Positions 1 to 64,000 of a DNA stretch of 64,000 nucleotides are shown here, one piece after another. How positions within the stretch are numbered: position 1 is the first letter of the stretch; every line of letters starts with the position of its first letter. Location of the stretch: the NCBI GenBank assembly GCA_027493955.1, contig JAOSJT010000001.1, positions 1,255,131-1,319,130 on the forward strand, written 5' to 3'. Position numbers and translations under genes: made by a program. The notes beneath the pieces are model-generated. The model saw only the letters and a list, made by a program, of their open reading frames with translations, searched no databases and was not told where the DNA came from. Source of the DNA: Bacteroidia bacterium. Lineage in GTDB: Bacteria; Bacteroidota; Ignavibacteria; SZUA-365.

Positions 1-3000
1 TTCTCCAGGGCACGAGCGCTTCCTTGTTGTAGGTGAAGGGCGCATAGGCGCGTCCGTTCTCGGTAAGACCCGACCACATCGGACTGTTGAGCAAACGCAT
101 GGGTCTGCCCTGCAACTCTTTGTAGCTGATGCGTACGCCGCGATTTTTCTCGGCCAGATGCGCCAGAGGCAAACCCACCTTTTCTTCCATGTTGCGATAC
201 GAGCGCCAGGCGAGTTCGCCGTTGGTGACGGTTGCGAGTTTGAGAATGGCGTCGCAGACCTGTGTGTCTTCTTTGAGCGAGGGCATGCGCAGACCATTGC
301 TGAATTCCGACGGTTGCTCCGCGGCGAGCTTGTCGTATTCATCCTCGACCATGTAAATCGTGCCGTGCGCGCCAAGACCGTTGCTGCGCACGCGAGGACC
401 CAGCGTCGTATACTGCTCGTACAGCTTCCGGTAATCGCGAGTGACGATAGTCATGCCGGGCATGGTCTTGCCGGGCACGGCCTCGATCTCGCCTTTGTAC
501 CAGTCGCGCATGTCGGGCTGAGCGATCTCCGCGGCCGAATCATGCGCCAGCGGCGTGAGCACGAGGTCGCGCACGGGCTCGGGAAAATGCCGCGCCGCCA
601 GTTCCGAAAACTTTTTCGATATGGCGGAAAAAATCTGCCAATCGCTTTTCGATTCCCAACAGGGCGGCACGGCTGCGGACAGCGGATGGATAAAGCTGTG
701 CATGTCCGTCGAATTCAGATCGGCCTTCTCGTACCAGGTGGCCGCGGGAAGGACGATGTCCGAATACAGCGCCGAAGTGTCCATGCGGAAATTGAGATCC
801 ACGACGAGATCCATTTTGCCATGCGGCACCTTGTCATGCCACACGATTTCCTTGACGCTGTCTTTTGCCAACTCGCCCGCTATGGCGTTGTCATGTGTAC
901 CGAGGTAATGCCGCAGGAAGTATTCATGGCCTTTGCTGCTGGACATCAGGGCGTTGCCGCGCCAGATGTACCACACGCGCGGCCAGTTTTCCTCCGCGTC
1001 AGGATCCTGCACGGAAAAGGTTAAACGACCATCTTTCAGCCGGGCGATGACCTCCTCACGAATGGAGGCGTCGTCGCTCTTCCCTTCCGCGGCCAATTCC
1101 TGCATCAGCGCGACGGTGTTGCGGTTGAATTGCGGGTAGAACGGCAGCCACCCCTGACGCACGGCGCGGACTTGCACGTCTATCGTATGCCCCTTCGCGA
1201 TCGATCCCTGCATCTCGCGCTGCGGCACGGTGTGATAATCGGTGAATTCCTTTTCGTAGCGCCACTGATCGGTGTTGACGTAATGCCAGCTCGGCGCGTT
1301 CTGCAGGCGCGAGGCGGCGTGCCAGTCCTTGGCGAAGGCGATGGCGCCCCAGGATTCGCCTGGAGCGAGTTTTTCCTGCCCCACATAATGCGCCAGTCCG
1401 CCGCCGTTGACGCCCACGCAGCCGGCGAACATCAGCGCGTGTATCGCGGCGCGGTACATCAGATTCGCGTGATACCAGTGATTGATGCCGGCACCGATGA
1501 TCACGGTGCATTTGCCGCCGGTGCGCTCGGCCGTCACCGCCCACTCGCGCGCGAATTGAATGAGGTCCTGCCTGCTGATGCCGGTGTACTTTTCCGACCA
1601 GGCCGGCGTGTACGGCGAATTCTCGTCGTCGTAATCCATCGGATAATCGCCCTTCAGTCCGCGGCTCACTCCGTACTGCGCCATGAGAATGTCGTACACG
1701 GTGGTGACCAGAGCGACGGAGCCGTCCGCCAGTGTCAGGCGACGCACGGGGACGTCGCGATACAGATTGCGGCCTTCGGCGAAATCGTCGAAACGGACGG
1801 GTACGACGTCGTCGCGTGCGTCCAGGAAGCTCAGCTCGGGTTCTATGGCGCTGCCGTCGCTGCCGTCTTTCAGTTCCAGATTCCATTTCCCTTTTTCGCT
1901 GCCCCAGCGATGCCCGGCGCTGCCCATGGGCATTTTCGGCGCATCGCTCGCTGCATCCCACATGAGGAATTTCCACTCGCCGTGCTCTTCGCCGGAGTAA
2001 CGCTGCAAGCGTCCAGCGCGCAGAAGCTGTCCCGCCTCGTATGCGTCTTTCTCTTTCGTAATCTCCACAAGAAACGGCGCGTCGGAGAATTTTTTCGCAT
2101 AGTCTATGAAATACGGCGTCTTCGTCTGTACGTGATATTCGGTCAGCAGCACGTGATTCACCGCCATCCACCAGGCGCCGTCCTGACCGGCGTTGAGCGA
2201 CACCCACTTGTCGGCGTATTTGGCCACCTGATTGAAGTCCGGCGAGAATACGTACATCTTCGTCCCGTTGTGACGGGATTCCGCGGCGAAGTGACAGTCC
2301 GGCGTGCGCGTCATGTTGAGATTGGAACCCATCACCGCGAGCAGCTTGGCGTTGTACCAGTCCGCGCTTTCGTTCACGTCCGTTTGCTCTCCCCAGGTTT
2401 CGGGTGAAGCCGACGGCAGATCGCAGTACCAGTCGTAGAAGGACAGCGCCACGCCTCCCATGAGCTGCAGCATGCGCGCGCCGGAGGCATAGCTGATCAT
2501 GGACATTGCCGGAATGGGCGAAAAGCCCGCGATACGGTCCGGGCCGTGTTTCTTGATTGTGTGAATGTTGGCGGAGGCCATGATTTCCAGCACCACGTCC
2601 CAGGTTGTGCGGCGGAATCCCCCCTTGCCGCGCGCCACTTGCCAGCGCTTGCGGGATTCGGGATTGTTCATCAGCGATTGCCAGGCCTCCACCGGATCGT
2701 CAAAATCCACCCGCGCCTTGTTCCACAGGTCCAGCAGCGCCCCGCGGATGTACGGATACTTGACGCGCAGCGGACTGTACAGATACCAGGAAAAGGAAAT
2801 CCCGCGCTGGCAGCCGCGCGGCTCATAGGGCGGCAAACCGGACTCCAGCATCGGATAATCGAGACCCTGCATTTCCCAGGTGACGATGCCGTCCTTGACG
2901 TGAATCATCCACGTGCAACTGCCGGTGCAATTCACGCCGTGCGTGCTGCGCACCACCTTGTCGTGCTGCCAGCGGTTGCGATAAAATTCTTCCCAGCCGC

Positions 3001-3058
3001 GATCCTTCGCGTCTTCCTCGTCCCGAATCCAGGGATTGCTGTTGGCGCTGTCTTTCAT
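1..3058 (-). CDS. narG: Respiratory nitrate reductase alpha subunit (partial)
   Basis: Catalytic molybdopterin subunit reducing nitrate to nitrite with electrons from the quinol pool. About 1019 residues are present and the C-terminus lies beyond the left edge. Near the N-terminus H40, C44, C48 (HGVNCTGSC) and C83 (RGCQRG) match the four ligands of the FS0 [4Fe-4S] cluster of NarG. Asp209 in [10 protein letters not shown] matches the molybdenum-ligating Asp, and NMTRTPD follows. There is no Tat signal at the start ([10 protein letters not shown]), so the protein should be cytoplasmic; this argues against the periplasmic selenate/chlorate/perchlorate relatives. It lies 58 bp downstream of a diheme cytochrome c gene in the same direction. 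narH, narJ and narI would be expected beyond the window. The family call is secure; the exact clade is not determined. Confidence 0.94.
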
Positions 3059-3116
3059 GAGTCAGGACTCCATTTCCATTGATGAACGTCGTAGCGGAAT
3101 ACGGTTGAGCGCGGGA

Positions 3117-4007
3117 TTACACCGCATCGTGACCCGCCCTGCGGCGCATGCGTTCCACCAGCGCGCGTCGCACGCTCCTGAATCGCTTGCTCCATATCAC
3201 ATCGAAGAGGCCGAGCACGAGTATCACACCTCCGAGGCCGAAGAGCAGAAAATTCAAACGCGCCGTGGAGGTGTCCGCCGGATTGCGCTGCAGCGTGTTC
3301 TCGAAATAGGCGACGAGTGAACGAATCTCCCCCTCCGTAAGCGGCGTCTGCTTGAACACCGCCTGCATGGTGGGTGTGGCGGGCGCGGCCAGCCAGGTGC
3401 TCAGATTTTTACGATTCTGATAGCGCTCGAATACCGTGGTCAAGTCTGGACCCAGCGTGCCGCCGCCGAGACCACCAATGCCTTGCACCGCATGGCAGCT
3501 CATGCAGGACGCGGCGCCGTTGCTCAGACGAACGTCTCCGTTGAACAACTTGCGTCCCGCCGCCACATCGGCAGCGGTAAAGGGACGGTCGTCCACCTGC
3601 ACGCCCTTGAATTCCGACGCTTCCAGCGCTGATTCCTTTTCGATCAGCGCGTACAATTCCTCGGCGCGGGCCCGCGTCACCGTGGGCAGCGTGGGCATCA
3701 TCACACCACGAAACTCCTGCAGCAATTGCCGCGCGGTCGCGTCACCCTTGTCTATCATGGCCTTCGGATCCATCATGAAGGACAGCGTCCACTCCTTTTC
3801 GCGGCGCTTGTGCACGTCCTTCAGATCGGGACCCGTGAGCGGACCGCCGCCAATGCTGTGGCAGCTCATGCAGTTCTGCCGGAAAAACGTCGCCGCGTCT
3901 TGCGCCGCACCGTACTCGCTCAGGAGCAGAACGGCCGCTGCCGCAAGCAGCGCGTGGAGGATAACGCATCGTGGATGGAAGTTCGAACAAGTACGATGTG
4001 ACGGCAT
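3117..4007 (-). CDS. narC: Membrane-anchored diheme cytochrome c, NarC-like
   Basis: A 296-residue exported electron carrier. It has an N-terminal signal peptide (hydrophobic LHALLAAAAVLLL, then AAQ), two CMSCH heme-binding motifs in two cytochrome c domains, and a C-terminal transmembrane segment (FLLFGLGGVILVLGLF) followed by a basic tail. A diheme cytochrome directly upstream of narG is the arrangement of narC in Thermus, where it serves the nitrate respiratory complex, so the same role is inferred here. I chose the ATG at 4007 over the one at 4028. It has AGGTG a few bases upstream and fits the signal peptide better, whereas 4028 lies inside a palindrome. The family call is firm; the symbol rests on context. 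Confidence 0.78.
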   Translation of the reverse strand: MPSHRTCSNFHPRCVILHALLAAAAVLLLSEYGAAQDAATFFRQNCMSCHSIGGGPLTGPDLKDVHKRREKEWTLSFMMDPKAMIDKGDATARQLLQEFRGVMMPTLPTVTRARAEELYALIEKESALEASEFKGVQVDDRPFTAADVAAGRKLFNGDVRLSNGAASCMSCHAVQGIGGLGGGTLGPDLTTVFERYQNRKNLSTWLAAPATPTMQAVFKQTPLTEGEIRSLVAYFENTLQRNPADTSTARLNFLLFGLGGVILVLGLFDVIWSKRFRSVRRALVERMRRRAGHDAV

Positions 4008-4020
4008 GCCTGACACCTGT

Positions 4021-4051
4021 CTGTGCATTGATAGAGCATATCAATGCACAG
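4021..4051. promoter_or_regulatory. Perfect palindrome upstream of the nitrate reductase genes
   Basis: Inverted repeat with 13-bp perfect arms (CTGTGCATTGATA / TATCAATGCACAG) and a 5-bp spacer. It ends 14 bp upstream of the chosen cytochrome start. The inner TTGAT...ATCAA halves resemble FNR/CRP-family half-sites, but they are 7 bp apart instead of the canonical 4. A hairpin in the leader RNA is also possible. There is no T-run, so it is not a simple terminator. Confidence 0.6.
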
Positions 4052-4261
4052 ACTGTGCCAACACTCCGGGCTGCACCCAAATCCCTCAATAACCATGCGA
4101 TTTAGACAAACAGCGCCATCCCCCATCCTCTCCCAACCCCGCCGCTGTAAACTCCCGTATGCGGCATTTCCAGGCGCTTCCTTCAATACGCGGCGATTTT
4201 CCACGATTCGCCACTGTATACCGAAGTATGCAGCATCGGAGCGCCCTGCCAACGCGGAGAC

Positions 4262-4614
4262 GCAGAGGGGATTTTAACGCAGAGGCGCAGAGTTGCAAAG
4301 GCGCAGAGGGACATTTAACGCAGAGGCGCCCCTTCGACTACGCTCAGGAGTTGCAAAGGCGCAGAGGGACATTTAACGCAGAGGCGCAGAGTTGCAAAGG
4401 CGCAGAGGGACATTTAACGCAGAGGCGCAGTGTTGCAAAGGCGCAGAGATACATTTAACGCAGAGGCGCAGAGTTGCAAAGGCGCAGAGGGACATTTAAC
4501 GCAGAGGCGCAGAGTTGCAGAGGCGCAGAGGGACATTTAACGCAGAGGCGCAGAGTTGCAAAGGCGCAGAGGGACATTTAACGCATAGGCGCAGAGTTGC
4601 AAAGGCGCAGAGGG
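4262..4614 (+). repeat. 41-bp tandem repeat array, CGCAGAG type
   Basis: About eight direct repeats with a 41-bp period (GCAGAGGCGCAGAGTTGCAA, then AGGCGCAGAGGGACATTTAAC). One unit carries an inserted CCCTTCGACTACGCTCAGG hairpin element (4329-4348). Short open frames through it are artefacts of the repeat. The stretch between 4052 and 4261 shows nothing recognisable. Confidence 0.9.
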
Positions 4615-4725
4615 AAATGATAGGGGGAGATATCGCCGAAACCTCGATCATGATGTTGGTGGCGGAATGATCCATCCCGATCGTTTCAGAATGAACCTAG
4701 CCACATCAGACCTAAAAAAAATTCC
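4615..4725. repeat. ~110-bp element, copy 1
   Basis: Starts AAATGATAGGGGGAGATATC and ends with an A-run and ATTCCT. A nearly identical copy lies at 5490-5601. Each copy is flanked on the left by forward CGCAGAG units and on the right by the same motif in reverse, so each element plus flanks forms a large imperfect inverted repeat. Confidence 0.85.
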
Positions 4726-4873
4726 TCTGCGTCTCTGCATCTCTGCGACTCTGCGTTAAAATCTCCTCTGCGACTCTGCGTTAAAATCTCCTCGGCGTCT
4801 CTGCATCTCTGCGACTCTGCGTTAAAATCTCCTCTGCGACTCTGCATCTCTGCGACTTTGCGTTCAATTCCCC
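4726..4873 (-). repeat. CGCAGAG-type repeat array, reverse orientation
   Basis: Units of CTCTGCGTCTCTGCATCTCT and GCGACTCTGCGTTAAAATCT are the reverse complement of the array at 4262-4614 with a slightly different spacing. The array lies between the ~110-bp element and the GxxExxY gene. Confidence 0.85.
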
Positions 4874-4978
4874 TCCCCTGCGGCTCCACCATAGTACCGT
4901 AGATTGGACTTGCCCGCCGCGTCTTTCCTGTACATGTTGCATAGTCTGTTCTTTTTTCAACAATGGGGAGTTGTCGTC

Positions 4979-5359
4979 ATGCACGAAAACGATGTCAGCC
5001 AAATAATCGTAGATTGCGCCATCGAGGTACACAGAACACTGGGCGGTCCCGGTCTGCTTGAACGTGCGTACGAGGAACCTCTCGTCTGGGAGTTGGGGCG
5101 GGCGGGGATGAACGTCGAACGGCAGCTCGTTCTGCCGATCAGCTATAAGGGAACACCTCTCGAATCCAGTTTCCGCATCGACCTGCTGGTGAACAATCTC
5201 GTGCTTGTCGAGTGCAAGGCCGTTTCGCTATACAACGATATTTTCCAGGCGCAGGTATTGACCTATCTGCGCCTGATGAATCTGAAGCTGGGACTGGTCA
5301 TCAACTTCGGTGAGAAGCTCGTGAAGGACGGAGTGCACCGCGTAGTAAACGGCCTCTAA
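4979..5359 (+). CDS. GxxExxY family protein (PD-(D/E)XK-like)
   Basis: 126 residues. The signature G-x-x-E-x-x-Y is visible as GLLERAY, and RIDLLVNNLVLVECK supplies a D...ECK core typical of PD-(D/E)XK nuclease-like folds (PF13366/TIGR04256). The biochemical role of the family is not established. The ATG at 4979 gives the usual family length; the longer frame from 4904 adds a leader with no family resemblance. The gene is enclosed on both sides by CGCAGAG arrays and two copies of a ~110-bp element, suggesting that gene and repeats spread together. No partner gene is adjacent. Confidence 0.88.
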   Translation: MHENDVSQIIVDCAIEVHRTLGGPGLLERAYEEPLVWELGRAGMNVERQLVLPISYKGTPLESSFRIDLLVNNLVLVECKAVSLYNDIFQAQVLTYLRLMNLKLGLVINFGEKLVKDGVHRVVNGL

Positions 5360-5361
5360 CC

Positions 5362-5489
5362 GCAGAGGCGCCGGGGAAAAGAGGGGAATGTAACGCAGAG
5401 ACGCAAAGAAGCAGAGGCGCAGAGGAGAATGTAACGCAGCCCTTCGACTTCGCTCAGGGGCCGGCGCAGAGAGGCAGAGGCGCAGCGGA
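5362..5489 (+). repeat. CGCAGAG-type repeat array, forward, degenerate
   Basis: Irregular GCAGAGGCGC and GCAGAGACGCA units directly after the GxxExxY stop codon. A CCCTTCGACTTCGCTCAGGG hairpin element is inserted at 5440-5459. Confidence 0.8.
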
Positions 5490-5601
5490 AAATGATAGGG
5501 GGAGATATCGCCGAAACCTCGATCATGATGTGGGTGTCGGAATGATCCATCCCGATCGTTTCAGAATGAACCCAGCCACATCAGACCTTAAAAAAATTCC
5601 T
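5490..5601. repeat. ~110-bp element, copy 2
   Basis: Second copy of the element at 4615-4725 with only a few substitutions, for example TGGGTGTCGG in place of TTGGTGGCGG. It has the same flanking order: forward repeats on the left, reverse repeats on the right. Confidence 0.85.
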
Positions 5602-5882
5602 CCGCGTCTCTGCATCTCTGCGACTTTGCGTTAAAAATCCCCTCCTCCGCGTCTCTGCATCTCTGCGACTCTGCGTTAAAAATCTTCTCCTCCGCGTCTC
5701 TGCATCTCTGCGACTCTGCGTTAAAAATCCCCTCCTCTGCGTCTCTGCATCTCTGCGACTCTGCGTTAAAAATCTTCTCCTCTGCGTCTCTGCATCTCTG
5801 CGACTCTGCGTTAAAAATCTTCTCCTCTGCGTCTCTGCATCTCTGCGACTCTGCGTTAAAAATCCTCTCCTCTGCGTCTCTT
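5602..5882 (-). repeat. 45-bp tandem repeat array, reverse CGCAGAG type
   Basis: Six to seven copies with a period of about 45 bp (GCGTCTCTGCATCTCTGCGA, then CTCTGCGTTAAAAATC). It stops within a few bases of the stop codon of the neighbouring minus-strand gene. The repeats translate to a QSRRDAETQRR-type artefact and are not a gene. Confidence 0.9.
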
Positions 5883-5885
5883 CGT

Positions 5886-6386
5886 TCATTCCCTCCGCAC
5901 GTAGCGAATCCTGCCTGGAATTTCCGCCGACAGATTCGCATAGGTACGCAAGGTCGCTTCAATGCCTTCCGGGGTGTGCCAGGTCGAATAGATCTCGAGC
6001 GTATCGTGCTCGTAGTCGAAATCCCGCAACAGGGTGAGTGCCGCACCCTCCATCGTCCGGGTTCGCGTATGCCGCAGCATGCCGATGAGCGTACGCAGAT
6101 TCTCGTGATACTCCCGCACGCGGTCTTCATTCCTTCCGAGCAAGGCAAGTAATCTTTGATCGTGACGTAAACGGAATTGCATGGTGACTTCGATTAACAC
6201 GTTGCGCCGAAACGAGTTACCCGGTGCGTGAAATGAAAAATCTACGGCTGTGTACAAATCCCACAGCGCTTTCAGTACCGCCATTCCTTCGTCCTTCTCC
6301 GAAACTAGGTTAAGCGCGTGTACGTCGTACGGACGAAAATAATTGTCGCCCAATATGTCCTCGAGACGTTTGCTGACGGTGTTCAT
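5886..6386 (-). CDS. Unknown protein, 166 residues
   Basis: I do not recognise this family. The protein is soluble and largely helical in composition, with no signal peptide, membrane segment or catalytic signature that I can see. A central HDQRLLALLGRNEDRVREYHENL stretch looks like an amphipathic helix. It is last in a minus-strand group (WYL regulator, AAA+ ATPase, HAD-like protein, two small proteins), with 99 bp to the gene before it, so co-transcription is plausible. Its stop codon abuts a repeat array. Reading-frame length and codon use support a real gene. Confidence 0.6.
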   Translation of the reverse strand: MNTVSKRLEDILGDNYFRPYDVHALNLVSEKDEGMAVLKALWDLYTAVDFSFHAPGNSFRRNVLIEVTMQFRLRHDQRLLALLGRNEDRVREYHENLRTLIGMLRHTRTRTMEGAALTLLRDFDYEHDTLEIYSTWHTPEGIEATLRTYANLSAEIPGRIRYVRRE

Positions 6387-6485
6387 GATTTTCTGGCCCC
6401 CGATAATTGCTCGTTTGCTGTACTCAGTCTCTTTATGCGCTTCGTATGCGCGTATCGTCTGCCTTCGGTCTCGCGAGCGGAGCGC

Positions 6486-6842
6486 TTACGATTCACTCTT
6501 CAACATTCCGCTGAGTGTGAGCATGGCGCAGGTCTTTTCGTCACGGGTCTGCCGCGATATCTCCACAAGCCCCTCTTCGACCAGTGCGCGTACTCCCTGC
6601 TCCACTTCCTCCGGCGTTCGGGTCTTCTTGAATGGCGCGGCTTTGAGCTCTTCCATGCTTACCTCCTCTTCACCTGAATCGCCAAGATGGACGATGACGG
6701 CCAGCAGTTCGATGGTATCGTTGTCCAGTTCCGATTCCAGATCCGATCGCATGTCGTCGTAGGCACTCAGGAAGTTCGTCGTGCGCGGGTCCAATACGCC
6801 GTACGACAGCGTGTCCAGATTTTCGATCAGAATGTCTTTCAT
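6486..6842 (-). CDS. Unknown small acidic protein, 118 residues
   Basis: The family is not recognised. A strong ribosome binding site (AAGGAG) precedes the ATG. The N-terminal half is acidic (DDMRSDLESELDNDTIELLA). The C-terminal half (TPEEVEQGVRALVEEGLVEISRQ...) reads like a winged-helix, with a helix, a turn and a short beta wing. It could be a regulator or adaptor of the AAA+ group. The 230 bp between it and the HAD-like gene hold no convincing gene. Confidence 0.6.
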   Translation of the reverse strand: MKDILIENLDTLSYGVLDPRTTNFLSAYDDMRSDLESELDNDTIELLAVIVHLGDSGEEEVSMEELKAAPFKKTRTPEEVEQGVRALVEEGLVEISRQTRDEKTCAMLTLSGMLKSES

Positions 6843-7072
6843 TGTTTTCTCTCCTTGTGGTACTGTGAAAATTTGCGTGCGGTCACGGGATACCCTACGA
6901 AGCCACGCAGGGCGAAATGGTTCTCAACTCGTTTGCCGCAGCTCCTGAAACCGGCCGGATTGCGGCTGCGGCGAGTTTCAGATGCCGCACAACGCTTCGG
7001 GGACTTCCGTCCGGGGCCGTACTCCCCGCCGCGAGGGGGCTGCGAACGCATCATTCGCCACCTGCCCCATCG

Positions 7073-7480
7073 TCAATTCTCAGGGACGATTGAATGATAG
7101 ATTTGCACCCACGGTGCATAACGGCTAAACAGATCGATGACGGTCGGGTCGTCGTCAAAAAAGCACTGTACGTGTTCGCAAACACTTATATGGACTTTTT
7201 GCCAGAGAAAGCGTTCGAGCCAGTCGAGTTGCTTCGGGGCCTCACCGAGCATTTCCTCTCCTGTCGGCAGCAGGATCAGCTTGGAATAGATGACGCCGTA
7301 CCCGCGCAGTTCATCTTCCGTATGTTCCCGCACCGCGGAGCTTTTTGTGCGCGCCGAGATTATGAGCACCTTGCCGCCTTCTCTGTATACCGCTTTCGTA
7401 AGCATGCTGAAAAACTCCGGTGCTGCGGTTATCGTTCCGTCTATGTCGAGTCCTACGACCATGCGGGGGATGATATGCAT
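7073..7480 (-). CDS. HAD-like hydrolase
   Basis: 135 residues. VVGLDIDGTI near the N-terminus is HAD motif I (DxDGT, with the nucleophile Asp and the acid/base Asp). LIISARTKSS fits motif II and FFDDDPTVID fits the acidic motif IV. It is short, with little or no cap domain, as in small phosphatases of the 5-prime nucleotidase-like HAD group; the substrate cannot be read from the sequence. AGGAG lies upstream of the ATG at 7480. It is downstream of the AAA+ ATPase in the same direction. Confidence 0.75.
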   Translation of the reverse strand: MHIIPRMVVGLDIDGTITAAPEFFSMLTKAVYREGGKVLIISARTKSSAVREHTEDELRGYGVIYSKLILLPTGEEMLGEAPKQLDWLERFLWQKVHISVCEHVQCFFDDDPTVIDLFSRYAPWVQIYHSIVPEN

Positions 7481-7593
7481 TTTGTCTCTTTCTCCTTTTT
7501 CTCTTGCGCTTGAATCATTCCGTTGATCAGAATATGCCGTTAGTGTCGCTCAAACCTCGAGACTTTCGATAGTACTTCGACGTTGCGATGAGG

Positions 7594-9867
7594 TCATTGC
7601 CGGAAGCCCAGTGTTCTCGATGCTGTTTCAAACGATCCTTCCGCTTCACGCATACATGCCGTTTGCAGGTCGTTCATGCGGAGGACGTCTCCTCGAAGTG
7701 CGGCACTGCGCAGAGCCGCGGCGGCCGCTATGGCGATCTGCCCTCCCGAGAACGGCCATGCGGCGGCGAGATCTTCCAGACGGACATCGGAAGCACGGGG
7801 CACACCCTCGGGGATATGCGCTTCCCACAGCTCTCGCCGTACGGAAAGGTCCGGTCGCTGGAAGAGGATTTTTTCGTCAAAACGCCGGCTGAAGGCCTCG
7901 TCCATCGCTTCGGTGAAATTCGTCGTGGCGACGAGGACGCCCGGAAAGCTCTCCAGATTTTCCAGAAACAAGCTCTGCATCTGGCTGTACATCCGGTCCA
8001 CGCTGTGACCGCTCTCAGCGATGCGATGGGTGAGAAACTGGTCGCATTCGTTCAGCAGCAACACGGGCGGTGCGGCTGCGGAGGCGCACAATTCGCGGTA
8101 TTCGCTGAACAGGGCGGCGACATTCTGCTGGCTCTCGCCTACCCATTTGGACAGTATTCTGCTGATGTCTGTCACGAGCAAGGGGCGTCCGAGCGTGCCG
8201 GCCAGGCCCTCCGCGGCGAAGGTTTTACCCGTACCGGGCTCACCGCTGAACAACAGCAGCAGAGATTCCGTGGGCCGCGACGCGGTCACACCGCTCACAC
8301 CCCAGGTCCGCAGGCGTTCCCGGACTTCGCCGCATACCCCCCGCGCAGCCGCGTCGAGGCGCAGATGCTCCGCCGCGTCGAGTTTCACCGCGGCGAGCGT
8401 GTGACGGGGTATACGGACATCGAACAGTCCGGAGTTGCTGACAAGCAGCGTAGCCGTTTCAGGTTCCTGCTCCGCTGTGACACGACGGAGCATCGCCGCG
8501 GGCATGGCGATATCGGGCGAGCCGAAGGCCATGGTGCGTACGGCGACGAAGCCGTGACGTAGCAGCGGCGAAGATGGCTCGAAGTGGCGGCGCAATTTCC
8601 AGCTTTCCGTCAGACTCGCGCTCAGACGCACCAGAACATCAGGGATGTCTATATAGGTATCCTTCATGCCCGCGAGCATGGCGGTGCCGATGATAAAGCG
8701 CTCGGTCTCGCCGAATCCGTGCTCGCGGATCAGACGTTCGAGCGGGATATCCGCGGTACTGCATGCTGTGCGGGAGAGCAGTTCACGGTACAGCGGATTC
8801 TCGGAAAGAGACGTCCTGGTCACGGAGCTTGCCCTTCGACGCGCGGGTCTCTGGCCGACCGCTTCGTCATACAGATTCTCCAGGAAACCGAGCCACGCGT
8901 CGAGATACTCGCCGTTGCTGGTAAAACCATCTCCGCTGTCGGTTGTCTCCTCTGCTTCTCTGTCAGGCGCAACTGAAGTTCCGCCGCATGATGGCGCGAG
9001 TACGAGTTCCAGGAGGTCCTGACGCAGATCGACATCCATGCGCATGACGCTGCCGCCGTTGTTCAGGGATACGAGTCCGCGCGCGACGAGCGCTCCCTCG
9101 CCGCTGAAATATCTGCGCAATTCGTACATGCTGAAAGGATCGCTGCCGAAGAACGGCGCGAGCTCACGAACTTCTATGCTGTCGCACGACAGTTCCTTGC
9201 GGCACAGCAGAAGCAGCATCTGCCAGTCCAGTTCACTCAGGCCTTCTCTGTTGCGCAGTTCCTCCAGCGGCAGCCGGCATGTGCTGTGCAGGGTGAGAAT
9301 ACCGATGCGGCGACGCATGCTTTCCGTCTCCGCGGGAGCGGAAGCGCCGCTCGTTCTGCCGGAGCGGCGACCCGAACGTCCGCCGGGATGCTGCTGCTGC
9401 AAAAAGTCGTAGAGCGCGTCAATGTAGGCGAAGCAGTCCCTGAAGTAGGCTCTGTTGTCCGCATACCCGGGAAATGCGGCGGCTTCTTCGCACTCAAGCA
9501 GGAGGGTGACGCTCAGGTTCCGCAGTGCCGCTCCGCTGAGCTCGGAGAAAGCGTCCGTCGGATCATCCGGATTTTTGAGCGCGATGAATCCTTTCTCCGC
9601 CAGGCGCGGCAGCACCACATCCCAACGGGGAGTACCCGGTGCGCGGCGCGAAAGCAGCGATATCAAATCGCACCCTTGTACCTCCAAAGCGCCTCGCCCG
9701 GTCTGATGGACGACAAGCGCCAGTGCGGCGATTTCCTCGTCGTTGCAGGGCTCGGGCAGGAGCTCCCGTACTCGTGCGAGCAACTTCCGTGAGAGGCGGC
9801 CGTTTTCCGCTTTGAGAGCTTCGGCCGCGCTGTCCAGTTCGTCGAAAAGCCGCTGTGTGTGTTCCAT
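7594..9867 (-). CDS. AAA+ ATPase with long N-terminal region
   Basis: 757 residues; the ATG at 9867 has GGAG in front of it. The C-terminal third is a classical AAA+ module: Walker A GEPGTGKT near residue 545, an LSKWVGESQQN segment, Walker B VLLLNECD near 605, sensor 1 VATTNF, arginine-finger region SRRFD, and sensor 2 FSGGQI. In Walker B the canonical Asp is Asn while the Glu is kept. The long N-terminal region has no domain I recognise; it carries a low-complexity RSGRRSGRTSG linker. Such proteins usually remodel or unfold partner proteins. The WYL regulator upstream and small genes downstream suggest one functional unit. Confidence 0.85.
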   Translation of the reverse strand: MEHTQRLFDELDSAAEALKAENGRLSRKLLARVRELLPEPCNDEEIAALALVVHQTGRGALEVQGCDLISLLSRRAPGTPRWDVVLPRLAEKGFIALKNPDDPTDAFSELSGAALRNLSVTLLLECEEAAAFPGYADNRAYFRDCFAYIDALYDFLQQQHPGGRSGRRSGRTSGASAPAETESMRRRIGILTLHSTCRLPLEELRNREGLSELDWQMLLLLCRKELSCDSIEVRELAPFFGSDPFSMYELRRYFSGEGALVARGLVSLNNGGSVMRMDVDLRQDLLELVLAPSCGGTSVAPDREAEETTDSGDGFTSNGEYLDAWLGFLENLYDEAVGQRPARRRASSVTRTSLSENPLYRELLSRTACSTADIPLERLIREHGFGETERFIIGTAMLAGMKDTYIDIPDVLVRLSASLTESWKLRRHFEPSSPLLRHGFVAVRTMAFGSPDIAMPAAMLRRVTAEQEPETATLLVSNSGLFDVRIPRHTLAAVKLDAAEHLRLDAAARGVCGEVRERLRTWGVSGVTASRPTESLLLLFSGEPGTGKTFAAEGLAGTLGRPLLVTDISRILSKWVGESQQNVAALFSEYRELCASAAAPPVLLLNECDQFLTHRIAESGHSVDRMYSQMQSLFLENLESFPGVLVATTNFTEAMDEAFSRRFDEKILFQRPDLSVRRELWEAHIPEGVPRASDVRLEDLAAAWPFSGGQIAIAAAAALRSAALRGDVLRMNDLQTACMREAEGSFETASRTLGFRQ

Positions 9868-10020
9868 CGTGTACTCCGTACTCTGTATCGTGGTAATAAC
9901 AAGATACGGGCGCAGAACGACAGAAGACGTCAAACTGTCAAACGGCTATGTTCGGTAGGTCCGGAAACGCCGGATGGGACGGGCTTGCAGGGCTTGCGCA
10001 GTGCGCCGGAGTACGCGCGT

Positions 10021-10995
10021 TTACCCTTTCCGGTACATTTTCGCCACGGCGGAAGCGGTCTTTCGGATCTCCCTGCGCAGCGTTGCGGGTTCGAGCACCT
10101 CGGCATGCGCACCCCAGCGCAGTATCCATGCGACCAGTTCGAGCGAAGGACCGACGCGCATGGAAAGAATTACGCCGCCGTCCTCGAGGGCTTCGATACG
10201 CTGACTGGCGTGCCACTGGCGATCCTCGACGGAGGGGCGCACCGTTGCGTCGAAGCGAATACGTACGTCCTCCGGCTTCTCATACCAGATGCCGAAATTT
10301 CCGGCAAGAAAGTTTTGGAGATTGAAGTCCGGGTCGCGTTCGAAGGTCTGGTCCAGCAGTTCCGCGGCTTTCATGCGGTTCATGGCCAGGTAAATCAGAT
10401 TTCCGTAACGCGGTTGCTTCCCGACCACGTACAGCGCACCGCCGTAGAGCAGCAATGAATAGGGATGGAAAAGATAGCGTTTGTCGCGGTACTGCACGCG
10501 GCACACCCTGCCCGACAAAATGCCGCGAAACACGGCATGCAGCGCTTCGGCATAGCCGCCGGGCAGCGCCCTTCCGGGCTGATAGTTGTACACGTACTGT
10601 TCGCCGGTAAACGCCGAGGGGACAGCCAGCGCCCCGCTCGGGAGCAACTGCTCCAGCTTCGCGAATACCGCGTTGATATCCTCCCCTATCCGCGTACCCT
10701 GAAAAATGCCGGCGGATTGCGACAGCAACACCGCCGCGAGCGTTTCGTCCGCCGTGAGCGTCTCGGGAATATGGTCGAACGCCCGTTCGAGCGAATAGTG
10801 ATATTCGTTATGCGCTCCCCTTCTGCTCACGATAGGAATATTGGCGGACGACAGATCGCTGAGCGTGCGCTGAATGGTGCGCCGCGTAATCTCGCCGTCG
10901 AAGAAATCGTACAGATCGTTCACAGTGACCTCGCGCTCCCTCGCGAGCTTCAGGAGAATGCGCAGCGAGCGCTGAAGCTTGGTATTGTCGGCCAT
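10021..10995 (-). CDS. WYL-domain transcriptional regulator
   Basis: 324 residues. The N-terminal helix-turn-helix (TVNDLYDFFDGEITRRTIQRTLSDLSS) is of the DeoR-like type. The middle carries a WYL-type ligand-sensing domain (VCRVQYRDKRYLFHPYSLLLYGGALYVVG) and the end a WCX-like extension. WYL proteins bind nucleic acid or nucleotide signals and often control defence genes. It lies 153 bp upstream of the AAA+ gene in the same direction, so it probably regulates that group and itself. GGAG precedes the ATG. Confidence 0.88.
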   Translation of the reverse strand: MADNTKLQRSLRILLKLAREREVTVNDLYDFFDGEITRRTIQRTLSDLSSANIPIVSRRGAHNEYHYSLERAFDHIPETLTADETLAAVLLSQSAGIFQGTRIGEDINAVFAKLEQLLPSGALAVPSAFTGEQYVYNYQPGRALPGGYAEALHAVFRGILSGRVCRVQYRDKRYLFHPYSLLLYGGALYVVGKQPRYGNLIYLAMNRMKAAELLDQTFERDPDFNLQNFLAGNFGIWYEKPEDVRIRFDATVRPSVEDRQWHASQRIEALEDGGVILSMRVGPSLELVAWILRWGAHAEVLEPATLRREIRKTASAVAKMYRKG

Positions 10996-11074
10996 GATCG
11001 CTCCTCGTGAGGATACAAAGGTACATGATCAGCACTAAGATCGACAATTTCCGTCAAACTGAGCAGCCGTCGGG

Positions 11075-11093
11075 CCCTGAGCGTAGCGAAGGG
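11075..11093. repeat. Dispersed 19-20 bp hairpin element
   Basis: CCCTGAGCGTAGCGAAGGG, one of several copies of a short palindromic repeat. Others are at 4329-4348, 5440-5459, 37735-37754 and 58300-58319 in either orientation, with diverged forms near 38925 and 39025. The rest of 11011-11564 holds no convincing gene. Confidence 0.75.
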
Positions 11094-11198
11094 CAACTAC
11101 CGTCGAAGGGCCAACGTCCGCGTTTTTACACTCTTCACAAGTACCGTCCGGATGCTGACATAAGCTTCGGCCGAGGCCCGGAAGCGAATCCGAGGCCT

Positions 11199-11247
11199 CT
11201 CCCCATCACGTAGAGACCTTGCATGCAACGTCTCTACATGATGGGGA
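11199..11247. repeat. Palindromic GTAGAGACGTTGCATGCAACGTCTCTAC-type element
   Basis: Inverted repeat with arms TCCCCATCACGTAGAGAC and GTCTCTACATGATGGGGA around a GCATGC centre. The core is like a palindrome dispersed in many bacterial genomes. It is intergenic and has no T-run on either strand. Confidence 0.7.
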
Positions 11248-11564
11248 GCCTTGAACTCTGCTCCAAACATCGTCCTCGGTGTTCTCCTTCTTCTAGCTCG
11301 GAGTAGCCGGCGTCAAATGCTGCGCAGGTACTCCCTGAGCCACTCAGTCCCAAATCTTCCGGAAACAGGATCGTATCCTTCTTCGGAGATCTCAGCCGCC
11401 GCCCGGTGCCCTCCTTCCACAGGCCTGAGACGTTCGCCGGATGGATAAAGGAGGGCTCCAGTGTGCGGGAGCGTTTGTGCGATTTGCCGGGGATTGCCTG
11501 AAGCGCGGCCGATGCATCAGGTGGTCAGCACAAACGCGTATTTCACATGGCGAACCGAGCAACG

Positions 11565-12656
11565 TTACGCGAACAAGTCAATCTTGTGTCTGAACCCATT
11601 ACCAAAATGAATTGGAATGAGCCGTAAATATTGCAGTCTGCCGATGATGACGCCTGCGGGAGTCCTGAATTTTTCTGCGAACGAGCAGATCATTTTTTCT
11701 GTCAGCGGGGCTGATGCGACGATTTCCTGCAATTCGCTTTCAGGCAACAATATCCTTGCTGCAAAAGAATTGGCTTCGCTCTCTTTCTGTCGGTCAATGT
11801 CTGCGCCTTCAACATTTTCCAGGAAAATATCTTTCTTGCCATGCCAAATGATATGTGCCGCTTCATGAAAGAAGGTGAACCAAAAATGGTCGTTGGTTTT
11901 ATATCTTCCCGAAAGCTGAATAATGGGTTTGTTATGAAACCAGCGCGTGGCGCCGCTTATGGGAGCTTTGGGCAAATTCTGTGTGAATACAACCGCCACA
12001 CCGCATGCGGCACATATGCGTTGTAACTGTTGCGCAAAATCATCGGGCATCAGGAAGGCAAGTTCTTTTATTTCACTCAAGGCATTCCTGAAATTGCTTT
12101 TGTTAAACTCCGCCAATACAATTTCTTTTGCCTGTATCTCTCCTTTGCGCAGCCAGGCGGAAACAGCATGCGGACTTTGCGTATGTGCCAGAGAAACGCG
12201 AAAAGCTACCGAAACTTCCGCGTCAATGTAAATACGTTTCCATTCCCCGGCGGAGGCGACGGAAAAGAACTTCAACAAGCTCTCAACTAACAGGTTTTTC
12301 TTTCTGGTGTCGGGCAACCAGCCGTATTTTCGCATTGCTGCCACAGGAAATGCACTCAACCAGTCTTTTTCCTTTTCAAGTTCCGCCTGTTGCTGCAAGG
12401 CATACAGCTCCTTCCGGTATGACGTTTCTCTGTTCAGCCAAAAGCCGGCAGGAATACCCAGAACGTTCTCCAACTGAAAAGCGGTTGCGGTCGTAATCGG
12501 CTCTCGTCCTTTAATGATGTCGTTTATCTTCTCCTTGGGCCTTCCCATTCGCTCGGCAAGTTCGGCCTGGCTCATGCCAAGATAATCGAGATGCTCCTGA
12601 ATGGTGTCGCCGGGAGGTGAAAGGAATGATGCTGCTATTTCAATGTTCGTTGCCAT
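11565..12656 (-). CDS. XRE / ImmA-IrrE metallopeptidase antitoxin
   Basis: 363 residues. The N-terminal HigA-type helix-turn-helix (MSQAELAERMGRPKEKINDIIKG) precedes a C-terminal ImmA/IrrE domain with the zinc-protease motif HEAAH in FFHEAAHIIWHGKKD. It lies 26 bp after a HigB-like toxin gene, the toxin-first order of higBA modules. The HTH half should repress the operon. The protease half may process regulators, although in the long antitoxins its function is often unproven. The lower GC of this pair compared with the flanks suggests transfer. Confidence 0.85.
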   Translation of the reverse strand: MATNIEIAASFLSPPGDTIQEHLDYLGMSQAELAERMGRPKEKINDIIKGREPITTATAFQLENVLGIPAGFWLNRETSYRKELYALQQQAELEKEKDWLSAFPVAAMRKYGWLPDTRKKNLLVESLLKFFSVASAGEWKRIYIDAEVSVAFRVSLAHTQSPHAVSAWLRKGEIQAKEIVLAEFNKSNFRNALSEIKELAFLMPDDFAQQLQRICAACGVAVVFTQNLPKAPISGATRWFHNKPIIQLSGRYKTNDHFWFTFFHEAAHIIWHGKKDIFLENVEGADIDRQKESEANSFAARILLPESELQEIVASAPLTEKMICSFAEKFRTPAGVIIGRLQYLRLIPIHFGNGFRHKIDLFA

Positions 12657-12682
12657 GACGTTTCGTTTTTCTGTCTGTTTTT

Positions 12683-13027
12683 CTAGTGATAGTCTTCGAT
12701 GTCGTTAATCTGAATTTTGGTAATTTCTTCCCACTCCAATCCTCCATCATCTTTTTTGGGTATCGGGTTATGCTTCGGCTCAAAAACCATCCTGTAATTC
12801 GGAGACACATCTACCGCCAATTCACCTTTACGGTCGCCCGTCAGTTCGTGGCATCGCGCCGCCGGAAGCGTCCTCATGATCGCCAGCGTATCCGCAGCGG
12901 CCAATTCCTGAAGACGTTGATTCACTTTCCTGGCAAGCTGGCCATAATTTTTTAACAGCTCTTTAGGGTCGGTCAAGCGCTTTTCAAGGCTTCGGCTTTT
13001 GTAACTGATTTCCACTTCGCGGATCAT
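12683..13027 (-). CDS. higB: HigB/RelE-like toxin
   Basis: 114 residues from the ATG at 13027; the longer frame would need a TTG start. The RelE/ParE fold of HigB-type killer proteins is recognised from RCHELTGDRKGELAVDVSPNYRMVFEP. Family members are ribosome-dependent mRNA interferases. It is immediately upstream of the XRE/ImmA-IrrE antitoxin. No Shine-Dalgarno is visible before the start, and TTAATACT precedes the ATG. The 321 bp up to the restriction gene hold no gene I can support. Confidence 0.82.
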   Translation of the reverse strand: MIREVEISYKSRSLEKRLTDPKELLKNYGQLARKVNQRLQELAAADTLAIMRTLPAARCHELTGDRKGELAVDVSPNYRMVFEPKHNPIPKKDDGGLEWEEITKIQINDIEDYH

Positions 13028-13348
13028 AGTATTAACGATAAAGGTTAACAAAATTTAAGCATCCTCTCTGAAGAAAGCAAATCGGTCCAAGATTCTCTCG
13101 GAATACCAGCGATCCGAAACCGCTCAACCCTCTGCTGTTCACCTTGTCTCGGCTCGACTGTTATAACGAAGTCTGGGAGACGTCCGCCGGGGTACGGGCG
13201 CGTTAGCTCAATGTACCGGTGCCGCATGGTCGACGATTACCTCCACCTATGCCGGACCGATTCCTAAGTCTTGATTTTCTCTCTCGCGTTACAAGAATTT
13301 TCTTCGTACATTTCGTAGTAGTCTATCATTATTTGTGGGTTCCCCTTG

Positions 13349-16333
13349 ATGTTTGAATCCGCCTTCGCGTCCGTTGCCGAGCTTGTGAGCACCTTCCAGG
13401 CCGGGGAAAAGTATTACCTCAGTCCCGCGTATCAGGAACAGGAAGCGCGCCGCGATTTCATCGACCGCTTCTTCACGGCGCTGGGCTGGGATGTGATGCA
13501 TGAAACGCAGAAGGATCCCTACAAACAGGAAGTGAAAATCGAGAAAAAGCCGGACGTGCGCACGCAACGCCGGGCGGACTACGCCTTTTATCTCGCACCG
13601 GATTACCGCAATCCGGTGTTTTTCGTGGAGGCCAAGAAACCCTCGCGCAACCTGAAGAATGCCGACGATTACTTTCAGGCCGTGCGCTATGCCTCGAGCG
13701 CCAAAACGCCCATCGCGGTGCTGACGGATTTCGAGGAATTCCACATACTCGACGCGCGCTTCAAGCCGGATATCTCCACGATTTCGGGGCGGCTGGTCAA
13801 GCAATTCCATTACTCGCAGTATGCGGACAAGGACGCCTTCGCCGAACTGTACTATCTCTTCGGCCGCGAAGCGGTGGAGGGCGATGCGATATCGCGTTTC
13901 GTGGACGCCCTGCCCCGACCCAAAGCCGGAGCGGGCAAGCAGCAGCGCCTCGCGCTCGAAGACACACGCGAAATCGACGCCGCCTTTCTGGCCGAGCTGG
14001 ACGACATGCGCCTCATCCTGGCGAAGGCGTTCAAGAAGCGCAACGAGGATTGGGACGGCGAGTTGCTCACCGAGGCCGTGCAGCGCTGCATAGACCGCAT
14101 CGTGTTCATGCGCTTCCTGGAAGACAAGCTCATCGAACCCGATCTCGAAATCGGATCGCTGGGCAAGAAAAAAGGCGTGTGGGAGGAGTTTCTCGACACG
14201 TCGCGGCGCCTCAACGCCAAGTACAACGGCGTGGTGTTCCGCGCGCACAGCATAGACGTGCCGGCGTGCAAGGGTCCCGACGAAGCCGAGTTCGCCGCCG
14301 TGCTTGCGCGCTTTTCGCGGGCCGAGTCGCCGTACGATTTCAACGCCATTCCCATACACATACTCGGATCCATTTACGAGCGCTTTCTCGGCAAGGTGAT
14401 ACGCGCCACCGCCAAGCAGGCCAAGGTCGAAGAAAAGCCCGAAGTGCGCAAGGCCGGCGGAGTGTATTACACCCCCGAATTCATCGTGCGCTATATCGTG
14501 GACCGCACCGTGGGCGAAGTGATAAAAGATCGCACACCGGCGCAGATCGCGGGCATGCGTTTTGCGGATATCGCCTGCGGCAGCGGCTCCTTCCTGATCA
14601 CCGTGTTCGATACGCTGCTGCGCTATCACACCGAATGGTACAACGCGCATCCCGACAAGGCGAAGAAAGACGGCTGCCACGAGCTGGACGGACGCTGGGT
14701 GCTTTCGCTGCGGCTCAAGCAGAACATACTCCGTAATTCCGTGTTCGGCGTGGATAAGGATGCGCAGGCTGTGGAGGTGACGCAGCTCTCGCTGTACCTC
14801 AAGCTGCTGGAGGACGAAAGCACCGCCACCGCCAACGAAATGCAGACGCTGTTTCACGAGAAAATCCTCCCCGATCTTTCGAAGAATATCATACCGGGGA
14901 ATTCGCTCATCGAGTCGGACATACTCGACGGCAACTTGTTCAACGGCGACGAAGAGCGCGACCTCTACCCACTCGATTACCGCCTCGCCTTCCCCGAGGC
15001 CATGAAAAACGGCGGCTTCGATGTGGTGCTCGGCAATCCCCCCTACGTGCGTCAGGAGACGCTGGGTCCCGTGCAGAAGGGCTATTACAAGACGCATTAC
15101 AAGGTGTATCACGGCGTGGCGGATCTCTACGCCTACTTCATCGAGCGGGCGGTGACGCTGCTCAGGCCCAAAGGACGCTTCGGATACATCGTGGCCAACA
15201 AATGGTTGCGGGCCAATTACGGCGCCCGCTGCGCGGCCTGGCTCAAGCAGCAGCATATAGAAGAAATCACCGATTTCGGCGATCTGCCCGTCTTCCCCGG
15301 CGTCACCACCTATCCCTGCCTGCTGTTTATCTCCAAAGATGAGCCCGCCGACAGCTTCGAGGCCGTAAAAATCGACACACTCAACTTCGAAGACCTGCAC
15401 GAAGAGCGCCGCCGCCTCGCCTACACCGTGCGGCAAAGCACGCTCAGCGACGAAGGCTGGTCCCTCTCCGACGAGCACACACAGGCCCTGCTCGAAAAAA
15501 TCCGCGCCGCCGGCATTCCGCTTTCCGAGTACGTCAAAGGCAAGATCTACTACGGCATCAAAACCGGCCTCAACGAAGCCTTCGTCATCGACGACGCCGT
15601 ACGCGCGCAGCTCATCGCCGAGGACCCGCGCAGCGCCGAGTTGATTAAGCCCTTTCTGGCAGGGAGGGATATCAAGAGGTATGAGCCGTTGAAGAGCAAC
15701 AAATGGCTGATCTTTACCCGACGCGGCATAAACATCAAGGATTATCCGGCCATCGAACGCCATCTAAAGCAGTTCAAGTCCCGCCTCATGCCCAAGCCAA
15801 AGAATTTCACTGGCACGAATTGGGAAGGCAGAAAACCCGGCAGCTACAAATGGTACGAGCTTCAGGATACGGTGGATTATTATGAGGAGTTTGAGAGGCC
15901 AAAGATCATCATTCCGGCCATTGTCCAGAAGGCATCGTACGCGTATGATGATCAAAGCTTTTACTCAAACGACAAGACCGCGATAATCCCGACAACCGAT
16001 CTGTACCTTCTCGGCCTCTTGAACTCGAAAGTGCTCGACTTCTTCATGCACAGCATCTCCGCAACCAGGCAAGGTGGCTATTACGAGTACAAACCGATGT
16101 ACGTCTCCCAACTCCCGATTGTCGTGCCCGACAAGGACGACAAACATGCGAATACGTTACGAGCTCAAATCGAGGACCTCGTGCGGCAGATGCTCGATGT
16201 GAGGAAGCGCCTTGCATCGGCTAAGACGGAGAAAGATAGGACGTACTACCAGTCGCGAGTCAGCTCGATCGAGCAGCGGATTGATGAGGTGGTGATGGAG
16301 ATGTATGGGGTGAAGGAGATTTTTCCTAGTTGA
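13349..16333 (+). CDS. Type IIG restriction-modification enzyme (Eco57I-like)
   Basis: 994 residues; I start at the ATG at 13349 instead of the TTG one codon earlier. The N-terminal nuclease has a PD-(D/E)XK core (D near residue 76, VEAKK near 93). The gamma-type adenine methyltransferase follows: GGVYYTPEFIV near 369, motif I DIACGSGSFL near 407, and motif IV GNPPYV near 562. The C-terminal third (residues ~700-960) resembles the TaqI-type specificity domain. One protein therefore cuts, methylates and recognises DNA, and no separate S subunit is needed. The gene ends 52 bp before the next ORF. The target site cannot be predicted. Confidence 0.93.
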   Translation: MFESAFASVAELVSTFQAGEKYYLSPAYQEQEARRDFIDRFFTALGWDVMHETQKDPYKQEVKIEKKPDVRTQRRADYAFYLAPDYRNPVFFVEAKKPSRNLKNADDYFQAVRYASSAKTPIAVLTDFEEFHILDARFKPDISTISGRLVKQFHYSQYADKDAFAELYYLFGREAVEGDAISRFVDALPRPKAGAGKQQRLALEDTREIDAAFLAELDDMRLILAKAFKKRNEDWDGELLTEAVQRCIDRIVFMRFLEDKLIEPDLEIGSLGKKKGVWEEFLDTSRRLNAKYNGVVFRAHSIDVPACKGPDEAEFAAVLARFSRAESPYDFNAIPIHILGSIYERFLGKVIRATAKQAKVEEKPEVRKAGGVYYTPEFIVRYIVDRTVGEVIKDRTPAQIAGMRFADIACGSGSFLITVFDTLLRYHTEWYNAHPDKAKKDGCHELDGRWVLSLRLKQNILRNSVFGVDKDAQAVEVTQLSLYLKLLEDESTATANEMQTLFHEKILPDLSKNIIPGNSLIESDILDGNLFNGDEERDLYPLDYRLAFPEAMKNGGFDVVLGNPPYVRQETLGPVQKGYYKTHYKVYHGVADLYAYFIERAVTLLRPKGRFGYIVANKWLRANYGARCAAWLKQQHIEEITDFGDLPVFPGVTTYPCLLFISKDEPADSFEAVKIDTLNFEDLHEERRRLAYTVRQSTLSDEGWSLSDEHTQALLEKIRAAGIPLSEYVKGKIYYGIKTGLNEAFVIDDAVRAQLIAEDPRSAELIKPFLAGRDIKRYEPLKSNKWLIFTRRGINIKDYPAIERHLKQFKSRLMPKPKNFTGTNWEGRKPGSYKWYELQDTVDYYEEFERPKIIIPAIVQKASYAYDDQSFYSNDKTAIIPTTDLYLLGLLNSKVLDFFMHSISATRQGGYYEYKPMYVSQLPIVVPDKDDKHANTLRAQIEDLVRQMLDVRKRLASAKTEKDRTYYQSRVSSIEQRIDEVVMEMYGVKEIFPS

Positions 16334-16385
16334 TAACAGGAAACGATTCAAATGTTTAAGTCACATAAGTCTTTGAGATGAATCT

Positions 16386-17003
16386 GTGAAAACAATTGCG
16401 ATTTTGGTCCAAATAGCCGCCGTCATCTTCGCACCCATATTGGGAGCAGTAATACTGGATGCAAATCAGAGACATACAGTTTTATCACTATTCGACTCTC
16501 CATCTACATTCTCATTTTTTCTATTTTTTTCTGTCGGAGCAATAATAATCTCCTATCACCTTGGCAATTGGATTGGGTACCGCCGCATTTCAGCAGAAAT
16601 ATTAAACAGAGGAAAAGAGATAATACCGACATCGATATCTGAGAAAACGATTGAGATAAGCTCAACCGTTGAGCAAGTTGAGCGATACAGGCGTAAACTC
16701 AGAACACTAACAGCTAATGAAAAATCTCTCCTCACGCGGCATTTTACGAAACCAGATAGCAAATCTTCAGTCTTACCAAACGAAGATGATACTGTTCGAT
16801 CTCTGTCACGAGCATCAGTTATACATGTAGTAAACGCAAGGTCAACGCACAACCAAAATGCTGAGTATTGGATTGCGGAATGGGCTTGGCAAATACTAAA
16901 AATGGAGCCTTATTTATTGCAACCCGAATCGCACAGACAGAAATCACCAAATAACCGTCCCTTCAAACGTAATAACCATTTAGACGGGCTGGACAATTTC
17001 TGA
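16386..17003 (+). CDS. SieB-like superinfection exclusion membrane protein
   Basis: 205 residues with a GTG start. There are two N-terminal membrane segments (IAILVQIAAVIFAPILGAVI and FSFFLFFSVGAIIISYHLGNW). The cytoplasmic part matches the layout of phage SieB: LTANEKSLLTRHF, then a Leu/Asp segment (LPNEDDTVRSL), VIHVV, and finally YWIAEWAWQIL, like the FNI..WAW.YL end of SieB. SieB aborts infection by superinfecting phage. The match is by remembered pattern, not alignment. The location between a restriction enzyme and a HARE-HTH nuclease supports a defence role. The base composition is AT-richer than the neighbours. Confidence 0.55.
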   Translation: MKTIAILVQIAAVIFAPILGAVILDANQRHTVLSLFDSPSTFSFFLFFSVGAIIISYHLGNWIGYRRISAEILNRGKEIIPTSISEKTIEISSTVEQVERYRRKLRTLTANEKSLLTRHFTKPDSKSSVLPNEDDTVRSLSRASVIHVVNARSTHNQNAEYWIAEWAWQILKMEPYLLQPESHRQKSPNNRPFKRNNHLDGLDNF

Positions 17004-17041
17004 GTCAATCCAAAATTCGAAATAATGTTCTGAGGTTTTCA

Positions 17042-18010
17042 ATGGCCATTTATTCCTACCTTGAACTCGCCTACGATGTTCTCAAAGCGTCGGAACAGCC
17101 TTTAACTTACCAGGAGATCTGGAATCTTGGTGTGGATAGGCGATTGGCGGACAAAATCAGGACAAAAGGCAAAACACCTTGGCAAAGTCTCGGCGCTCAA
17201 CTTTACGTGGAGGTTCGGGACAATGAGGACTCCCGCTTCATAAAGGTCGGAAAACGGCCCGCGAGATTTTTCCTGAAAGAACGGGAAAGGGAACTGCAAC
17301 CTGACTCTGTTGCCAAAATCGAAAAGGAAGAAGCAAAGAAGAAAGAAACGAAAACAACGTATCACGAGCGAGACCTCCATCCCCTTCTCACCTATTTCGC
17401 CTACGCCAATCCCACCTTCAACCGAGGCCGATCGATTTTAACGAAAACGATCTATCATGAGAAGTCGCAGCGATCAGGCTACAATGAGTGGGTTCATCCG
17501 GATATCGTTGGGTTCTACCTCCCTCTGGATGACTGGCGACCCGATGTGATCGAGTTTAACCGCTTGTCGGACAACAACTCCCTTCGACTGTTTTCGTTCG
17601 AGCTTAAGCGGAGTCTGACAAAAGGCAACTACAGAGAAGCATACTTTCAGGCCGTCTCCAATTCATCATGGGCACACGAGGGCTACCTGGTCGCCGCCGA
17701 GATCCTTCAGGACGACGAATTTCTTGCAGAACTCGAGCGACTTGCCTCCTCCTTCGGCATCGGCATCATACACCTAGACCCTACAGACATCGACAGCTCA
17801 AGCATTCTCTACCCAGCTCGAGGGAGGGCCATACTTGATTGGGAGACCATCAACAAGCTGTGTGAGCAAAACACAGATTTCGAGAAATTCTTGCAGGATG
17901 TGAAGATCGATTTCGAGTCGAAGCGGATTCACCGGGCTGAGTATGATGAGGTGGTGAAGGATATTCAGTATTACATCAAAGACAAGCTAAAGATCGAAGG
18001 GACCACCTAG
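17042..18010 (+). CDS. HARE-HTH protein with PD-(D/E)XK-like C-terminus
   Basis: 322 residues. The first ~80 residues are a HARE-HTH domain (YLELAYDVLKASEQPLTYQEIW ... PARFFLKERE), a winged helix linked to recognition or processing of modified DNA. A charged linker follows. The C-terminal half has RPDVIEF ... LRLFSFELKRSL, an acidic-then-ELK pattern as in PD-(D/E)XK nucleases, and resembles COG2958. It is 39 bp after the SieB-like gene, in the same direction as the type IIG enzyme, so it is probably an accessory restriction or modification-dependent nuclease. Confidence 0.75.
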   Translation: MAIYSYLELAYDVLKASEQPLTYQEIWNLGVDRRLADKIRTKGKTPWQSLGAQLYVEVRDNEDSRFIKVGKRPARFFLKERERELQPDSVAKIEKEEAKKKETKTTYHERDLHPLLTYFAYANPTFNRGRSILTKTIYHEKSQRSGYNEWVHPDIVGFYLPLDDWRPDVIEFNRLSDNNSLRLFSFELKRSLTKGNYREAYFQAVSNSSWAHEGYLVAAEILQDDEFLAELERLASSFGIGIIHLDPTDIDSSSILYPARGRAILDWETINKLCEQNTDFEKFLQDVKIDFESKRIHRAEYDEVVKDIQYYIKDKLKIEGTT

Positions 18011-18172
18011 AAATGAGCGACCTGCAAGCCATAGTGCGCATGCCCACTGTTCTGTTCTACGCGCAGACCTTCATAACCAATGTAATCGAATTCGACAACA
18101 AGCCCGCAGCATAATCTACCTTGATTATAGAATGATCAATTGCAAAACTATAAACGTAAACCGGAGGACTAG

Positions 18173-19441
18173 ATGAGCTTCAAGGATATTTTCAATGCAT
18201 CTTCGATTCGAAAGGAAAATGAAAGACTTCAAAAATTCATCGAAGAAGTCGGTGCAGGCGATGCACTTAAATTGAAAAGTAAAATCGAAGAGATGGAGAT
18301 TGAGTTAAAAAGGATCTCAGAGAAAAACGTAATTCTCCAATCAGAGATGCATCAAATAGAGAAAGAGATTAGTCAGAAAAAATCAGAAATCATTGTTTTA
18401 GATGAAGAAATACTTCTTGAATCATTTGCGTTATACAAACCGAAATATGATTTCATGAGCAGCGATGAATACAAAGATCGTCTTACTGAATGTAGAGATA
18501 AGCAAAAAGATTTAATCAAATCTGGGATGGCTGTCCTGGCGAATGAAAGTTGGACCGTAAACAACAGCAAGGCCGAGGGTAAGAAAATGGTGAACGACAT
18601 GAAAAAGCTCATCCTTCGGTCGTTCAACAATGAATGTGATTACTGTGTCGACAATGTCAAGTTCAACAACATGGATTCTCAGGAGAAAAGAATTGAGAAA
18701 TCGTTCGAGACTTTGAACAAACTTGGACGAATTATGAATGCAAAGATAACCGACGCATATAAAAAATTAAAGTATGAGGAACTTTTCTTAGCTTTCGAGT
18801 ATCAGCAGAAAAAACAAGAGGAGAAAGAAGAGCAAAAGCGTGTGCGTGAAGAATTACGGGAGCAGCAGAAATTGGAGCAGGAGATCAGGCAGGCAAGGGA
18901 AAGGATAGCAAAGGAAAAGAAGCACTTCAATCAAGCAATAAAGGACCTTGAAAAGAAGTTGAGTGAAGCGTCTGATGAATCCATGCGAAATCAGATACTT
19001 GAAAAACTCGAAGAGGTGAAAGGACAGTTCAATGAGCTTGAGAAAGAAGAAAAGGTCATTGACTATAGAGAACAGAATGCAAAAGCAGGATACGTGTACA
19101 TTATCTCCAACATCGGCGCCTTCGGTGAGAATGTTTATAAAATTGGTATGACGCGAAGGCTTGAACCCATGGATCGAATCGATGAGCTGGGTGATGCATC
19201 TGTACCCTTCTCCTTTGACGTTCACGGCTTAATATTTTCCGATAATGCTCCGGCGCTAGAAGCAAAACTCCAGGAGCATTTCTACGAAGGACGGTTAAAC
19301 AAGATGAATCATCGGAAGGAGTTTTACAGAGCGGATATTTTTGAAATCGAAAAGGTTGTTAAGGAGAATTACGATAAGGTGGTTGACATCGTGAAGGAAG
19401 CCCCAGCCGAGCAATATCGCGAAAGCATGAAACTTAATTGA
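18173..19441 (+). CDS. DUF4041 / GIY-YIG (T5orf172-like) protein
   Basis: 422 residues. An N-terminal coiled coil (residues ~15-80) leads into a DUF4041 region (ALYKPKYDFMSSDEYKDRL). A second long, highly charged coiled coil follows (residues ~205-300). The C-terminal domain is of GIY-YIG superfamily type: AGYVYIISNIGAFGENVYKIGMTRRLEPMDRI, with downstream LEAKLQEHF. Such proteins are common in phages and defence islands and their role is unknown; nuclease activity is inferred. GGAG precedes the start. The gene is markedly AT-richer than the window average, which suggests transfer. Confidence 0.85.
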   Translation: MSFKDIFNASSIRKENERLQKFIEEVGAGDALKLKSKIEEMEIELKRISEKNVILQSEMHQIEKEISQKKSEIIVLDEEILLESFALYKPKYDFMSSDEYKDRLTECRDKQKDLIKSGMAVLANESWTVNNSKAEGKKMVNDMKKLILRSFNNECDYCVDNVKFNNMDSQEKRIEKSFETLNKLGRIMNAKITDAYKKLKYEELFLAFEYQQKKQEEKEEQKRVREELREQQKLEQEIRQARERIAKEKKHFNQAIKDLEKKLSEASDESMRNQILEKLEEVKGQFNELEKEEKVIDYREQNAKAGYVYIISNIGAFGENVYKIGMTRRLEPMDRIDELGDASVPFSFDVHGLIFSDNAPALEAKLQEHFYEGRLNKMNHRKEFYRADIFEIEKVVKENYDKVVDIVKEAPAEQYRESMKLN

Positions 19442-19492
19442 GCACTCAGATACAGGTAATCCTTTTTACAAAACGACTAGGAGGGCAGACTC

Positions 19493-19945
19493 ATGGCTGG
19501 TGGCGTAGGTATTTTACTTTGGCTCGCATTATGTGGCGCAGTTGCCGTATACGCTTCTAATAAAGGTCTTTCCGCTCTTGGGCTCTTCATGCTATCCTTC
19601 TTCTTTACTCCGCTTGTAGGTATCATTGTTGCGATTTCGAGCGAACCAGGTGGAAGCAAATCATCTATGAGCAAAGTTGGAAGTGGCGATCTCCGTCCTT
19701 GTGCAAAGTGTTCGAAAGGTCTACGACCGGAGGAAAGGGTTTGCAGGTATTGCGGCACAGACCTGTCCATAGTGTTCGATGAGGAAAAGAAGCAAATCGA
19801 TTCATATATCTTAGCGGGCAAGAGTGCTCTAGATATAAGAAATGAAATGGGTTTATCTCCCACTGGCGTCGTTGCACGATTTAAGATACATTACGGAACT
19901 CACCTCATCAATGAGATCAAGGTGCAGGTGGGGGATACTCGCTGA
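19493..19945 (+). CDS. Membrane protein with zinc ribbon
   Basis: 150 residues. Two hydrophobic segments near the N-terminus (ILLWLALCGAVAVYAS and LGLFMLSFFFTPLVGIIVAI) are followed by a zinc ribbon with two CxxC knuckles (CAKC ... CRYC). The tail is charged and resembles a small helix-turn-helix (SALDIRNEMGLSPTGVVARFKIHYG). A GGAGGG ribosome binding site precedes the ATG. I do not recognise the function. It follows the DUF4041 gene by 52 bp. Confidence 0.65.
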   Translation: MAGGVGILLWLALCGAVAVYASNKGLSALGLFMLSFFFTPLVGIIVAISSEPGGSKSSMSKVGSGDLRPCAKCSKGLRPEERVCRYCGTDLSIVFDEEKKQIDSYILAGKSALDIRNEMGLSPTGVVARFKIHYGTHLINEIKVQVGDTR

Positions 19946-20081
19946 GTGGAGTCAGGTCGTCACAAAACCAAGCTCGACATCAAATGGCGCGAAGACGAAT
20001 CCGAATACGACATTGACAATCTCCCCGACCCCCGATATCATCACCGCGGAATTCATCGAGAATTTGGAAGTGGCACAGTAG
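19946..20081 (+). pseudogene. Possible frameshifted remnant of a short gene
   Basis: A protein-like stretch (KLDIKWREDESEYDIDNLPD) in one frame continues as PDIITAEFIENLEVAQ followed by a stop in the next frame, across a C-run near 20029. The two halves read as one ~45-residue C-terminal fragment broken by one base. The family is not recognised and the evidence is weak. Confidence 0.25.
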
Positions 20082-20934
20082 AGCTTTAGATGGGTGGTGA
20101 AGAACCGATAGCACTATTCGTATCATTCTTCTCTTGGATACACACCTTTACACTGTCTTTATGACAGACATGGAGAAACGGGCATGTTCAATCGACTCAT
20201 CGTAATTGGAATCGCGGTTATTGCGATCTCGTATCCGGTCCTATCACAAGAGCTTCAGGATACCTCGTCTTCTGGTGGTTCTATCGTGCGATGGTTGCAC
20301 AGGCATGTCACGGAGCATCTTTGTGGTTATGATGTTCGATGCTTCTTTGGTAGGAAAAATCAAATTGATAGCATCCGCGCAGATGCGAGCCATGCTCCGA
20401 GTGAAGGATTGTACCTCGTTCCCGAACGGTTATACTACAAAGAAGGTGGTACGATCTCCCCTGAAAAGTATTCAGCATTGTCTACCTGTGATAAAATAGC
20501 TGGGAAGCCTATCTTAATCGGTACCTCTTTCCACTCATCGGGTGAAATGAGTTTCGAGGGTTATGTGAGTCCTACACGAGAGTTACTCGCTGGAGTTCAA
20601 AGCGCGGAGTTCATCAAGATTTCAAATTCTCGATTCCCGCATGGTCTCACAAAGCATCGATTTACTGCAAAAGATGTATCAATCGTTCAGTCACGTTTCC
20701 TACAAGAAGTTACGATTAGCAACTGCAAGTTCGACAATCTATACTTCCAAATCGACACACTCCTGTCGTCGTGGCACATCAAGAAGAGTAACGTTCAAAA
20801 TTTGCTTCTACGCGAATTGACAGCAAACGGCAGCATCTCGATAAGTAATACAAAGATTGAGAAGAACCTTACTTAGGAAGATATTACCGCGCATCAAATA
20901 GTGATAGACGGCGGCACCTTCCAAAGTATTTTTA

Positions 20935-22056
20935 TTAACCCGGCCATCATATAAAGTGCACTTCATGCAGCGTACCTGATCGACGGATGAGTAAAATATT
21001 TCATAACGCACTTTGGAGATTTGTTGAGCATCTGCATATGCGAAGAAATGGCGTCTTTCAGCTTTTGCTTGTCACGGATAGGCGGCTTCGAGTGCACGCC
21101 TGCCTTCAAATCACAATTGAGGTACTCGTCAGGATTCAGTTCGGGAGAATACGAGGGGAGGTAGAATATTTCGATTTCGTTGGAGTGCTCGATCAGCCAC
21201 TCTTTGACAATCTTTGCATGGTGCATTTTAAGATTGTCCAAGATCAGGAAGATCTTACGCCCTTCTGCTCCACGTATCAAACGCTTCAGGAACTTGATGA
21301 ACACCTGCGCGTTCAGTGTGCCATCGTAGATCATCCACCGAACCAAGCCCTGATTGGTCACTGTCGATATCATATTGACCGATGTGTACTTTGCCGACAG
21401 TCGGACGACGGGTGTACTACCCTTTGGTGCATAACTGCGACCATGCTGACTGTCACTGCGTACGCCAGTTTCGTCCCCCCAATGGATCTCGGCATTCTCT
21501 GCTTTTGCACGCTCCTGAATAGCGGGGTATTCCTCCTCAATCCAGGCACGCACCGCTTCTGGACGTTGCTCGTACGAGCGTTTTGTTGGCTTTTGGGGTG
21601 TAAATCCCCAGCGTTTGAGATAATGTCCGACGGTGCGAATAGGCATGGTGATTCCAAACCGGAGCTTAATCAGTTCCACGACAGCTTGACGCGTCCACAG
21701 GGCAAAACTGAGCTTGAGTTGATCAGGCATCTTATCAATGATGCAACGCTGGACTTCGTCTTCCTGCGCCTGGGTCAGCGTTCTGTTCATGCCCTCTTTA
21801 ATGCCACGCTTTTTGGACTTGATTGCGCTTGCACCATGTTCTTCGTACTGCCGGCACCAAATGGAAACGCTATTCCTACTTGCATCGATGATTTGAGAAA
21901 TTTCTGTGTACGTCATGCCCGTTTTGCGCAGACGGATCGCTTGCTTGCGCAATTGTTCCTGAGCCTCGGGAGACAGCGTTCGTGCATCTTGTTTTTCCAT
22001 GATACCAATATACCATATTTCTCATTGAAAATCAAGATATTTAATGGCCGGGTTAA
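20935..22056 (-). mobile_element. IS630-family element, copy 1
   Basis: 1122 bp with inverted ends TTAACCCGGCCAT ... ATGGCCGGGTTAA and flanking TA dinucleotides (20933-20934, 22057-22058), the TA target duplication typical of IS630. It carries one intact transposase on the minus strand and sits inside a secreted-protein gene. Confidence 0.93.
20963..22000 (-). CDS. IS630-family transposase
   Basis: 345 residues. The N-terminal helix-turn-helix (TYTEISQIIDASRNSVSIWCRQY) binds the ends. The DDE catalytic core is visible as HWGDETG, LILDNLKMHH and YSPELNPDEYL, giving D, D and E. It is full length and uninterrupted, so it may still mobilise both copies in trans. The long open frame on the opposite strand is a shadow. 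Confidence 0.93.
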   Translation of the reverse strand: MEKQDARTLSPEAQEQLRKQAIRLRKTGMTYTEISQIIDASRNSVSIWCRQYEEHGASAIKSKKRGIKEGMNRTLTQAQEDEVQRCIIDKMPDQLKLSFALWTRQAVVELIKLRFGITMPIRTVGHYLKRWGFTPQKPTKRSYEQRPEAVRAWIEEEYPAIQERAKAENAEIHWGDETGVRSDSQHGRSYAPKGSTPVVRLSAKYTSVNMISTVTNQGLVRWMIYDGTLNAQVFIKFLKRLIRGAEGRKIFLILDNLKMHHAKIVKEWLIEHSNEIEIFYLPSYSPELNPDEYLNCDLKAGVHSKPPIRDKQKLKDAISSHMQMLNKSPKCVMKYFTHPSIRYAA

Positions 22057-22154
22057 TAATAGAGAGATGGAAGCTGATGTTCACAGATATATGAATAAGC
22101 ACAAAATCGATTTAGCAGGAGAATTACGAGCAATGTATTAAAGTCATATATTTA

Positions 22155-23276
22155 TTAACCCGGCAATCATATAAATTGCATTTCATGCCGCGTACCTAAT
22201 CGAAGGGTGATAAAAATACTTCATGACACGCTTTGGTGATTTGTTGAGCATCTGCATATGCGAAGAAATAGCATTTTTCAACTTTTGTTTGTCACGGATC
22301 GGAGGCTTGGAGTGCACGCCCGCCTTCAAATCGCAATTGAGATACTCGTCAGGATTCAGCTCGGGAGAATACGAGGGGAGGTAGAATATTTCGATTTCGG
22401 CGGTATGCTCGGTCAGCTACTCTTTTACAATCTTTGCATGGTGCACTTTCAGATTGTCCAAGATCAGGAAGATCTTGCGCCCTTGTGCTCCGCGTACCAA
22501 ACGCTTCAGGAACTTGATGAACACCTGTGCGTTCAGTGTGCCATCGTAGATCATCCACCGAACCAAGCCCTGATTGGTCACTGTCGATATCATGTTGACC
22601 GCTGTGTACTTTGCGGACAGCCGGACGACCGGCGTACTGCCTTTTGGTGCATAACTGCGATCATGCTGACTGTCGCTACGGACTCCCGTCTCGTCGCCCC
22701 AATGGATCTCGGCATTTTCTGCTTTCGCACGCTCTTGAATAGCGGGGTATTCCTCTTCAAGCCATGTGCGCACCTCTTCTGGACGTTGCTCGTACGAGCG
22801 TTTTGTTAGCTTTTGGGGTGTAAATCCCCAGCGTTTGAGATAATGTCCGACCGTGCGAATAGGCATCGTGATTCCAAACCGCAGCTTAATCAGTTCCACG
22901 ACAGCTTGACGCGTCCACAGGGCAAAACTGAGCTTGAGTTGATCAGGCATCTTATCAATGATGCAACGCTGGACTTCGTCTTCCTGCGCCTGGGTCAGCG
23001 TTCTACTCATGCCCTCTTTAATACCACGCTTTTTAGACTTGATCGCGCCTGCACCATGTTCTTCGTACTGCCGACACCATATGGAAACGCTATTCCTACT
23101 TGCATCGATGATTTCAGAAATCTCTTTGTACGACATTCCCGTTTTGCGCAGACGGATCGCTTGCTTGCGCAATTGTTCCTGAGCCTCGGGGGAAAGCGTT
23201 CGTGCATCTTGTATTTCCGTGGTACCAATATACCATATTTTTTAACCAAAAACAAGATATTTAATGGCCGGGTTAA
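22155..23276 (-). mobile_element. IS630-family element, copy 2
   Basis: 1122 bp, same orientation and length as copy 1, with ends TTAACCCGGCAAT and ATGGCCGGGTTAA and TA duplicates at 22153-22154 and 23277-23278. It inserted 12 bp after the stop codon of the gene broken by copy 1. It is about 5% diverged from copy 1 at protein level, so the two did not arise by very recent duplication. Confidence 0.92.
22183..23220 (-). pseudogene. IS630-family transposase, inactivated
   Basis: Homologous along its length to the transposase of copy 1, but the start codon is ACG instead of ATG (23220) and a TGG codon has become TAG (22417-22419). That stop falls between the second Asp (LDNLKVHH) and the catalytic Glu region (SPELNPDEYL). 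The protein cannot be made complete, and this copy could only move with help from another. Confidence 0.9.
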
Positions 23277-23339
23277 TATTATAGCACAATGGAGATAAAT
23301 AATCATTTTCAAATTCATGAGTATTCATAATTAATTAGA

Positions 23340-24344
23340 CTAGCGATTAATAAACAATATATTTCCACTTTGTTGTTGGATTTCCTTTTTTATAGGATCC
23401 ACCACTATGCTAGAAGCGGATACGCTTGGAATAACACTCCAACTGCTAAGTAATATCTTGTAAATAAAACCCGTCTGTGCAAAAAGTGAAGCATATGCAT
23501 AAATGCTTGTTCCCTCTGTTACGATAGATATCGCATGCTTGTTAACTAAATCTTCTGGATATTTACCTTTGTCGGAGAATGATACAGATTGATTCGGGAT
23601 GTTATCTGTCAATACAAATTCACGTATATTATCAAATTGAGACTGTAGGACAAAGCCGGGCCCGTACTTTAGAGCAGCATAATTCAATGCAATTTTCCCA
23701 TAAGCTCTGTATATCTCAGTACTGACTTGGCCTTCAATATATACAATAAGTTTGCCATCTTCTAATAAGTTATTGTTCATTATCAAAGTAAAATCCTTAA
23801 AATTTTTCATTATACCATATTTTTCTAACTTGCGCTGGGCAATCCTCATTTCTACCTCAGAACCTGCGTAAACAGTAACAGAACCAGCTTCTTTGAATGT
23901 CTTTACTTTAGAACGAAAATATAAATAGTTAAATCTAGATATATCAGCAATTTTTATTAGCTCTATTTCTCCCATGCTACCTATCAATTTTATTTGTGGC
24001 AACAAATGAATAGAGAGCTTAGGACCAGCGATCGGTTCTACGTATAATCCTGCGAAATCGCCAAATTTGCGCTCTAGGGGAATTCGCTGACTAACGCGAC
24101 TTTGCTTTACAAGGAATCTGCTCTTGTTCCTTCTGCCGGATTTTAGAAGTTCCAATCTCAACACAGATTCTCTGCTGTCATACGCCAGTACTCTATCAAT
24201 TGTGCGACCGAAGAAACTATTGCATTCTTCGCATACACAATTAATTTGCAAGCTATTAGGACAGCCAAATGATCTTGGTATTACGTGTTCCAAGTTAAAC
24301 TCCGATGTTGACTTTTCTCGCTTGCAGTAAATACATATCCGCAT
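23340..24344 (-). CDS. HNH endonuclease family protein
   Basis: 334 residues. The N-terminus is an HNH_5-type domain: CIYCKREK ... FNLEHVIPRSFG ... CVCEECNSFFG, with two CxxC knuckles around the EHVIP active-site segment. The remaining ~270 residues have no domain that I recognise and could be a target-recognition or sensing part. The gene is AT-rich (about 37% GC) against a GC-rich background, indicating recent transfer. It lies just beyond the IS630 pair in a defence-type neighbourhood. Confidence 0.8.
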   Translation of the reverse strand: MRICIYCKREKSTSEFNLEHVIPRSFGCPNSLQINCVCEECNSFFGRTIDRVLAYDSRESVLRLELLKSGRRNKSRFLVKQSRVSQRIPLERKFGDFAGLYVEPIAGPKLSIHLLPQIKLIGSMGEIELIKIADISRFNYLYFRSKVKTFKEAGSVTVYAGSEVEMRIAQRKLEKYGIMKNFKDFTLIMNNNLLEDGKLIVYIEGQVSTEIYRAYGKIALNYAALKYGPGFVLQSQFDNIREFVLTDNIPNQSVSFSDKGKYPEDLVNKHAISIVTEGTSIYAYASLFAQTGFIYKILLSSWSVIPSVSASSIVVDPIKKEIQQQSGNILFINR

Positions 24345-24456
24345 ATCACGAACTCAGACATCCGTTAAGTAATATTGTTTGCATGAGACTTTATATTTTA
24401 TTCATAGAAATTAATGACTTCCTCGGAGTAATTTATGTCCATAATTTAATTGCATA

Positions 24457-25083
24457 CTATAAGCCAAAACCGTGGCACTTCTTGTATTTCTTCCCACTCC
24501 CGCAGATACAAAGATCGTTCCGACTCATACTCGGTATAAGCTTTCTTATTTCCTCAAGGGCCTGGATTCGCTTGTAGTGTACGTTTTTAAACTCTTCAGC
24601 TTCTACACCAATTAGTTCTATCTCCCCATGCATTTTCGCCCTATCGCCTCGATTCATAATCTCAAATTCTCGTGCCGCCATTGCTAATAAAGTATGTACA
24701 GCCGCGTGATCCATAAGAGCTAAACGGATATTATCAGTTTGCTTGTTTTCATATCGCATATTTCTGTCTCGTAGAAATAAAACGGTATTGCATCCGAATA
24801 TTTTTGGAGTTAAATCAAGTAGAGTGCCATCCTCGCTTTCCCACATTGAATGGAATTCAGCCTCCACATAGACAGTGGGCAACTCCCAAATCAGCCAACC
24901 ATATGCCGCGCAACCTCCTTTCTTCTCAATCCACTTTTCAACAATCGGGAAGCAGTCCATCCGTTCCCCATCCTTTACTGGCCTTACATCTACATAGATC
25001 GGCTCTTCACCAGGAACAATCTTCCTACAGAAACCAAGGATAGCGTCTGATATTAATAACGGCGTGTTTGGTGTAAGAATCAT
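24457..25083 (-). CDS. SEC-C motif protein
   Basis: 208 residues. The last ~20 residues are a SEC-C zinc motif (RNDLCICGSGKKYKKCHG) as in the SecA tail. The preceding region (YVDVRPVKDGERMDCFPIVEKWIEKKGG ... YGWLIWELP) is a recurrent N-terminal partner of SEC-C in unknown proteins and may be enzymatic. The role is unknown. It is an independent gene 112 bp upstream of the HNH gene, in the same direction. Confidence 0.75.
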   Translation of the reverse strand: MILTPNTPLLISDAILGFCRKIVPGEEPIYVDVRPVKDGERMDCFPIVEKWIEKKGGCAAYGWLIWELPTVYVEAEFHSMWESEDGTLLDLTPKIFGCNTVLFLRDRNMRYENKQTDNIRLALMDHAAVHTLLAMAAREFEIMNRGDRAKMHGEIELIGVEAEEFKNVHYKRIQALEEIRKLIPSMSRNDLCICGSGKKYKKCHGFGL

Positions 25084-25182
25084 CGTAAGTCTCCTTGAAT
25101 CATTTATAGAATTCGATGCTTTAATTCGAAAACATCCCGGAAACAGAAGAGATCAATGAGTAGAAAATTAGGCTTCTAGCCA

Positions 25183-26079
25183 TCAGCTCGACGGCGCATA
25201 GAAGTAGATAGGCAGCAGCGGCAACAGGTTCTTGTCTTCATCGGATAACTTGAAGTAAAATTCCTGCCAGAGTGAGATCAGCCGATCGAGATCGATGAGC
25301 TCGACATGCACATGGGAACCGCGCGCCGTACTTTTGGACTCCGCAGTGAAACCGCCGCTCGCTACGAAAATTCCAACGTCACCATCCTTTTGCAGTAACC
25401 CCATGAGTTGCCGGATTTCGTGAACGCTCGAAGAGTTTTCTCGATGCTTGATTTGCACCTTGATCCGCGGTGTCGTCGTTCCAAGCGGATCACGGTACGC
25501 GATCACATCGATTCCACCGTCCTTCCCCTGCGGTGCAACAAACGGCGTGTAATACCCCATTCCTCTTAGTAACGCCGCGACGAGCTCCTGGAATTCGTAG
25601 GGGTTCTTCTGGTTGATCTGATGCTTCAATCCCTCGATGGCCAACTGTTCGATTTCATGAATCGTGGCTTCCTGGCTTTGCTCGCCATCGGAGGGTTCCT
25701 CACCCTCTGTGGATTCCGTGCCACGACTCTCCGCCTTCCACTTCCTGTACGCCGTATTTGCCGCCTCAAGCAGACCTTTGGGGCCAAGCTTCAATGCGGC
25801 CACGCCTTCGGGAGTAACGTACCACACGCCCTTTTTTTTGATCAGGAAGCCCGCTTTGATACAATCGATGCTGAAAAAATGAAGAATCGACTTCCAACGC
25901 GTATAGCCGGATTTTTCGTACGTCGCCTTGGCCCATTCATCAAGCTCTACACGCTTCTCGATCTCCGCCAGTACTTCCTTCCCGGGAAGCTCGCCACCGT
26001 TGTCCTTCAGAATGGTCAGCGCTGCGTGAATTACTCGAGATGCCAAGTCGCGTGATGGAGAGAGAGTTTCCTTTGCCAT
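25183..26079 (-). CDS. Mrr-like restriction endonuclease
   Basis: 298 residues from the ATG at 26079; upstream codons in frame show no family similarity. The N-terminal half is the Mrr N-terminal winged-helix domain (RDLASRVIHAALTILKDNGGELPGKEV...). The C-terminal half is the Mrr catalytic domain: FQELVAALLRGMGYYTPF ... GKDGGIDVIAYRDP ... IKVQIKHR, with the D...QxK nuclease core. Type IV enzymes of this family cut modified DNA. Similar base composition to the adjoining AIPR gene suggests that they travelled together. Confidence 0.9.
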   Translation of the reverse strand: MAKETLSPSRDLASRVIHAALTILKDNGGELPGKEVLAEIEKRVELDEWAKATYEKSGYTRWKSILHFFSIDCIKAGFLIKKKGVWYVTPEGVAALKLGPKGLLEAANTAYRKWKAESRGTESTEGEEPSDGEQSQEATIHEIEQLAIEGLKHQINQKNPYEFQELVAALLRGMGYYTPFVAPQGKDGGIDVIAYRDPLGTTTPRIKVQIKHRENSSSVHEIRQLMGLLQKDGDVGIFVASGGFTAESKSTARGSHVHVELIDLDRLISLWQEFYFKLSDEDKNLLPLLPIYFYAPSS

Positions 26080-26292
26080 TGATTTCCCGCTGCCTGATTG
26101 ATGGAAGTGTGAGAAAATACGTGTTATCTGAAATTCGCGCCGTGATTTCCGTCCCTGGGATGCTGCAATACGGATGTCAACGGATAATTCACTGCGATTC
26201 ATGAAATTACAGGAAATGTCCGCGCAATGCAACATACCATCGCTCCCTTCACCAACAGATACAGACCGCTCCCAAAGTCTACCCCAGAGTTT

Positions 26293-27978
26293 TCAAACCT
26301 CCAGGGTATTCAGTCTTTCGATCAGATCGCCGCGTCGGAAGGTTGCCGAGAGCTGCTGCATGGAAATATCATCGCGCTCGCCGTAGAGGGAGCGCAGGGC
26401 CATTTCCACATCCGTGACCGAGGCCCGGAAATACTCCTCGCCGCGTTGTTCGATGAGTGTTTCCGCCATCGGGAAGTTGCGGTGGTCGAGGCCTTCAAGT
26501 GTGAGATTCAAATCCGTAAGCAGTCGCATGCCCATGCGCATGGCTATGAAACAGGAAGCGTATCTGACAAACAAGGGATCATCAGCAGTCGGTCTGCGGC
26601 GGTGATTCTCTGCAATGCGATATAACAACACAGCAACGATGGCTTGGGCGCCATTGAGAGTGTCGGTGAAGATTGCGGGATAGAGTTTTCCAAAATGCTC
26701 GCGCGTGAGGAATTTTGCCTGATGCGGGGCATGCCTCCATACAGCCAATATCGCCTCGGCGGCTGTACCGGAGGTAATATCAGTAGGCTTCGAAGCAGAT
26801 TCCGTACGCTTCCTGCGGTAGGAAAAGCCGAGCGATTCGATACTTGCTTCCAATTGCCGTTGCCGTTCATCGTTTGAATGAAGGTCTTTCAGATCGACAG
26901 GATTCTGGCTGTTGGTTGCATGGGTGATCTGAAGCACGATGTCCTGATCATCTTTCGGCAGCTTGTATATGCGCACAAGCACCGACGCCTGCTCGGGAAG
27001 CGCGAGGTTCTTACGCTGCATCTCAGTCAGCGTTTTCAAAATCGTCATACAGGTTTGGCCACCGTTCACGATCTGGAGGTTTTCCACCTTGACCTGATAA
27101 TCGCTTTGCTGCAAGGCGTTGTAGGAAAAGTCACTGCAGACGAAGGTCAACCCATTGTTGAAGAAATAGAAGTTGGCAGGTGTCTGGGATACAAGTGTAT
27201 CACGTATGCCCAGGTTTACCCGATTGCCATGCAGACCGAGATAACGACGGACGTTCCTCTCCAGTAAGCGCTCGCCATGCTTGCGCATGAGGTCCGCCAC
27301 TTCCGTGACCGGGATGCGTCCGATGCATACACGGCTGAATTTCATGTCCTCGAACACGGCATCTCCGGTGAGACGCAACAATTCATCAACCGGCTTACTG
27401 CTCTGGATCACGTTCACAAGCACGTCGTGGTTTACATGCTCCCAGGTGACCTGATCGCCAAGTCCACTTCTCAGGATAGCGTTTTGAGCGTTCTCATTCC
27501 ATTTCAGGCCATTGTTGCAGGCAACAATGCGTACCCTCGGAATCGCGCCATCGCGGATCAGCGAGCGCGCTGCTTCCACCTTTACTTCCAGCCGCTCGTT
27601 GATAGCGCCAAGTGTAGCGGACGGGTCGAAAATGTATCGGACAGCGTTGATGAGGTCGTCAATGCCTTTCGCTTCGAAATTGGATGTACCCTCGAGGTTT
27701 GTCTTGTACTTCGCCTGAAAAAGTGTTACCGCAAATTCGCCATCCACCGCCTCTGTAAGATGCATGGCATCCACGCCGAAATCTCCCCCACCCTCTGTAA
27801 GGCAATCGAAAGTCTCATCCAGATCAAGATCGAGCATTGTCTGCACGCACAAGTACACGAAGGCCAGGGACTTCAGCCTGGTCTCGTCATTGATGCGCAG
27901 CTCCTGCTGTGCCCGTTCCCTGATCTCATCCATGAGTCCGGACAGCCTTTGATCAATGATTGACGCGTTGAGATTCAT
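26293..27978 (-). CDS. AIPR family abortive-infection protein
   Basis: 561 residues from the ATG at 27978, which has a good AGGAG. It matches the AIPR family (PF10592) through the N-terminal GGGDFGVDAMHL and FQAKYK elements, nuclease-like D ... QxK, and the hallmark central NPPNF-type region, here TPANFYFFNNGLTFVCSDF, followed by LQIVNGGQTCMTIL. The first homologues were found as phage-resistance factors in lactococci. It adjoins an Mrr-like nuclease (213 bp) and the remnant of another defence-associated gene. Confidence 0.88.
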   Translation of the reverse strand: MNLNASIIDQRLSGLMDEIRERAQQELRINDETRLKSLAFVYLCVQTMLDLDLDETFDCLTEGGGDFGVDAMHLTEAVDGEFAVTLFQAKYKTNLEGTSNFEAKGIDDLINAVRYIFDPSATLGAINERLEVKVEAARSLIRDGAIPRVRIVACNNGLKWNENAQNAILRSGLGDQVTWEHVNHDVLVNVIQSSKPVDELLRLTGDAVFEDMKFSRVCIGRIPVTEVADLMRKHGERLLERNVRRYLGLHGNRVNLGIRDTLVSQTPANFYFFNNGLTFVCSDFSYNALQQSDYQVKVENLQIVNGGQTCMTILKTLTEMQRKNLALPEQASVLVRIYKLPKDDQDIVLQITHATNSQNPVDLKDLHSNDERQRQLEASIESLGFSYRRKRTESASKPTDITSGTAAEAILAVWRHAPHQAKFLTREHFGKLYPAIFTDTLNGAQAIVAVLLYRIAENHRRRPTADDPLFVRYASCFIAMRMGMRLLTDLNLTLEGLDHRNFPMAETLIEQRGEEYFRASVTDVEMALRSLYGERDDISMQQLSATFRRGDLIERLNTLEV

Positions 27979-28305
27979 TTCGTAGCTCCTCTTCAAATTT
28001 CCCGCGACCACGAAGCACGGATCGATGTTCAGTATCATTGGAAATTGCAACCGGATCGCTTTGAATGCAAATCGGAGGCGGGGCGCGAAGCGCCATCTAC
28101 TCGAATGATTGCCTATGCTGATCCTCGCGCGTCTTTAACCCGTAGCCGAACGGATGGCCCGCGCATGTACGCCAGTACCGATCTCTCTGTTAACAGATAC
28201 GCGGCGCACTGCGGGTTACGGCACAGTTTTCAAACCTCCAGAGCGCGCAGTCTTTCGAGATCGTACGCGACAACTGTTTGTTATCGCCCTATGCGCGGCT
28301 ATCCT

Positions 28306-28596
28306 TCAGAATCGCACACCAAACAGCCCCCCGTCTTCCGTGGCATCGTTCAACACCGTGTCGGGGACGTATTCCGAAAGGTTGAAGTCGGTGATGGTTT
28401 CTTTGAACGCATCGTCCTCGTTGATGGTAACGATGTACTGAAAGCCCAGCTCTGCCGCCGTTTCCGCGCCAACCTTCAGGGCGCTGATGAGCTGGCGGCC
28501 GTCCACTCCGTCGAAGAGATGGCTGTCGTGGATCAGGATGCCTGGCCCCATTCCCCGCCGGGCACACAAGCGCATGAGCATCTCTGCCCGCTCTCG
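28306..28596 (-). pseudogene. C-terminal remnant of a DUF2326 (ABC-three-component-type) protein
   Basis: About 95 codons matching the C-terminal end of DUF2326 SMC-like ATPases: GPGILIHDSHLFDGVDGRQ, LGFQYIVTINEDD, and the terminal DGGLFGVRF. The rest of the gene, including the ATPase domain, is missing. The reading frame breaks off exactly at an intergenic repeat module (CTCTCGTCGCTCTCATTCAATGG, 28591 onward). A deletion between repeats probably removed the upstream part. Confidence 0.8.
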
Positions 28597-28911
28597 TCGC
28601 TCTCATTCAATGGCTTCGGCGCAGAACTATGCGGTGGAGGAGGTGTCGTCAGCCTCAGGCTGAGGTTTTCTTATCGGGGGTGGGCCGTGCGTGCCCCCCA
28701 TACTCACGTATGGGGTTAGAGGAGGTGTCGCCCTGCGGGCTGAGGAGATGAGATTGGTGCCGGACGCGTGAGCCCCACACTTACGTATGGGGTTTCGGGA
28801 AGTGTCGCCCTGCGGGCTTTTCTTATCGGGGGTGGGGCCGTGCGTGCCCCCATACTCACGTATGGGGTTAGAGGAGGTGTCGCCCTGCGGGCTTAAATAC
28901 CTCTCCCCGCT
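28591..28911. repeat. Cluster of dispersed intergenic repeat modules
   Basis: Contains the TCGTCGCTCTCATTCAATGG module (28591-28627) and three copies of CGTATGGGGTTAGAGGAGGT followed by GTCGCCCTGCGGGCT (around 28707, 28785 and 28857). The same modules recur at 38.5-38.8 kb and 42.5-43.2 kb. No gene. Confidence 0.75.
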
Positions 28912-29043
28912 CTCGTCGCTCTCGTCGATCTCAATAAATGGCTTCAACTCAAAGCTTCCGAGTAGCGCTCAAAAAATCTCTCGTCGCTCTCGTCGATCTC
29001 AATAAATGGCTTCAACTCAAAGCTTCCGAGTAGCGCTCAAAAA
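28912..29043. repeat. Tandem duplication, ~66-bp unit
   Basis: Two adjacent, practically identical copies of a unit with TCGTCGATCTCAATAAATGG and CTTCAACTCAAAGCTTCCGA. A third partial unit begins at 29044. The following 29080-29882 shows no convincing gene; it has a T-rich stretch at 29420-29460. Confidence 0.85.
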
Positions 29044-29882
29044 ATCTCTCGCCGCTCTCGTCGTTCTCATTCAATGGCTTCAGCACAGAATCGGGAATCT
29101 TGAATCGTCCCACCTTCGCTCACTCTACCGTCGATGGTCCCGTGTAGCCACAATGCTTCGCGGGCAGGAAGTCGGTCCGGCTGGGTGGGGGTCGTTGTCA
29201 GAATTGTGTGGCATACGTTTCACGAAGAGCGTTTCACGTTTCGCGTGGGGATCGATGGCTCTGATGAAAATGTTTGAAAACCGCGCGCGACCTGGTCCCC
29301 CGCTCCCGGCTCTCTCCATACCTACCATACTTGGCTGCTGTGCTGAGATTCCGTGCAAGAGATACGGGATGGCGTGCCCTCCCGATGCATGGGAGCCAAT
29401 CTTCAGGATTATTCCTCTCCTGTTTTTTTATTTTTGTTTTATTTTTTGAGCAGCTCTTGCTTTGTCGAGGCGTGCTTATTACGTTTACAATCTGTCTTGA
29501 TATGTTTCTGCTTCAAGGTGCAAGTGTAACTGATTCCCGTGGGAGCATCGGGATAGGTGATTTCTCTCCTTGCGGCGAATACGCTTTTGTCCCCCTCACT
29601 TCGGCGCGAGCTTCGGTGATGGTGAATGTCGGCCTTATATTATGAATCAGCTTTTTACGTCTTACATGAAGAGTATGTGAGAGTCTGGACCGTAAACGGA
29701 TGCGAGACTGTTGCGCTGGTGGTACCGTTTTGTTCCCCCGTTTCGCCTCGCACGCAGTCGACCCTCAGACGCACCTCCCAACCGTCCGGATATCTTGACT
29801 GCAAGTATTCATCCAGAGGTCAACCGAGGAGAATGGAAAAGAGTAACGACTCCGCATTCCTGTCAACACCCCGCTTGCCTGC

Positions 29883-31283
29883 ATGACGAACGACCGGCAG
29901 GTTATCACCGTGTGGGTGCATCATCACGGTGGTTCAGGTACTGAACCATTGATGGAGCAGCTTACCAGCCGAGGGATACGGCTGGTCGAGCGCAGCCCTG
30001 AAACGGAGAGATTCGGCGGATTGTTCATCGTGGACGCGATCGACACGCAGGCGCTGGAACTCCTGCGCGCGTACTCGAAGGGCGGGCGTTCCCGCGTGTT
30101 CGCGCTCGGTATGGGCGGCGAGCTGCTTCGAAGCGAACATCTATGGGCCGTGCTTGCCTCCGGTGCTTCCGATGCCGGCAATTGGAATTCCGGTCTGCTA
30201 AAAGCGGAGGACCTGACGGAGCGCTTCCGCCGATGGGAGGACATCGAAACGATACTCCGATCGCCACTCGTCGCGAATAATCTCGTTGGTTCCTGTTCCT
30301 GTTGGCACATGTTCCTCCGTAGGGTTATCGAAGCAGCCTGCTATTCATGTTCCTCTATATTACTATCCGGCCAGAGCGGAACCGGGAAGGAACTGCTGGC
30401 GAGACTCATTCATACGCTCGACAGAAGAGAGGACAAAGGTGAACTTATCGTTCTTGATTGCACAACGATACAAGCCGAATTGTCAGGGAGCGAGTTTTTC
30501 GGGCATGAGAAAGGATCATTCACCGGCGCGATCTCGCGCAGAGACGGCGCGTTCGCGCTGGCCGATAAAGGGACCCTGTTTCTCGACGAAATCAGCGAAT
30601 TACCGCTCCCCTTGCAGGCCAAATTGCTCCGCGTAATTCAGGAGGGATCATACAAACGCATCGGGGGGAATACTTGGCATGAGACGAATTTTCGACTTCT
30701 CTGCGCGACGAACCGGGATCTCGATCTTCTCATGGAGGAAGGTTTATTCCGGCGCGACCTCTATTACCGTATAGCCACCTGGACGGCAAACGTACCGCCT
30801 CTTTCTGATCGACGCGAGGACATACCGGAGTTGGTCAGGTACTTCGCACGTCAGCTCTGTGCTGACGGGAAGGATGTCTGTCTCGATGCGCCTGTCGAGC
30901 AGTACCTGTTCGAGCGCGTCTACCATGGCAACGTACGAGAACTGCGTCAGGTGATATCCCGCATCATGCTACGGCATGTCGGGGGCGGAGCGGTAACCGT
31001 CGGCACTCTCGATCCGGATGACGTACCGCGCGGCGACGCGAAACATACCAGCGGTACAACCGGCGGACTGGAAGATTCCGTGCGCCAGCTTCTCGTAAAA
31101 GGCACCGGGCTGAAGGAGATCGGGAAAATGGCTGAAAATGCCGCGTTGTCTATAGTTCTCGACGAAGAAAACGGCCGCCTTGGAGATGCAGCGATGCGGC
31201 TTGGCCTTACGCGTCGCGCTCTGGAGTTACGAAGGGCGGGAAACGGCCAAAGAAAACCGTTTAAAAAGAATGGAGGGCCTTGA
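29883..31283 (+). CDS. Sigma-54-dependent activator (AAA+, Fis-type HTH)
   Basis: 466 residues. The first ~115 residues form an alpha/beta domain resembling a degenerate receiver (GLFIVDAIDTQALELL ... VLASGASDAGNW) without a clear phosphoacceptor setting. The AAA+ domain follows: Walker A SGQSGTGKE, GSFTGA in place of the usual GAFTGA sigma-54 contact loop, Walker B LFLDEIS, and CATNRDL. The C-terminus is a Fis-like HTH (GRLGDAAMRLGLTRRALELRR). It converges with the operon at 31261-37028, whose promoter is a perfect sigma-54 site, so it is very probably the dedicated activator. The signal is unknown. Confidence 0.9.
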   Translation: MTNDRQVITVWVHHHGGSGTEPLMEQLTSRGIRLVERSPETERFGGLFIVDAIDTQALELLRAYSKGGRSRVFALGMGGELLRSEHLWAVLASGASDAGNWNSGLLKAEDLTERFRRWEDIETILRSPLVANNLVGSCSCWHMFLRRVIEAACYSCSSILLSGQSGTGKELLARLIHTLDRREDKGELIVLDCTTIQAELSGSEFFGHEKGSFTGAISRRDGAFALADKGTLFLDEISELPLPLQAKLLRVIQEGSYKRIGGNTWHETNFRLLCATNRDLDLLMEEGLFRRDLYYRIATWTANVPPLSDRREDIPELVRYFARQLCADGKDVCLDAPVEQYLFERVYHGNVRELRQVISRIMLRHVGGGAVTVGTLDPDDVPRGDAKHTSGTTGGLEDSVRQLLVKGTGLKEIGKMAENAALSIVLDEENGRLGDAAMRLGLTRRALELRRAGNGQRKPFKKNGGP

Positions 31284-32124
31284 GACGTTCTCCGCCACAG
31301 GATAGGTACCTCCGGCCATGCAACCAGGGATTCTGCAGTTCCAGGGTCGCGGAATTCCAATGGACTTGCAGAGACCCTGACTGCGGAGCGTGCCTCCGGA
31401 CACGGGATATGAGGCTGAGGAAGTTTCCGCTCAGTATCCAATGTTCATCAGCTGCCGACAACTCCAGCGCACGAATCTTCGCAAGCTCCACGGCCGGATG
31501 CAACCAGGGCCCATCGGACCCGAAGAGTATTTTTCTTACACCGCATCTCCGCACCGCTTCCACGAGCAGGTCGAAGCGCCGAACGCCGGAAGTGTCCGTA
31601 TAGATGTTCGGATGACGCTCCAGCTGATCCAGAAATGACCGTTGGGCCTTCCAATCGTCAGCGAAGCTCCCGAGATGGGGGATGATAAATAAAACCTTCG
31701 GATATTCTGTAGCCAGCAGTTCGATGTGCGCAACCTCCCCCATCACATCGTACAGGATTGGCAAATTGTACGCCTGCGCCACCTCGCATATTTCACGCGA
31801 TATTCCTCCGTCATTGCGGTGGACTTTGATTCCCACAAAACCATATTCCCGGACCGCAACCGTGACCATGTGATACACCCTACCCCTGTCCCGATCGGGA
31901 TGGACGAATGCAAATCCGTAGAATCGATCCGGTCGGCTCAGGACAACACGCCCGACATATCTGTTTGCCTCCGCGTAGTCCGAATGGAATGTCGCGAAAA
32001 GTACCGTTCTGTGAATCCCCGCCCGTGAAGCGCGCCGGAGATAGGTACGGATATCCGCAGTGGAATCCCAAGGCCCTGTCAGGCCGTCACCTTTTCCGAC
32101 GTGGCAGTGGCAATCGATGATCAT
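31261..32124 (-). CDS. Amidohydrolase-2-like metal-dependent hydrolase
   Basis: 287 residues from the ATG at 32124 (MIIDCHCHVG), 16 bp after the preceding gene. TIM-barrel amidohydrolase features: the HxH metal motif DCHCH at the N-terminus, GIKVHR after strand 4, FIIPHLGSF after strand 6, and LFGSDGPW with the catalytic Asp. It resembles PF04909 enzymes acting on carboxylate, amide or lactone substrates, but the substrate is unknown. It is last in the sigma-54 operon, and its 3-prime end overlaps the convergent activator gene by 23 bp. The C-terminal ~50 residues lie outside the usual domain. Confidence 0.82.
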   Translation of the reverse strand: MIIDCHCHVGKGDGLTGPWDSTADIRTYLRRASRAGIHRTVLFATFHSDYAEANRYVGRVVLSRPDRFYGFAFVHPDRDRGRVYHMVTVAVREYGFVGIKVHRNDGGISREICEVAQAYNLPILYDVMGEVAHIELLATEYPKVLFIIPHLGSFADDWKAQRSFLDQLERHPNIYTDTSGVRRFDLLVEAVRRCGVRKILFGSDGPWLHPAVELAKIRALELSAADEHWILSGNFLSLISRVRRHAPQSGSLQVHWNSATLELQNPWLHGRRYLSCGGERLKALHSF

Positions 32125-32140
32125 AGGCCATCGACCAGCA

Positions 32141-33472
32141 TCATTCCCACCCCCATAACTCGCCCGGAAGTTCAAATTCTCGCTGATTCGTGAGGGTGTG
32201 CCTCCCATGATGATCGATCACCTTTCGCTCCGCGACGCGTAAGACCGCGTCGTTCGCTCCAGACATCTTCCTGAGCCGTACACGGTAGAACGACAACGGG
32301 ATATTGAGATGGGTAAGGCACCAGGCATGTTGTTGAAGCCGTTGAGGGAGTGAGCGCGCTTTCCCGACGTATATCCTTTTGAAATTTGGCAGTGAGCCGC
32401 CTGAGCTTCGTTGGTAGATTTCGTAAATCCCCGGTGCGGGGGCACTTTTTATGACCTCCTCGAAACTCAGGAGGTCAGTAGTATATACGGGTAATTCGTC
32501 GCTTATTTCCTCGACCATGAAACGTTCGTTTTCGGTGATCGTCGTGTCTCGATACGAGAGTACGGCAAAATAGCCGGGTTTTTGAATGAATCCTTCCGAA
32601 TCGATCGGGACACGGGTGCTTGACACGGAATCCCTCACATTACCTCCTACAGTGATGAGCGTACCAGGCTGGACTGCCACAACGATGTCGCAATGTGTCG
32701 GCATTCCGGCCGTGAGGTTGTCGTAGGTCGCACCGCTCCCGGCCCTGCGCCTGCATACGATATCACCGACTTGGGGTCTCGCTTCGCTCAGGCGAAAGGC
32801 CTTGAGTGGATTGGCGTTGTTCGTTATCCTGTTCTGCTTCGCGGCAAGCGTGTACACCGAATGAGAAGGAGAGTATTTGAATGTGTTCCCCGCCCCGGCG
32901 TGACGCATCACCCAGGAAATGAATGCGGCGCTCCAGGGTACTGCCGACCACCACGATGGAAGATGCGTTAGTGTTTCCGGCTTCAGTCCCGTTCCGATGA
33001 GCCAGTAATCGTACAGCACGGGGCGCATGCGGATGTCGCTCTCTTTCATGCTGCCATTTCCCCAACGCTGCAGTTCACCGAGCGCTATACTGCGGATACT
33101 CTTCGCCAGTGCGGAAATCGGCGTCCCGGGGGCAGGCAATACTGCTTGCGCCGGCGCCATTGAAGCGGATGTGGAGCCGGCGCCCGCCTTCGGAGGCTGA
33201 GCGCCGGCACGTATCAATGCTGCTTTCGTTCTCGCCCCCACGACACCGTCAGTAGCGATTCCCGCCATGTTTTGAAAACGACGAACGGCGTCGCGCGTAC
33301 GGGGTCCCATGATCCCGTCGACCACCAGACGCAGTCCGAGAATCCGGTTCAATGATGCCTGCACCCAGCGAATATTCGGTACGCTTTTCCGGCTATATGT
33401 CGAGCCCACCTCATACTGCGATGTCGGCGACGGAACATACAGCTGATCTGCGGAGAATCTGCTCATTCTCAT
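32141..33472 (-). CDS. Peptidoglycan-binding / DUF2272 / GIY-YIG fusion protein
   Basis: 443 residues. Residues ~35-90 are a PG_binding_1 domain (VQASLNRILGLRLVVDGIMGPRTRDAVRRFQ). Residues ~125-310 match DUF2272 (PWSAAFISWVMRHAG ... PTHCDIVVAV ... TVGGNV), a predicted papain-like cell-wall hydrolase fold; C and H are present in HCDIVV. From ~345 a GIY-YIG-like domain follows (GIYEIYQRSS ... RIYVGKARSLPQRLQQH). There is no signal peptide. The first two domains point to the cell wall; a nuclease-like domain in the same chain is unexpected and suggests a delivered effector. It lies between the 527-residue unknown and the amidohydrolase. Confidence 0.82.
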   Translation of the reverse strand: MRMSRFSADQLYVPSPTSQYEVGSTYSRKSVPNIRWVQASLNRILGLRLVVDGIMGPRTRDAVRRFQNMAGIATDGVVGARTKAALIRAGAQPPKAGAGSTSASMAPAQAVLPAPGTPISALAKSIRSIALGELQRWGNGSMKESDIRMRPVLYDYWLIGTGLKPETLTHLPSWWSAVPWSAAFISWVMRHAGAGNTFKYSPSHSVYTLAAKQNRITNNANPLKAFRLSEARPQVGDIVCRRRAGSGATYDNLTAGMPTHCDIVVAVQPGTLITVGGNVRDSVSSTRVPIDSEGFIQKPGYFAVLSYRDTTITENERFMVEEISDELPVYTTDLLSFEEVIKSAPAPGIYEIYQRSSGGSLPNFKRIYVGKARSLPQRLQQHAWCLTHLNIPLSFYRVRLRKMSGANDAVLRVAERKVIDHHGRHTLTNQREFELPGELWGWE

Positions 33473-33488
33473 CGTAGCATCCGTTGGA

Positions 33489-35072
33489 TTACAGAACTTT
33501 TTGCTGCTTCATGCGCTCACGAATGAGAATTGAAGGCAGAGTAGCGTTTACAGCACTGCTCGTAATGTTGGCGTTCACTGCGCTGTTCGTCAGATCAACA
33601 CCTGTCACAGCGCGGTAGGCGTGGATGTACCCCTGAATTTCATTTCTCCAGAACCGCACCCAGTTTTTAGCGGAATCGGCCTCAGAGATGTCGTTCCAGT
33701 TGCCGAACCGAATACCCAGAAGAAGTTGTTCGCCAAAAACACCGAGATCGCGGTAATGCATGACAGGGGTGTCTGACCAACCATACAGTTTTTTTATACT
33801 GTCCACCTGCCTCATCCATTCTTCAGGGTAAGCCACCATCGTCCTGCCAGGCAGGAAAGTTTTGATTTCCGGTCTCGCAAGCATCCACTGCTGTATGAGC
33901 ATCTCGACGCGTGCCGTCCATGGCAGATCGCCGTACTGATTGTGTCCGCCCTCTGTCAGTATGAGATGTGTCTCCTTCAGAGCATTCAATACGGGAAATC
34001 CATCCGAGATAACAGTCGTATTGTCGTCCTGCTTGAAGAAGGCTGCACAACGATTGAGCAGGTTATGGAATGATTCGAGAAACTTTGAGCGGGAATCAGC
34101 GGAGCGGAGCGGCGGAACCGCGCGTCCTTCGAGTCGTAATCCGTACTGATGATCGTACTCATAGGCGCGCCGGAGAATTGTCAGCCGGTGCTGCTCGTCC
34201 TGAATATAGTCCCACAGGATGTTGTTCAATGGGCGGAGAGGGTCCATCTCCAGGTGTGCGAGTGGATCTCGTGAGGAACCCGCCCGCACATTCTGAAAAC
34301 GCCGGCTTATGGCATTTACGCTCTGCACCAGCATCCCTTCCTCGTGCCAGTAGGACCAGATCAGCTCCAACATACAGGGATTTGTGAGCTGTGTTTCCAG
34401 AATCCCATAACAGGACGAAACTTCGCCTGCCTGTTTCAGAGGTATCCCTTTAAGAGCATTGATGATAGAACTCAGATAGGGCAACGTGTACCCTCGTGAC
34501 TGCTCGCTGATCTTATGAAGGTATTTCTCCTTCGCTTCAGCGAGCACCTCAACCGAGACACCTCTGAAAGCCCTCCGCTTGACCATCCGATCACTCTCTT
34601 CCGCTGTTTGGTGCTGGTCGTCGAAGGATTTGACCAATTCACCGCACTCCTGCTTAAGAAAGAGTTCGGCTGCGACTTTGACCAGCCCGTAGTTCGTAAC
34701 CTTAAGAGGCTTCGTCTGATCCGCGATCTTCTTAAGGTATTCAGCAGCATCTTCCGTATTACGTTTCATTTCCAGTTCGCAGAGTACATTGTGCATGAAC
34801 TCATCAAACTTTTTAAATCCCACCGCTGCGGTGCGATTCTTGATCATGACCCATAATGCCTGATCAGATGTGACAGGAGTATCCGTTTTCGTCAGACTTA
34901 CCTGGACAGGTTCGACGTTGGACATTATCTCCTTCACAAATGCATCCGCTGGTGTGGCTGTTGCGAGATCGATGATGGTGTCATTGCTCATCGAAGGCTC
35001 TTGAGCTTTGGGGTCGGTGCGCTGTGTGGGTGGAGAAGTGTCCTTCACAACCTGTTTTATTCTTCTAGCCAT
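33489..35072 (-). CDS. Unknown 527-residue protein of the sigma-54 operon
   Basis: The family is not recognised. The protein is soluble, with no signal peptide, membrane segment or catalytic motif that I can identify. The N-terminal 40 residues are basic then polar. The body is helical, with a WSYWHEEGMLVQSVNAISRRFQ segment and a conserved-looking LRPLNNILWDYIQDEQHRLTILRRAYEYDHQYGL region near the middle. The ATG overlaps the stop of the metallopeptidase-like gene by 8 bp (ATGGCTAG), so translation is coupled. It may be a structural or carrier subunit of the system. Size and position make it a core component. Confidence 0.75.
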   Translation of the reverse strand: MARRIKQVVKDTSPPTQRTDPKAQEPSMSNDTIIDLATATPADAFVKEIMSNVEPVQVSLTKTDTPVTSDQALWVMIKNRTAAVGFKKFDEFMHNVLCELEMKRNTEDAAEYLKKIADQTKPLKVTNYGLVKVAAELFLKQECGELVKSFDDQHQTAEESDRMVKRRAFRGVSVEVLAEAKEKYLHKISEQSRGYTLPYLSSIINALKGIPLKQAGEVSSCYGILETQLTNPCMLELIWSYWHEEGMLVQSVNAISRRFQNVRAGSSRDPLAHLEMDPLRPLNNILWDYIQDEQHRLTILRRAYEYDHQYGLRLEGRAVPPLRSADSRSKFLESFHNLLNRCAAFFKQDDNTTVISDGFPVLNALKETHLILTEGGHNQYGDLPWTARVEMLIQQWMLARPEIKTFLPGRTMVAYPEEWMRQVDSIKKLYGWSDTPVMHYRDLGVFGEQLLLGIRFGNWNDISEADSAKNWVRFWRNEIQGYIHAYRAVTGVDLTNSAVNANITSSAVNATLPSILIRERMKQQKVL

Positions 35073-36411
35073 TGATAGCTCCAGCTTTATTGTGATGATG
35101 AAGTCTTATTGGGCATGCTGTTCCTTTCTTTGCCCAAACGGCTAACGATGCCGAGATGAGTGAACTCTCGCGCCCTGCTGACAGATTTCCGTTGGCCTTG
35201 TTTTGACCGATTACCGCAAGAAATCTGGTCGGTGAGTTGAGGATCATTTTTTCTATTTCCATCCTCGTCTTTGGTTTCCGAGACAACGCTTCCGGAGTTC
35301 GGTCAGGTGCGGCCGAGATGTCGGCGATTGAAGCACCACCGAGAATTCTCGGTCGGTGTTGAAGTATCAGATCTACGAAAGTAGGCATCGTCTCAGAAAG
35401 GAGATCGATGACATGCCGTACTTTTTTCGTCGCTCCAGTCGGGGGGTACACGTTGTGCCATAAAGACTGCATCCTCCTCCATTGTGGATGGGGATATAAC
35501 CCGTTACCCAGTGCTGCGCTTAAAACGACCCGTATCCACGGCATGGGATGAGGATCAAGAGGGTTGAAGCGGAAAATGAGAGGGGATGGTAGACTTACCA
35601 CTGTCATCAGTCCCATCGTCGCTCCAATACCGATCTTCCCGACCGCCCAGAGATCCGGGAGTATCTCGGAAATCCAGCGCTCCCACAGAATCCACGCGGG
35701 CAGCTCCGGCCCCCCCTTTTTCTGCATGCCTCTGAGCGTTGGTCGAATCGAGTCCACGAGCCCCAGTAACGCAGATACCTGATGCCCTGCTTCATGGACA
35801 AGCGACGCGGCGATCCCGCTGCCGACCATGCGCTCCCGTGGGATGCGTATGAACGCGACCGGATTCCGGCTGCCACCAGGCAAAGGCGTGTGAAGACGAC
35901 GGATTGCCGCACCGATCCCCCGATCCAGATAACACATGGCGGGAGGAATGGGATACAAAAATCCGGGTACTTTCATTGCATCCTGTGCAAGCACATCGAG
36001 TCCGGCGAGCCACACACCATTCATCAATTCACTCCGTTGCGTGATAGCATCGGAGAAATGATCGACCTGGCTCATCATCCAATCGTACTTCATCCGGAGC
36101 ATAGCGTATCGATGCTGTACAGCTTCCGCCGGTACGCCAGAAATCGCGTCGCTTGAAAGCCAATCGATAAAGCGCTCTATGGAATCTCGGACATGCAGCT
36201 TGATACGCCTGAGATGCTCATCGATGATCGGAAGCACTCCCGGAAGTGGCGCGGCTGCTGGGACCATGGTCTCGGTAAGCGAGAATGGTCGCACCTGATA
36301 GAGCCGTGCGAGTAACCCGGAGGCCTCGAGTGCCAGATACCGTCGTGCACAGGAGGTATCGATCACGATCAGACTCCGAAAAGGATTATCCTGTTGCCGC
36401 GGCGGATCCAT
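35065..36411 (-). CDS. Zinc-metallopeptidase-like protein (HEAGH)
   Basis: 448 residues. SLVHEAGHQVSALLGLVDS holds the HExxH zinc-protease motif (HEAGH). RWISEILPDLWAVGKIG, ~35 residues later, offers a Glu third ligand in the position expected for gluzincin-type enzymes. I know no named family. There is no signal peptide; a weakly hydrophobic GIGATMGLMTVVSL stretch lies near the middle. It overlaps the upstream gene by 43 bp and the downstream gene by 8 bp. It could process another product of the operon or act as an effector. Confidence 0.75.
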   Translation of the reverse strand: MDPPRQQDNPFRSLIVIDTSCARRYLALEASGLLARLYQVRPFSLTETMVPAAAPLPGVLPIIDEHLRRIKLHVRDSIERFIDWLSSDAISGVPAEAVQHRYAMLRMKYDWMMSQVDHFSDAITQRSELMNGVWLAGLDVLAQDAMKVPGFLYPIPPAMCYLDRGIGAAIRRLHTPLPGGSRNPVAFIRIPRERMVGSGIAASLVHEAGHQVSALLGLVDSIRPTLRGMQKKGGPELPAWILWERWISEILPDLWAVGKIGIGATMGLMTVVSLPSPLIFRFNPLDPHPMPWIRVVLSAALGNGLYPHPQWRRMQSLWHNVYPPTGATKKVRHVIDLLSETMPTFVDLILQHRPRILGGASIADISAAPDRTPEALSRKPKTRMEIEKMILNSPTRFLAVIGQNKANGNLSAGRESSLISASLAVWAKKGTACPIRLHHHNKAGAING

Positions 36412-37028
36412 TTACCGGTGAGGTGCCCTTGCGAAGCGACTCGGCCTAACTGTTGACGCACCAGACCAGGAATATAGCGTTTAGCAGCGGCCTGGACGGC
36501 TGAGGTAACTGCTGCGGGACTTGGCCTTGGGGAGGAAAGAGCATTTTTCGTCGTTGCACCCGCAAATTTCACGAAGCGGCGAGCGACCTCGAATTCCTGA
36601 TCCTCCTGGCTCATGCCGGCTACCTCCATCTCGAAGAGATTGGTGGCCGCAGACGCGAGCTTCCCGCCAATTGAGGCCCCGATGGGACCGCCGAAGAATC
36701 CACCCAGCGCTGATCCGGCGATGGGAAGTGCGGATTTGGCCGCGCTCTTCAGTACACCACCGAGCGCTTTCCCCACGGGTGACTTGACGAATTTTCCGAC
36801 GCCCCGTCCCACACGCTTGATGAGTTTTCCGAGGAACTGGTCCAACTCCGCTTCATCCGTGATTTCGAGTAATTCGGATGCGAGTTCCATCTCCTCCACT
36901 TCGGAGAAAGGGCTTTCCGTATCAGTTTCCCCATAATATTCGTTGTCGAATTCGAACTCGAACGCATCCGTTTCGAACGCGTCTGTCTCCATCGTTAACT
37001 CTGCGAGTGTTCGATCGATGTCATGCAT
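36369..37028 (-). CDS. Acidic N-terminus / glycine-zipper protein, first gene of the sigma-54 operon
   Basis: 219 residues from the ATG at 37028, which has a strong AAGGAG. The first ~55 residues are very acidic (FEFEFDNEYYGETDTESPFS). A helix follows (EEMELASELLEITDEAELDQFLGKLIKRVG), then a glycine/alanine-rich hydrophobic stretch (VGKALGGVLKSAAKSALPIA, SALGGFFGGPIGASIGGKLA) resembling membrane-inserting glycine zippers. The last residues are basic-aromatic (GKWIRRGNRIILFGV). I recall similar uncharacterised proteins in other phyla, from memory only. Its place directly behind the promoter suggests the most abundant product; pore formation or self-assembly is speculation. Confidence 0.8.
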   Translation of the reverse strand: MHDIDRTLAELTMETDAFETDAFEFEFDNEYYGETDTESPFSEVEEMELASELLEITDEAELDQFLGKLIKRVGRGVGKFVKSPVGKALGGVLKSAAKSALPIAGSALGGFFGGPIGASIGGKLASAATNLFEMEVAGMSQEDQEFEVARRFVKFAGATTKNALSSPRPSPAAVTSAVQAAAKRYIPGLVRQQLGRVASQGHLTGKWIRRGNRIILFGV

Positions 37029-37077
37029 GGCTGCTCCTTGAATGATTTGAAAAATTAGTGGCAGATCATTCGGTAAC

Positions 37078-37094
37078 TGCAAGCACCGTGCCAA
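37078..37094 (-). promoter_or_regulatory. Sigma-54 promoter (-24/-12)
   Basis: Minus-strand TTGGCACGGTGCTTGCA matches the consensus TTGGCACG-N4-TTGCA at every conserved base, with the GG and GC 10 bp apart. The expected start of transcription is near 37067, about 39 nt before the ATG at 37028. It drives the five-gene operon ending at 31261. Confidence 0.93.
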
Positions 37095-37109
37095 TCAAAA
37101 ACAGTTCAT

Positions 37110-37182
37110 TTTCGCGATATTCCGCGAAAGTGTTTTCGCATTTGGAGCATCGCAAATAGGACAGTGCGAAAAAATGTTCGCA
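37110..37182 (-). promoter_or_regulatory. Three inverted repeats, probable activator binding sites
   Basis: TTTCGCG-N6-CGCGAAA (37110-37129), GCGAAA-N4-TTTCGC (37124-37139, overlapping the first) and TGCGAA-N6-TTCGCA (37165-37182) share the GCGAA/TTCGC half-site. All lie upstream of the sigma-54 promoter, where a sigma-54 activator dimer binds. The likely binder is the protein encoded at 29883-31283. From 37183 to 37783 I see only a dispersed hairpin (37735-37754) and no gene. Confidence 0.75.
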
Positions 37183-37783
37183 TACCCGCATTTCTTCACC
37201 TGCCTTGAGAACGACTTCCTCAGGTAACCTCTTCTGCTTCCATACTTACCAAGCACACGAACTCCCTGGCTGTGTGTAATAGAACCGCTGATTCGTGGGC
37301 AGACTCACGCGGGGAGCGGGAGGTACGGCTATCGACACCGTGGGTGGTCAATATTGCCGGTGATGTCGCTTCTCGATAGCGGTAGCAGATCAGTGCAGTA
37401 TCCCTGCGCTAATATTACCCCCAAGCGGTTTGCTTCGCAGTCTGAACTTCTGGGTGGCATTACATGCCTGTGACCTCGTGGGGTGTATATCTGTTAACAT
37501 TGTGCGGCCGTTCACCTCGGCTAACCTCAGTGGAGCACGTTCGCCTGAGGTCGGCGACTTTTTGGTCAAGACAATCAAGATTTTTCGAGCATCTCCCACT
37601 TGGCGCATGGACCCGAGGGTTATCGGAACGTGTATCCCCTCTATGCCTTTGCGTCTCCGCGTTGCTTTCCCCTCCCCTACGCGCCGCCCTAGTACATCGT
37701 GGACACGGGAGCGGTGATCACGGTGGGCGCCGGCCCCTTCGGCTTCGCTCAGGGACCGATGACTGGCCCGCGTCTACGGGCTG

Positions 37784-38086
37784 TCACGTTGCGGCACTGC
37801 GTCTGTGCGGTACGATGGCGTTCAGTTCTTTGTCGATGCGTCGATGTGTTTTTTCGAGATCGCACAAGGCCTGCGCCCGAAGCCAGTAGCCGTTCGAAAG
37901 TCCGAAATACCGGCACAGCCGCAGATCGGTATCCGCGGTGATGGCGCGTTTGCCGGATACAATCTCGCTAATGCGTTGCGCCGGTACGCCGATGTCTTTC
38001 GCCAGTCGGTATTGTGATAGACCCATGGGAAGCAGGAACTCCTCCAGCAGGAGATCTCCAGGGGTTACGGGGGGCAGCGAGTTCAT
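37784..38086 (-). CDS. higA: HigA-family antitoxin
   Basis: 100 residues from the ATG at 38086, preceded by GAGG; a TTG 15 bp earlier is less likely. The XRE helix-turn-helix of the HigA/VapI type is clear: PPVTPGDLLLEEFLLPMGLSQYRLAKDIGVPAQRISEIVSGKRAITADTDLRL. It follows its toxin gene by 11 bp. HigA binds the toxin and represses the pair's promoter. Confidence 0.92.
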   Translation of the reverse strand: MNSLPPVTPGDLLLEEFLLPMGLSQYRLAKDIGVPAQRISEIVSGKRAITADTDLRLCRYFGLSNGYWLRAQALCDLEKTHRRIDKELNAIVPHRRSAAT

Positions 38087-38097
38087 GGCGTGTATCC

Positions 38098-38376
38098 TCA
38101 ATGGTAATCAACAATTTCGACATCCGCGGCGCCGTGCTCCGTCCAGCGAAAACAGAGGCGCCATTGATCGTTTATCCTGATGCTGTGTGTTCCGACGCGT
38201 TCGCCTGCAAGCGCTTCCAGCCGGTTTCCCGGAGATACGCGCAATTCCTTCAACGACATCGCGATTTCCAGCTGGCGCAATTTTCTCCGTGCAACAGTTT
38301 CTATCGCTGTGAAACGGCGCACGCGGTATCCATGGGCGAGCTTTTCGGTTGCGTCACAGCGGAAGGAGACGATCAT
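38098..38376 (-). CDS. higB: HigB-family toxin
   Basis: 92 residues of the RelE/HigB fold: MIVSFRCDATEKLAHGYRVRRF ... ARRKLRQLEIA ... LKELRVSPGNRLEALAGERVGTHSIRINDQWRLCFRWTEHGAADVEIVDYH. The family cleaves mRNA on the ribosome. GGAG lies before the ATG. It is complete and upstream of higA. Repeat modules follow on both sides, so the pair looks like a cassette. Confidence 0.93.
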   Translation of the reverse strand: MIVSFRCDATEKLAHGYRVRRFTAIETVARRKLRQLEIAMSLKELRVSPGNRLEALAGERVGTHSIRINDQWRLCFRWTEHGAADVEIVDYH

Positions 38377-38504
38377 GTGGAATAATAACGTATCGCGTGA
38401 TTATAGTCAAGCCGGAATGACGATCACGTTGCAAAACAGAGATCTCCCAACGGCTTCTGCCTGGTTTTCTTCCTGGCACACCGCCATGCGAGACGCGCTG
38501 CAAA

Positions 38505-38810
38505 TCCTCTCCGCGCTTTCATTCAATGGCTTCGGTGCAGGGATCACAGAGCTCACAGAGGGGAACAGAGGGCACAGAGAGAGATTTTTATGACGCAGTC
38601 TCTCCGCACTCTCATTCGATGGCTTCAGCGCAGATCGGGAATAGTTAATCGGGAAGTGGGAATCGTTAATCGGGAATCGTTAAACGTAAGTATGCGCATC
38701 ATTCGGAAAGGTGCTTGGTTGCTCTGCCAGCGAACGTTCGACTTCCGCCCAAAAACCTCTCCCCGCGTACGTCGCTCTCGTCGCTCTCATTCGATGGCTG
38801 CGGCGTAGGG
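38505..38810. repeat. Dispersed intergenic repeat modules
   Basis: Three copies of the CGCTCTCATTCGATGGCTTC module (about 38508, 38598 and 38757), with GGAATCGTTAATCGGGAATC direct repeats between them (38636-38690) and CACAGAGG-type units. No gene. Confidence 0.75.
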
Positions 38811-38874
38811 TTCACGGAGGTCACAGAGGGAAACAGAGGACACAGAGGGATGTTTTGCAGTCGCCGCCTCCGTG

Positions 38875-39075
38875 CTCCTCCCCTCCGCGACTCTGTGCAG
38901 ATCCTGAGCGAGGTTTCGCGGTCCCTGAGCGTAGGCTCAGCCACCACCGAAAGGCTGCATCTTCGCGGCTCAGTCTCCTCCCCTCCGCGACTCTGTGCAG
39001 ATCCTGAGCGAGGTTTCGGCGGTCCCTGAGCGTAGGCTCAGCCGCCACCGAAAGGCTGCATCTTCGCGGCTCAGT
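38875..39075. repeat. Tandem duplication, ~100-bp unit
   Basis: Two copies with a period of 100-101 bp: CTCCTCCCCTCCGCGACTCT, GTGCAGATCCTGAGCGAGGT and so on. A third unit starts at 39076 and is cut short. Open frames across this stretch are repeat artefacts. Confidence 0.85.
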
Positions 39076-39289
39076 CTCCTCCCCGCCGCGGCTCCACGCT
39101 CGGGACGGTGCCGGCGAAATGCATTGACAGCGGATGCGGCGTTGCGTAGCTTGTTTTTTCGTGCGCGACGGTTGTCGCGCGGGACGCATCGAAACAGGGA
39201 ACGGCCGGCAGGGCGTGCGTGGTGCAGGGAAACGCGCCCGATCCATCGGAATGTTCGTCATCATCACGGCACAATTACGGGGAAAACTG

Positions 39290-41368
39290 ATGCTGTATCA
39301 ATCATCGAGAGCGCTTCAACTGCTGAGACTGGGAACGGGTATCGCGGACGCCACCTTCCGCGAGGGGCAGGAAGAAGCCATTCAACACATCGTGGAAGGT
39401 CACGGCCGTCTGCTCGTCGTGCAAAAAACGGGCTGGGGCAAAAGTTTCGTGTATTTTATCGCGGCGCGCATGCTGCGGGATGCCGGCCACGGTCCGGCGC
39501 TGCTCATTTCACCGCTGCTCGCGCTGATGCGCAATCAGATCGCAGCCGCCGAACGCATGGGTGTGCGCGCGGCGAGTATCAACAGCGACAATCAGGATGC
39601 CTGGACGGACATCGAGTCCCGTCTCGCGCGGGATGAGATCGATATCCTCCTCATCTCGCCCGAACGATTGGCCAACGAGTGGTTCCGCGCCAATGTGCTG
39701 GGTCCCGTCGCCGCGCGCATCGCGCTGCTGGTGATCGACGAGGCGCATTGCATTTCCGATTGGGGACACGACTTCCGTCCGCAGTATCGCCTGCTGGAGA
39801 GAATCGTGCGAACGCTGCCGCCGAATATGCGTCTGCTCGCCACAACCGCGACGGCGAACAATCGCGTCCTGGAGGACCTCGTCGCGGTGCTGGGTCCGGG
39901 GCTGGCGCTGTCCCGCGGCGATCTCAATCGCGCCTCGCTCTGTCTGCAAACGCTGCGGATCCCGGGACAGGCCGAGCGTCTCGCGTGGCTCGCGGAGCGC
40001 TTCGCGACGCTCGACGGTCATGGCATCGTGTACACGCTCACCGTCCGCGACGCGGGCCTGGTCGCCGACTGGCTGAAATCCCGCGGCTTCCCTGTGCACG
40101 CATACACGGGAGATACGGGTGAGCGCCGGGAGGAGCTCGAATGGGCGCTGCTGCGGAATGAGGTAAAAGCCCTCGTCGCCACCACCGCCCTGGGCATGGG
40201 CTACGACAAACCGGATCTCGCCTTTGTGATCCATTATCAGATGCCGTCCTCGGTGGTGGCGTATTACCAGCAGGTGGGCCGGGCGGGCCGCGCGCTGGAC
40301 GCCGCGTACGGTGTGCTGCTCAGCGGCGAAGAAGACGACAGTATTAACGACTATTTCATCCGCAGCGCCTTCCCCACCCGCGAGGAAGTCGCCGAAGTGC
40401 TGCGCGCGCTGGAGCAAGCTCCCGACGGCCTCTCCGTGCCCGAGCTGCTGAGCCGGATAAACGTGAGCAAGGGTCGCGTGGAGAAAACTATGGCGCTGTT
40501 GTCGCTCGAGTCGCCGGCACCGATCGCCAGGCTCGGGAGCAAATGGCAGCTCACGGCCGCGACGCTCGGCGAAGCGTTCTGGGCACGCGCCGGGCGCCTG
40601 ACGGCCTTGCGGCGCACGGAGCACGAGCAGATGCTGGAGTACCTGCGTCTCCCCTTCGGCGAGCATATGTCCTATCTCATCAGGGCGCTCGACGGCGATC
40701 CATGCAGCGTTGGCGCGCCTCCGCTGGCGCCCCTGCCGGAAAGTGTTGACCCGTTGTTGCTTCGAGCCGCCATCGCTTTTCTGCGCCGCAGCAGGCTGCC
40801 GTTCGAACAGCGGAAAAAATGGCCGGATGGCGGTCTGCCGCGCTATGCCGTCAAAGGCATGATCGCGGCCGCGCAACAGGCGCGTCCCGGAATGGCCCTG
40901 TGTCAGTGGGGCGACGCCGGATGGGGCGACGATGTGCGAAAAGGGAAATATCGCGACGGCCGCTTCGCCGACGCATTGGTCGCGGCAGCCGCAGCCATGG
41001 TTCGGGAATGGGATCCGCAGCCGGCGCCCGCGTGGGTGACCGGCATTCCCTCCCTCAGGCACCCCGATCTCGTAGCGGACTTCGCCGCACGTCTTGCCGC
41101 TGCGCTCGGCCTGCCGTATTATACAGTACTCGTACGGACCGACCACAGACCTGAACAGAAAACCATGGCAAACAGCACACAACAGGCGCGCAATGTGGAC
41201 GGCGCTCTCGCCTGCAACGGCGTACCGATGCCCGAAGCGCCGGTCCTGCTGGTCGACGACATCGTGGATTCACGCTGGACCCTGACCGTGGCCGCGTGGC
41301 TCCTGCGCTCGCACGGGAGCGGCGACGTGTGGCCGATGGCGCTCGCGCGGGCGGGGTACGAGCAATGA
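39290..41368 (+). CDS. RecQ-family helicase fused to a phosphoribosyltransferase domain
   Basis: 692 residues from the ATG at 39290. The RecQ-type SF2 helicase core occupies residues ~15-350: [13 protein letters not shown] (motif 0), [11 protein letters not shown] (Walker A; TGWGKS), [38 protein letters not shown], and [10 protein letters not shown] winged-helix-like segment follows. The C-terminal ~90 residues are phosphoribosyltransferase-like with the PRPP loop [22 protein letters not shown]. The stop overlaps the start of a DprA-like gene (ATGA), indicating a two-protein system. The domain calls are firm. A defence role is inferred by analogy with ShosTA, a PRTase/DprA toxin-antitoxin. 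Confidence 0.9.
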
Positions 41369-42354
41369 ACGGACCACTCTCCGACGATACCCAGGCCATT
41401 CTGCTCCTGACGGCGCCGTTGATCGCCGGCAGGTCCGCGACGTCAACGGAGCTACTCACACCGGGCGAATACAAACGCCTGGCCGCGGTTCTGCGCGACC
41501 TTCAGAGCACTCCGGCGGACCTGCTGACCTCGCGCGCAAGCGCGTTGACGGATGCCTGCGCGGCGGTTGTCGCCCCTGATCGCATGGGCCGCCTGCTGAG
41601 CAGGGGCTTTCTGCTGAGCCAGGTGGTCGAGCGCTGGCGGAATCGCGCGATCTGGATACTGGGTCATACCGATGAGGGCTATCCGCAGCGCTTCAGGGGT
41701 CGCCTGGGCGAGGATGCGCCACCGGTGCTCTACGGCTGCGGAGACGCGGACATCCTGGATTCCGGAGGTCTCGCCGTGGTTGGCTCGCGCAACGCGGAGG
41801 AAAAGCTCATTGACTTTACGATGGCTGTCGGAAGCTTAAGCGCCCGTGCCGGCAGAACACTGATTTCCGGCGGCGCCAGAGGCATTGATCAGGCGGCGAT
41901 GCGCGGCGCATTGGAGGCAGGCGGAAGGGTCAGCGGTGTGCTCGCCGACAGCCTCGAACGCAGCACGATGCAGCGCGAGCACCGCAACGTGCTGCTCGAC
42001 GGACGCATGGTGCTTATCTCGCCGTACGATCCCAATGCGGGCTTCAACGTCGGCAATGCCATGCAGCGCAACAAGCTGATCTACGCCCTGGCGGACGCGG
42101 CACTGGTGGTTTCGTCGGATCTGAAAAAAGGCGGCACCTGGGCCGGTGCCGCCGAGCAGCTGGATAAACGGAGATTCGTACCGGTTTTCGTGCGTTCCGC
42201 GGGAGAAGCCTCCGAAGGACTGACCGCCTTGCGCGCCAGGGGCGGGATTCCGTGGCCGGATCCCCGGGACGTCGACGACTTCGCCGCCATCTTCGACATA
42301 CCACTCCCGCGACCGCAGGAGGGTACACAAGACACCCTTTTCGGTTTTCCGTAG
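41365..42354 (+). CDS. DprA/Smf-like protein
   Basis: 329 residues, translationally coupled to the RecQ-PRTase gene by ATGA. The Rossmann-like DprA fold is recognised from [54 protein letters not shown] and [46 protein letters not shown]. Housekeeping DprA loads RecA on transforming DNA. The diverged form here, paired with a PRTase fusion, fits the antitoxin-like DprA of ShosTA-type modules better. The N-terminal ~90 residues are helical and untypical. Confidence 0.85.
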
Positions 42355-42514
42355 AAGGGCACGGTAGGCGTGACGCCGGGTGCCGATCATCCTGAGGTAA
42401 ATTTCGAAGCTTTCGTTCGGTGGAGTTAAACCGTTAAACGTTAAACGAGGGAGGGCTCTCTTTCTATGTGGGGCTGGCTCGCTCTGCTTACGGATGTTTG
42501 CGTTGGGCCTGAAA

Positions 42515-42562
42515 TGCTCTCCCCGTTCTCATCGCTCTCATTCGATAGCATCGGTGCAAGGG
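42515..42562. repeat. Dispersed intergenic repeat module
   Basis: CTCTCCCCGTTCTCATCGCT and CTCATTCGATAGCATCGGTG, a copy of the module seen at 28.6 and 38.5-38.8 kb. It is preceded by GTTAAACCGTTAAACGTTAA (42425-42445). Confidence 0.7.
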
Positions 42563-42606
42563 TTCTTAAGGGGGAGAGGGTCGTTTGCGCTTGTAGCGCC
42601 GCGGCT

Positions 42607-42795
42607 TTATTTGATCGGCGTAATCCCCAGATCCCTGCAAATCTTTTACGCCAGGAGTTCTTTGATCTCCGAATGCCGGGGCACGGCTGAACGGGTATTC
42701 ATTGTCGGATTCCACCACCACGAGTGTTTGCTTCCCTCCCGCAGCAATGCACACCTCTGGCTGCGAAGATAGCGCAGGAGGTCGCCTCTCTTCAT
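42607..42795 (-). pseudogene. hicA: HicA-family toxin with premature stop
   Basis: The frame MKRGDLLRYLRSQRCALLRE, GSKHSWWWNP, RHSEIKELLA is a HicA mRNA interferase with the catalytic His in GSKHSWW. At codon 50 a TAA (42646-42648) interrupts it, yet the same frame continues with KICRDLGITPIK and a second TAA, the normal HicA ending. The toxin is thus cut to 49 residues and loses its last helix. It overlaps hicB by ATGA. Confidence 0.82.
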
Positions 42796-43004
42796 ACAGC
42801 TATTTTTTCGGTGCGGAAGCCACCGCCCGCTGCATTCAATGCGTCGCGGCGGTTGAATTCCAGCGCTTCCCGCAATGTCACCGCCAGGGTTTCCATCAGG
42901 TCTTCATAGCTGCTTTCCTGACAATTCACACCGGGAACTTCCTCGATCCATCCTATCCACCATTCACCGTCTTGCTTGACAACGGCGGTATATTCGTTCT
43001 TCAT
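42792..43004 (-). CDS. hicB: HicB-like antitoxin
   Basis: 70 residues from the ATG at 43004, which has GGAG in front. MKNEYTAVVKQDGEWWIGWIEEVPGVNCQESSYEDLMETLAVTLREALE is the partial RNase H fold of HicB antitoxins. It is short and without the DNA-binding tail of long HicB forms. It is upstream of hicA with a 4-bp overlap. The antitoxin is intact while the toxin is truncated. Confidence 0.87.
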   Translation of the reverse strand: MKNEYTAVVKQDGEWWIGWIEEVPGVNCQESSYEDLMETLAVTLREALEFNRRDALNAAGGGFRTEKIAV

Positions 43005-43129
43005 CAGTACATTCTCCTTGTTACCGTACCGTGGGATGGCGGTTGTTGGCACAAGCAGTCAGTTCCATCCCGTCAACCACCCGGCAATGTAGGAATTTTT
43101 TCGGGTCGCTGCGCACGCGAGCTGAGGTT

Positions 43130-43240
43130 GAGGGAGTGCCGCCCTCCGGGCATAAAAACCTCTCCATTATCTCTCAACATGGCTTCGGCAGAGAATCGGG
43201 GGAGTTAAACTGTTAAACGTGAAATGTTAAACGATGGGAG
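43130..43240. repeat. Dispersed intergenic repeat modules
   Basis: GGGAGTGCCGCCCTCCGGGC, CTCTCAACATGGCTTCGGCA and GTTAAACTGTTAAACGTGAA follow one another, each a diverged copy of modules found elsewhere in the window. No gene is visible from 43005 to 43451. Confidence 0.6.
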
Positions 43241-43451
43241 GGCCTGTAGAGTGGAGGGAGGGGCTGGTACGTTTTGATGGGTGGCAATGCGCCTTCGTTG
43301 CGGATAGAGGCCGTGCGAGCCGGTAAAACAAATAGCGATGTCACGAATCAACCCAGTTCCATCAGCCCTTCAAAAACTCCTCTGCGACACCCCTCCCCTG
43401 CCCCTCCCCTGCGTCTCTGCGCCTTGCATTTCGCGGTGTGCCACGTCGGCT

Positions 43452-44852
43452 TCAGGCTTTCTCGAAATTGCTGCGATCAATATTCAGGCGTTTCATCATT
43501 TTTTGTATGGCGGCGCGGGTGAGGCCGCATTCTTCGGCGGCGTGGGAGATGTTGCCGCCGGTGCGTCCGAGAATGTTTTCGAGGAACTGCCGTTGAAAAT
43601 CGGCCAGCAGGCGCTGCTTGGCTTCTTCGTAGGTTATGGCGGGCGTGTGTCGCTGCGTAGCGGTCGCGGCGCTCGCGCCGTGGAGAAAGAAGTGATGCGG
43701 AAGCAGATCGGCTCCCCTGCCGAGTATCACGGCGCGCTGCGTGGCGTTTTCGAGTTCGCGCACATTCCCCGGCCAGCTGTACTGTCGCAAGGCGGTTGCG
43801 GCGTCGGCGGTGATGGCGAGAATGCTGGTACTTCCCGGCAGACACAATTGCGCGGCGCGTCGCACGAAATGGCGGGCTAATGGCAGTATGTCGGCTGGAC
43901 GCTCGCGCAGAGGCGGTATGGTGACGTGAAACACGCCGAGCCGGTAGTACAAATCCTCACGGAACTGCCCGGCCTCAACCATCTTCCGTAAATCGCGGTT
44001 GCAGGCGGCGATGAGACGAAAATCCGTCGCCTCGTCGCTGCCGGAGCCCAGCGGACGGATAATTTTTTCCTGCAGTACGCGCAGCAGCTTGGACTGGAAA
44101 ACCGGCGACATGGAGGCGATCTCGTCGAGGAAGAGCGTGCCGCCATGCGCGCGCCGCAGCATGCCTTCGTAATTCCTGTCCGCACCGGTAAACGCGCCGC
44201 GCCGGAAGCCGAAGAGCTCGGACTCGAGCAAGGTATCCGGCAGAGCCGCGCAGTTAACGGCCACGAAGGGCTTGGCGAAGCCGCTGCGGCGATGGATAGC
44301 CCGCGCGACGAGTTCCTTGCCCGTACCGCTTTCGCCGTTGATGAGAACGGGGACGTGCGTAGCGGCTACCTGTCGCACAAGCTCGAGAACGGCCAGCATG
44401 CCCGGATCCACTGCGATAATTCCCTCCTCGCTGGTGTCCTCCTGCACAGCCGTACGTGCGGCGAGAATGCGGCGGCCGCTCATGGCCACCGTCTGGAGGA
44501 TTTCATCATTGTCGAAAGGCTTGGTGAGGAAGTTTGCGGCGCCGGCGTGCAGGCATTCCACCGCCAGCTCTATCGTTCCGAAGCCGGTGACGAGAATCAC
44601 CTCCACAGCCGGATGCGTGGCTTTGATGTCGCGAAGCAAATCCACACCCGATCGTCCGGGCATGCGGATATCGGAAATCACCAGATCCACGGGTGAGGAC
44701 GCGAGCTGTGCCAGCGCTTCCTCGGCCGACGCCGCGGAAGCTATCACGGCGCCCGTGGGCGTGAGGAGGCGCGTCAGCCCCAGACGGAGATCCGGCTCAT
44801 CGTCCACCACGAGAATGCGGAGGTTGGTGAGTATGTCCGCCGCCGCGCACAT
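43452..44852 (-). CDS. NtrC-family response regulator (sigma-54 activator)
   Basis: 466 residues. Receiver domain at residues ~10-125 ([14 protein letters not shown], phospho-Asp in [10 protein letters not shown], Lys in FLTKPFD). AAA+ domain: [26 protein letters not shown] with the intact GAFTGA sigma-54 loop, LFLDEIA, and NCRDL-type ACNRDL. The C-terminal Fis HTH is [25 protein letters not shown]. It overlaps its histidine kinase gene by one base (TGATG), so the two are co-translated. Its targets are not in evidence here. Confidence 0.95.
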
Positions 44853-47194
44853 CAGTCCCTCCCTCTCACGACGGTCGGTGTTGCCGCTGCGCCCGTTCCG
44901 GGCGGCGAGGTATAGCCGGCGAGACCGGAGGAGGCCACGTCCGCGTCCAGCGTCAGTTCCGTGCGGACACGCGGGATGGCGACACGGAATACCGTCTCGC
45001 CCGGTCGTGAAGTCGCCAGCGCGAGGGTGCCGCCGAGCGTGGTGATGATACGGCGGGAAATGGACAAGCCCAGTCCCGTCCCCTTGCCGCTGGGTTTGGA
45101 GGTGAAGAAGGGTTCAAAAATACTGTGCTGATGCTCCAATGGAATTCCGGGTCCGTTATCCATGATATCCACCAGCAGGCCGGCGCTGTCGTTGTCTTCC
45201 CATCGCGTCCGCACGGTGATGCGTCCGCCTTCTTCATCGAGCGCCTGCAGGGCGTTCATGATCAGATTGACGAACACCTGACGCAGCCAGGTTTCGTCGC
45301 TGCGTACGACGGCGTCGCCGTTCATGAACTCCATATCGAAGCAGACATTTCCCTTTTCATACAGTGGACGCAGAAAACGGACAACATCAACGAGTACTTC
45401 ATGCAGGTCGGTTTCCTCCTCGCCCGCTGCCTCGCCGCGTCCGTAGCTGAGCAGGTAGCGAATGGTGCGCTTGCAACTTTCGGTGTTGCGGAGAATGACG
45501 TCGAGATGCTCGGAATAGGTCGCATCGTCTCGCAAATCGCTGCGCATCATTTGCGCGAACATGGAAATGGCGGCAAGGGGATTGTTCAGCTCATGCGCCA
45601 TCACGGCGGAGACCTCGCCCAGCACAGCAAGGCGATCCTGATGCGCCTGCTTTTCGTCTATGCGCATGCGTTCGGTGACGTCGCGTCCCACGAGCACGGT
45701 GCCTTCGAGGCCCGCCATCGAGGCGATGCTCGAGGAAACGACTTCGTACACACGGTGGCCGACATCGAGCATGCAATCGCGCGCGGGCATGCGATGGTCC
45801 AGCAGGCATTGCCGGCAGTCGCGTTCGCCGGGTCGTCCGCAGGCGCAGCGCCGGGGTGCCAGCGGCAGCTGTGCGTCGCGCAGGTACTCGAGCAGCGGCG
45901 CCGCCGCGTTGTTATGCATGATCAGTGTCGCATCGCGGTCGAAGTACAGCACGGCATCGTCCATGGAATGCACGACGGTATTGAGCAAATCGCGTTCGAT
46001 ACTGAGCGCTTTACGCTGCTCGTCCAGTTGCCGGGCGGTATTGCGCAGACGGGTGGTGCGTTCTTCTGTTGCGGCTGCCATGAGGTTGAAGGAGCGGGCT
46101 ACATCGCCGATTTCATCCTCCCCGCTGTCGTCCACATGGATGGTAAAATCGCCGGCCGTCATGGCGCGGGCGGCGTCCCCGAGCGCCGCGAGAGGTTTGA
46201 TGAGGAAGCGCACGGGGAAATACAGGAGAATGAGCGACACGAGAGCTATGAGCACGCCGGCGCCGAGAAAGCTGCTCTGCAAGCCGGACACCGGGAGCAT
46301 GGCTCTGTGCGCATCCACGGCCACATGGACGCGCCATCCGTACGAACCTATTGCGTGCTCCCGCATGATGGCGGGCGACGGTGCCGCGGCAGCAACGGAA
46401 GCGACGTCCCGCATCGCGAAGGATGCCGCATCGGCCTCCTCCCCCGGGGCGTTGCCGGCATGGCCTCCCGGTGCGGTTCCGCTTGCCGGGGTGAGCACGA
46501 AACGGCCGCCGCGCTGATCCGAAAGCGTGACGATGTGTTCGGAGAGCATTCCTGTGGCGCGAGCCGTATCCATGCCGGAGAGGTTGCCCACGAGTCGCCG
46601 TAGATCAATCCAGAAACACAAGGTACCGATGCGTGTACCACCGCCGAGATTGCGAACCGGTGTACTTATCGCGAAATGCCGGTTATCGCCGTCTCCCGAC
46701 TCCACGAAGCTGCTGTACCAGAGTGTGTCGTGCCGGAGTAAATCCCGGGTGACACCGGCGGGAATGCGCCTATCCGCATCGCGTACCGAGGCCAGTATGT
46801 TTCCTTCGGGACCCAGCAGCAGCAGATCGGTCAGAGCGGAAATGAGAGGAAATTTATTGCGTGCGAGATGCGCGGCGAGATGTTCGTGCACGACGTCTCC
46901 TTGCGCATTGCCCGCGAGGCCGTTGACCGCGAGCAGTGTTTCCATTTGCGCACGGATGTACCCGTCGGAAGCGAAGTCCTCCGCGCGACGTCCCATGAGA
47001 TGCAGCGTGGCGGACAGTTCGTGCGCCAGTCCGGCGCTCTCCGCGGCGATGCGCAGATTTATCTCGCTTTCCAGCGCCGAGCCCGCGGAGACGGAAATGA
47101 GATATCCCCCGACGCCGAACGCGAACAGGCAGATACCTACGAAGGCCCCAGTCAGCTTGTACTTGATCTGAACATGTGACAGTGGATCGCGCAA
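44852..47194 (-). CDS. Membrane sensor histidine kinase (NtrB/NtrY-like)
   Basis: 780 residues. TM1 lies near residues 12-35 and TM2 near 305-330, with a ~270-residue extracellular sensing domain between them. HAMP ([20 protein letters not shown]) is followed by a PAS domain with a cysteine-rich insert ([14 protein letters not shown], then C a few residues on), HisKA ([18 protein letters not shown], phospho-His in AHELNNP) and HATPase_c ([28 protein letters not shown]). It signals to the NtrC-type regulator encoded next. The Cys cluster could bind metal or sense redox state. Confidence 0.94.
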
Positions 47195-47374
47195 CGTCGT
47201 ATCCTTTCAGCGATCATAATCATCGAGTCTTTTGTCGATTTTAATATACGACGGTGATTGGAGCTTGTCAAGTGGCGGAGAAATCAAGGTGAATCGTTCA
47301 ATGTGAATCGTTAATCGTTAAACGTGGCTCGTGAGTCGTGAATCGTTGCAGGTCAAGGACCCTTCACCAACCCG

Positions 47375-47719
47375 AGTGTCGCCCTTCGGGCTGATGGCGA
47401 ATGTGCTGTGCGCGTGCCCCCTCAGCTGAAGCTGGTGGCTAGAGGAAGTGTCGCCCTTCGGGCTGGGGACGTCATCGCTGGGTGCGGAAGTCCCCCAACT
47501 GCCGTTGGGGGATACAGGAAGAGTCGCCCTTCGGGCTCTTCACACTTCACCCTTCACCCTTTACCTCCCTCGTGTCGCCCTTCGGGCTGATGGCGGATGT
47601 GCTGTGCGCGTGCCCCCCCAGCTGAAGCTGGGGGTTAGAGGAAGTGTCGCCCTTCGGGCTCTTCACCCTTTACCCTTCACCCTTTACCTCCCCGTGTCGC
47701 CCTTCGGGCTCTTCACCCT
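47375..47719. repeat. GTGTCGCCCTTCGGGCT / TTCACCCTTTACC repeat array, left part
   Basis: Units of GTGTCGCCCTTCGGGCTCTT followed by CACCCTTTACC runs. They alternate with hairpin modules such as CCCCCAGCTGAAGCTGGGGG (47614-47634) and CCCCCAACTGCCGTTGGGGG. The array is split by the IS3 element; its right part is at 49181-49632. All-frame open reading is a repeat artefact. 47195-47374 holds only GTTAAACG-type motifs. Confidence 0.85.
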
Positions 47720-47790
47720 GGAGTGTCCCGAAGAAATTGCACAGAGAGTTCCCCCCGGTTACCTTTTCAAAAATCACCGGAGACTCTGTC

Positions 47791-48105
47791 ATGGTAAAAC
47801 GAACCCACAAGAAATATGATGCTGCATTCAAACGATCCGTGATCGAGTTGGCTGACAGCACCGATCGACCCGACTCCGCGCTTGAGGAGGAGTTCGACCT
47901 CTATGATGGTGCGATACGCACCTGGCGCCGTCAGCTTCTGACACAGAAGTCAGAGGCCTTTCCCGGCAACGGAAATCTTCCCGCCAGTGATTCTGAACTG
48001 CATCGTCTTCGTCGAGAGAACGAGATTCTCCGTCAGGAGCGCGAAATATTAAAAAAAGCAGTGGCCATCTTCTCGCTACCCACGAAGCCCGGTTCCGGTT
48101 TATGA
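47791..48105 (+). CDS. IS3-family OrfA
   Basis: 104 residues. A helix-turn-helix of the transposase_8 type (MVKRTHKKYDAAFKRSVIEL ... ALEEEFDLYDGAIRTWRRQLL) is followed by a leucine-zipper-like helix (LHRLRRENEILRQEREILKKAV). Near its end lies an A7 run (48052-48058) where a -1 frameshift could yield the OrfAB transposase, as in other IS3 elements. The orfB frame is open across this point. Confidence 0.88.
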   Translation: MVKRTHKKYDAAFKRSVIELADSTDRPDSALEEEFDLYDGAIRTWRRQLLTQKSEAFPGNGNLPASDSELHRLRRENEILRQEREILKKAVAIFSLPTKPGSGL

Positions 48106-48983
48106 ACGCATATCGGAACGAGTTTAGCATCGAAAGGATGGCCAGCGTGCTCAACGTATCGTGCTCAGGCTATTATGCATGGCGTCGTCGTGGCGAGCAT
48201 GCACGCGCCGAGCGCACCGCAGCCTTCGATATGGCGGTCCGGGAGGAATTCCTGCGCAGGAAATCCAGCTACGGCGTACGTCGTCTCGTCAAAGCATTAC
48301 GCAAGCGCGGTTTCGCGTGCGGGCGGAGCCGCGTGGCGGCCAGCATGCGTCGGCAGGGATTGAAGGTCAAGCATCGTCGCCGTTTCATTACCACGACAGA
48401 TTCGAAGCATTCGTATACTGTCTCGCCAAATATGCTCGAACGCCAGTTTTCGGTCGATGCACCTGATACGGTGTGGGTGAGTGATATCACGTATTTGCGC
48501 AGCACCTCCGGATGGTTGTACTTGTGCGTGTTTATCGACCTGTTTTCCCGGAAGATCGTCGGCTGGGAGGTCAGCACATCGTTGCGCCATACAATGGTTG
48601 TGACCGCGTTCAAACGCGCGGCTTGGACGCGAAGCATACGTGCGGGGCTTATCGTGCATTCTGATCGCGGTGTGCAATACTGCTGCGAGGGATTCCGCAG
48701 TGCCCTGCGCCCTTACGGCAGCATTCAGAGCATGAGCAGGAAGGGTGATTGCTGGGATAACGCCGTCGCCGAGTCATTTTTTGCCACGTTGAAGAAGGAA
48801 ATGCCGGAAGGACTTCTCTTCGCGTCGGTGACGGATGCCCGGCGATACCTCTTCGAGTACATTGAACTTGAATACAATAATCAGCGTCTGCACAGCACGC
48901 TGGGCTATCATACGCCGCAGGAACACGAGAATCTGTATTGGTCGAAGAAACGTCTCGGCAATGACATGGAGCAGGCGGCATGA
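48102..48983 (+). CDS. IS3-family OrfB transposase
   Basis: 293 residues. HTH_21 region (RRKSSYGVRRLVKALRKRG) then an rve integrase core with DDE residues: VWVSDITYL (D), IVHSDRGVQY (D) and GDCWDNAVAESFFATLKKE (E). The end (YNNQRLHSTLGYHTPQEHE) is typical of IS3 OrfB. It overlaps orfA by 4 bp and is intact, so the element could be active. Confidence 0.93.
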   Translation: MNAYRNEFSIERMASVLNVSCSGYYAWRRRGEHARAERTAAFDMAVREEFLRRKSSYGVRRLVKALRKRGFACGRSRVAASMRRQGLKVKHRRRFITTTDSKHSYTVSPNMLERQFSVDAPDTVWVSDITYLRSTSGWLYLCVFIDLFSRKIVGWEVSTSLRHTMVVTAFKRAAWTRSIRAGLIVHSDRGVQYCCEGFRSALRPYGSIQSMSRKGDCWDNAVAESFFATLKKEMPEGLLFASVTDARRYLFEYIELEYNNQRLHSTLGYHTPQEHENLYWSKKRLGNDMEQAA

Positions 48984-49180
48984 AACGATATGAGCGAGAG
49001 CAAGGCGCGCAGCGAACCGCGCTGGCAGTCGGGGCGACTGGAGCCCCCAAGAGAGCTCAGGGCCGCCCCGGCGCCACCCCGCGGTTCCTCTGCGCGACTG
49101 CGAACGCGACCACTACAAGCACACTGTCATTTCAATCCGGGGGGAACTCACTGTCCATTTTTTGCGGTACACTCCACCCT

Positions 49181-49632
49181 TTACCCTTTACCCTTTACCT
49201 GCCCCGTGTCGCCCTTCGGGCTGATGGCGGATGTGCTGTGCGCGTGGCCCCTCAGCTGAAGCTGGGGGCTAGAGGAAGTGTCGCCCTTCGGGCTGGGGAC
49301 GTCATCGCTGGGTGCGGAAGTCCCCCAACTGCCGTTGGGGGATACAGGAAGTGTCACCCTTCGGGCTCTTCACCCTTCACCCTTCACCCTTTACCTCCCC
49401 CGTGTCGCCCTTCCCCCCGGGCTGACGCCCGGGGTTAGAGGAAGTGTCGCCCTTCGGGCTCTTCACCCTTTACCCTTTACCCTTTACCTCCCCCGTGACG
49501 CCCTTCGGGCTCTTCACCCTTCACCCTTCACCCTTCACCCTTTACCTCCCCCGTGTCGCCCTTCGGGCCCTTCACCCTTCACCCTTCACCCTTCACCCTT
49601 TACCTCCCCGTGTCGCCCTTCACCCTTCACTC
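49181..49632. repeat. GTGTCGCCCTTCGGGCT / TTCACCCTTTACC repeat array, right part
   Basis: Continues the array interrupted by the IS3 element, with CAGCTGAAGCTGGGGG and CCCCGGGCTGACGCCCGGGG hairpin modules and about six spacer-less TTCACCC units. Another array of the same kind lies at 54815-55590. Confidence 0.85.
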
Positions 49633-49697
49633 TTCCGGTTTTGCTCTTCCTCACGCAGGCGCTACATTGGAGTATCGTAACCGCTACCCGCAAGAGC

Positions 49698-50714
49698 ATG
49701 AACCTGCATCAAGCCCTGACAGATTTGCTTTCCGCGCAGTCCTCGCGTCAAGCGATGCATGAGATCGTGCGGACAGCTGTGGAGCATGCGCGCGGGTACA
49801 TTCGCTGGCTGGTATGGAATCGCGGGTACACGATCACCCCGCTCGGTATGTCTATGGACGATCTCGCGTATGATCTCATCGCCGAGCTCGTTTCGGATAT
49901 TGACGGTCCGGAGTTGCGGCGCCTTCAGACCGCGATACACGACGTGATGCAGCGCGATCCGGGCGTGAGCCTGGAAGCGGCGTTCAAGGTCATCTGCTAC
50001 CGTACGGTGCAAATTCATCTCGCCCGCCTGTTCATCGAAATCCATCCTGTGCGTGCGCGCCTGCTCCGGTCGCTGCGGCGTTTTGTAAAGGCGCAGAGCG
50101 GTCTGCAGCGCATCGAAAGTGTGAATGGTTTCTGGTACACGCGGGAGGACAGCGACGCGAAACTGGAACTGCCGCCGGCGCAACCTGATATGCTCGCGCA
50201 ATTCGCCGCCACGGTGGGCGGACACCCGCATCCCGTGCACGCGGTGCTGCTGCAGTTGCTCGACGGACTCGCCGCCTATCCGGAATTGCGGCAGGCGGTG
50301 TTCGAGGACGACGTGCTCGACATCACATTGCGCATCATTCAGAGTGATCAGGTGGCGGCCACGCCCGAGACGGATAGTACGGACGGAGCCGAGCAGATAG
50401 ACACGGATGCGGTGCTGCAATCCGTGCTCGGTGTGCTCGACGAGTTGCGGACCTGGGTGTACGACTCCTATGTGCGGCGGAACAAACTCCGCGAAGCCGA
50501 AGCGGATGTGATGCTTGCCGCTGTGCACGCCTACGTCAACGATCTCGCCGCAGGTCAGGATCACGGACACCTGTACTATCTTCAGCAGCGCATTCCGGGT
50601 TTGACACAGGAGGCGTACCGCGAGCGGTATCGAAACACCTACGAGTACATTGTGCGGCGTGTTTTCACCGCGGCACGACAAAGGCTTCAATGTATTCTTG
50701 AAGTGAAAGACTGA
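49698..50714 (+). CDS. Unknown protein, first gene of a three-gene cassette
   Basis: 338 residues from the ATG at 49698; the upstream continuation of the frame is only repeat sequence. The family is not one I can name. It is helical, with acidic-hydrophobic segments (DDLAYDLIAELVSDIDGPELRRLQTAIHDVM) and a basic helix (RARLLRSLRRFVKAQ), and the overall texture is somewhat like sigma-factor-type proteins; that is only an impression. It lies 8 bp before a gene with an anti-sigma-type zinc motif and is co-directional with the Lon-like/LamG gene, so the three probably work together. Confidence 0.7.
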   Translation: MNLHQALTDLLSAQSSRQAMHEIVRTAVEHARGYIRWLVWNRGYTITPLGMSMDDLAYDLIAELVSDIDGPELRRLQTAIHDVMQRDPGVSLEAAFKVICYRTVQIHLARLFIEIHPVRARLLRSLRRFVKAQSGLQRIESVNGFWYTREDSDAKLELPPAQPDMLAQFAATVGGHPHPVHAVLLQLLDGLAAYPELRQAVFEDDVLDITLRIIQSDQVAATPETDSTDGAEQIDTDAVLQSVLGVLDELRTWVYDSYVRRNKLREAEADVMLAAVHAYVNDLAAGQDHGHLYYLQQRIPGLTQEAYRERYRNTYEYIVRRVFTAARQRLQCILEVKD

Positions 50715-50722
50715 CGGCCATT

Positions 50723-51196
50723 ATGCCGAATCATCATCATATCGACGGAAGCGCGCATCTTGGCACCGCCCGGTTGCTGGATCTGGCGAACGCGAACGGC
50801 ACGCATCCGCATCTGGACAACTGCGCGTTTTGCCGCGAACAGTACGAGGCGCTCATCGCCATCGCACGTTTCGTCGCTCCGGATGTCGACAGCGCGGTGG
50901 CGGATGGCGGCACGGGGTATCGCCTTGCAGCGCACAGCGAGACGGAGACGCAAGCCGAACTGCTGCTGCGGCAGACCTGGTACCTCGACGGCGGCAATGT
51001 GCTGCTGCGCGTTTTCGAGGAGCGCGCGCACGACCGCCTCGTGGCGTACGTCATCTGCGATCCGCAGCGCCTTCCCCTGCTCTCTTTCCGCTTCAGCGGC
51101 GTCGACGGTGTTTTTCATCCGGCACACGACGGCAGCTTCGTCATCGGCGGCAGCGACATTGACATCGAACCGATGACGGTTTCCATCGACATGTGA
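50723..51196 (+). CDS. Small protein with HxxxCxxC zinc motif
   Basis: 157 residues. Near residue 35, HLDNCAFC fits the H-x3-C-x2-C zinc motif of anti-sigma factors (ZAS/zf-HC2). The rest (LLLRQTWYLDGGNVLLRVFEERAHDRLVAYVI ... FVIGGSDIDIEPMTVSIDM) is beta-rich, and there is no membrane segment. The second gene of the cassette, 9 bp before the large membrane protein gene. A regulatory partner role for the first protein is inferred only. Confidence 0.7.
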   Translation: MPNHHHIDGSAHLGTARLLDLANANGTHPHLDNCAFCREQYEALIAIARFVAPDVDSAVADGGTGYRLAAHSETETQAELLLRQTWYLDGGNVLLRVFEERAHDRLVAYVICDPQRLPLLSFRFSGVDGVFHPAHDGSFVIGGSDIDIEPMTVSIDM

Positions 51197-51205
51197 GGAT
51201 CCTCT

Positions 51206-54200
51206 GTGAACGCGGACGATGCGCTCTCGTCGATGAGCACTCCCCTCGAGCTCGACCTCACAGCCCGCCATGCGACACGCCAGCTTCGCAGGACCACTTC
51301 CCCGCTGCGCCGCTTTGCTATACTGACCGATTTTTTCGCACAGACCGAACATCTTCCCGCAATCTGGACAGCGTCCTACTATCGAGCCCTGTACCCGGCA
51401 CTCAGCGCCTGCGTTCGGCACGCGTATGTGCGCTGGGGCGCTCCGGCGCGCTGGTTGCGCACGCTCCGTATACTGGAACGTGTGCGCGAGAGTACGTGGG
51501 CCCGCGAAACGCCGGCTTTCGATGAGACGATAGAGACGGTACGGGAAAAATGCTGCGCCGCATTGGCATGCGTGGGCGCCGGGCGTGAGATGCATACACT
51601 GGTGCGGGAGTACGATTCCTCGCTCGCGGATGTGAGCGACGCGCTCCCGGCCCGGATGCTCAATGCCGTGACACTCGGTCAGAATCCTGTCGCGGTATTC
51701 ATCTCAGAGTGTTATCCGATCGGGGACGCACCGCCCTTCCTCGTGGACGCGCAGGCATCGCTGGAAAGCGCCCTTGCGGATGCGGTCATGCCGGGTGTGC
51801 TGCTGGTGGATACCGGTGAGCCGGGGACACAGATCACCGGCGTCGTCCTGCATCCGGAAATCAGTATCACCCCGTCCGCGCAATGGCGGGCACAGTTCGG
51901 AAATCAGCTCGCGGAAGACGAGGGGAGCGCGCATCGCCAGCTGCGCACGGCACTCGAGGCGGCGCGCAGCACTGTGGAGAAACATTTCGCGACGGAGTTG
52001 CCGCCAAGGCGCGCTTCCGTGCACTTTCCCGATCAGCATGCCGCATATTCCGGGCAGTCTATGGGTCTGGCGGTCGCGCTCGCGCTCACGGAAAAGCTGC
52101 AGCAGCGCTTCAACCGGAAACAGCTCTGGGCGATGCAAACAGGGATCTGCTGCACTGGTGGCGTACACGAAGACGGGCGCGTGCTGCCCGTCGCGGAGGA
52201 ATCGCTGAAGGCGAAGGTGGAGGCCGCGCTGTTTTCTCCGTGCGTGGCCCTGGTGCTGCACAGCGCTCTGCTGGAACGTGCGCAGGAACATCTCCAGACA
52301 TTGCGCGTCTCCTGGCCCGGTGCGCGTCTCGCATTGTACGGGGTGACCTCGCTGGACGATTGCGTTTCTTTGCCCGGCATTGTGCGCGTTATTGAACGTA
52401 ATCCCTACGACAGACTGCTGACCTTCGCGAAGCGCAAATCCACCGAGCTGTTGCTCGCGGGCATTATTCTGTTGCTGCTCACCGTGGGATATTTCTGGTG
52501 GAAAGCTCAGTACGGCTATCCGGACCTGGAATACAGCAGCGGAGCGCAAATAGGACAAAATGCTCTGGTGCATAATCCCCGCCGCGCCTCAGACTGGCAG
52601 TTCAGAGATTTCGAGGAAGTGCGCGCAGCGATTCTCGACTTCGGGGATCTCGAGATCGGCGCTGATGCCACCCGCAATCTTTGGCTCTGGAACATGACGC
52701 CATCGACACTCGACGTGGCATTGGGTATCGAAGGTGAACAGGCGGACCAATGGTACATCAGTTGGAATGGCGGCGGGCAGCAGATTCCCGCTACCGACTC
52801 TCTCCGCGTGATGATCAAATTCGCGCCGACGCGCAACGCCACCGGTAGCCGGGCGCGTTTTACGGTGCGCGACGCGCATAGCGGCGAGTTGCTGAGCTCC
52901 ATCGCATTGCACGGAGCCGCGGGGCCGCCACTGCCCGGCGGCTACGCACTTCGCTTCGACGGCGTGGATGATATGCTGCATTTCGGAGAAGACGCTATCG
53001 CTTTCGCGCGTGATGAGGGCACGCTCGAATTCTGGTTTCGCCTGGATTCGATCAGCGGTTGTGTGCTCTCCAACAATCGGAACCTGCCGTACGGGCCCGC
53101 CTCGCAAAATATGACCATCGAAATACGCGACACGACTATCAGCTATCATATCGGCAATCACAGAGGTGACGTGCGTCTCGGCGGCAAGTTCCTGAACTCC
53201 ACCGGCATCTGGCACCATCTGGCTGTGGCCTTTTCGCGCAAAGACCGAGGTATTCAAATTGTGCTCGATGGAGAACTGATCAAGGATGTTTCGGAAGAAT
53301 TCATCATCGAAGCCGTAACAAAACCGTACGTCACCTTCGGCGCGTACTACAACGGCGAAAGTCTGCAAAATCCCTTTCGCGGCGCTTTGGATGAAATCCG
53401 CATGTGGGACCGGGCTCTGTCCGCCGACACAATACGCGCGCGTATGCACAGCAAGCTAAGCGCGCTGACACCCGGTCTCCTAGGGTACTGGGACTTCGAT
53501 GTGATCGCGGAGGTGTCCGCATTCAACGGGAACGAACGAACGCAGGACGGCCAATTGCTGCACCGGCCCGCGCATATTCGCTCCGCCGTCCCACTGACGC
53601 CGGCTCCTGGTGCTGATGTCCGTCTTATCCGGAAGACGAAAGGCGCGACGGCCCTGGAACTGCAGCCGTTCCGCTGGCTTCAGTGCGGCACGGATCCGGT
53701 TGAGGGATCGCCGGAGCGGAGCTACGCCATACGGTATTTCCGTCGGCCGGGGAGCAGACGCGCCGTTTTTTCGGTGATGAATCAGGATGCGTATGTCGCG
53801 GTGAGGGATTCGTTCGCGATGGTAGTGGGGTTTGAGCATGTCACGCTGCCCGTACGGCAGGGATGGAATTCCGTGATCGCCACTGTTGACAGAGAGCGCA
53901 TCGAGGTGCTGGTTAACGGCAGCGTCGCCATGACGGGCACAGCAGACCTGCTCAAGCGCGGGCCGGGGTACCGCTATGAAGGTCTGCAAGTCGGGATTTT
54001 CCACGACAAGTACAATACCTTTGGTCCCAAATATTACGATAACACCCGTCCCGCATTACTGCGTACGCTCGCTGTGGCTGATTTTTGTGTCTGGAAAAAG
54101 CGCCTGACTCCCGCCGAGCTCGCAGTGTACACGCAGGGCGGTATCCCGCGTGACCGTCTCGCCGCGCACTGGCTACTCGATACGCTGCCGGACAACAACG

Positions 54201-54265
54201 GGAACCTGCACGATAGCGTGGGCGGCCATCTGCTGCATCTCTGGCGCTATCTCCCGTGGATGTAA
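51206..54265 (+). CDS. Membrane protein with Lon-like protease fold and LamG-like domains
   Basis: 1019 residues with a GTG start preceded by GAGGAT. Residues ~160-370 resemble the Lon proteolytic domain: YSGQSMGLAVALAL with Ser285, then GGVHEDGRVLPVAEESLKAKVEAA with Lys335, like the Ser-Lys dyad region of Lon (PSAG...; RGxVLPIGGLKEK). No AAA+ domain is attached. One membrane segment (LLLAGIILLLLTVGYFWW, ~414-431) separates this from an exported part. That part has an Ig-like stretch and a LamG/concanavalin-like domain at ~575-710 (LRFDGVDDMLHF ... EGTLEFWFRL ... ALDEIRMWDRALS), with a second diverged one at ~790-1000. The combination is unusual. Protease activity is predicted, not shown. Confidence 0.78.
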   Translation: MNADDALSSMSTPLELDLTARHATRQLRRTTSPLRRFAILTDFFAQTEHLPAIWTASYYRALYPALSACVRHAYVRWGAPARWLRTLRILERVRESTWARETPAFDETIETVREKCCAALACVGAGREMHTLVREYDSSLADVSDALPARMLNAVTLGQNPVAVFISECYPIGDAPPFLVDAQASLESALADAVMPGVLLVDTGEPGTQITGVVLHPEISITPSAQWRAQFGNQLAEDEGSAHRQLRTALEAARSTVEKHFATELPPRRASVHFPDQHAAYSGQSMGLAVALALTEKLQQRFNRKQLWAMQTGICCTGGVHEDGRVLPVAEESLKAKVEAALFSPCVALVLHSALLERAQEHLQTLRVSWPGARLALYGVTSLDDCVSLPGIVRVIERNPYDRLLTFAKRKSTELLLAGIILLLLTVGYFWWKAQYGYPDLEYSSGAQIGQNALVHNPRRASDWQFRDFEEVRAAILDFGDLEIGADATRNLWLWNMTPSTLDVALGIEGEQADQWYISWNGGGQQIPATDSLRVMIKFAPTRNATGSRARFTVRDAHSGELLSSIALHGAAGPPLPGGYALRFDGVDDMLHFGEDAIAFARDEGTLEFWFRLDSISGCVLSNNRNLPYGPASQNMTIEIRDTTISYHIGNHRGDVRLGGKFLNSTGIWHHLAVAFSRKDRGIQIVLDGELIKDVSEEFIIEAVTKPYVTFGAYYNGESLQNPFRGALDEIRMWDRALSADTIRARMHSKLSALTPGLLGYWDFDVIAEVSAFNGNERTQDGQLLHRPAHIRSAVPLTPAPGADVRLIRKTKGATALELQPFRWLQCGTDPVEGSPERSYAIRYFRRPGSRRAVFSVMNQDAYVAVRDSFAMVVGFEHVTLPVRQGWNSVIATVDRERIEVLVNGSVAMTGTADLLKRGPGYRYEGLQVGIFHDKYNTFGPKYYDNTRPALLRTLAVADFCVWKKRLTPAELAVYTQGGIPRDRLAAHWLLDTLPDNNGNLHDSVGGHLLHLWRYLPWM

Positions 54266-54322
54266 CGACGCTGCTGGCTGCGACTTGCTGCTGCGGGGTG
54301 CGTGCGGTGGCGCTGCTGCTTG

Positions 54323-54727
54323 CTATGCCGGCGTTTGTGCGTCCCCTGCCTCTCCATCGTCAACGTCCGATACTTCCGCGGCGTCGGCGTCGTGTACGGA
54401 CCGGCTCACGGTGATGCTTCGGATCGCTGCAGCGCCGTCCGCCTCGATGAGATAGTAGTACATGCCTTCCGGGTAAGCGGCGACCTCCAGGACAACGGTA
54501 TGTCTCCCCTTCGGATATGCACCGAGCTTTCGCTCGGTCATGATCGTTCCGAGATTGTTGTAGAGTTTCAATGAAACGTTCGCGGATTTCCGCAGTTCAT
54601 ACGCAACGGTGGCTGTATCCGATGCCGGTTCGGGCGAGTGGCGATAGACGATGAGCGTATTGTTCAGCATGCGTTCTTCTCCGCGCGATAGATTCCACAC
54701 CTCTGTTATCACAGGTATTGCGGCCAT
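54323..54727 (-). CDS. FlgD/T9SS C-terminal-domain-like fragment
   Basis: 134 residues. VAYELRKSANVSLKLYNNLGTIMTERKLG ... GRHTVVLEVAAYPEGMYYYLIEADG ... ITVSR has the pattern of the FlgD-like or type IX secretion sorting domains that end large secreted proteins of Bacteroidota relatives. There is no signal peptide and no upstream domain, and an acidic tail of ~28 residues follows. It may be the 3-prime remnant of a larger secreted protein, or a stand-alone small protein. Confidence 0.5.
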   Translation of the reverse strand: MAAIPVITEVWNLSRGEERMLNNTLIVYRHSPEPASDTATVAYELRKSANVSLKLYNNLGTIMTERKLGAYPKGRHTVVLEVAAYPEGMYYYLIEADGAAAIRSITVSRSVHDADAAEVSDVDDGEAGDAQTPA

Positions 54728-54814
54728 AGGCGCGGAATGGAGAAATCGGACGCGCAGGGTCGTAAAGCTGTGGTTACGGCGAGTGTGAGTAAACGCAGAT
54801 CCTCGACGGCTGGG

Positions 54815-55590
54815 TGCGGAAGTCCCCCAACTACCGTTCGAGGTTACAGGTAGTGTCGCCCTTCGGGCTCTTCACCCTTCACCCTTCACCCTTTACCTCC
54901 CCGTGTCGCCCTTCGGGCTCTTCACCCTTTACCCTTCACCCTTTACCTCCCCGTGTCGCCCTTCGGGCTGATGGCGGATGTGCTGTGCGCGTGGCCCCCG
55001 GGCTGACGCCCGGGGTTAGAGGAAGTGTCGCCCTTCGGGCTCTTCACCCTTCACCCTTCACCCTTTACCTCCCCCGTGTCGCCCTTCGGGCTCTTCACCC
55101 TTCACCCTTCACCCTTTACCTCCCCCGTGTCGCCCTTCGGGCTCTTCACCCTTCACCCTTTACCTCCCCCGTGTCGCCCTTCGGGCCCTTCACCCTTCAC
55201 CCTTCACCCTTTACCTCCCCCGTGTCGCCCTTCGGGCTCTTCACCCTTCACCCTTCACCCTTTACCTCCCCGTGTCGCCCTTCGGGCTCTTCACCCTTCA
55301 CCCTTCACCCTTTACCTCCCCGTGTCGCCCTTCGGGCTCTTCACCCTTTACCCTTCACCCTTTACCTCCCCCGTGTCGCCCTTCGGGCTCTTCACCCTTC
55401 ACTCTTCACCCTTTACCTCCCCGTGTCGCCCTTCGGGCTCTTCACCCTTTACCCTTCACGCTTTACCTCCCCCGTGTCGCCCTTCGGGCTCTTCACCCTT
55501 CACCCTTCACCCTTTACCTCCCCCGTGTCGCCCTTCGGGCTCTTCGCCCTTTACCCTTCACCCTTTACCTCCAGCTGTCGCCCTGCGCAC
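54815..55590. repeat. GTGTCGCCCTTCGGGCT / TTCACCCTTTACC repeat array
   Basis: About 13 direct repeats with a period of mostly 42-51 bp: GTGTCGCCCTTCGGGCTCTT, then two to three CACCCTT units and TACCTCCCC. It contains one GGCCCCCGGGCTGACGCCCG hairpin module (about 54995). The period differs by whole TTCACCC units, indicating slippage. It has no unique spacers, so it is not CRISPR. TTTAACGTTTCACGTTTAAC follows at 55600-55630. Confidence 0.9.
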
Positions 55591-55651
55591 TCAAAATCGT
55601 TTAACGTTTCACGTTTAACGTTTAACTCTTCCAATTACGTCTAACTCTCCC

Positions 55652-55689
55652 AAAAGAAAGCGCCGCCATCCCGAAGGACAGCGGCGCCG
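55652..55689 (-). terminator. Rho-independent terminator of the pilin-like gene
   Basis: On the minus strand GGCGCCGCTGTCC, a TTCG loop, GGATGGCGGCGCT, then TTTCTTTT. The stem is long and GC-rich and lies 52 bp past the stop codon at 55741. Confidence 0.88.
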
Positions 55690-55740
55690 AACCGAATGCA
55701 AGAGGAGGGAGAAAAATCGCTTGGCAGGCGGTTATTCGGC

Positions 55741-56157
55741 TTACCAGCCGGCGTAGGTCACTGTGACGCGGTCTTCGTCCGTGGTCTGGGTCATGTCCAC
55801 GAGAACGACGACCGTTTTCGCCGCATCGTTGGCTGATGTACCCGTAATTTCGAAGGTGTCACCCGTGGACTGGGTAATGGTATAGGCACCGTTGACGTTC
55901 TCGCCGGCGCCGCTGCCGTTGTCGCTCATACCGCAATCGGTGATTTCGATACCGTCAAACGCATTGTTGCCGCCACCGAGCATGGTCGGTTTGCGATAGA
56001 AGCCCTGGGCAGCCGACGCGATGCGGAGGCAGTCCTGCGTGATGGCGTCTTTGTTGGCCTGTTCGGCGTTGGAACCGAAAATGTTGATACCGACCACCAC
56101 CGCGATACCGACGATGATGACACCGAGAACGATGAGAAGCAGCTGTTGAGTACCCAT
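55741..56157 (-). CDS. Pilin-like protein with N-terminal hydrophobic helix
   Basis: 138 residues. It starts MGTQQLLLIVLGVIIVGIAVVVGINIF, a single hydrophobic helix without a preceding charged prepilin leader, then a hydrophilic domain with a C-C pair (DCLRIAS ... EITDCGMSD) and a Gly/Asn-rich part. The layout is like type IV pilin-related structural proteins, but no GFxxxE cleavage motif is present, so the assembly route is uncertain. CAGGAG precedes the ATG, and a strong terminator follows, marking a well-expressed monocistronic gene. Confidence 0.65.
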   Translation of the reverse strand: MGTQQLLLIVLGVIIVGIAVVVGINIFGSNAEQANKDAITQDCLRIASAAQGFYRKPTMLGGGNNAFDGIEITDCGMSDNGSGAGENVNGAYTITQSTGDTFEITGTSANDAAKTVVVLVDMTQTTDEDRVTVTYAGW

Positions 56158-56374
56158 GGTAAAACTCCTGTTGGTTGGTGAAGAAGAGAGAGTGTTAAAA
56201 GACCTTGATAATGCTCAGTGATTTCTCAATGAATTCTACACTCCAATTTAGGAGGCCTACCTTACGGGAAGCTTAATCCATCATTACAAGAGTGAAAGGA
56301 AACGGCGATGCAGGGGAGGGAGCGGGCGGGGAGCGGGAAGAGGGGGCGGATTCGTATTTACTGATATGCGGGTT

Positions 56375-57427
56375 TTATTCTCCACTGTTACGCAACGGGA
56401 AGCGGATGGTGAACGTACTGCCCTTCCCCAGCTCGCTGTCCACGGTAATGGTGCCGCCGTGATTGCGCACGATCCATTGCACGAGATACAATCCCAATCC
56501 CGTTCCCTTGGGACCGTGCCGCTCGGTGTCGTTGACGCGGTAAAAGCGTTCGAACAGACGCGGAATCGCCTCGGGGGGGATTCCGATGCCTGTATCCTGA
56601 ATATGCACCGCCACCATGTCGTCCTCCCGCTCCATGGAGATGGAAATGGTGCCGTGCTTGCGATTGTATTTCACCGCGTTGTCCACGAGGTTGAGCAGGA
56701 CGCGGCGGATGCGCAACGGTTCGGCATCTATCCACGCGTCCGCCACGGGACCAAGCGCGACGTCGATACCGGCCTGCTCGGCGAAGAGCGACGCCTCGTC
56801 GGCGATCTCCTCCACGAGCTCGCGCAAATCCACCGCTTGCAGCTCGATGGGTCGCTCGCCGATTTCCGTTTTGGCGATGAGGAGAAGGTCATCCAGAATG
56901 CGCGAGAGGCGCAGAATTTCCTCCAGCAGACTGCCGAGCAGCCGCTGGTATTCCTCGGGTGATTTGGTGTTCCGGAGCGCCAGTTCAATTTCCCCGCGCA
57001 TGATGGTGAGGGGCGTGCGGAGTTCATGCGACGCATTGGCGGAAAAATTCTGAATCTGCTCGTATGCGGTCTGCATGTTGCTGATGGTGCTGCGCACCGT
57101 GTGCATGCGCTCCCGAAAATCCTCACCTTCGGGAAGCAGCGTCTCACTCTGCCCCGGGGATCCGGTCGCACCCCCCCCCCGCCTCGGGTACAGCTCCTGG
57201 GAGATAATCCAGCCGATGGCGTAAGCGAAGAACAGCCCTGCCGGAATGAACAGTATCCCGTAGCCGGCGAACATGTTTTTGTACCGTTCGAGCACGACGG
57301 GATCAAACAGATTCACCGAGTACACGTGCCTGGTGAAAACGGTGATGATAATCAGCAAAATGAGCGTGAAGGCGCCGAAAATCGTGGAGCCATACAGCAG
57401 AACCGCGCGCTGTCTGGCGGACAGCAT
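56375..57427 (-). CDS. Sensor histidine kinase
   Basis: 350 residues with two membrane segments (FGAFTLILLIIITVF and YGILFIPAGLFFAYAIGWII) and a short external loop. HisKA (FSANASHELRTPLTIMRGEIE, phospho-His) and HATPase_c (NLVDNAVKYN, DTGIGIP, GPKGTGLGLYLV) follow. It overlaps its response regulator gene by one base (TAATG). In the linker after TM2 a G10 tract on the coding strand (57171-57180) encodes part of RRGGGAT; the frame here is on. Confidence 0.93.
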   Translation of the reverse strand: MLSARQRAVLLYGSTIFGAFTLILLIIITVFTRHVYSVNLFDPVVLERYKNMFAGYGILFIPAGLFFAYAIGWIISQELYPRRGGGATGSPGQSETLLPEGEDFRERMHTVRSTISNMQTAYEQIQNFSANASHELRTPLTIMRGEIELALRNTKSPEEYQRLLGSLLEEILRLSRILDDLLLIAKTEIGERPIELQAVDLRELVEEIADEASLFAEQAGIDVALGPVADAWIDAEPLRIRRVLLNLVDNAVKYNRKHGTISISMEREDDMVAVHIQDTGIGIPPEAIPRLFERFYRVNDTERHGPKGTGLGLYLVQWIVRNHGGTITVDSELGKGSTFTIRFPLRNSGE

Positions 57428-58104
57428 TATTCCGCCTCGTCCTTGAGAATATAGCCGACGCCGCGTATGGTGTGAATGAGCTTGACCTCGAAATCATCGT
57501 CCACCTTCTTGCGCAAACGCGTCATGTACACGTCGAGGACATTGGTTCCTGTGTCGAAGGTGATTTCCCAAATATGTTCGATGATGGCCGAGCGGGTGAG
57601 CACGCAATTTTTGTTGCGGAGCAGATATTCGAGAAGTTTGAATTCCTTCACCGTAAGATCCAGCGTGGTGCCGCCGCGCTTGACGATGTGCTGGATCTGA
57701 TCCAGTTCGAGGTTGTCCGCGCTCAGCGTATTGCTGGGTTTCTCCATGTGCGCGCGACGCAGGAGCGAGCGTACGCGGGCGATGCACTCGGCAAGTGCGA
57801 ACGGCTTCGTCAGATAATCGTCGGCGCCGATGTTCAGGACCTCGACCTTGCTCTCGAGTTGTCCTTTGGCGGTGAGAACGAGCACTGGTGTGCCCTTCTC
57901 CTTGCGGAGTTCCTTGAGTACCTCCACGCCATTCTTGCGCGGAAGCATCAGGTCGAGAATGATGCAGTCGTAGGCTTCGGTGAGAGCCATGAACAGCCCG
58001 TCTTCCCCGTCCATGGCGGTGTCAACGGAAAACAGCTCCTCCTCGAATCCCTTCTTGAGGAACTGCGAAACCTTTGCTTCGTCTTCGACAATGAGGATCC
58101 GCAT
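57427..58104 (-). CDS. OmpR-family response regulator
   Basis: 225 residues from the ATG at 58104 (MRILIVEDEAKV); codons further upstream show no family similarity. Receiver with phospho-Asp in CIILDLMLPRKNG and Lys in YLTKPFA; winged-helix trans_reg_C with LTVKEFKLLEYLLRN and the C-terminal YMTRLRKKVDDDFEVKLIHTIRGVGYIL. First gene of the pair with the kinase at 56375-57427. The gap 58105-58496 contains one dispersed hairpin element and no gene. Confidence 0.95.
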   Translation of the reverse strand: MRILIVEDEAKVSQFLKKGFEEELFSVDTAMDGEDGLFMALTEAYDCIILDLMLPRKNGVEVLKELRKEKGTPVLVLTAKGQLESKVEVLNIGADDYLTKPFALAECIARVRSLLRRAHMEKPSNTLSADNLELDQIQHIVKRGGTTLDLTVKEFKLLEYLLRNKNCVLTRSAIIEHIWEITFDTGTNVLDVYMTRLRKKVDDDFEVKLIHTIRGVGYILKDEAE

Positions 58105-58299
58105 CACCACCCTTAAATGTGTCACATTGCTGTCAAGTATAACGGAAATCAAGGCAAAATGCAACCGGCGCAAGGACATGCAGCGCTACATTTCATGTTG
58201 TGCTTCAATGAAAACAGACTACTCTGCTCAAGAATCCGCGTGGTGACAGTGGTGTCGCGTGCGTCCGGTCGTCAGCGCCCTTCGGCGATGGTCGAGCAG

Positions 58300-58319
58300 C
58301 CCTTCGGCTACGCTCAGGG
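58300..58319. repeat. Dispersed hairpin element
   Basis: CCCTTCGGCTACGCTCAGGG, the same family as 11075-11093 in the other orientation. Confidence 0.75.
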
Positions 58320-58496
58320 ACCGCCGAAAGCACACTGTAGGACCGCGAAACTTCGCTCTTTGATGAAGCCGCTTCTAGAATCGTGCTACCGGTGCATCCC
58401 TGTGTTGGTCAGACGGAGCGACATCACACGCCTGCCTGAATCGGGCCAGGTAACCTGTTGTCATTCATGCCATGGAACGGAGTGTTGTATCCGAGG

Positions 58497-59792
58497 TCAG
58501 ATACGCGTCACGTCTCCCTGATGCAGCGGTATGCTGAAACGAAATGTCGAGCCCTTCCCCACCGCGCTGTCAAGCGTGATACTCCCGCGATGCTTGTCTA
58601 TGATGCTTTTCGCGATCGCCAGGCCAAGGCCCGTGCTTTTTTCGTTTCCTGTCGGACGAACGCTTGTCGTGCTGAACGGCTTGAACAACTTTTCGAACTC
58701 CCCTTCGGGAATGCCGGGACCATGATCGCGAACAGTACACCACAACACTTCACTGTCGCTGCCGACACTGATTTCCACGACCGAACCCTTGAAGGAAAAT
58801 TTTATAGCATTGTCGATCAGATTCGTCATGACCTGCTCGATACGCGCGGCATCAAACACGAAGGCCGGAATGTCGGCGGATGCGCTGACGGTAAGCTCGA
58901 TACCCTTTTTGCGGGCGGCGAACCCCTGCGCCTCGACGACGCGCTCGAGCACGGGCGAGAACTCGGCCGCCTCCATCTGCATCTCGAAATTCCCGGTCTC
59001 GATTTTGTGCACGTCCAGCAAATCGTTGATCATCTGCACCATGAAGGAACTGCTGGACTGAATCGCGGACACGACGGTTCGGTGCGCGGCAGGCAACTCA
59101 TCCTTTTTGTCCTTGAGCAGATAATCGCTATACCCTTCGATCAGGTACAGCGGATTGCGCAAATCATGCGCGGCCATGCCGAGCAGCATATTCTTCTGGT
59201 CGTTGAGCAGCAGAAGCTTGCGGTTGCTGTTTTCCAGCTCCTCCTGCGCCGCGCGCAGCCGCCTGTTCGCGATTTCCAGTTCCTTGTTCTTCTCGACCGC
59301 GTTCTCGTATGTGGAGAGCAACAGATCAATGATCTGAATACGCTCGGACGTGAGATAGTGCTTTTTGTTCGCGAAGTAAATTTCAATGCCCATCCCGGTG
59401 CGCATGCGCGAGCGCACATCGAGGTTGATAAGGATATACTTGATCCTCGACAGCAGCATTTCTTCGCTGTAGGGCTTGTTGAGAAAGTTATCCGCGCCGC
59501 TCTCCAACCCGCGTATGATGTCCTGCGGATCCGAAAGGGTCGTCAACAGAATGACCGGAATATCCTGCAGCGTCTCGTCGCCCTTGATGGTGCTGCAAAA
59601 CTCGTAGCCGTCCATTTCCGGCATGAGCACATCCGAAATAATCAGCGTGGGGCGCTGCTCGGCAACCGCCGCCAATCCTTCCTTGCCATTGGTGGCAAGA
59701 CGGACGGAATAGTCCTGTTTCTCCAGCGTGTATTTCAGTTTCAACGCCTGGGTCGGACTGTCTTCCACCACCAGGATGTCAATGGTATTCAC
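58497..59792 (-). CDS. Receiver-histidine kinase hybrid (REC-HisKA-HATPase)
   Basis: 431 residues, no membrane segment. N-terminal receiver (DILVVEDSPTQALKLK, phospho-Asp in LIISDVLMPEMDG, Lys in FLNKPYS), a linker with a coiled coil (NKELEIANRRLRAAQEELENSNRKLLLLNDQ), HisKA (MAAHDLRNPLYLIEGYS, phospho-His in AHDLRNP), and HATPase_c (NLIDNAIKFS, DHGPGIP, STGLGLAIA). It is last in the chemosensory operon, so it probably receives phosphate from CheA at the receiver and relays the signal. Confidence 0.93.
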   Translation of the reverse strand: MNTIDILVVEDSPTQALKLKYTLEKQDYSVRLATNGKEGLAAVAEQRPTLIISDVLMPEMDGYEFCSTIKGDETLQDIPVILLTTLSDPQDIIRGLESGADNFLNKPYSEEMLLSRIKYILINLDVRSRMRTGMGIEIYFANKKHYLTSERIQIIDLLLSTYENAVEKNKELEIANRRLRAAQEELENSNRKLLLLNDQKNMLLGMAAHDLRNPLYLIEGYSDYLLKDKKDELPAAHRTVVSAIQSSSSFMVQMINDLLDVHKIETGNFEMQMEAAEFSPVLERVVEAQGFAARKKGIELTVSASADIPAFVFDAARIEQVMTNLIDNAIKFSFKGSVVEISVGSDSEVLWCTVRDHGPGIPEGEFEKLFKPFSTTSVRPTGNEKSTGLGLAIAKSIIDKHRGSITLDSAVGKGSTFRFSIPLHQGDVTRI

Positions 59793-59825
59793 GTAGGGTC
59801 CTTCTTCGGAACGAGTGTGAAAGGG

Positions 59826-60908
59826 TCAATGGTTTTTATAGGGTGCGGCTCTGTAGCCGCTCAGCGTAAGCAACGCGGGTGCGATTTGCTGCACCGGAAG
59901 TATATGCCGCGCTGCGCCCAGCTTTATCGCCTCGCCGGGAATGCCGTGGATGAGTGAGCTTTCTTTGTCCTGAACGAGCGTCGTCGCGCCGTGTTCATAC
60001 AACGCCCGCATCTCGTGCGCACCGTCGTTGCCCATGCCGGAGAGCAACACCGCAAGCGTGCTGCTGCCGAACGCGTCCAGCGCACTCGTGAACAACAAGC
60101 CGATGGATGGTCGGAAGCCGTTCACCGCCGCATCGTCCCGCAATACAATACGATTATCGCGTGAAACTGTCAAATGTCTGTCGTCAGGCGCAATGTACAG
60201 GGTTTCAGGGCGCAGCGGCACGTATTGCTCCGCCACGAGCACGTTGATGGACGACTGCTGCCGCAACCAGCGCGCAAATCCCTGCACATAGCCCGGAGCG
60301 AGATGCTGCACGACAAGAATGGGCAGCGGAAAATCGGCCGGAAGATGCAGCACAATTTCCTGCAGCGCCTTCGTTCCTCCGGCGGAAGCTCCGACCACGA
60401 CGATGTGCGGCTCGGGGGTCTGCCTGGGATGCATTCCTGATTGCGGTTCGGCCGCAATGGCGGATTGCGTCGGGGCGAGGCGTGACAACGATTCGTATTT
60501 CTGTGCGTCCCAGCGTCTGATCACCTTGACTTCGCTGAGCAGCAGGAGCTGCCGTATGGCCTGCTCCTGTCCGCGCGCATCATCGCCCGGGAAATGCAGC
60601 ACACCGATAACACCGCTGCCGGTGCTGTCGATTTTTCCGTTGAGCCGCAGCACGTTTGCCGCTGCTGTCAACACCACGACGGGGATGACGTGTTCACTCA
60701 TGATCTCTGCCGCCTTCCCGATGGCGGCATCCTCGTCGTCTGTCGCATCAACGACTATGAGATCCACTTGCGTGTGATTCAACACGCCGACGACGTCGGC
60801 CGCGAATCCGAAGGCGAGCACGGTTTCGAGCAGGCCCGGTCTGCGAAGGCGCCGTTGCAACTGCGCCGCAAGCGATTCATCGCGCGCTATGACGCATACC
60901 TGAATCAT
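59826..60908 (-). CDS. cheB: CheB protein-glutamate methylesterase, altered receiver
   Basis: 360 residues. The C-terminal methylesterase domain has the Ser-His-Asp triad: VVGASAGGTKALQE, VVQHLAPGY and LLSGMGNDGAHEM. It demethylates chemoreceptors. The N-terminal receiver-like domain is degenerate. An acidic residue is present at LIVVDATDD, but the conserved Lys region reads VLHFPGD and has no Lys, so control by phosphorylation is doubtful. It starts 4 bp after the cheA stop. Confidence 0.92.
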   Translation of the reverse strand: MIQVCVIARDESLAAQLQRRLRRPGLLETVLAFGFAADVVGVLNHTQVDLIVVDATDDEDAAIGKAAEIMSEHVIPVVVLTAAANVLRLNGKIDSTGSGVIGVLHFPGDDARGQEQAIRQLLLLSEVKVIRRWDAQKYESLSRLAPTQSAIAAEPQSGMHPRQTPEPHIVVVGASAGGTKALQEIVLHLPADFPLPILVVQHLAPGYVQGFARWLRQQSSINVLVAEQYVPLRPETLYIAPDDRHLTVSRDNRIVLRDDAAVNGFRPSIGLLFTSALDAFGSSTLAVLLSGMGNDGAHEMRALYEHGATTLVQDKESSLIHGIPGEAIKLGAARHILPVQQIAPALLTLSGYRAAPYKNH

Positions 60909-60912
60909 ACGC

Positions 60913-63323
60913 TCAAATCAACCGTCCTATCACCTCAAGCAGATTGCTCTGATCGAATCCGCTTTTGATGATGTATGCGTTCGCGCCTACATCGAATCCG
61001 CGCTCGCGATCTTCCCGCGACTCCAGACCCGTCACCAGCACCACGGGTACTTCGTGCAGCTTCTCGTCTTTCCGTATGGACTGCGTCAGCTCGAAGCCGT
61101 TCATGCGCGGCATTTCGACGTCGGAAACCACAAGATCGTAGGCAGCTTCCCGCAAATGCGTCAACGCGTCGATGCCGTCCACCGCGGTCTTGACCTGATA
61201 GCCCGACGACACGAGAATGTCGTGGAGGAGGACACGCGAAGTGATGGAATCGTCGACGACGAGCAGGCGGCGTTTCTCATCCGTCCGTGCAGCGGCACTT
61301 TTCTGCAACGGACGTTCGCCTGATCTGGTCGCGTCGAGCAGGTCGGGTATGTGCAGCACGGGGACGAGTTCTCCGGTGCCGAGCAGCGTCGCACCGGAGA
61401 CCGCACGCACACGCGCGATGGGTTCGGGCAGCGGCTTGACGACGACGTCCTGCTCCCACAGCACCTCCTCGACCTGTACCGAAAAGGTCGTATCGTTGCA
61501 GGAAAGCACAAGCAGTGAATCGCGCGCCGCCGCAGACTGCGCGGCTGCCGGCATGCCCAGTAATTCTTCCAGCCGGTACACGGGTATCGTCGCACCCTCA
61601 AAGTCAAATACCGTTCGTCCGTCCAACACGGAAAAATCTTCACGGGCAAGCGACACACCGCGTACGATGTACTGCAGCGGCACGACGTACATGCGCCCCG
61701 AGGTGCGGACGATCACACCCTGGGCATTGGAAAGGGAAACCGGAAGCAGCAGTCTGAACGTCGTCCCCCGCCCTGCCTTCGTGCTCACTACCACCTCACC
61801 ACCGAGCGCTGACACATTTTCGCGCACCACGGACAATCCGACACCGCGTCCGGAGAGTTCGGTCACGGACTTCGCGGTGGACAAGCCGCTGTGGAATACA
61901 AGATCCAGAATGCGTTCATCCGTCCAGGTATCGAGCACATCGCTGCCCGCGACACCCTCCGCTTTCGCTTTGGCCCGCACTGCGGCAATGTCTATGCCCG
62001 CTCCGTCGTCCGCCAGTGCCAGTTCTATGCGATTGTCGCCGGCGCTGATGATGTCCAGTCGCAATGAACCCGTGACGGACTTGCCGGCGGTTTCGCGCCG
62101 GGCTGCGTCCTCTATGCCGTGGTCGATGCTGTTTCGCAGAAGATGCAGAAGGGGATCCTTGAGTTCCTCCAGAATACGCTTATCAATGCGCACGTCATCG
62201 CCGGAGACGCGGAATTCCACTTTCTTTCCGAGGTCACGGGCGAGCTTATTGACCATGGAGGGAAGCGCATCGGTGATCATCGAGAAAGGCAAGAGTAACA
62301 GCTGGCGCGTCTGCTCCAATAACGCATCGGTCATGGCATCCATGATGTACACGCCACCCTGGGCGTTCTCGATGTTCTTGCTCACAGTCGCTTCAATCGC
62401 GTCAATCTGCCGTGATGTCCAGGCGACGAAGTCGCGAAGTTCATCCGCTGTGAACGCCGCTGCTGTCTCCTGCTTTTCATTCGCGATCATCCGATCCGAG
62501 AGGCGCCCTTGCACCCGGTGATATTCCCCCATCCACTCCCGGCACTGATCGATGACGAGACGGAGTTCCCCTGTCGTCCGGCCGAGCATGAACTTCACCG
62601 TGCTGAGTTCCTCCGCCTGACGGTACAGCGCGTCCAGTTCCGTCACGGACACACGGACGCTGTCCTTGAGTGTTTTCTGCGCGAAGGGAGGTGCCGCCGG
62701 GGCGGTGCCGGCCGCTTCCGGAGAAGCGACAGTGTGCGAGTTGCGCGTATCGCGCGGGGTATCGGGCTTGTGCGCCCCGTTCAGACGCGCGGGGGCGGGA
62801 GAGCGGGGGGGGCGGTGTCTGTCACGATTCCAGGCGGGAGGTCGAAGGATTGCTCACGCACGGGGATGTCGGGAGCGGACGACGGCGCCTCCGCTACCAC
62901 CGGGCTGTTCCCCGAATTCGCATGTTCGACAGCGAGTTTGAGCGCGTCCAGAAGCGGGTGCAGCACGGAGCTGCTCACGGCACCTTCGGTATTCGTTTCA
63001 ATCATCATACCGAGCACATCGCAGACGTCGGACAGCAGCGCGAAGGGCGCCGACTGCACATTCCGCACATCCTTCTTCCATTTGGCAAACAGGCTTTCCA
63101 TCTGTTGACACACACTCTCGATGTCGTTCCTGTTGACGGCGCGTGCCGCCCCCTTGAGGCTGTGCGCTTCTCTGAAGATCAGTTCCACCACGTCTGTGGG
63201 ATCACGGTCGCCCGCTTGCTCCAGGTCGGCCAGACCGCGACGAATGGCCGTGAAGTGTTCTTCCGCCTCCACGGCAAAGGCCTCGGTGAGCCGTTTGAGA
63301 AATTCCTCTTCGTTCATCAGCAT
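60913..63323 (-). CDS. cheA: CheA-type hybrid kinase with C-terminal receiver, frameshifted
   Basis: Read as two frames. Frame one (from ATG 63323 or 63317) holds the Hpt domain (FREAHSLKGAARAV, phospho-His) and a Pro-rich linker, ending in TGA near 62780. Frame two carries the rest: dimerisation helices (VTELDALYRQAEELSTVKFML), HATPase_c (LLHLLRNSIDHGIED, GRGVGLSVV), the CheW-like domain and a C-terminal receiver (LLVVDDSITSRVLL, LVVSDVEMPRMNG). The frames meet at a C8 run on the coding strand (62805-62812); a ninth C would restore one ~800-residue protein. The break may be a sequencing error, phase variation or a mutation. Confidence 0.85.
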
Positions 63324-63345
63324 CCCGGAAAAATTGGCGTGCCTG

Positions 63346-64000
63346 TCACAGTTTATAGCGCTCGACGAAGCGCTGCAGTCTCGTTCCAAGCTCCTTGAGA
63401 TTTTGCGCGGTCAGTTCCACCTGATGGATGGATTCGACGTTTTGCTCGCTGCCGTTCTTGATGTGTTGAATCGCCGTGGTAACCTGATCCAGGCCCAGCA
63501 CCTGCTCTTTGGATGAGGCGGCGATCTGTAACAGGGACTCGGCGGCATCGGTGATACCGTTCATCACCGTCTGTATCGCTTTTCCGGATACGGCGGAGAG
63601 CTGTGCCCCGTCCTCGGCGAGTTTCGTACCGCGTTCGGCCACCATCACGGCGGAAGCGGTCGCCTTTTGCGTATCGACAAGGATGGAACGCACCTTCGCG
63701 GTGGCCTGCTTTGATTGCTCGGCATGATTCCGGATTTCACGCGCCACAACGGTGAAGCCTTTGCCATAGTCGCCCGCTTTTGCCGCTTCAATGGCGGCAT
63801 TGACGGCGAGGATATTGGACTGCTCGGCGAGATCGTTCACCGAAGTCACGATATCGCTGATGGCCTGGCCCTGCTCACTGAGTTTGATGATGCTTTCGGC
63901 TATGCCGCGCATCTGCTCACGTATGCTCTCCATGCTGTTGATGCTCTGTCCGATGGCCTCCACCCCGTCTCGGGAGACACGGAGAGTTTCCTGTGTGTCA
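63346..64000 (-). CDS. Methyl-accepting chemotaxis protein (partial)
   Basis: The C-terminal ~218 residues of a chemoreceptor, running off the right edge. The signalling hairpin is clear: [50 protein letters not shown] matches the conserved tip region (NxLALNAAIEAARAGExGRGFAVVAxEVRxLAxxS). The tip has GKGF in place of GRGF. First visible gene of the MCP-cheA-cheB-hybrid kinase operon, with 22 bp to cheA. There is no pentapeptide methyltransferase tether at the C-terminus (ends ERYKL). Confidence 0.92.

Follow-up and report, generated by a model that had tools for sequence, protein, structure and literature searches.

The GxxExxY gene of the locus studied here lies between two gene-less hairpins built from arrays of short words, and the locus is probably an intricate version of a small mobile element that is widespread and disperses mini-palindromes in trans. 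Across the genomes of the phylum that we searched, the number of dispersed gene-less palindromes depends on the presence of a GxxExxY gene. The locus occupies positions 4260-5881 of the window, i.e. of the whole stretch of 64,000 nucleotides that was analysed.

The focal locus and its protein

The original prediction gave the order array, element, mirrored array, gene, array, element, mirrored array, and both the order and the coordinates hold. In window positions the features are:

4260-4617, plus strand: forward array 1, purine-rich, CGCAGAG, 41-bp unit (TRF, word count)
4330-4348, no strand: CCCTTCGACTACGCTCAGG insert within forward array 1 (direct repeat D7 with 5440-5458, 95%)
4618-4717, no strand: element 1, about 100 bp, read as loop of the first inverted repeat (99-bp genome query)
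4718-4875, minus strand: reverse array 1, CTCTGCG, 3' arm of the first inverted repeat (inverted pairs I1-I6)
4979-5359, plus strand: GxxExxY gene, predicted PD-(D/E)XK nuclease of 126 aa (TIGR04256, PF13366, motif, AlphaFold2)
5361-5490, plus strand: forward array 2 (5 CRCRRAK words on the plus strand, 0 on the minus strand)
5440-5458, no strand: CCCTTCGACTTCGCTCAGG insert within forward array 2 (direct repeat D7, near copy of CCCTTCGACTACGCTCAGG)
5493-5592, no strand: element 2, about 100 bp, read as loop of the second inverted repeat (99-bp core matches that of element 1 at 96%)
5593-5881, minus strand: reverse array 2, 45-bp unit (TRF, word count)

TRF resolved forward array 1 into 6.5 copies with a period of 41 (4348-4615, 96%) and reverse array 2 into 6.3 copies with a period of 45 (5598-5881, 96%). 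The polarity of CRCRRAK words (K = G or T) is perfect in all four arrays, with 23 on the plus and 0 on the minus strand in forward array 1, 0 and 10 in reverse array 1 and 0 and 19 in reverse array 2; neither element contains such a word. CGCAGAG and CTCTGCG together occur 50 times in 4250-5890, compared with 0.35 on average and at most 5 across 2000 runs of a first-order Markov model based on the window. The gene does lie between two direct copies, as had been proposed: the element and the adjoining array ends are repeated at 4588-4761 and 5463-5636 (174 nt, 94% identical). The predicted element of about 110 bp is indeed duplicated, but it has a core of about 100 bp and forms the central spacer of an inverted repeat, so that each element is best seen as a loop and the arrays as its arms. 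The pairs I1-I6 of the first inverted repeat match at 78-82% over 83-110 nt. The gene starts with ATG at 4979, an alternative TTG start being possible at 4904. Its flanking words are pyrimidine-rich on the upstream side and purine-rich on the downstream side, the reverse of most GxxExxY loci.

Inserts of the CCCTTCGACTACGCTCAGG type are nested in CGCAGAG arrays elsewhere, too (locus L013, about 9076-9094, and others), and are perhaps another repeat family using the arrays as target. An origin of the CCCTTCGAC..GCTCAGG inserts from GIY-YIG genes was rejected, as no such hairpin was found within 400 nt of 30 GIY-YIG loci of the family. Further repeats of the window are gene-less CACAGAG/CTCTGTG arrays at 38545-39094 (101-bp tandem, 10-11 CRCRRAK words per 400 nt) and extended tandem arrays in which CTTCACC heptamers are accompanied by CCCTTCGGGC, at 47284-49635 and 54853-55584, the latter with a 51-bp unit at 55025-55584.

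The source genome (5.24 Mb, one contig) contains two GxxExxY genes. The second, at 487 kb, has another arm word, with ACCACAGAAAAGACAGAA before and pyrimidine-rich sequence after the gene, and its arms are unrelated to those of the focal gene (5-mer cosine 0.002). The element is not bound to a fixed locus. A genome-wide search with the 99-bp query gave 10 matches, namely the 2 focal copies, 7 further copies (84-86%) at 756-761 kb in clusters at 756.6-757.3 kb and 760.3-761.2 kb, and 1 partial copy at 2979 kb; all 8 non-focal matches are without a GxxExxY gene. The doublet CGCAGAGNCGCAGAG occurs 27 times in seven regions of the genome and its reversed control not at all. A neighbouring 166-aa protein of the focal unit was found only in its own genome and, weakly, in one relative (34% over part of the protein).

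In profile searches the focal protein matched TIGR04256 with 130.5 bits (cut-off 35) and, as its sole Pfam match, PF13366 (PDDEXK_3) with 122.9 bits (cut-off 22). The motif residues D...ExK...QxxxY are present together with the name-giving G, E and Y, and G25, E28, Y31, D68, E78, K80, Q92 and Y96 are invariant in 20 sequences from relatives. QxxxY is typical of the Cas4/RecB group. An AlphaFold2 model (pLDDT 95.1) shows a compact PD-(D/E)XK core, whose best structural match is 4ic1 (SSO0001), which we take to be a Cas4 (Foldseek E 2.4e-3; Z 9.2, with 101 residues superposed at 3.9 A). It is followed by nucleases of the restriction type at Z 8.1-8.2, by a Wolbachia factor at 8.0 and by a Holliday junction resolvase at 7.3, a Z below 8 possibly reflecting only a common arrangement. 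No solved chain matched by sequence. The model and the motif residues point to a predicted Cas4-like PD-(D/E)XK nuclease.

A role as a defence gene was considered and rejected: neither GxxExxY protein of the source genome matched a PADLOC model at E 0.01, PHROG gave no match, no GxxExxY protein was found among 50,697 phage records at E 1e-5, and only 8 of 72,556 plasmid records carry one. This rarity on plasmids and the absence from the phage records offer no route for a spread of the gene between species.

Arms and words around GxxExxY genes in other genomes

GxxExxY genes were found in 12 of 12 genomes of the own taxonomic family, and in relatives most of these genes lie between inverted arms whose sequence is particular to each locus. 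We aligned the upstream 400 nt of each gene to the reverse complement of the downstream 400 nt. An arm score of at least 40 was obtained for 27 of 76 named GxxExxY loci (the best 80 of 572 confirmed loci, minus 4 without 150-nt flanks) vs 4 of 445 control ORFs from the same loci. The named loci span Bacteroidota, Verrucomicrobiota, Planctomycetota, Proteobacteria, Armatimonadetes, a member of the Spirochaetota and an archaeal MAG. The same score was reached by 7 of 30 GxxExxY loci of the phylum and by 16 of 24 own-family loci (24 out of 25, the sub-cut-off match L066 being left out), compared with 6 of 30 four-helix-bundle genes and 1 of 30 ParE toxins; each phylum set comprises 30 loci from many more matches. 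At a score of at least 34, 67 of 130 GxxExxY loci have arms, i.e. only about half. The focal arrangement of direct repeats on either side of the gene (score at least 60) recurs in 11 of 76 loci vs 5 of 445 controls.

The arm words follow the pattern CRCRRAK (CACAGAG, CACGGAG, CGCAAAG, CACAAAG, CACGAAG and others). Their start-to-start spacing is most often 9 nt and mostly 8 to 11 nt, which is close to one helical turn. In the 400 nt upstream, GxxExxY loci contain on average 2.7-3.4 words on the coding strand, and in the 400 nt downstream 2.6-3.0 on the other strand, compared with 0.4 at control ORFs. At least 3 words on both correct sides were counted in 24 of 76 named, 9 of 30 phylum and 8 of 23 own-family GxxExxY loci (one further own-family locus had no 150-nt flanks), but in only 6 of 430 controls, the word test being limited to the ORFs of the 76 loci, and in none of 30 ParE and none of 30 four-helix genes. 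GxxExxY genes are thus very often adjacent to such repeats in other genomes as well.

These results modify the prediction of a composite mobile or recombining unit with CGCAGAG repeats as its ends. The focal gene does lie between two complete gene-less hairpins, so that 'composite' suits this copy, but most loci consist of one gene and two arms (medians over 50 armed loci: unit 562 nt, arm 41 nt). Architecture and word grammar are shared between loci, whereas the word itself varies and already differs at the second gene of the source genome.

Genes for four-helix-bundle/S23 proteins (TIGR02436) were also observed between arms, made of other words such as GGCTACTGGCTACTGG and AGTATCAAGATATGAGTATCAAGAT (loci L177-L206). 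Since S23 genes have inverted arms (6 of 30) but no CRCRRAK arrays (0 of 30), the CRCRRAK word belongs to the GxxExxY family.

The arms appear to follow the protein and not the genome, though weakly at unrelated sites. Arms of different genes within one genome have a mean 5-mer cosine of 0.077 (12 pairs, own family). Between genomes the value is 0.409 at a protein identity of at least 55% (19 pairs, many of which share a site) and 0.108 below it (122 pairs). The overall Mantel correlation between protein and arms is 0.196 (reached by 1 of 1000 permutations); after removal of shared-site pairs (67 loci) a weak correlation of 0.167 is left, reached by 10 of 1000 permutations. An action of the protein on the repeats, as proposed, is supported by their co-occurrence and by this tendency of the arms to follow the protein. 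In one case, the GxxExxY proteins of an archaeal MAG (L128) and a bacterial MAG (L132) are 70% identical and have similar arms (cosine 0.60) at unrelated sites, possibly by transfer between domains or by contamination.

Arms flanking one small gene between host genes might also act at the RNA level, as in 23S rRNA intervening sequences, pairing in the transcript to form a stem for RNase III processing or for shielding of neighbours. S23 genes have the same layout in our data; the accessible part of one report describes them in rRNA intervening sequences that bear a terminal stem (PMC4990558). RNA pairing, however, should leave G-U pairs, and among transition-type mismatches in 67 arm pairs we counted 111 G-U (sense) and 149 A-C. 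Rfam gave no match to a known RNA or intron, neither in the focal region (3000-7000, E 1), which thus has no match to 23S rRNA, nor in 10 other loci, and the dispersal of gene-less forms does not fit an RNA-level role either. We regard this explanation as improbable. In view of the agreement of arms within but not between copies and of the lack of a G-U mismatch excess, we think that the palindrome is probably used as folded DNA and not as RNA. The excess of A-C over G-U has a binomial p of 0.02, and 9 S23 arm pairs deviate likewise (18 vs 6).

At one orthologous site, 174 of 249 cells changed in both arms still match; at two others the values are 52 of 88 and 62 of 127. We give these values little weight, as chance alone would produce a match in about one third of the cells, the cells depend on one another and repeats align uncertainly.

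Gene-less palindromes and a site in several states

We searched 198 genomes of the phylum for the end pattern AACCRCRRAGN{0,4}CRCRRAG, using the reversed pattern as a control for composition. The 101 GxxExxY carriers contain 531 array ends, a count that includes the arms of the GxxExxY genes themselves, and the 97 non-carriers contain 20; the reversed pattern occurs 9 and 12 times, respectively. The excess in carriers persists under permutation of labels within taxonomic families (p 2e-4), and among carriers the numbers of gene copies and array ends are correlated (Spearman 0.52). One genome with a single GxxExxY gene contains 34 ends (G195). The strict pattern is absent from 37 of the 101 carriers, and four non-carriers have 2 to 4 ends each (G068, G118, G121, G148). 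One mini-palindrome of the intergenic site treated below gave 15, 10, 10 and 35 matches in four of six genomes of the genus taken as Flavobacterium and none in the other two. In word usage, gene-less ends resemble the gene arms within the same genome more than those of other genomes (0.61 vs 0.46, p 0.028). This comparison is based on the ends listed for 12 genomes, several of these lists being shortened, and on the 8 of these genomes that passed the word minimum, loci L408-L415 being left out.

Such an association could also arise if the arrays were multiplied by another agent, or by slippage or template switching, and GxxExxY accumulated in these regions or stabilised them, for instance as a repair nuclease that removes hairpins. 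Tandem growth of the arrays is plain at the focal locus from the TRF periods, template switching alone could match the two arms of one copy, and a hairpin-trimming nuclease would co-occur with hairpins, too. But the word grammar is specific to GxxExxY genes and not shared by the S23 genes, array ends are almost missing from non-carriers, and arms track protein similarity, if weakly, at unrelated sites. An explanation by hitchhiking is therefore unlikely in our opinion, and we prefer the reading as a mobile element.

The intergenic DNA of a gene pair labelled hemN and cyclase was compared in 61 genomes of a genus taken as Flavobacterium, 56 of them with the cyclase gene (the labels hemN, cyclase, mutS and thpR were assigned by eye). 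The site is empty (at most 60 nt) in 15 of 56 loci. It holds a gene-less palindromic or word-bearing insert of 67-125 nt in 22 loci, which were sorted by length and sequence reading and of which some have related CGCAGAT/GCGGAT wording. A GxxExxY element is present in 7 loci and a GIY-YIG gene (PF01541) between short palindromes in 3; the others comprise 7 loci with other content, 1 assembly gap and 1 locus without the upstream gene, which was not readable. Comparison of filled and empty sites revealed no target-site duplication or exact junction, the best flank identity between a GxxExxY-filled and an empty site being only 0.73-0.78. The possibility that mini-palindromes are simple deletions of a GxxExxY copy was rejected for the closest pair at this site (L269/L268, 90% flanks), which differs in words, and for that case only. 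At some other sites, e.g. in 7 own-family loci labelled mutS site, the unit looks old and inherited.

GIY-YIG genes were seen in further contexts. In L239, L246 and L241 the gene is located in CTGAA...TTCAG palindromes at the site that elsewhere holds the GxxExxY element. Small GIY-YIG genes of the family represented in the window lie beside a tRNA gene in L295, L296, L298, L301, L305, L306 and L317, and in several of these loci the GIY-YIG gene is followed by the 3' part of the tRNA once more, together with the terminator.

One site that is empty, gene-less or filled among related genomes would also be expected for a homing endonuclease gene, whose product cuts the insert-free allele, whereupon recombination copies the gene into that same site. 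GIY-YIG proteins are a classical homing class, and a GIY-YIG gene uses the same site here. Against homing, the sites differ between loci (flank homology in 48 of 2,211 pairs from 67 loci), and one genome can hold several GxxExxY sites rather than one conserved cognate site. Homing would, moreover, leave the dispersed gene-less palindromes and the arms unexplained, and we attribute little probability to it.

A candidate mobile element compared to known systems

In the reading of a mobile element, the autonomous form would be a unit of about 560 nt with the GxxExxY gene between two inverted arms of about 41 nt, composed of helically spaced CRCRRAK words. The encoded protein would be a minimal nuclease, predicted to resemble Cas4 and lambda exonuclease. 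Gene-less arm-loop-arm palindromes of the same grammar may be moved by it in trans, by analogy to REP palindromes and RAYT proteins. In the focal unit, a single GxxExxY gene would then be flanked by two gene-less hairpins that belong to the same local family. The substrate cut by the nuclease would be the palindrome, probably in the form of an extruded hairpin or a single strand, and copying via the folded-back strand would re-template one arm from the other. Points against this reading are the matched arms at only about half of the loci, the carriers without and the non-carriers with array ends, the units that look old, the weak protein-to-arm correlation once shared sites are removed, the rarity on plasmids and absence from the phage records, and the reversed word orientation at the focal gene.

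Several known systems share parts of this picture. REP/RAYT systems (REPtrons) likewise have a small nuclease-type gene flanked by palindromes and intergenic gene-less copies whose number goes with the gene; in our data, too, dispersed gene-less palindromes depend on the gene, with 10-35 mini-palindromes per genome in four of six genomes. RAYT proteins are HUH tyrosine transposases. By contrast, GxxExxY is of the PD-(D/E)XK type, and its arms are word arrays that vary between copies; an HUH Y1 transposase as in REPtrons is absent, the protein matching PDDEXK_3 only and PD-(D/E)XK nucleases being its nearest structures. MITEs of DDE insertion sequences also occur as gene-less inverted-repeat copies beside an autonomous form, but profile searches of the focal gene gave no DDE transposase of insertion sequences, and the inverted repeats agree within a copy and not between copies. 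We file the system with the autonomous-plus-gene-less palindrome elements, with a protein differing from RAYT. Cas4 and lambda-exonuclease nucleases share the predicted fold and the motif residues, but not a sequence match to any solved chain, and no CRISPR array or cas gene was noticed in the flanks of the focal locus (3-8 kb).

The nearest idea we found concerns the hupL MITE of Candidatus Thiomargarita nelsonii, for which the accessible part of the report proposes derivation from an element with a PD-(D/E)XK_2 protein (TIGR01784), i.e. dispersed inverted-repeat DNA with a PD-(D/E)XK protein as its proposed parent (PMC4853749). That protein belongs to another PD-(D/E)XK family, and the same part of the report describes 19-bp inverted and 10-bp direct repeats and no word arrays (PMC4853749). 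The 23S rRNA intervening sequences with S23 resemble our units in that a very small gene is enclosed by a terminal inverted repeat, and in Coxiella three tandem heptamers precede the S23 ORF, according to the sections available (PMC4990558). They differ in protein and words, sit in rRNA and are excised by RNase III. TAACTGA heptamers, short-word direct repeats in intergenic DNA as well, are described in the accessible sections of another report as patchy in Beggiatoaceae, Cyanobacteria and Bacteroidetes and without a known agent (PMC4679880). Their word is a different one, and S23, four helix and GxxExxY are unmentioned in the text (PMC4679880). GxxExxY itself appeared in the available parts of the literature found only as a passing annotation, and no description of its association with repeats was found in the open literature, a search that mostly left out subscription papers and bioRxiv preprints.

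A wider proposal, to which we are inclined to give somewhat less than even credence, would be a new class of selfish DNA, in which a lone Cas4-like nuclease recognises not a fixed sequence but the shape and grammar of folded word arrays with helical spacing, and in which the matched arms of each copy are re-templated at every move. The unrelated S23/four-helix protein would then have reached this layout by convergence, using other words, and rRNA intervening sequences would be one particular form of a general type of intergenic element.

The recurrence across many phyla suggests a little-noticed selfish DNA element that spreads together with gene-less copies. GxxExxY is carried by half of the sampled genomes of the phylum (101 of 198), and no function was stated for it in the literature found; its tie to intergenic short-word palindromes gives both a testable role. 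If the proposed explanation is true, a Cas4-like nuclease reduced to its core is enough to maintain a mobile element, a point of relevance to the recruitment of such nucleases, and an abundant class of intergenic repeats would gain an agent.

Follow-up and report, generated by a model that had tools for sequence, protein, structure and literature searches.

Gene Organization of the Locus

The window, that is, the whole stretch of 64,000 nucleotides that was analysed, carries on its plus strand two overlapping genes, psyrT (rqlH) and psyrA (rqlI). The features of the pair and the evidence for each are as follows.

39290-41368, plus strand: psyrT/rqlH, RecQ-like helicase with a C-terminal phosphoribosyltransferase (PRTase), 692 aa (PADLOC PsyrT, AlphaFold2)
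39353-40384, plus strand: RecQ helicase core, residues 22-365 (Pfam/NCBIfam, structure match)
39428-39445, plus strand: Walker A motif TGWGKS, residues 47-52 (K51 invariant in 47 homologues)
39737-39748, plus strand: DEAH box, residues 150-153 (D150 invariant in 47 homologues)
40655-40708, plus strand: approximate site of the RqlH-type zinc-site Cys cluster, absent here (alignment)
40814-41359, plus strand: PRTase domain, residues 509-690 approximately (similar by profile to PF00156, PRPP synthetases, PurF and PsyrT, with a weak similarity to ShosT)
41243-41272, plus strand: PRPP-binding loop, residues 652-661 (conservation in 47 homologues)
41365-41368, plus strand: ATGA start/stop overlap of psyrT and psyrA (sequence; common in homologues)
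41365-42354, plus strand: psyrA/rqlI, DprA-family antitoxin, short form without winged helix, 329 aa (PADLOC, AlphaFold2)
41635-42225, plus strand: DprA Rossmann domain, residues 91-287 (PF02481, 2.1e-35)
42328-42342, plus strand: QDTLF (residues 322-326), a putative binding motif for the sliding clamp DnaN, in a disordered tail (pLDDT about 51, family enrichment)

The start of psyrT was placed at the ATG at 39290, with the stop codon ending at 41368; a longer in-frame ORF from 39134 is an upstream extension that the homologues lack. PsyrT matched the PADLOC PsyrT profile over its full length (870.7 bits, 1.7e-262; residues 4-689 corresponding to profile positions 4-685 of 689), and Pfam placed the DEAD domain at residues 25-196 (7e-25) and Helicase_C at residues 242-335 (4.5e-14). 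A structure search with PsyrT matched RecQ-family helicases over residues 1-482 with Z up to 40; it gave helicases only, and the PRTase part was hardly probed by it. The AlphaFold2 model had a mean pLDDT of 90.7.

Taken from the window sequence alone, the predicted PRTase domain is sub-threshold (PF00156, single sequence, E 0.017, below the cut-off), while the assignment is firm through the homologues. PF00156 was matched by 26 of 30 homologous PRTase domains (best 5.8e-8), ShosT was matched weakly in 25 of the 30, and a profile of the domain recovered PRPP synthetases and PurF from the PDB. Within the PRPP loop, D656 was invariant in the 47 homologues, and D657 and S661 were conserved in at least 90%. 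Thus the residues needed for activity, in the Walker A motif, the DEAH box and the PRPP loop, are intact in PsyrT. A sequence-only reading of this DNA had described a helicase core and a C-terminal PRPP-binding loop in one protein, joined by an ATGA overlap to a diverged DprA, and all of these elements were recovered.

PsyrA matched its PADLOC profile at 392.4 bits (6.2e-118). The mean pLDDT of its AlphaFold2 model was 91.9, mostly above 90 in the domain and about 51 in the C-terminal tail, and the nearest folds were ShosA (8zva) and DprA (3uqz). The C-terminal winged helix (HTH) found in most PsyrA proteins is absent. No remnant of it was found within 1.6 kb downstream of psyrA, and other natural short forms exist, ruling out a frameshifted or truncated antitoxin gene. 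Two sister Chlorobiaceae copies also differ (L034 short, L036 long), indicating that loss of the winged helix recurs; the domain is common in the family and does not define it. A broken antitoxin gene was seen elsewhere, on Sinorhizobium meliloti pSymB (L142, 8077-9500), where the homology of psyrA shifts frame after about residue 256 and psyrT stays open beside the interrupted gene.

Assignment to the PsyrTA/RqlHI Family

The locus almost certainly belongs to the PsyrTA (= RqlHI) family, whose defining layout it shows: helicase and PRTase in one protein, with a DprA-family partner immediately downstream and overlapping. PsyrTA is the Pseudomonas syringae toxin-antitoxin pair of Sberro 2013, as cited under the name syrTA in PMC9122126, where shosTA, syrTA and rqlHI are grouped as systems with DprA-like antitoxins. 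The copy of P. syringae GAW0119 is 71% identical to the window copy, lies in the same zinc-less clade and has the same RecQ-PRTase fusion with a downstream DprA, differing in that the window antitoxin is without the C-terminal winged helix.

For RqlHI of extraintestinal E. coli, RqlH was reported to be genotoxic without RqlI, and its toxicity depended on the PRTase domain, including the DIVD loop (PMC4670107). The PRTase domain by itself was not toxic, helicase mutants were deregulated, indicating that the helicase domain helps to restrain the PRTase, and RqlI bound RqlH and countered its toxicity, for which residues 1-320 sufficed and the HTH was dispensable (PMC4670107). The window pair shares with RqlHI the gene order, the helicase and PRPP motifs and the DprA partner. 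By motif, K49 and D148 of RqlH match the window Walker A motif and DEAH box, and the window PRPP loop contains the DIVD motif, mutation of which left RqlH non-toxic. In contrast, RqlI has an HTH domain, the RqlH-type clade carries the zinc-site Cys cluster, and the window copy is only about 46-47% identical to an E. coli plasmid homologue. The HTH-less form of window PsyrA agrees with the dispensable HTH of RqlI. As in RqlHI, where this was demonstrated, the PRTase is probably the harmful activity of window PsyrT and PsyrA its restraint, judging by analogy.

The sequence-only reading had proposed a ShosTA-type variant, and the kinship in domains and logic stands: ShosTA of P2-like phages (PMC9122126) also combines a PRTase effector with a DprA-family partner, the nearest fold to PsyrA is ShosA 8zva, and the homologous PRTase domains match ShosT weakly. 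Membership itself goes to PsyrTA/RqlHI according to PADLOC. ShosTA has a stand-alone PRTase, its DprA gene comes first and it lacks a helicase, whereas the window pair has its PRTase fused to the helicase and its genes in the opposite order; the best ShosA model reached 76.6 bits against 392.4 for PsyrA, and the named family fits exactly. A ShosTA variant is therefore highly improbable.

A housekeeping RecQ/DprA pair was ruled out by the family cut-offs and by separate canonical copies in the genome. PsyrT shares the helicase core with canonical RecQ and scored 255.6 bits against an NCBIfam recQ equivalog cut-off of 640.2; PsyrA shares the Rossmann fold with canonical DprA and scored 87.9 bits against a dprA equivalog cut-off of 191.15. 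The same genome has a canonical RecQ-like gene and a canonical DprA elsewhere.

Distribution and Subfamilies

Full-length PsyrT was found in none of 11 sampled same-family relatives. Across the class it occurred in about 22 of the 294 genomes, when three copies truncated at contig ends are counted. Scanning species genomes brought up 80 relatives, 47-75% identical and spread over many phyla; the DprA partner lay downstream in most of the 80 loci, frequently with the ATGA overlap, so that the conservation of gene neighbours, which the sequence-only reading had put up for checking, was borne out. That reading would have been given up for a pair that is housekeeping in nearly all relatives or a PRTase loop that is not conserved; neither was found, since the pair is not housekeeping and the loop is conserved.

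One E. coli allele was present in 53 of 5426 complete genomes. On an E. coli plasmid (NZ_OX030731; L141, 5007-8524) this allele is flanked by hsdS and hsdR within a type I R-M operon, an Acinetobacter copy (L143) lies inside a BREX operon, and a copy on a viral contig adjoins hsdM/hsdS-like genes. The neighbours of the homologues are mixed and mostly diverse, with type I R-M, BREX and WYL genes among them; the surroundings of the pair in the window show no obvious defence island. The absence in relatives, the patchy presence and the plasmid, R-M, BREX and viral-contig copies mark the pair as accessory and, it appears, mobile.

This distribution bears on the model of Russell and Mulvey, in which a helicase/PRTase module with a DprA co-factor would serve DNA maintenance, not defence, and be toxic only on loss of the partner. 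RqlI binding and context-dependent effects accord with such a role, as do the occurrence of RqlH alone in many Gram-positive genomes and a report that no phage protection by PsyrTA was detected in one E. coli strain, NILS69 (PMC12409345). However, patchy occurrence across phyla and copies on plasmids or embedded in R-M and BREX operons better suit an accessory conflict system, and we consider the maintenance role improbable. The best explanation as a whole is a chromosomal PsyrTA (RqlHI) toxin-antitoxin/defence pair, with a probability of about 0.8.

A tree of 49 PsyrT proteins fell into two fully supported halves, one with the window copy and P. syringae, the other with E. coli. The zinc-site Cys cluster is absent in 23 rows (the window's half) and present in 26, a single change on the tree. 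The rows nearest to window PsyrT come from Desulfuromonadales, Solimonas, Sinorhizobium, Mesorhizobium and Chlorobiaceae; with such mixed taxa the tree does not follow species, which by itself does not prove transfer.

Flanking Modules and Repeats

HigBA and HicBA modules had been noted on either side of the pair. HigBA is present on the minus strand (37784-38376; HigB PF05015 2.6e-14, HigA HTH_3 1.7e-9), while HicBA is partial. The HicB-like ORF (42792-43052, minus strand) had sub-threshold Pfam matches only, and the HicA frame (42607-42795, minus strand) is broken by an in-frame stop codon (42646-42648, the 50th of 63 codons), so that the HicBA-like module (42607-43052) looks degraded or truncated.

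Dispersed repeats occur in the non-coding DNA that borders the pair on either side (38505-39094 and 42417-43224). One family, of 38 nt, is found at 38505, 38598, 38773 and 42524; there is also a 76-nt tandem pair at 38918/39019 (96%), and the repeat GGAGTTAAACYGTTAAACG lies at 42422 and 43201. These repeats might mark an insertion boundary.

A Clamp-Binding-Like Motif in PsyrA Tails

Bacterial sliding-clamp ligands carry Q-aliphatic-x-[L/M]-[F/L] or a six-residue form, with natural exceptions at position 2 (PMC11139829). The window tail, QDTLF, fits Q-x-x-[L/M]-[F/L] in a disordered region and does not fit the aliphatic-position-2 consensus, having D in place of the usual aliphatic residue. 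The pattern Q..[LM][FL] or Q..[LM].[FL] was scored in observed against shuffled tails; it was spotted post hoc on the first PsyrA set, and the sequences counted are related to one another.

Of 91 PsyrA tails, 61 had the motif, where shuffling gave 15.0 (sd 3.3; z 13.7), and controls with the anchor Q swapped for A, E or N gave z of 2.2, 0.2 and -2.0. The stricter published form, with an aliphatic position 2, was found in 32/91 against 6.2. With representatives limited to less than 55% identity, 25/36 had it against 8.7, and a distant clade (about 30% identity), gathered with a few plasmid copies once the motif had been fixed, gave 12/18 against 4.1. Within the last 10 residues it was present in 31/94 PsyrA proteins versus 6/529 neighbouring proteins (Fisher p 3e-22) and 0/30 canonical DprA proteins, whose tails as a whole showed no excess (14/30 against 13.4). 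QLSLF-like motifs are common to short and long PsyrA forms, lying at the extreme C-terminus in 33 and in the linker in 23, and about 30% of the homologues lack the motif.

On these sequence patterns, docking of the PsyrA tail on DnaN has about an even chance. The tail could instead contact PsyrT or be a degradation signal of a labile antitoxin, with no clamp binding. The protein that carries it is an antitoxin and has to bind its toxin, and C-terminal tails can act as degrons. However, the Q-anchoring is specific, with other anchors null, and the motif is retained although it lies in the linker of some proteins and at the extreme C-terminus of others, a pattern that docking on a separate, conserved partner would predict. 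Some ShosA proteins, which are paired with a different toxin, have it too, and it matches the published clamp-binding consensus (PMC11139829). A toxin contact or degron thus appears unlikely, the less favoured of the two readings of the tail.

ShosA Tails and Other DprA-Based Pairs

The ShosA of phage P2_4C9 (PADLOC 764.6 bits) ends in QQLSLLGDE, containing a clamp-binding-like QLSLL, a Paracoccus homologue ends in QQLSLF and a Piscirickettsia one in QQDLNL. In this small sample, several other ShosA proteins had degenerate versions, and one archaeal and two actinobacterial proteins had none. An archaeal PsyrA with a PCNA-type box was also sought: the Halanaeroarchaeum PsyrT is without an adjacent PsyrA, and the box was absent from the tail of a Halopiger ShosA-like protein. 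A literature search, thin on subscription journals and preprints, found no link between PsyrTA or ShosTA and the clamp.

Searching the organism's own class with the ShosA profile PDLC02997 gave no match and was uninformative, since the controls gave none either; the profile PDLC03961 is unspecific and matches nearly every genome through canonical DprA. Two further arrangements were observed. A haloarchaeal plasmid (L178, 2761-4409) encodes a ComF-like PRTase followed directly by a DprA-like protein, with an adjoining integrase, and is a candidate archaeal ShosTA-like pair. Pseudomonas plasmids (L224, L225) encode a DEAD/DEAH helicase with a DprA of about 490-500 aa, with no PRTase in the stretch shown, possibly a further DprA-based arrangement.

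Proposed Mechanism and Significance

For the window copy, we infer its toxin activity, clamp docking, trigger and any phage defence in the following scheme. PsyrT would couple a RecQ-type ATPase/helicase to a PRPP-dependent PRTase which, if unrestrained, would damage DNA metabolism (SOS response, filamentation). The helicase may act as a DNA sensor for the PRTase, as the sequence-only reading suggested. PsyrA, probably made by translational coupling through the ATGA overlap, would bind PsyrT and keep the PRTase off, and its disordered tail would place the complex on the sliding clamp DnaN, at replication forks or on DNA that carries a loaded clamp. The inhibition would then be lifted when a phage takes over or abnormal single-stranded DNA appears.

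More broadly, PsyrA/RqlI and at least part of ShosA may be clamp-docked guards, tethered to DnaN and monitoring the replisome, such that phage interference with clamp or fork frees the PRTase; we regard this proposal as evenly balanced. The pair is a new member of a described family, and the clamp motif is a new, testable property of that family. The window pair also offers a well-preserved natural variant, both zinc-less and HTH-less. If true, clamp docking would be a concrete and testable answer to how DprA-PRTase systems sense infection, and it would join PsyrTA and ShosTA under one logic, with the replication machinery as the thing guarded.

Follow-up and report, generated by a model that had tools for sequence, protein, structure and literature searches.

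Motor-less Lon domains are known as signalling proteases from one CRISPR pathway. In that pathway the Lon domain of CalpL, which has no motor, is activated by a sensor and cuts the anti-sigma factor CalpT (PMC11417357, PMC12751052), and the authors of that work think that ClpXP then frees CalpS (PMC11417357, PMC12751052). ClpXP of Clostridium thermocellum degrades anti-sigma fragments that end in X-Ala-Ala (PMC12203970). Among the Lon proteases themselves, the catalytic dyad of the E. coli enzyme pairs Ser679 with Lys722, and LonB carries the serine motif [E/D]GDSA[S/T] (PMC2605481). No earlier description of a transmembrane receptor joined to a signalling Lon protease was found in the literature that we searched, outside which most subscription journals lie.

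Here we describe a three-gene operon, A-B-C, in a 64,000-nucleotide stretch of a Bacteroidia bacterium genome (contig JAOSJT010000001.1, positions 1,255,131 to 1,319,130), which we call the window. By analogy, the closest worked-out system to this operon is CalpL/CalpT/CalpS, with the input here predicted to lie outside the membrane. The initial annotation had dealt with gene C alone and had not seen that A (helical) and B (zinc-finger anti-sigma-like) precede it in a conserved operon of three genes. The three genes are separated by gaps of 8 and 9 bases in the window:

49698..50714, + strand: gene A, an unannotated helical protein of about 338 aa (conserved position; AlphaFold model)
50723..51196, + strand: gene B, a 157-aa zinc-type anti-sigma-like protein with a C-terminal beta-rich domain (HLDNCAFC motif; weak profile matches)
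51206..54265, + strand: gene C, a putative Lon-TM-LamG receptor protease of 1019 aa (ORF, Pfam, AlphaFold model, structural alignment)

Conservation of this arrangement was assessed in the 76 loci with enough sequence for the position of A to be tested. In 53 of these, gene A preceded C in the same orientation, and in 10 others it was present at a different place in the locus; the remaining 13 showed no A gene nearby.

Related minisatellite arrays flank the operon on both sides (49338-49635 and 54853-55584, with about 3 and 14 copies). The unit is 51 bp long (GTGTCGCCCTTCGGGCTCTTCACC...) and translates as SPFTLHPLPP repeats, and the array extends the open reading frame of gene A upstream, past its likely start. 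An IS3-type two-ORF transposase (HTH_Tnp_1 and rve) occupies 47644-48983 of the window, just upstream of the operon. Just after gene C, 54323-54727 (-) encodes a 134-aa protein with a sub-threshold signal for a Por secretion/CHU_C-type sorting domain.

The open reading frame of gene C at 51206-54265 (+) was confirmed as real, with a GTG start. The initial annotation had read its product as a Lon proteolytic domain without an AAA+ module, joined by a single membrane segment to an exported LamG-type region, a reading that would have failed if the predicted structure had not been the Lon protease fold, or if homologues had kept neither the Ser nor the Lys. An AlphaFold2 model of C (mean pLDDT 78, built on a 12-row alignment), considered with Pfam matches, profile searches and hydropathy, gave the following layout:

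51242..51781, + strand: N-terminal helical region, residues about 13-192, without AAA+ motifs (AlphaFold secondary structure; no Walker A)
51764..52405, + strand: Lon proteolytic domain, residues 187-400 (structural match to Lon domains, Z about 20; E 7e-10 in a profile search of the PDB)
52058..52060, + strand: codon of the catalytic-position Ser285 (S in 90/90 rows)
52214..52216, + strand: codon of the catalytic-position Lys337, not Lys335 (K in 90/91 rows; invariant in a 33-row alignment)
52439..52495, + strand: transmembrane segment, residues about 412-430 (hydropathy peak of 1.93 at 412; model helix 412-435)
52622..52921, + strand: Ig-like domain of ASH/Hydin type, residues about 473-572 (Pfam matches to ASH and Cep192_D4, weak in C and stronger in relatives; model beta strands)
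52937..53602, + strand: first LamG/pentraxin domain, residues 578-799 (LamG_3 62.7 bits; Z 22.7 to PAPP-A and 21.1 to CRP)
53618..54262, + strand: second beta-sandwich, probably LamG-like, residues about 805-1019 (AlphaFold strands at lower confidence; relatives L099, L104 and L016 have two LamG stretches)

In Pfam searches LamG_3 was clear in C, whilst Lon_C scored 14.2 bits, below its cut-off of 21.1. A profile of 33 relatives of C searched against the PDB had Lon of A. fulgidus as its best match (E 7e-10), and all matches below E = 0.25 were Lon. In the model, residues 187-400 aligned with LONP1 (6x27) at Z 20.7 and rmsd 2.6 over 187 residues, and with E. coli Lon (1rr9) at Z 20.2 and rmsd 2.4 over 177 residues, with 21% identity. 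The predicted structure is thus the Lon proteolytic fold.

Conservation of the dyad was counted on 91 near-full-length aligned rows from the class and the phylum. Position 285 was Ser in every one of the 90 rows that had a residue there, and position 337 was Lys in 90 of 91; among the well-populated positions of the Lon domain these two are the best conserved. Across all 94 match rows, each residue was found in 91, the rest being mostly gaps. Ser285 in GQSMG had been proposed correctly, and with both residues kept in homologues the reading as a Lon protease was not refuted. The lysine had been placed in the right segment, LKAK, with the wrong number: position 335 is variable (K 19, R 17, E 16 and others) and is ruled out as the catalytic Lys, and the conserved residue is Lys337, the second K of LKAK. 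In the PDB profile search the dyad of C fell on G-x-S-A-S and KIEAA in A. fulgidus Lon, and GQSMG, like the forms seen in relatives such as EGSSAG (L053), fits the LonB-type serine motif scheme. By fold and dyad C belongs to the Lon (S16) proteolytic-domain superfamily; its catalytic activity is inferred. The sole Lys exception is a divergent copy of C (L141 3971-6205, -), which adjoins a tandem partner and has kept the Ser and lost the Lys; it is possibly an inactive paralogue.

The other parts of the annotated architecture were also supported. No AAA domain was found in C by Pfam, and Walker A gave two chance matches among 92 C-family proteins and is not conserved in the family. The fit of the N-terminal helices of the model to Lon ATPase regions was poor, with an rmsd of about 6. 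Hydropathy and the model helix agreed on one membrane segment, and K and R residues around it averaged 3.6 on the N side versus 1.1 on the C side in 90 members. As positive charge lies on the N side of this helix, C is predicted from sequence to have an N-in topology, with the Lon domain in the cytoplasm and the Ig-like and sugar-binding-like LamG domains exported. The LamG-type assignment of the outer region rests on both the Pfam score and the structural similarity of the model to PAPP-A.

Members of the C family were found in 58 of 294 sampled genomes of the class and 38 of 395 of the phylum, and the hosts recovered in one collection scan were Ignavibacteria/Bacteroidetes metagenome-assembled genomes. 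Full-length members exist in the same taxonomic family, and one full-length relative shares 46% identity with C. A paralogue with 32% identity lies in the same genome, in a second complete A-B-C operon (G000 C1 2695206-2701250; L002/L036). In a sister clade, the proteins are of about 700-850 residues and carry exported FG-GAP/propeller-type repeats instead of LamG. The LamG and FG-GAP types fell on two sides of one branch of a Lon-domain tree, with support of 80, so that the inner module is constant and the exported sensor differs.

Tandem duplications of gene C were observed in L044, L045, L048, L051, L092, L124 and L126, mostly behind one A-B pair and with up to four copies in L092, which suggests that several receptors feed one regulator. 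The genome of the window also encodes two ordinary full-length Lon proteases elsewhere, and a role for C as the housekeeping Lon was therefore rejected.

Two short features were located in protein B:

50810..50833, + strand: H-x3-C-x2-C zinc-binding anti-sigma signature, B residues 30-37 (sequence)
50924..50932, + strand: Leu-Ala-Ala in the linker, B residues 68-70, the proposed cleavage/degron site (conservation; role inferred)

The HLDNCAFC sequence of B conforms to H-x3-C-x2-C, the signature of zinc anti-sigma factors. Of 57 B candidates, 29 had this motif within their first 80 residues; at about half of the loci the zinc ligands are missing from a B of similar length and layout. A profile of 35 B proteins searched against the PDB gave only weak matches, to RsiW (E 0.1) and to 3hug_B (E 0.71), a chain from an anti-sigma complex, and a relative matched zf-HC2 below threshold. 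Matches of B to a designed protein and to galectins were judged to be chance or fold-level only. We provisionally regard B as an anti-sigma-like protein. It appears to be soluble. Its helical and beta parts are joined by a linker that is variable apart from the Leu-Ala-Ala (L in 33, A in 32 and A in 35 of 35 proteins). It is plausible that this is a cut site that would leave a ClpXP-type tail, a role that is inferred; the same residues could instead form a buried strand.

For protein A, 65 homologues were collected in related loci with an iterated HMM. Shortened versions of about 235 aa, missing the C-terminal third, occur in L111, L113-L116 and L118. Pfam detected no sigma domain in 13 A proteins, and comparison of A with the 16 ECF sigma factors of the same genome by hhalign gave a probability of 0.3%, so that a sigma identity for A is unsupported by sequence. 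Foldseek with A returned nothing significant (best E 0.66). Matches to Drt3a (E 0.0097) and JetA (E 2e-4, 64 residues) were judged to be chance or fold-level only. The model of A is of modest confidence (pLDDT 79, pTM 0.42). About 38 of its best 50 structural rows were sigma chains, many on residues 1-116, where the comparison with sigma region 2 gave Z 5-7; the C-terminal part matched lambda Q at Z 7.5, and both values are within noise for helical models. The order of A and B is that seen at the zf-HC2 matches in this genome, all nine of which lie directly downstream of a Sigma70_r2 gene. A is possibly sigma-like, by position and a structural hint only, and its role as a sigma-like regulator is inferred without any sequence match.

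The logic of CalpL, CalpT and CalpS, together with the degradation of X-Ala-Ala fragments by ClpXP, led us to propose a route from ligand to regulator. The exported LamG region of C (or the FG-GAP/propeller-like region in the sister clade) would bind a ligand or a surface, and this binding would alter how the ATP-independent Lon Ser-Lys domain assembles in the cytoplasm. Once activated, the Lon domain would cut B, most likely at the Leu-Ala-Ala of the linker between its zinc helical and beta domains. The cut would leave an anti-sigma fragment with a C-terminal LAA, which ClpXP could remove, and this removal would free A to act as a transcription regulator, sigma-like or otherwise. That an outside signal sensed by C leads to gene activation through cutting of the anti-sigma-like B is probable, with the proteolysis of B inferred. 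For the full statement, that C is a single-pass receptor protease which cuts B at the Leu-Ala-Ala and so frees A under the control of an outside ligand, belief and doubt are evenly balanced. Counting against it are the absence of any sequence similarity between A and sigma factors, the weak structural match of A to sigma region 2, the missing zinc ligands of B at about half of the loci, the 13 loci without a nearby A gene and the chance that the Leu-Ala-Ala is a buried strand. The initial annotation had already suggested that C couples binding outside to proteolysis inside; this is plausible, is strengthened by the A-B-C operon, and remains an inference, as does control by a ligand. We put forward only tentatively, and with somewhat more doubt than belief, that C represents a new class of one-protein transmembrane receptor proteases, in which an exported LamG or propeller region directly switches an ATP-independent Lon domain that cuts a soluble B and so frees a highly diverged, previously unrecognised sigma-like family, A.

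One rival to this route concerns the nature of A. C could cut B as proposed, but A could be an unrelated helical effector, for example an enzyme, a nucleic-acid binder or an adaptor, held inactive by B. The absence of a sigma signal by Pfam and profile comparison would fit this, as would structural matches under the level expected by chance for helical bundles. Set against it are the predominance of sigma chains among the best structural rows of A and the lambda Q rows at its C-terminal part, as well as the fact that the anti-sigma-type zf-HC2 matches in this genome are always beside sigma genes. We consider a non-sigma effector unlikely, though it keeps a real share of the possibilities.

Other explanations concern C itself. 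If its Lon domain served quality control as a membrane or cytosolic protease like archaeal LonB, the exported region would be a mere tether and the neighbouring genes accessory. The single membrane anchor and the closest PDB profile match, to the A. fulgidus Lon proteolytic domain, are compatible with such a role. A protein of this kind would, however, have no AAA+ motor with which to unfold substrates, in a genome that already has its two ordinary Lon genes, and both the difference between LamG and propeller regions and the frequent anti-sigma-like linkage suit signalling better, which makes quality control improbable. Still harder to credit, and in our view very improbable, is that the Lon-like domain is no protease at all, its dyad being structural and the domain acting as a scaffold or peptide-binding switch that holds B. 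There are no activity data for C that would exclude this, and the domain is motor-less and, at about 21% identity to E. coli Lon, very divergent. Yet across members whose identity is often as low as about 20%, Ser and Lys are the two best conserved of the well-populated positions, a pattern not easily accounted for unless the domain is catalytic. We retain the receptor-protease reading, in which C cuts B, as the preferred one.

If this reading is true, a membrane-receptor form spread through the phylum would suggest that cleavage of anti-sigma factors by sensor-driven Lon domains is a general signalling scheme, and would provide a one-step path from an outside signal to transcription and a role for two unannotated conserved gene families. 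The tentative class of one-protein receptor proteases would, in addition, mirror the CRISPR Calp pathway with its sensor turned outwards, and would offer a route other than intramembrane proteolysis in several steps.

The Calp system and the A-B-C operon have in common a Lon Ser-Lys domain without AAA+ that is fused to a sensor, a neighbour of anti-sigma type (provisionally so for B), and a three-gene logic. They differ in the input, as CalpL senses cyclic tetra-adenylate through a cytoplasmic SAVED domain, whereas the sensor side of C lies beyond a membrane segment, in an exported LamG or propeller-like region. No SAVED match was found in C by Pfam, NCBIfam or PADLOC, so the SAVED criterion for Calp is unmet, and no CalpL chain was among the PDB profile matches of the C family. 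They also differ in the output, CalpS being an ECF sigma factor and A having no sequence match to sigma.

Amongst Lon proteases, LonC (MtaLonC) also has a Lon proteolytic domain without ATPase motifs, but its N-terminal part is degenerate and AAA+-like and it has no membrane segment or exported region (PMC3391209), in contrast to the single membrane helix of C. Archaeal LonB, the closest PDB profile match, is membrane-anchored like C, but by membrane segments inserted in an AAA+ module (PMC3391209), whereas C lacks AAA+ and has a single membrane helix that follows the protease domain. The other features that define LonA, LonB and LonC set C apart from all three.

B may resemble the class I zinc anti-sigma factors such as RsiW in its N-terminal H-x3-C-x2-C helical domain, and its profile matches to them are weak; unlike them, it appears soluble and has a C-terminal beta domain, and the membrane anchor is found in C. 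The proposed route would also resemble the RsgI/RsiV/RseA-type systems, where a signal from outside finally leads to loss of an anti-sigma factor and X-Ala-Ala fragments are ClpXP substrates (PMC12203970). In those systems the membrane-spanning protein is the anti-sigma factor, and several proteases act one after another, whereas here the receptor and the protease would be one protein and B would be soluble.
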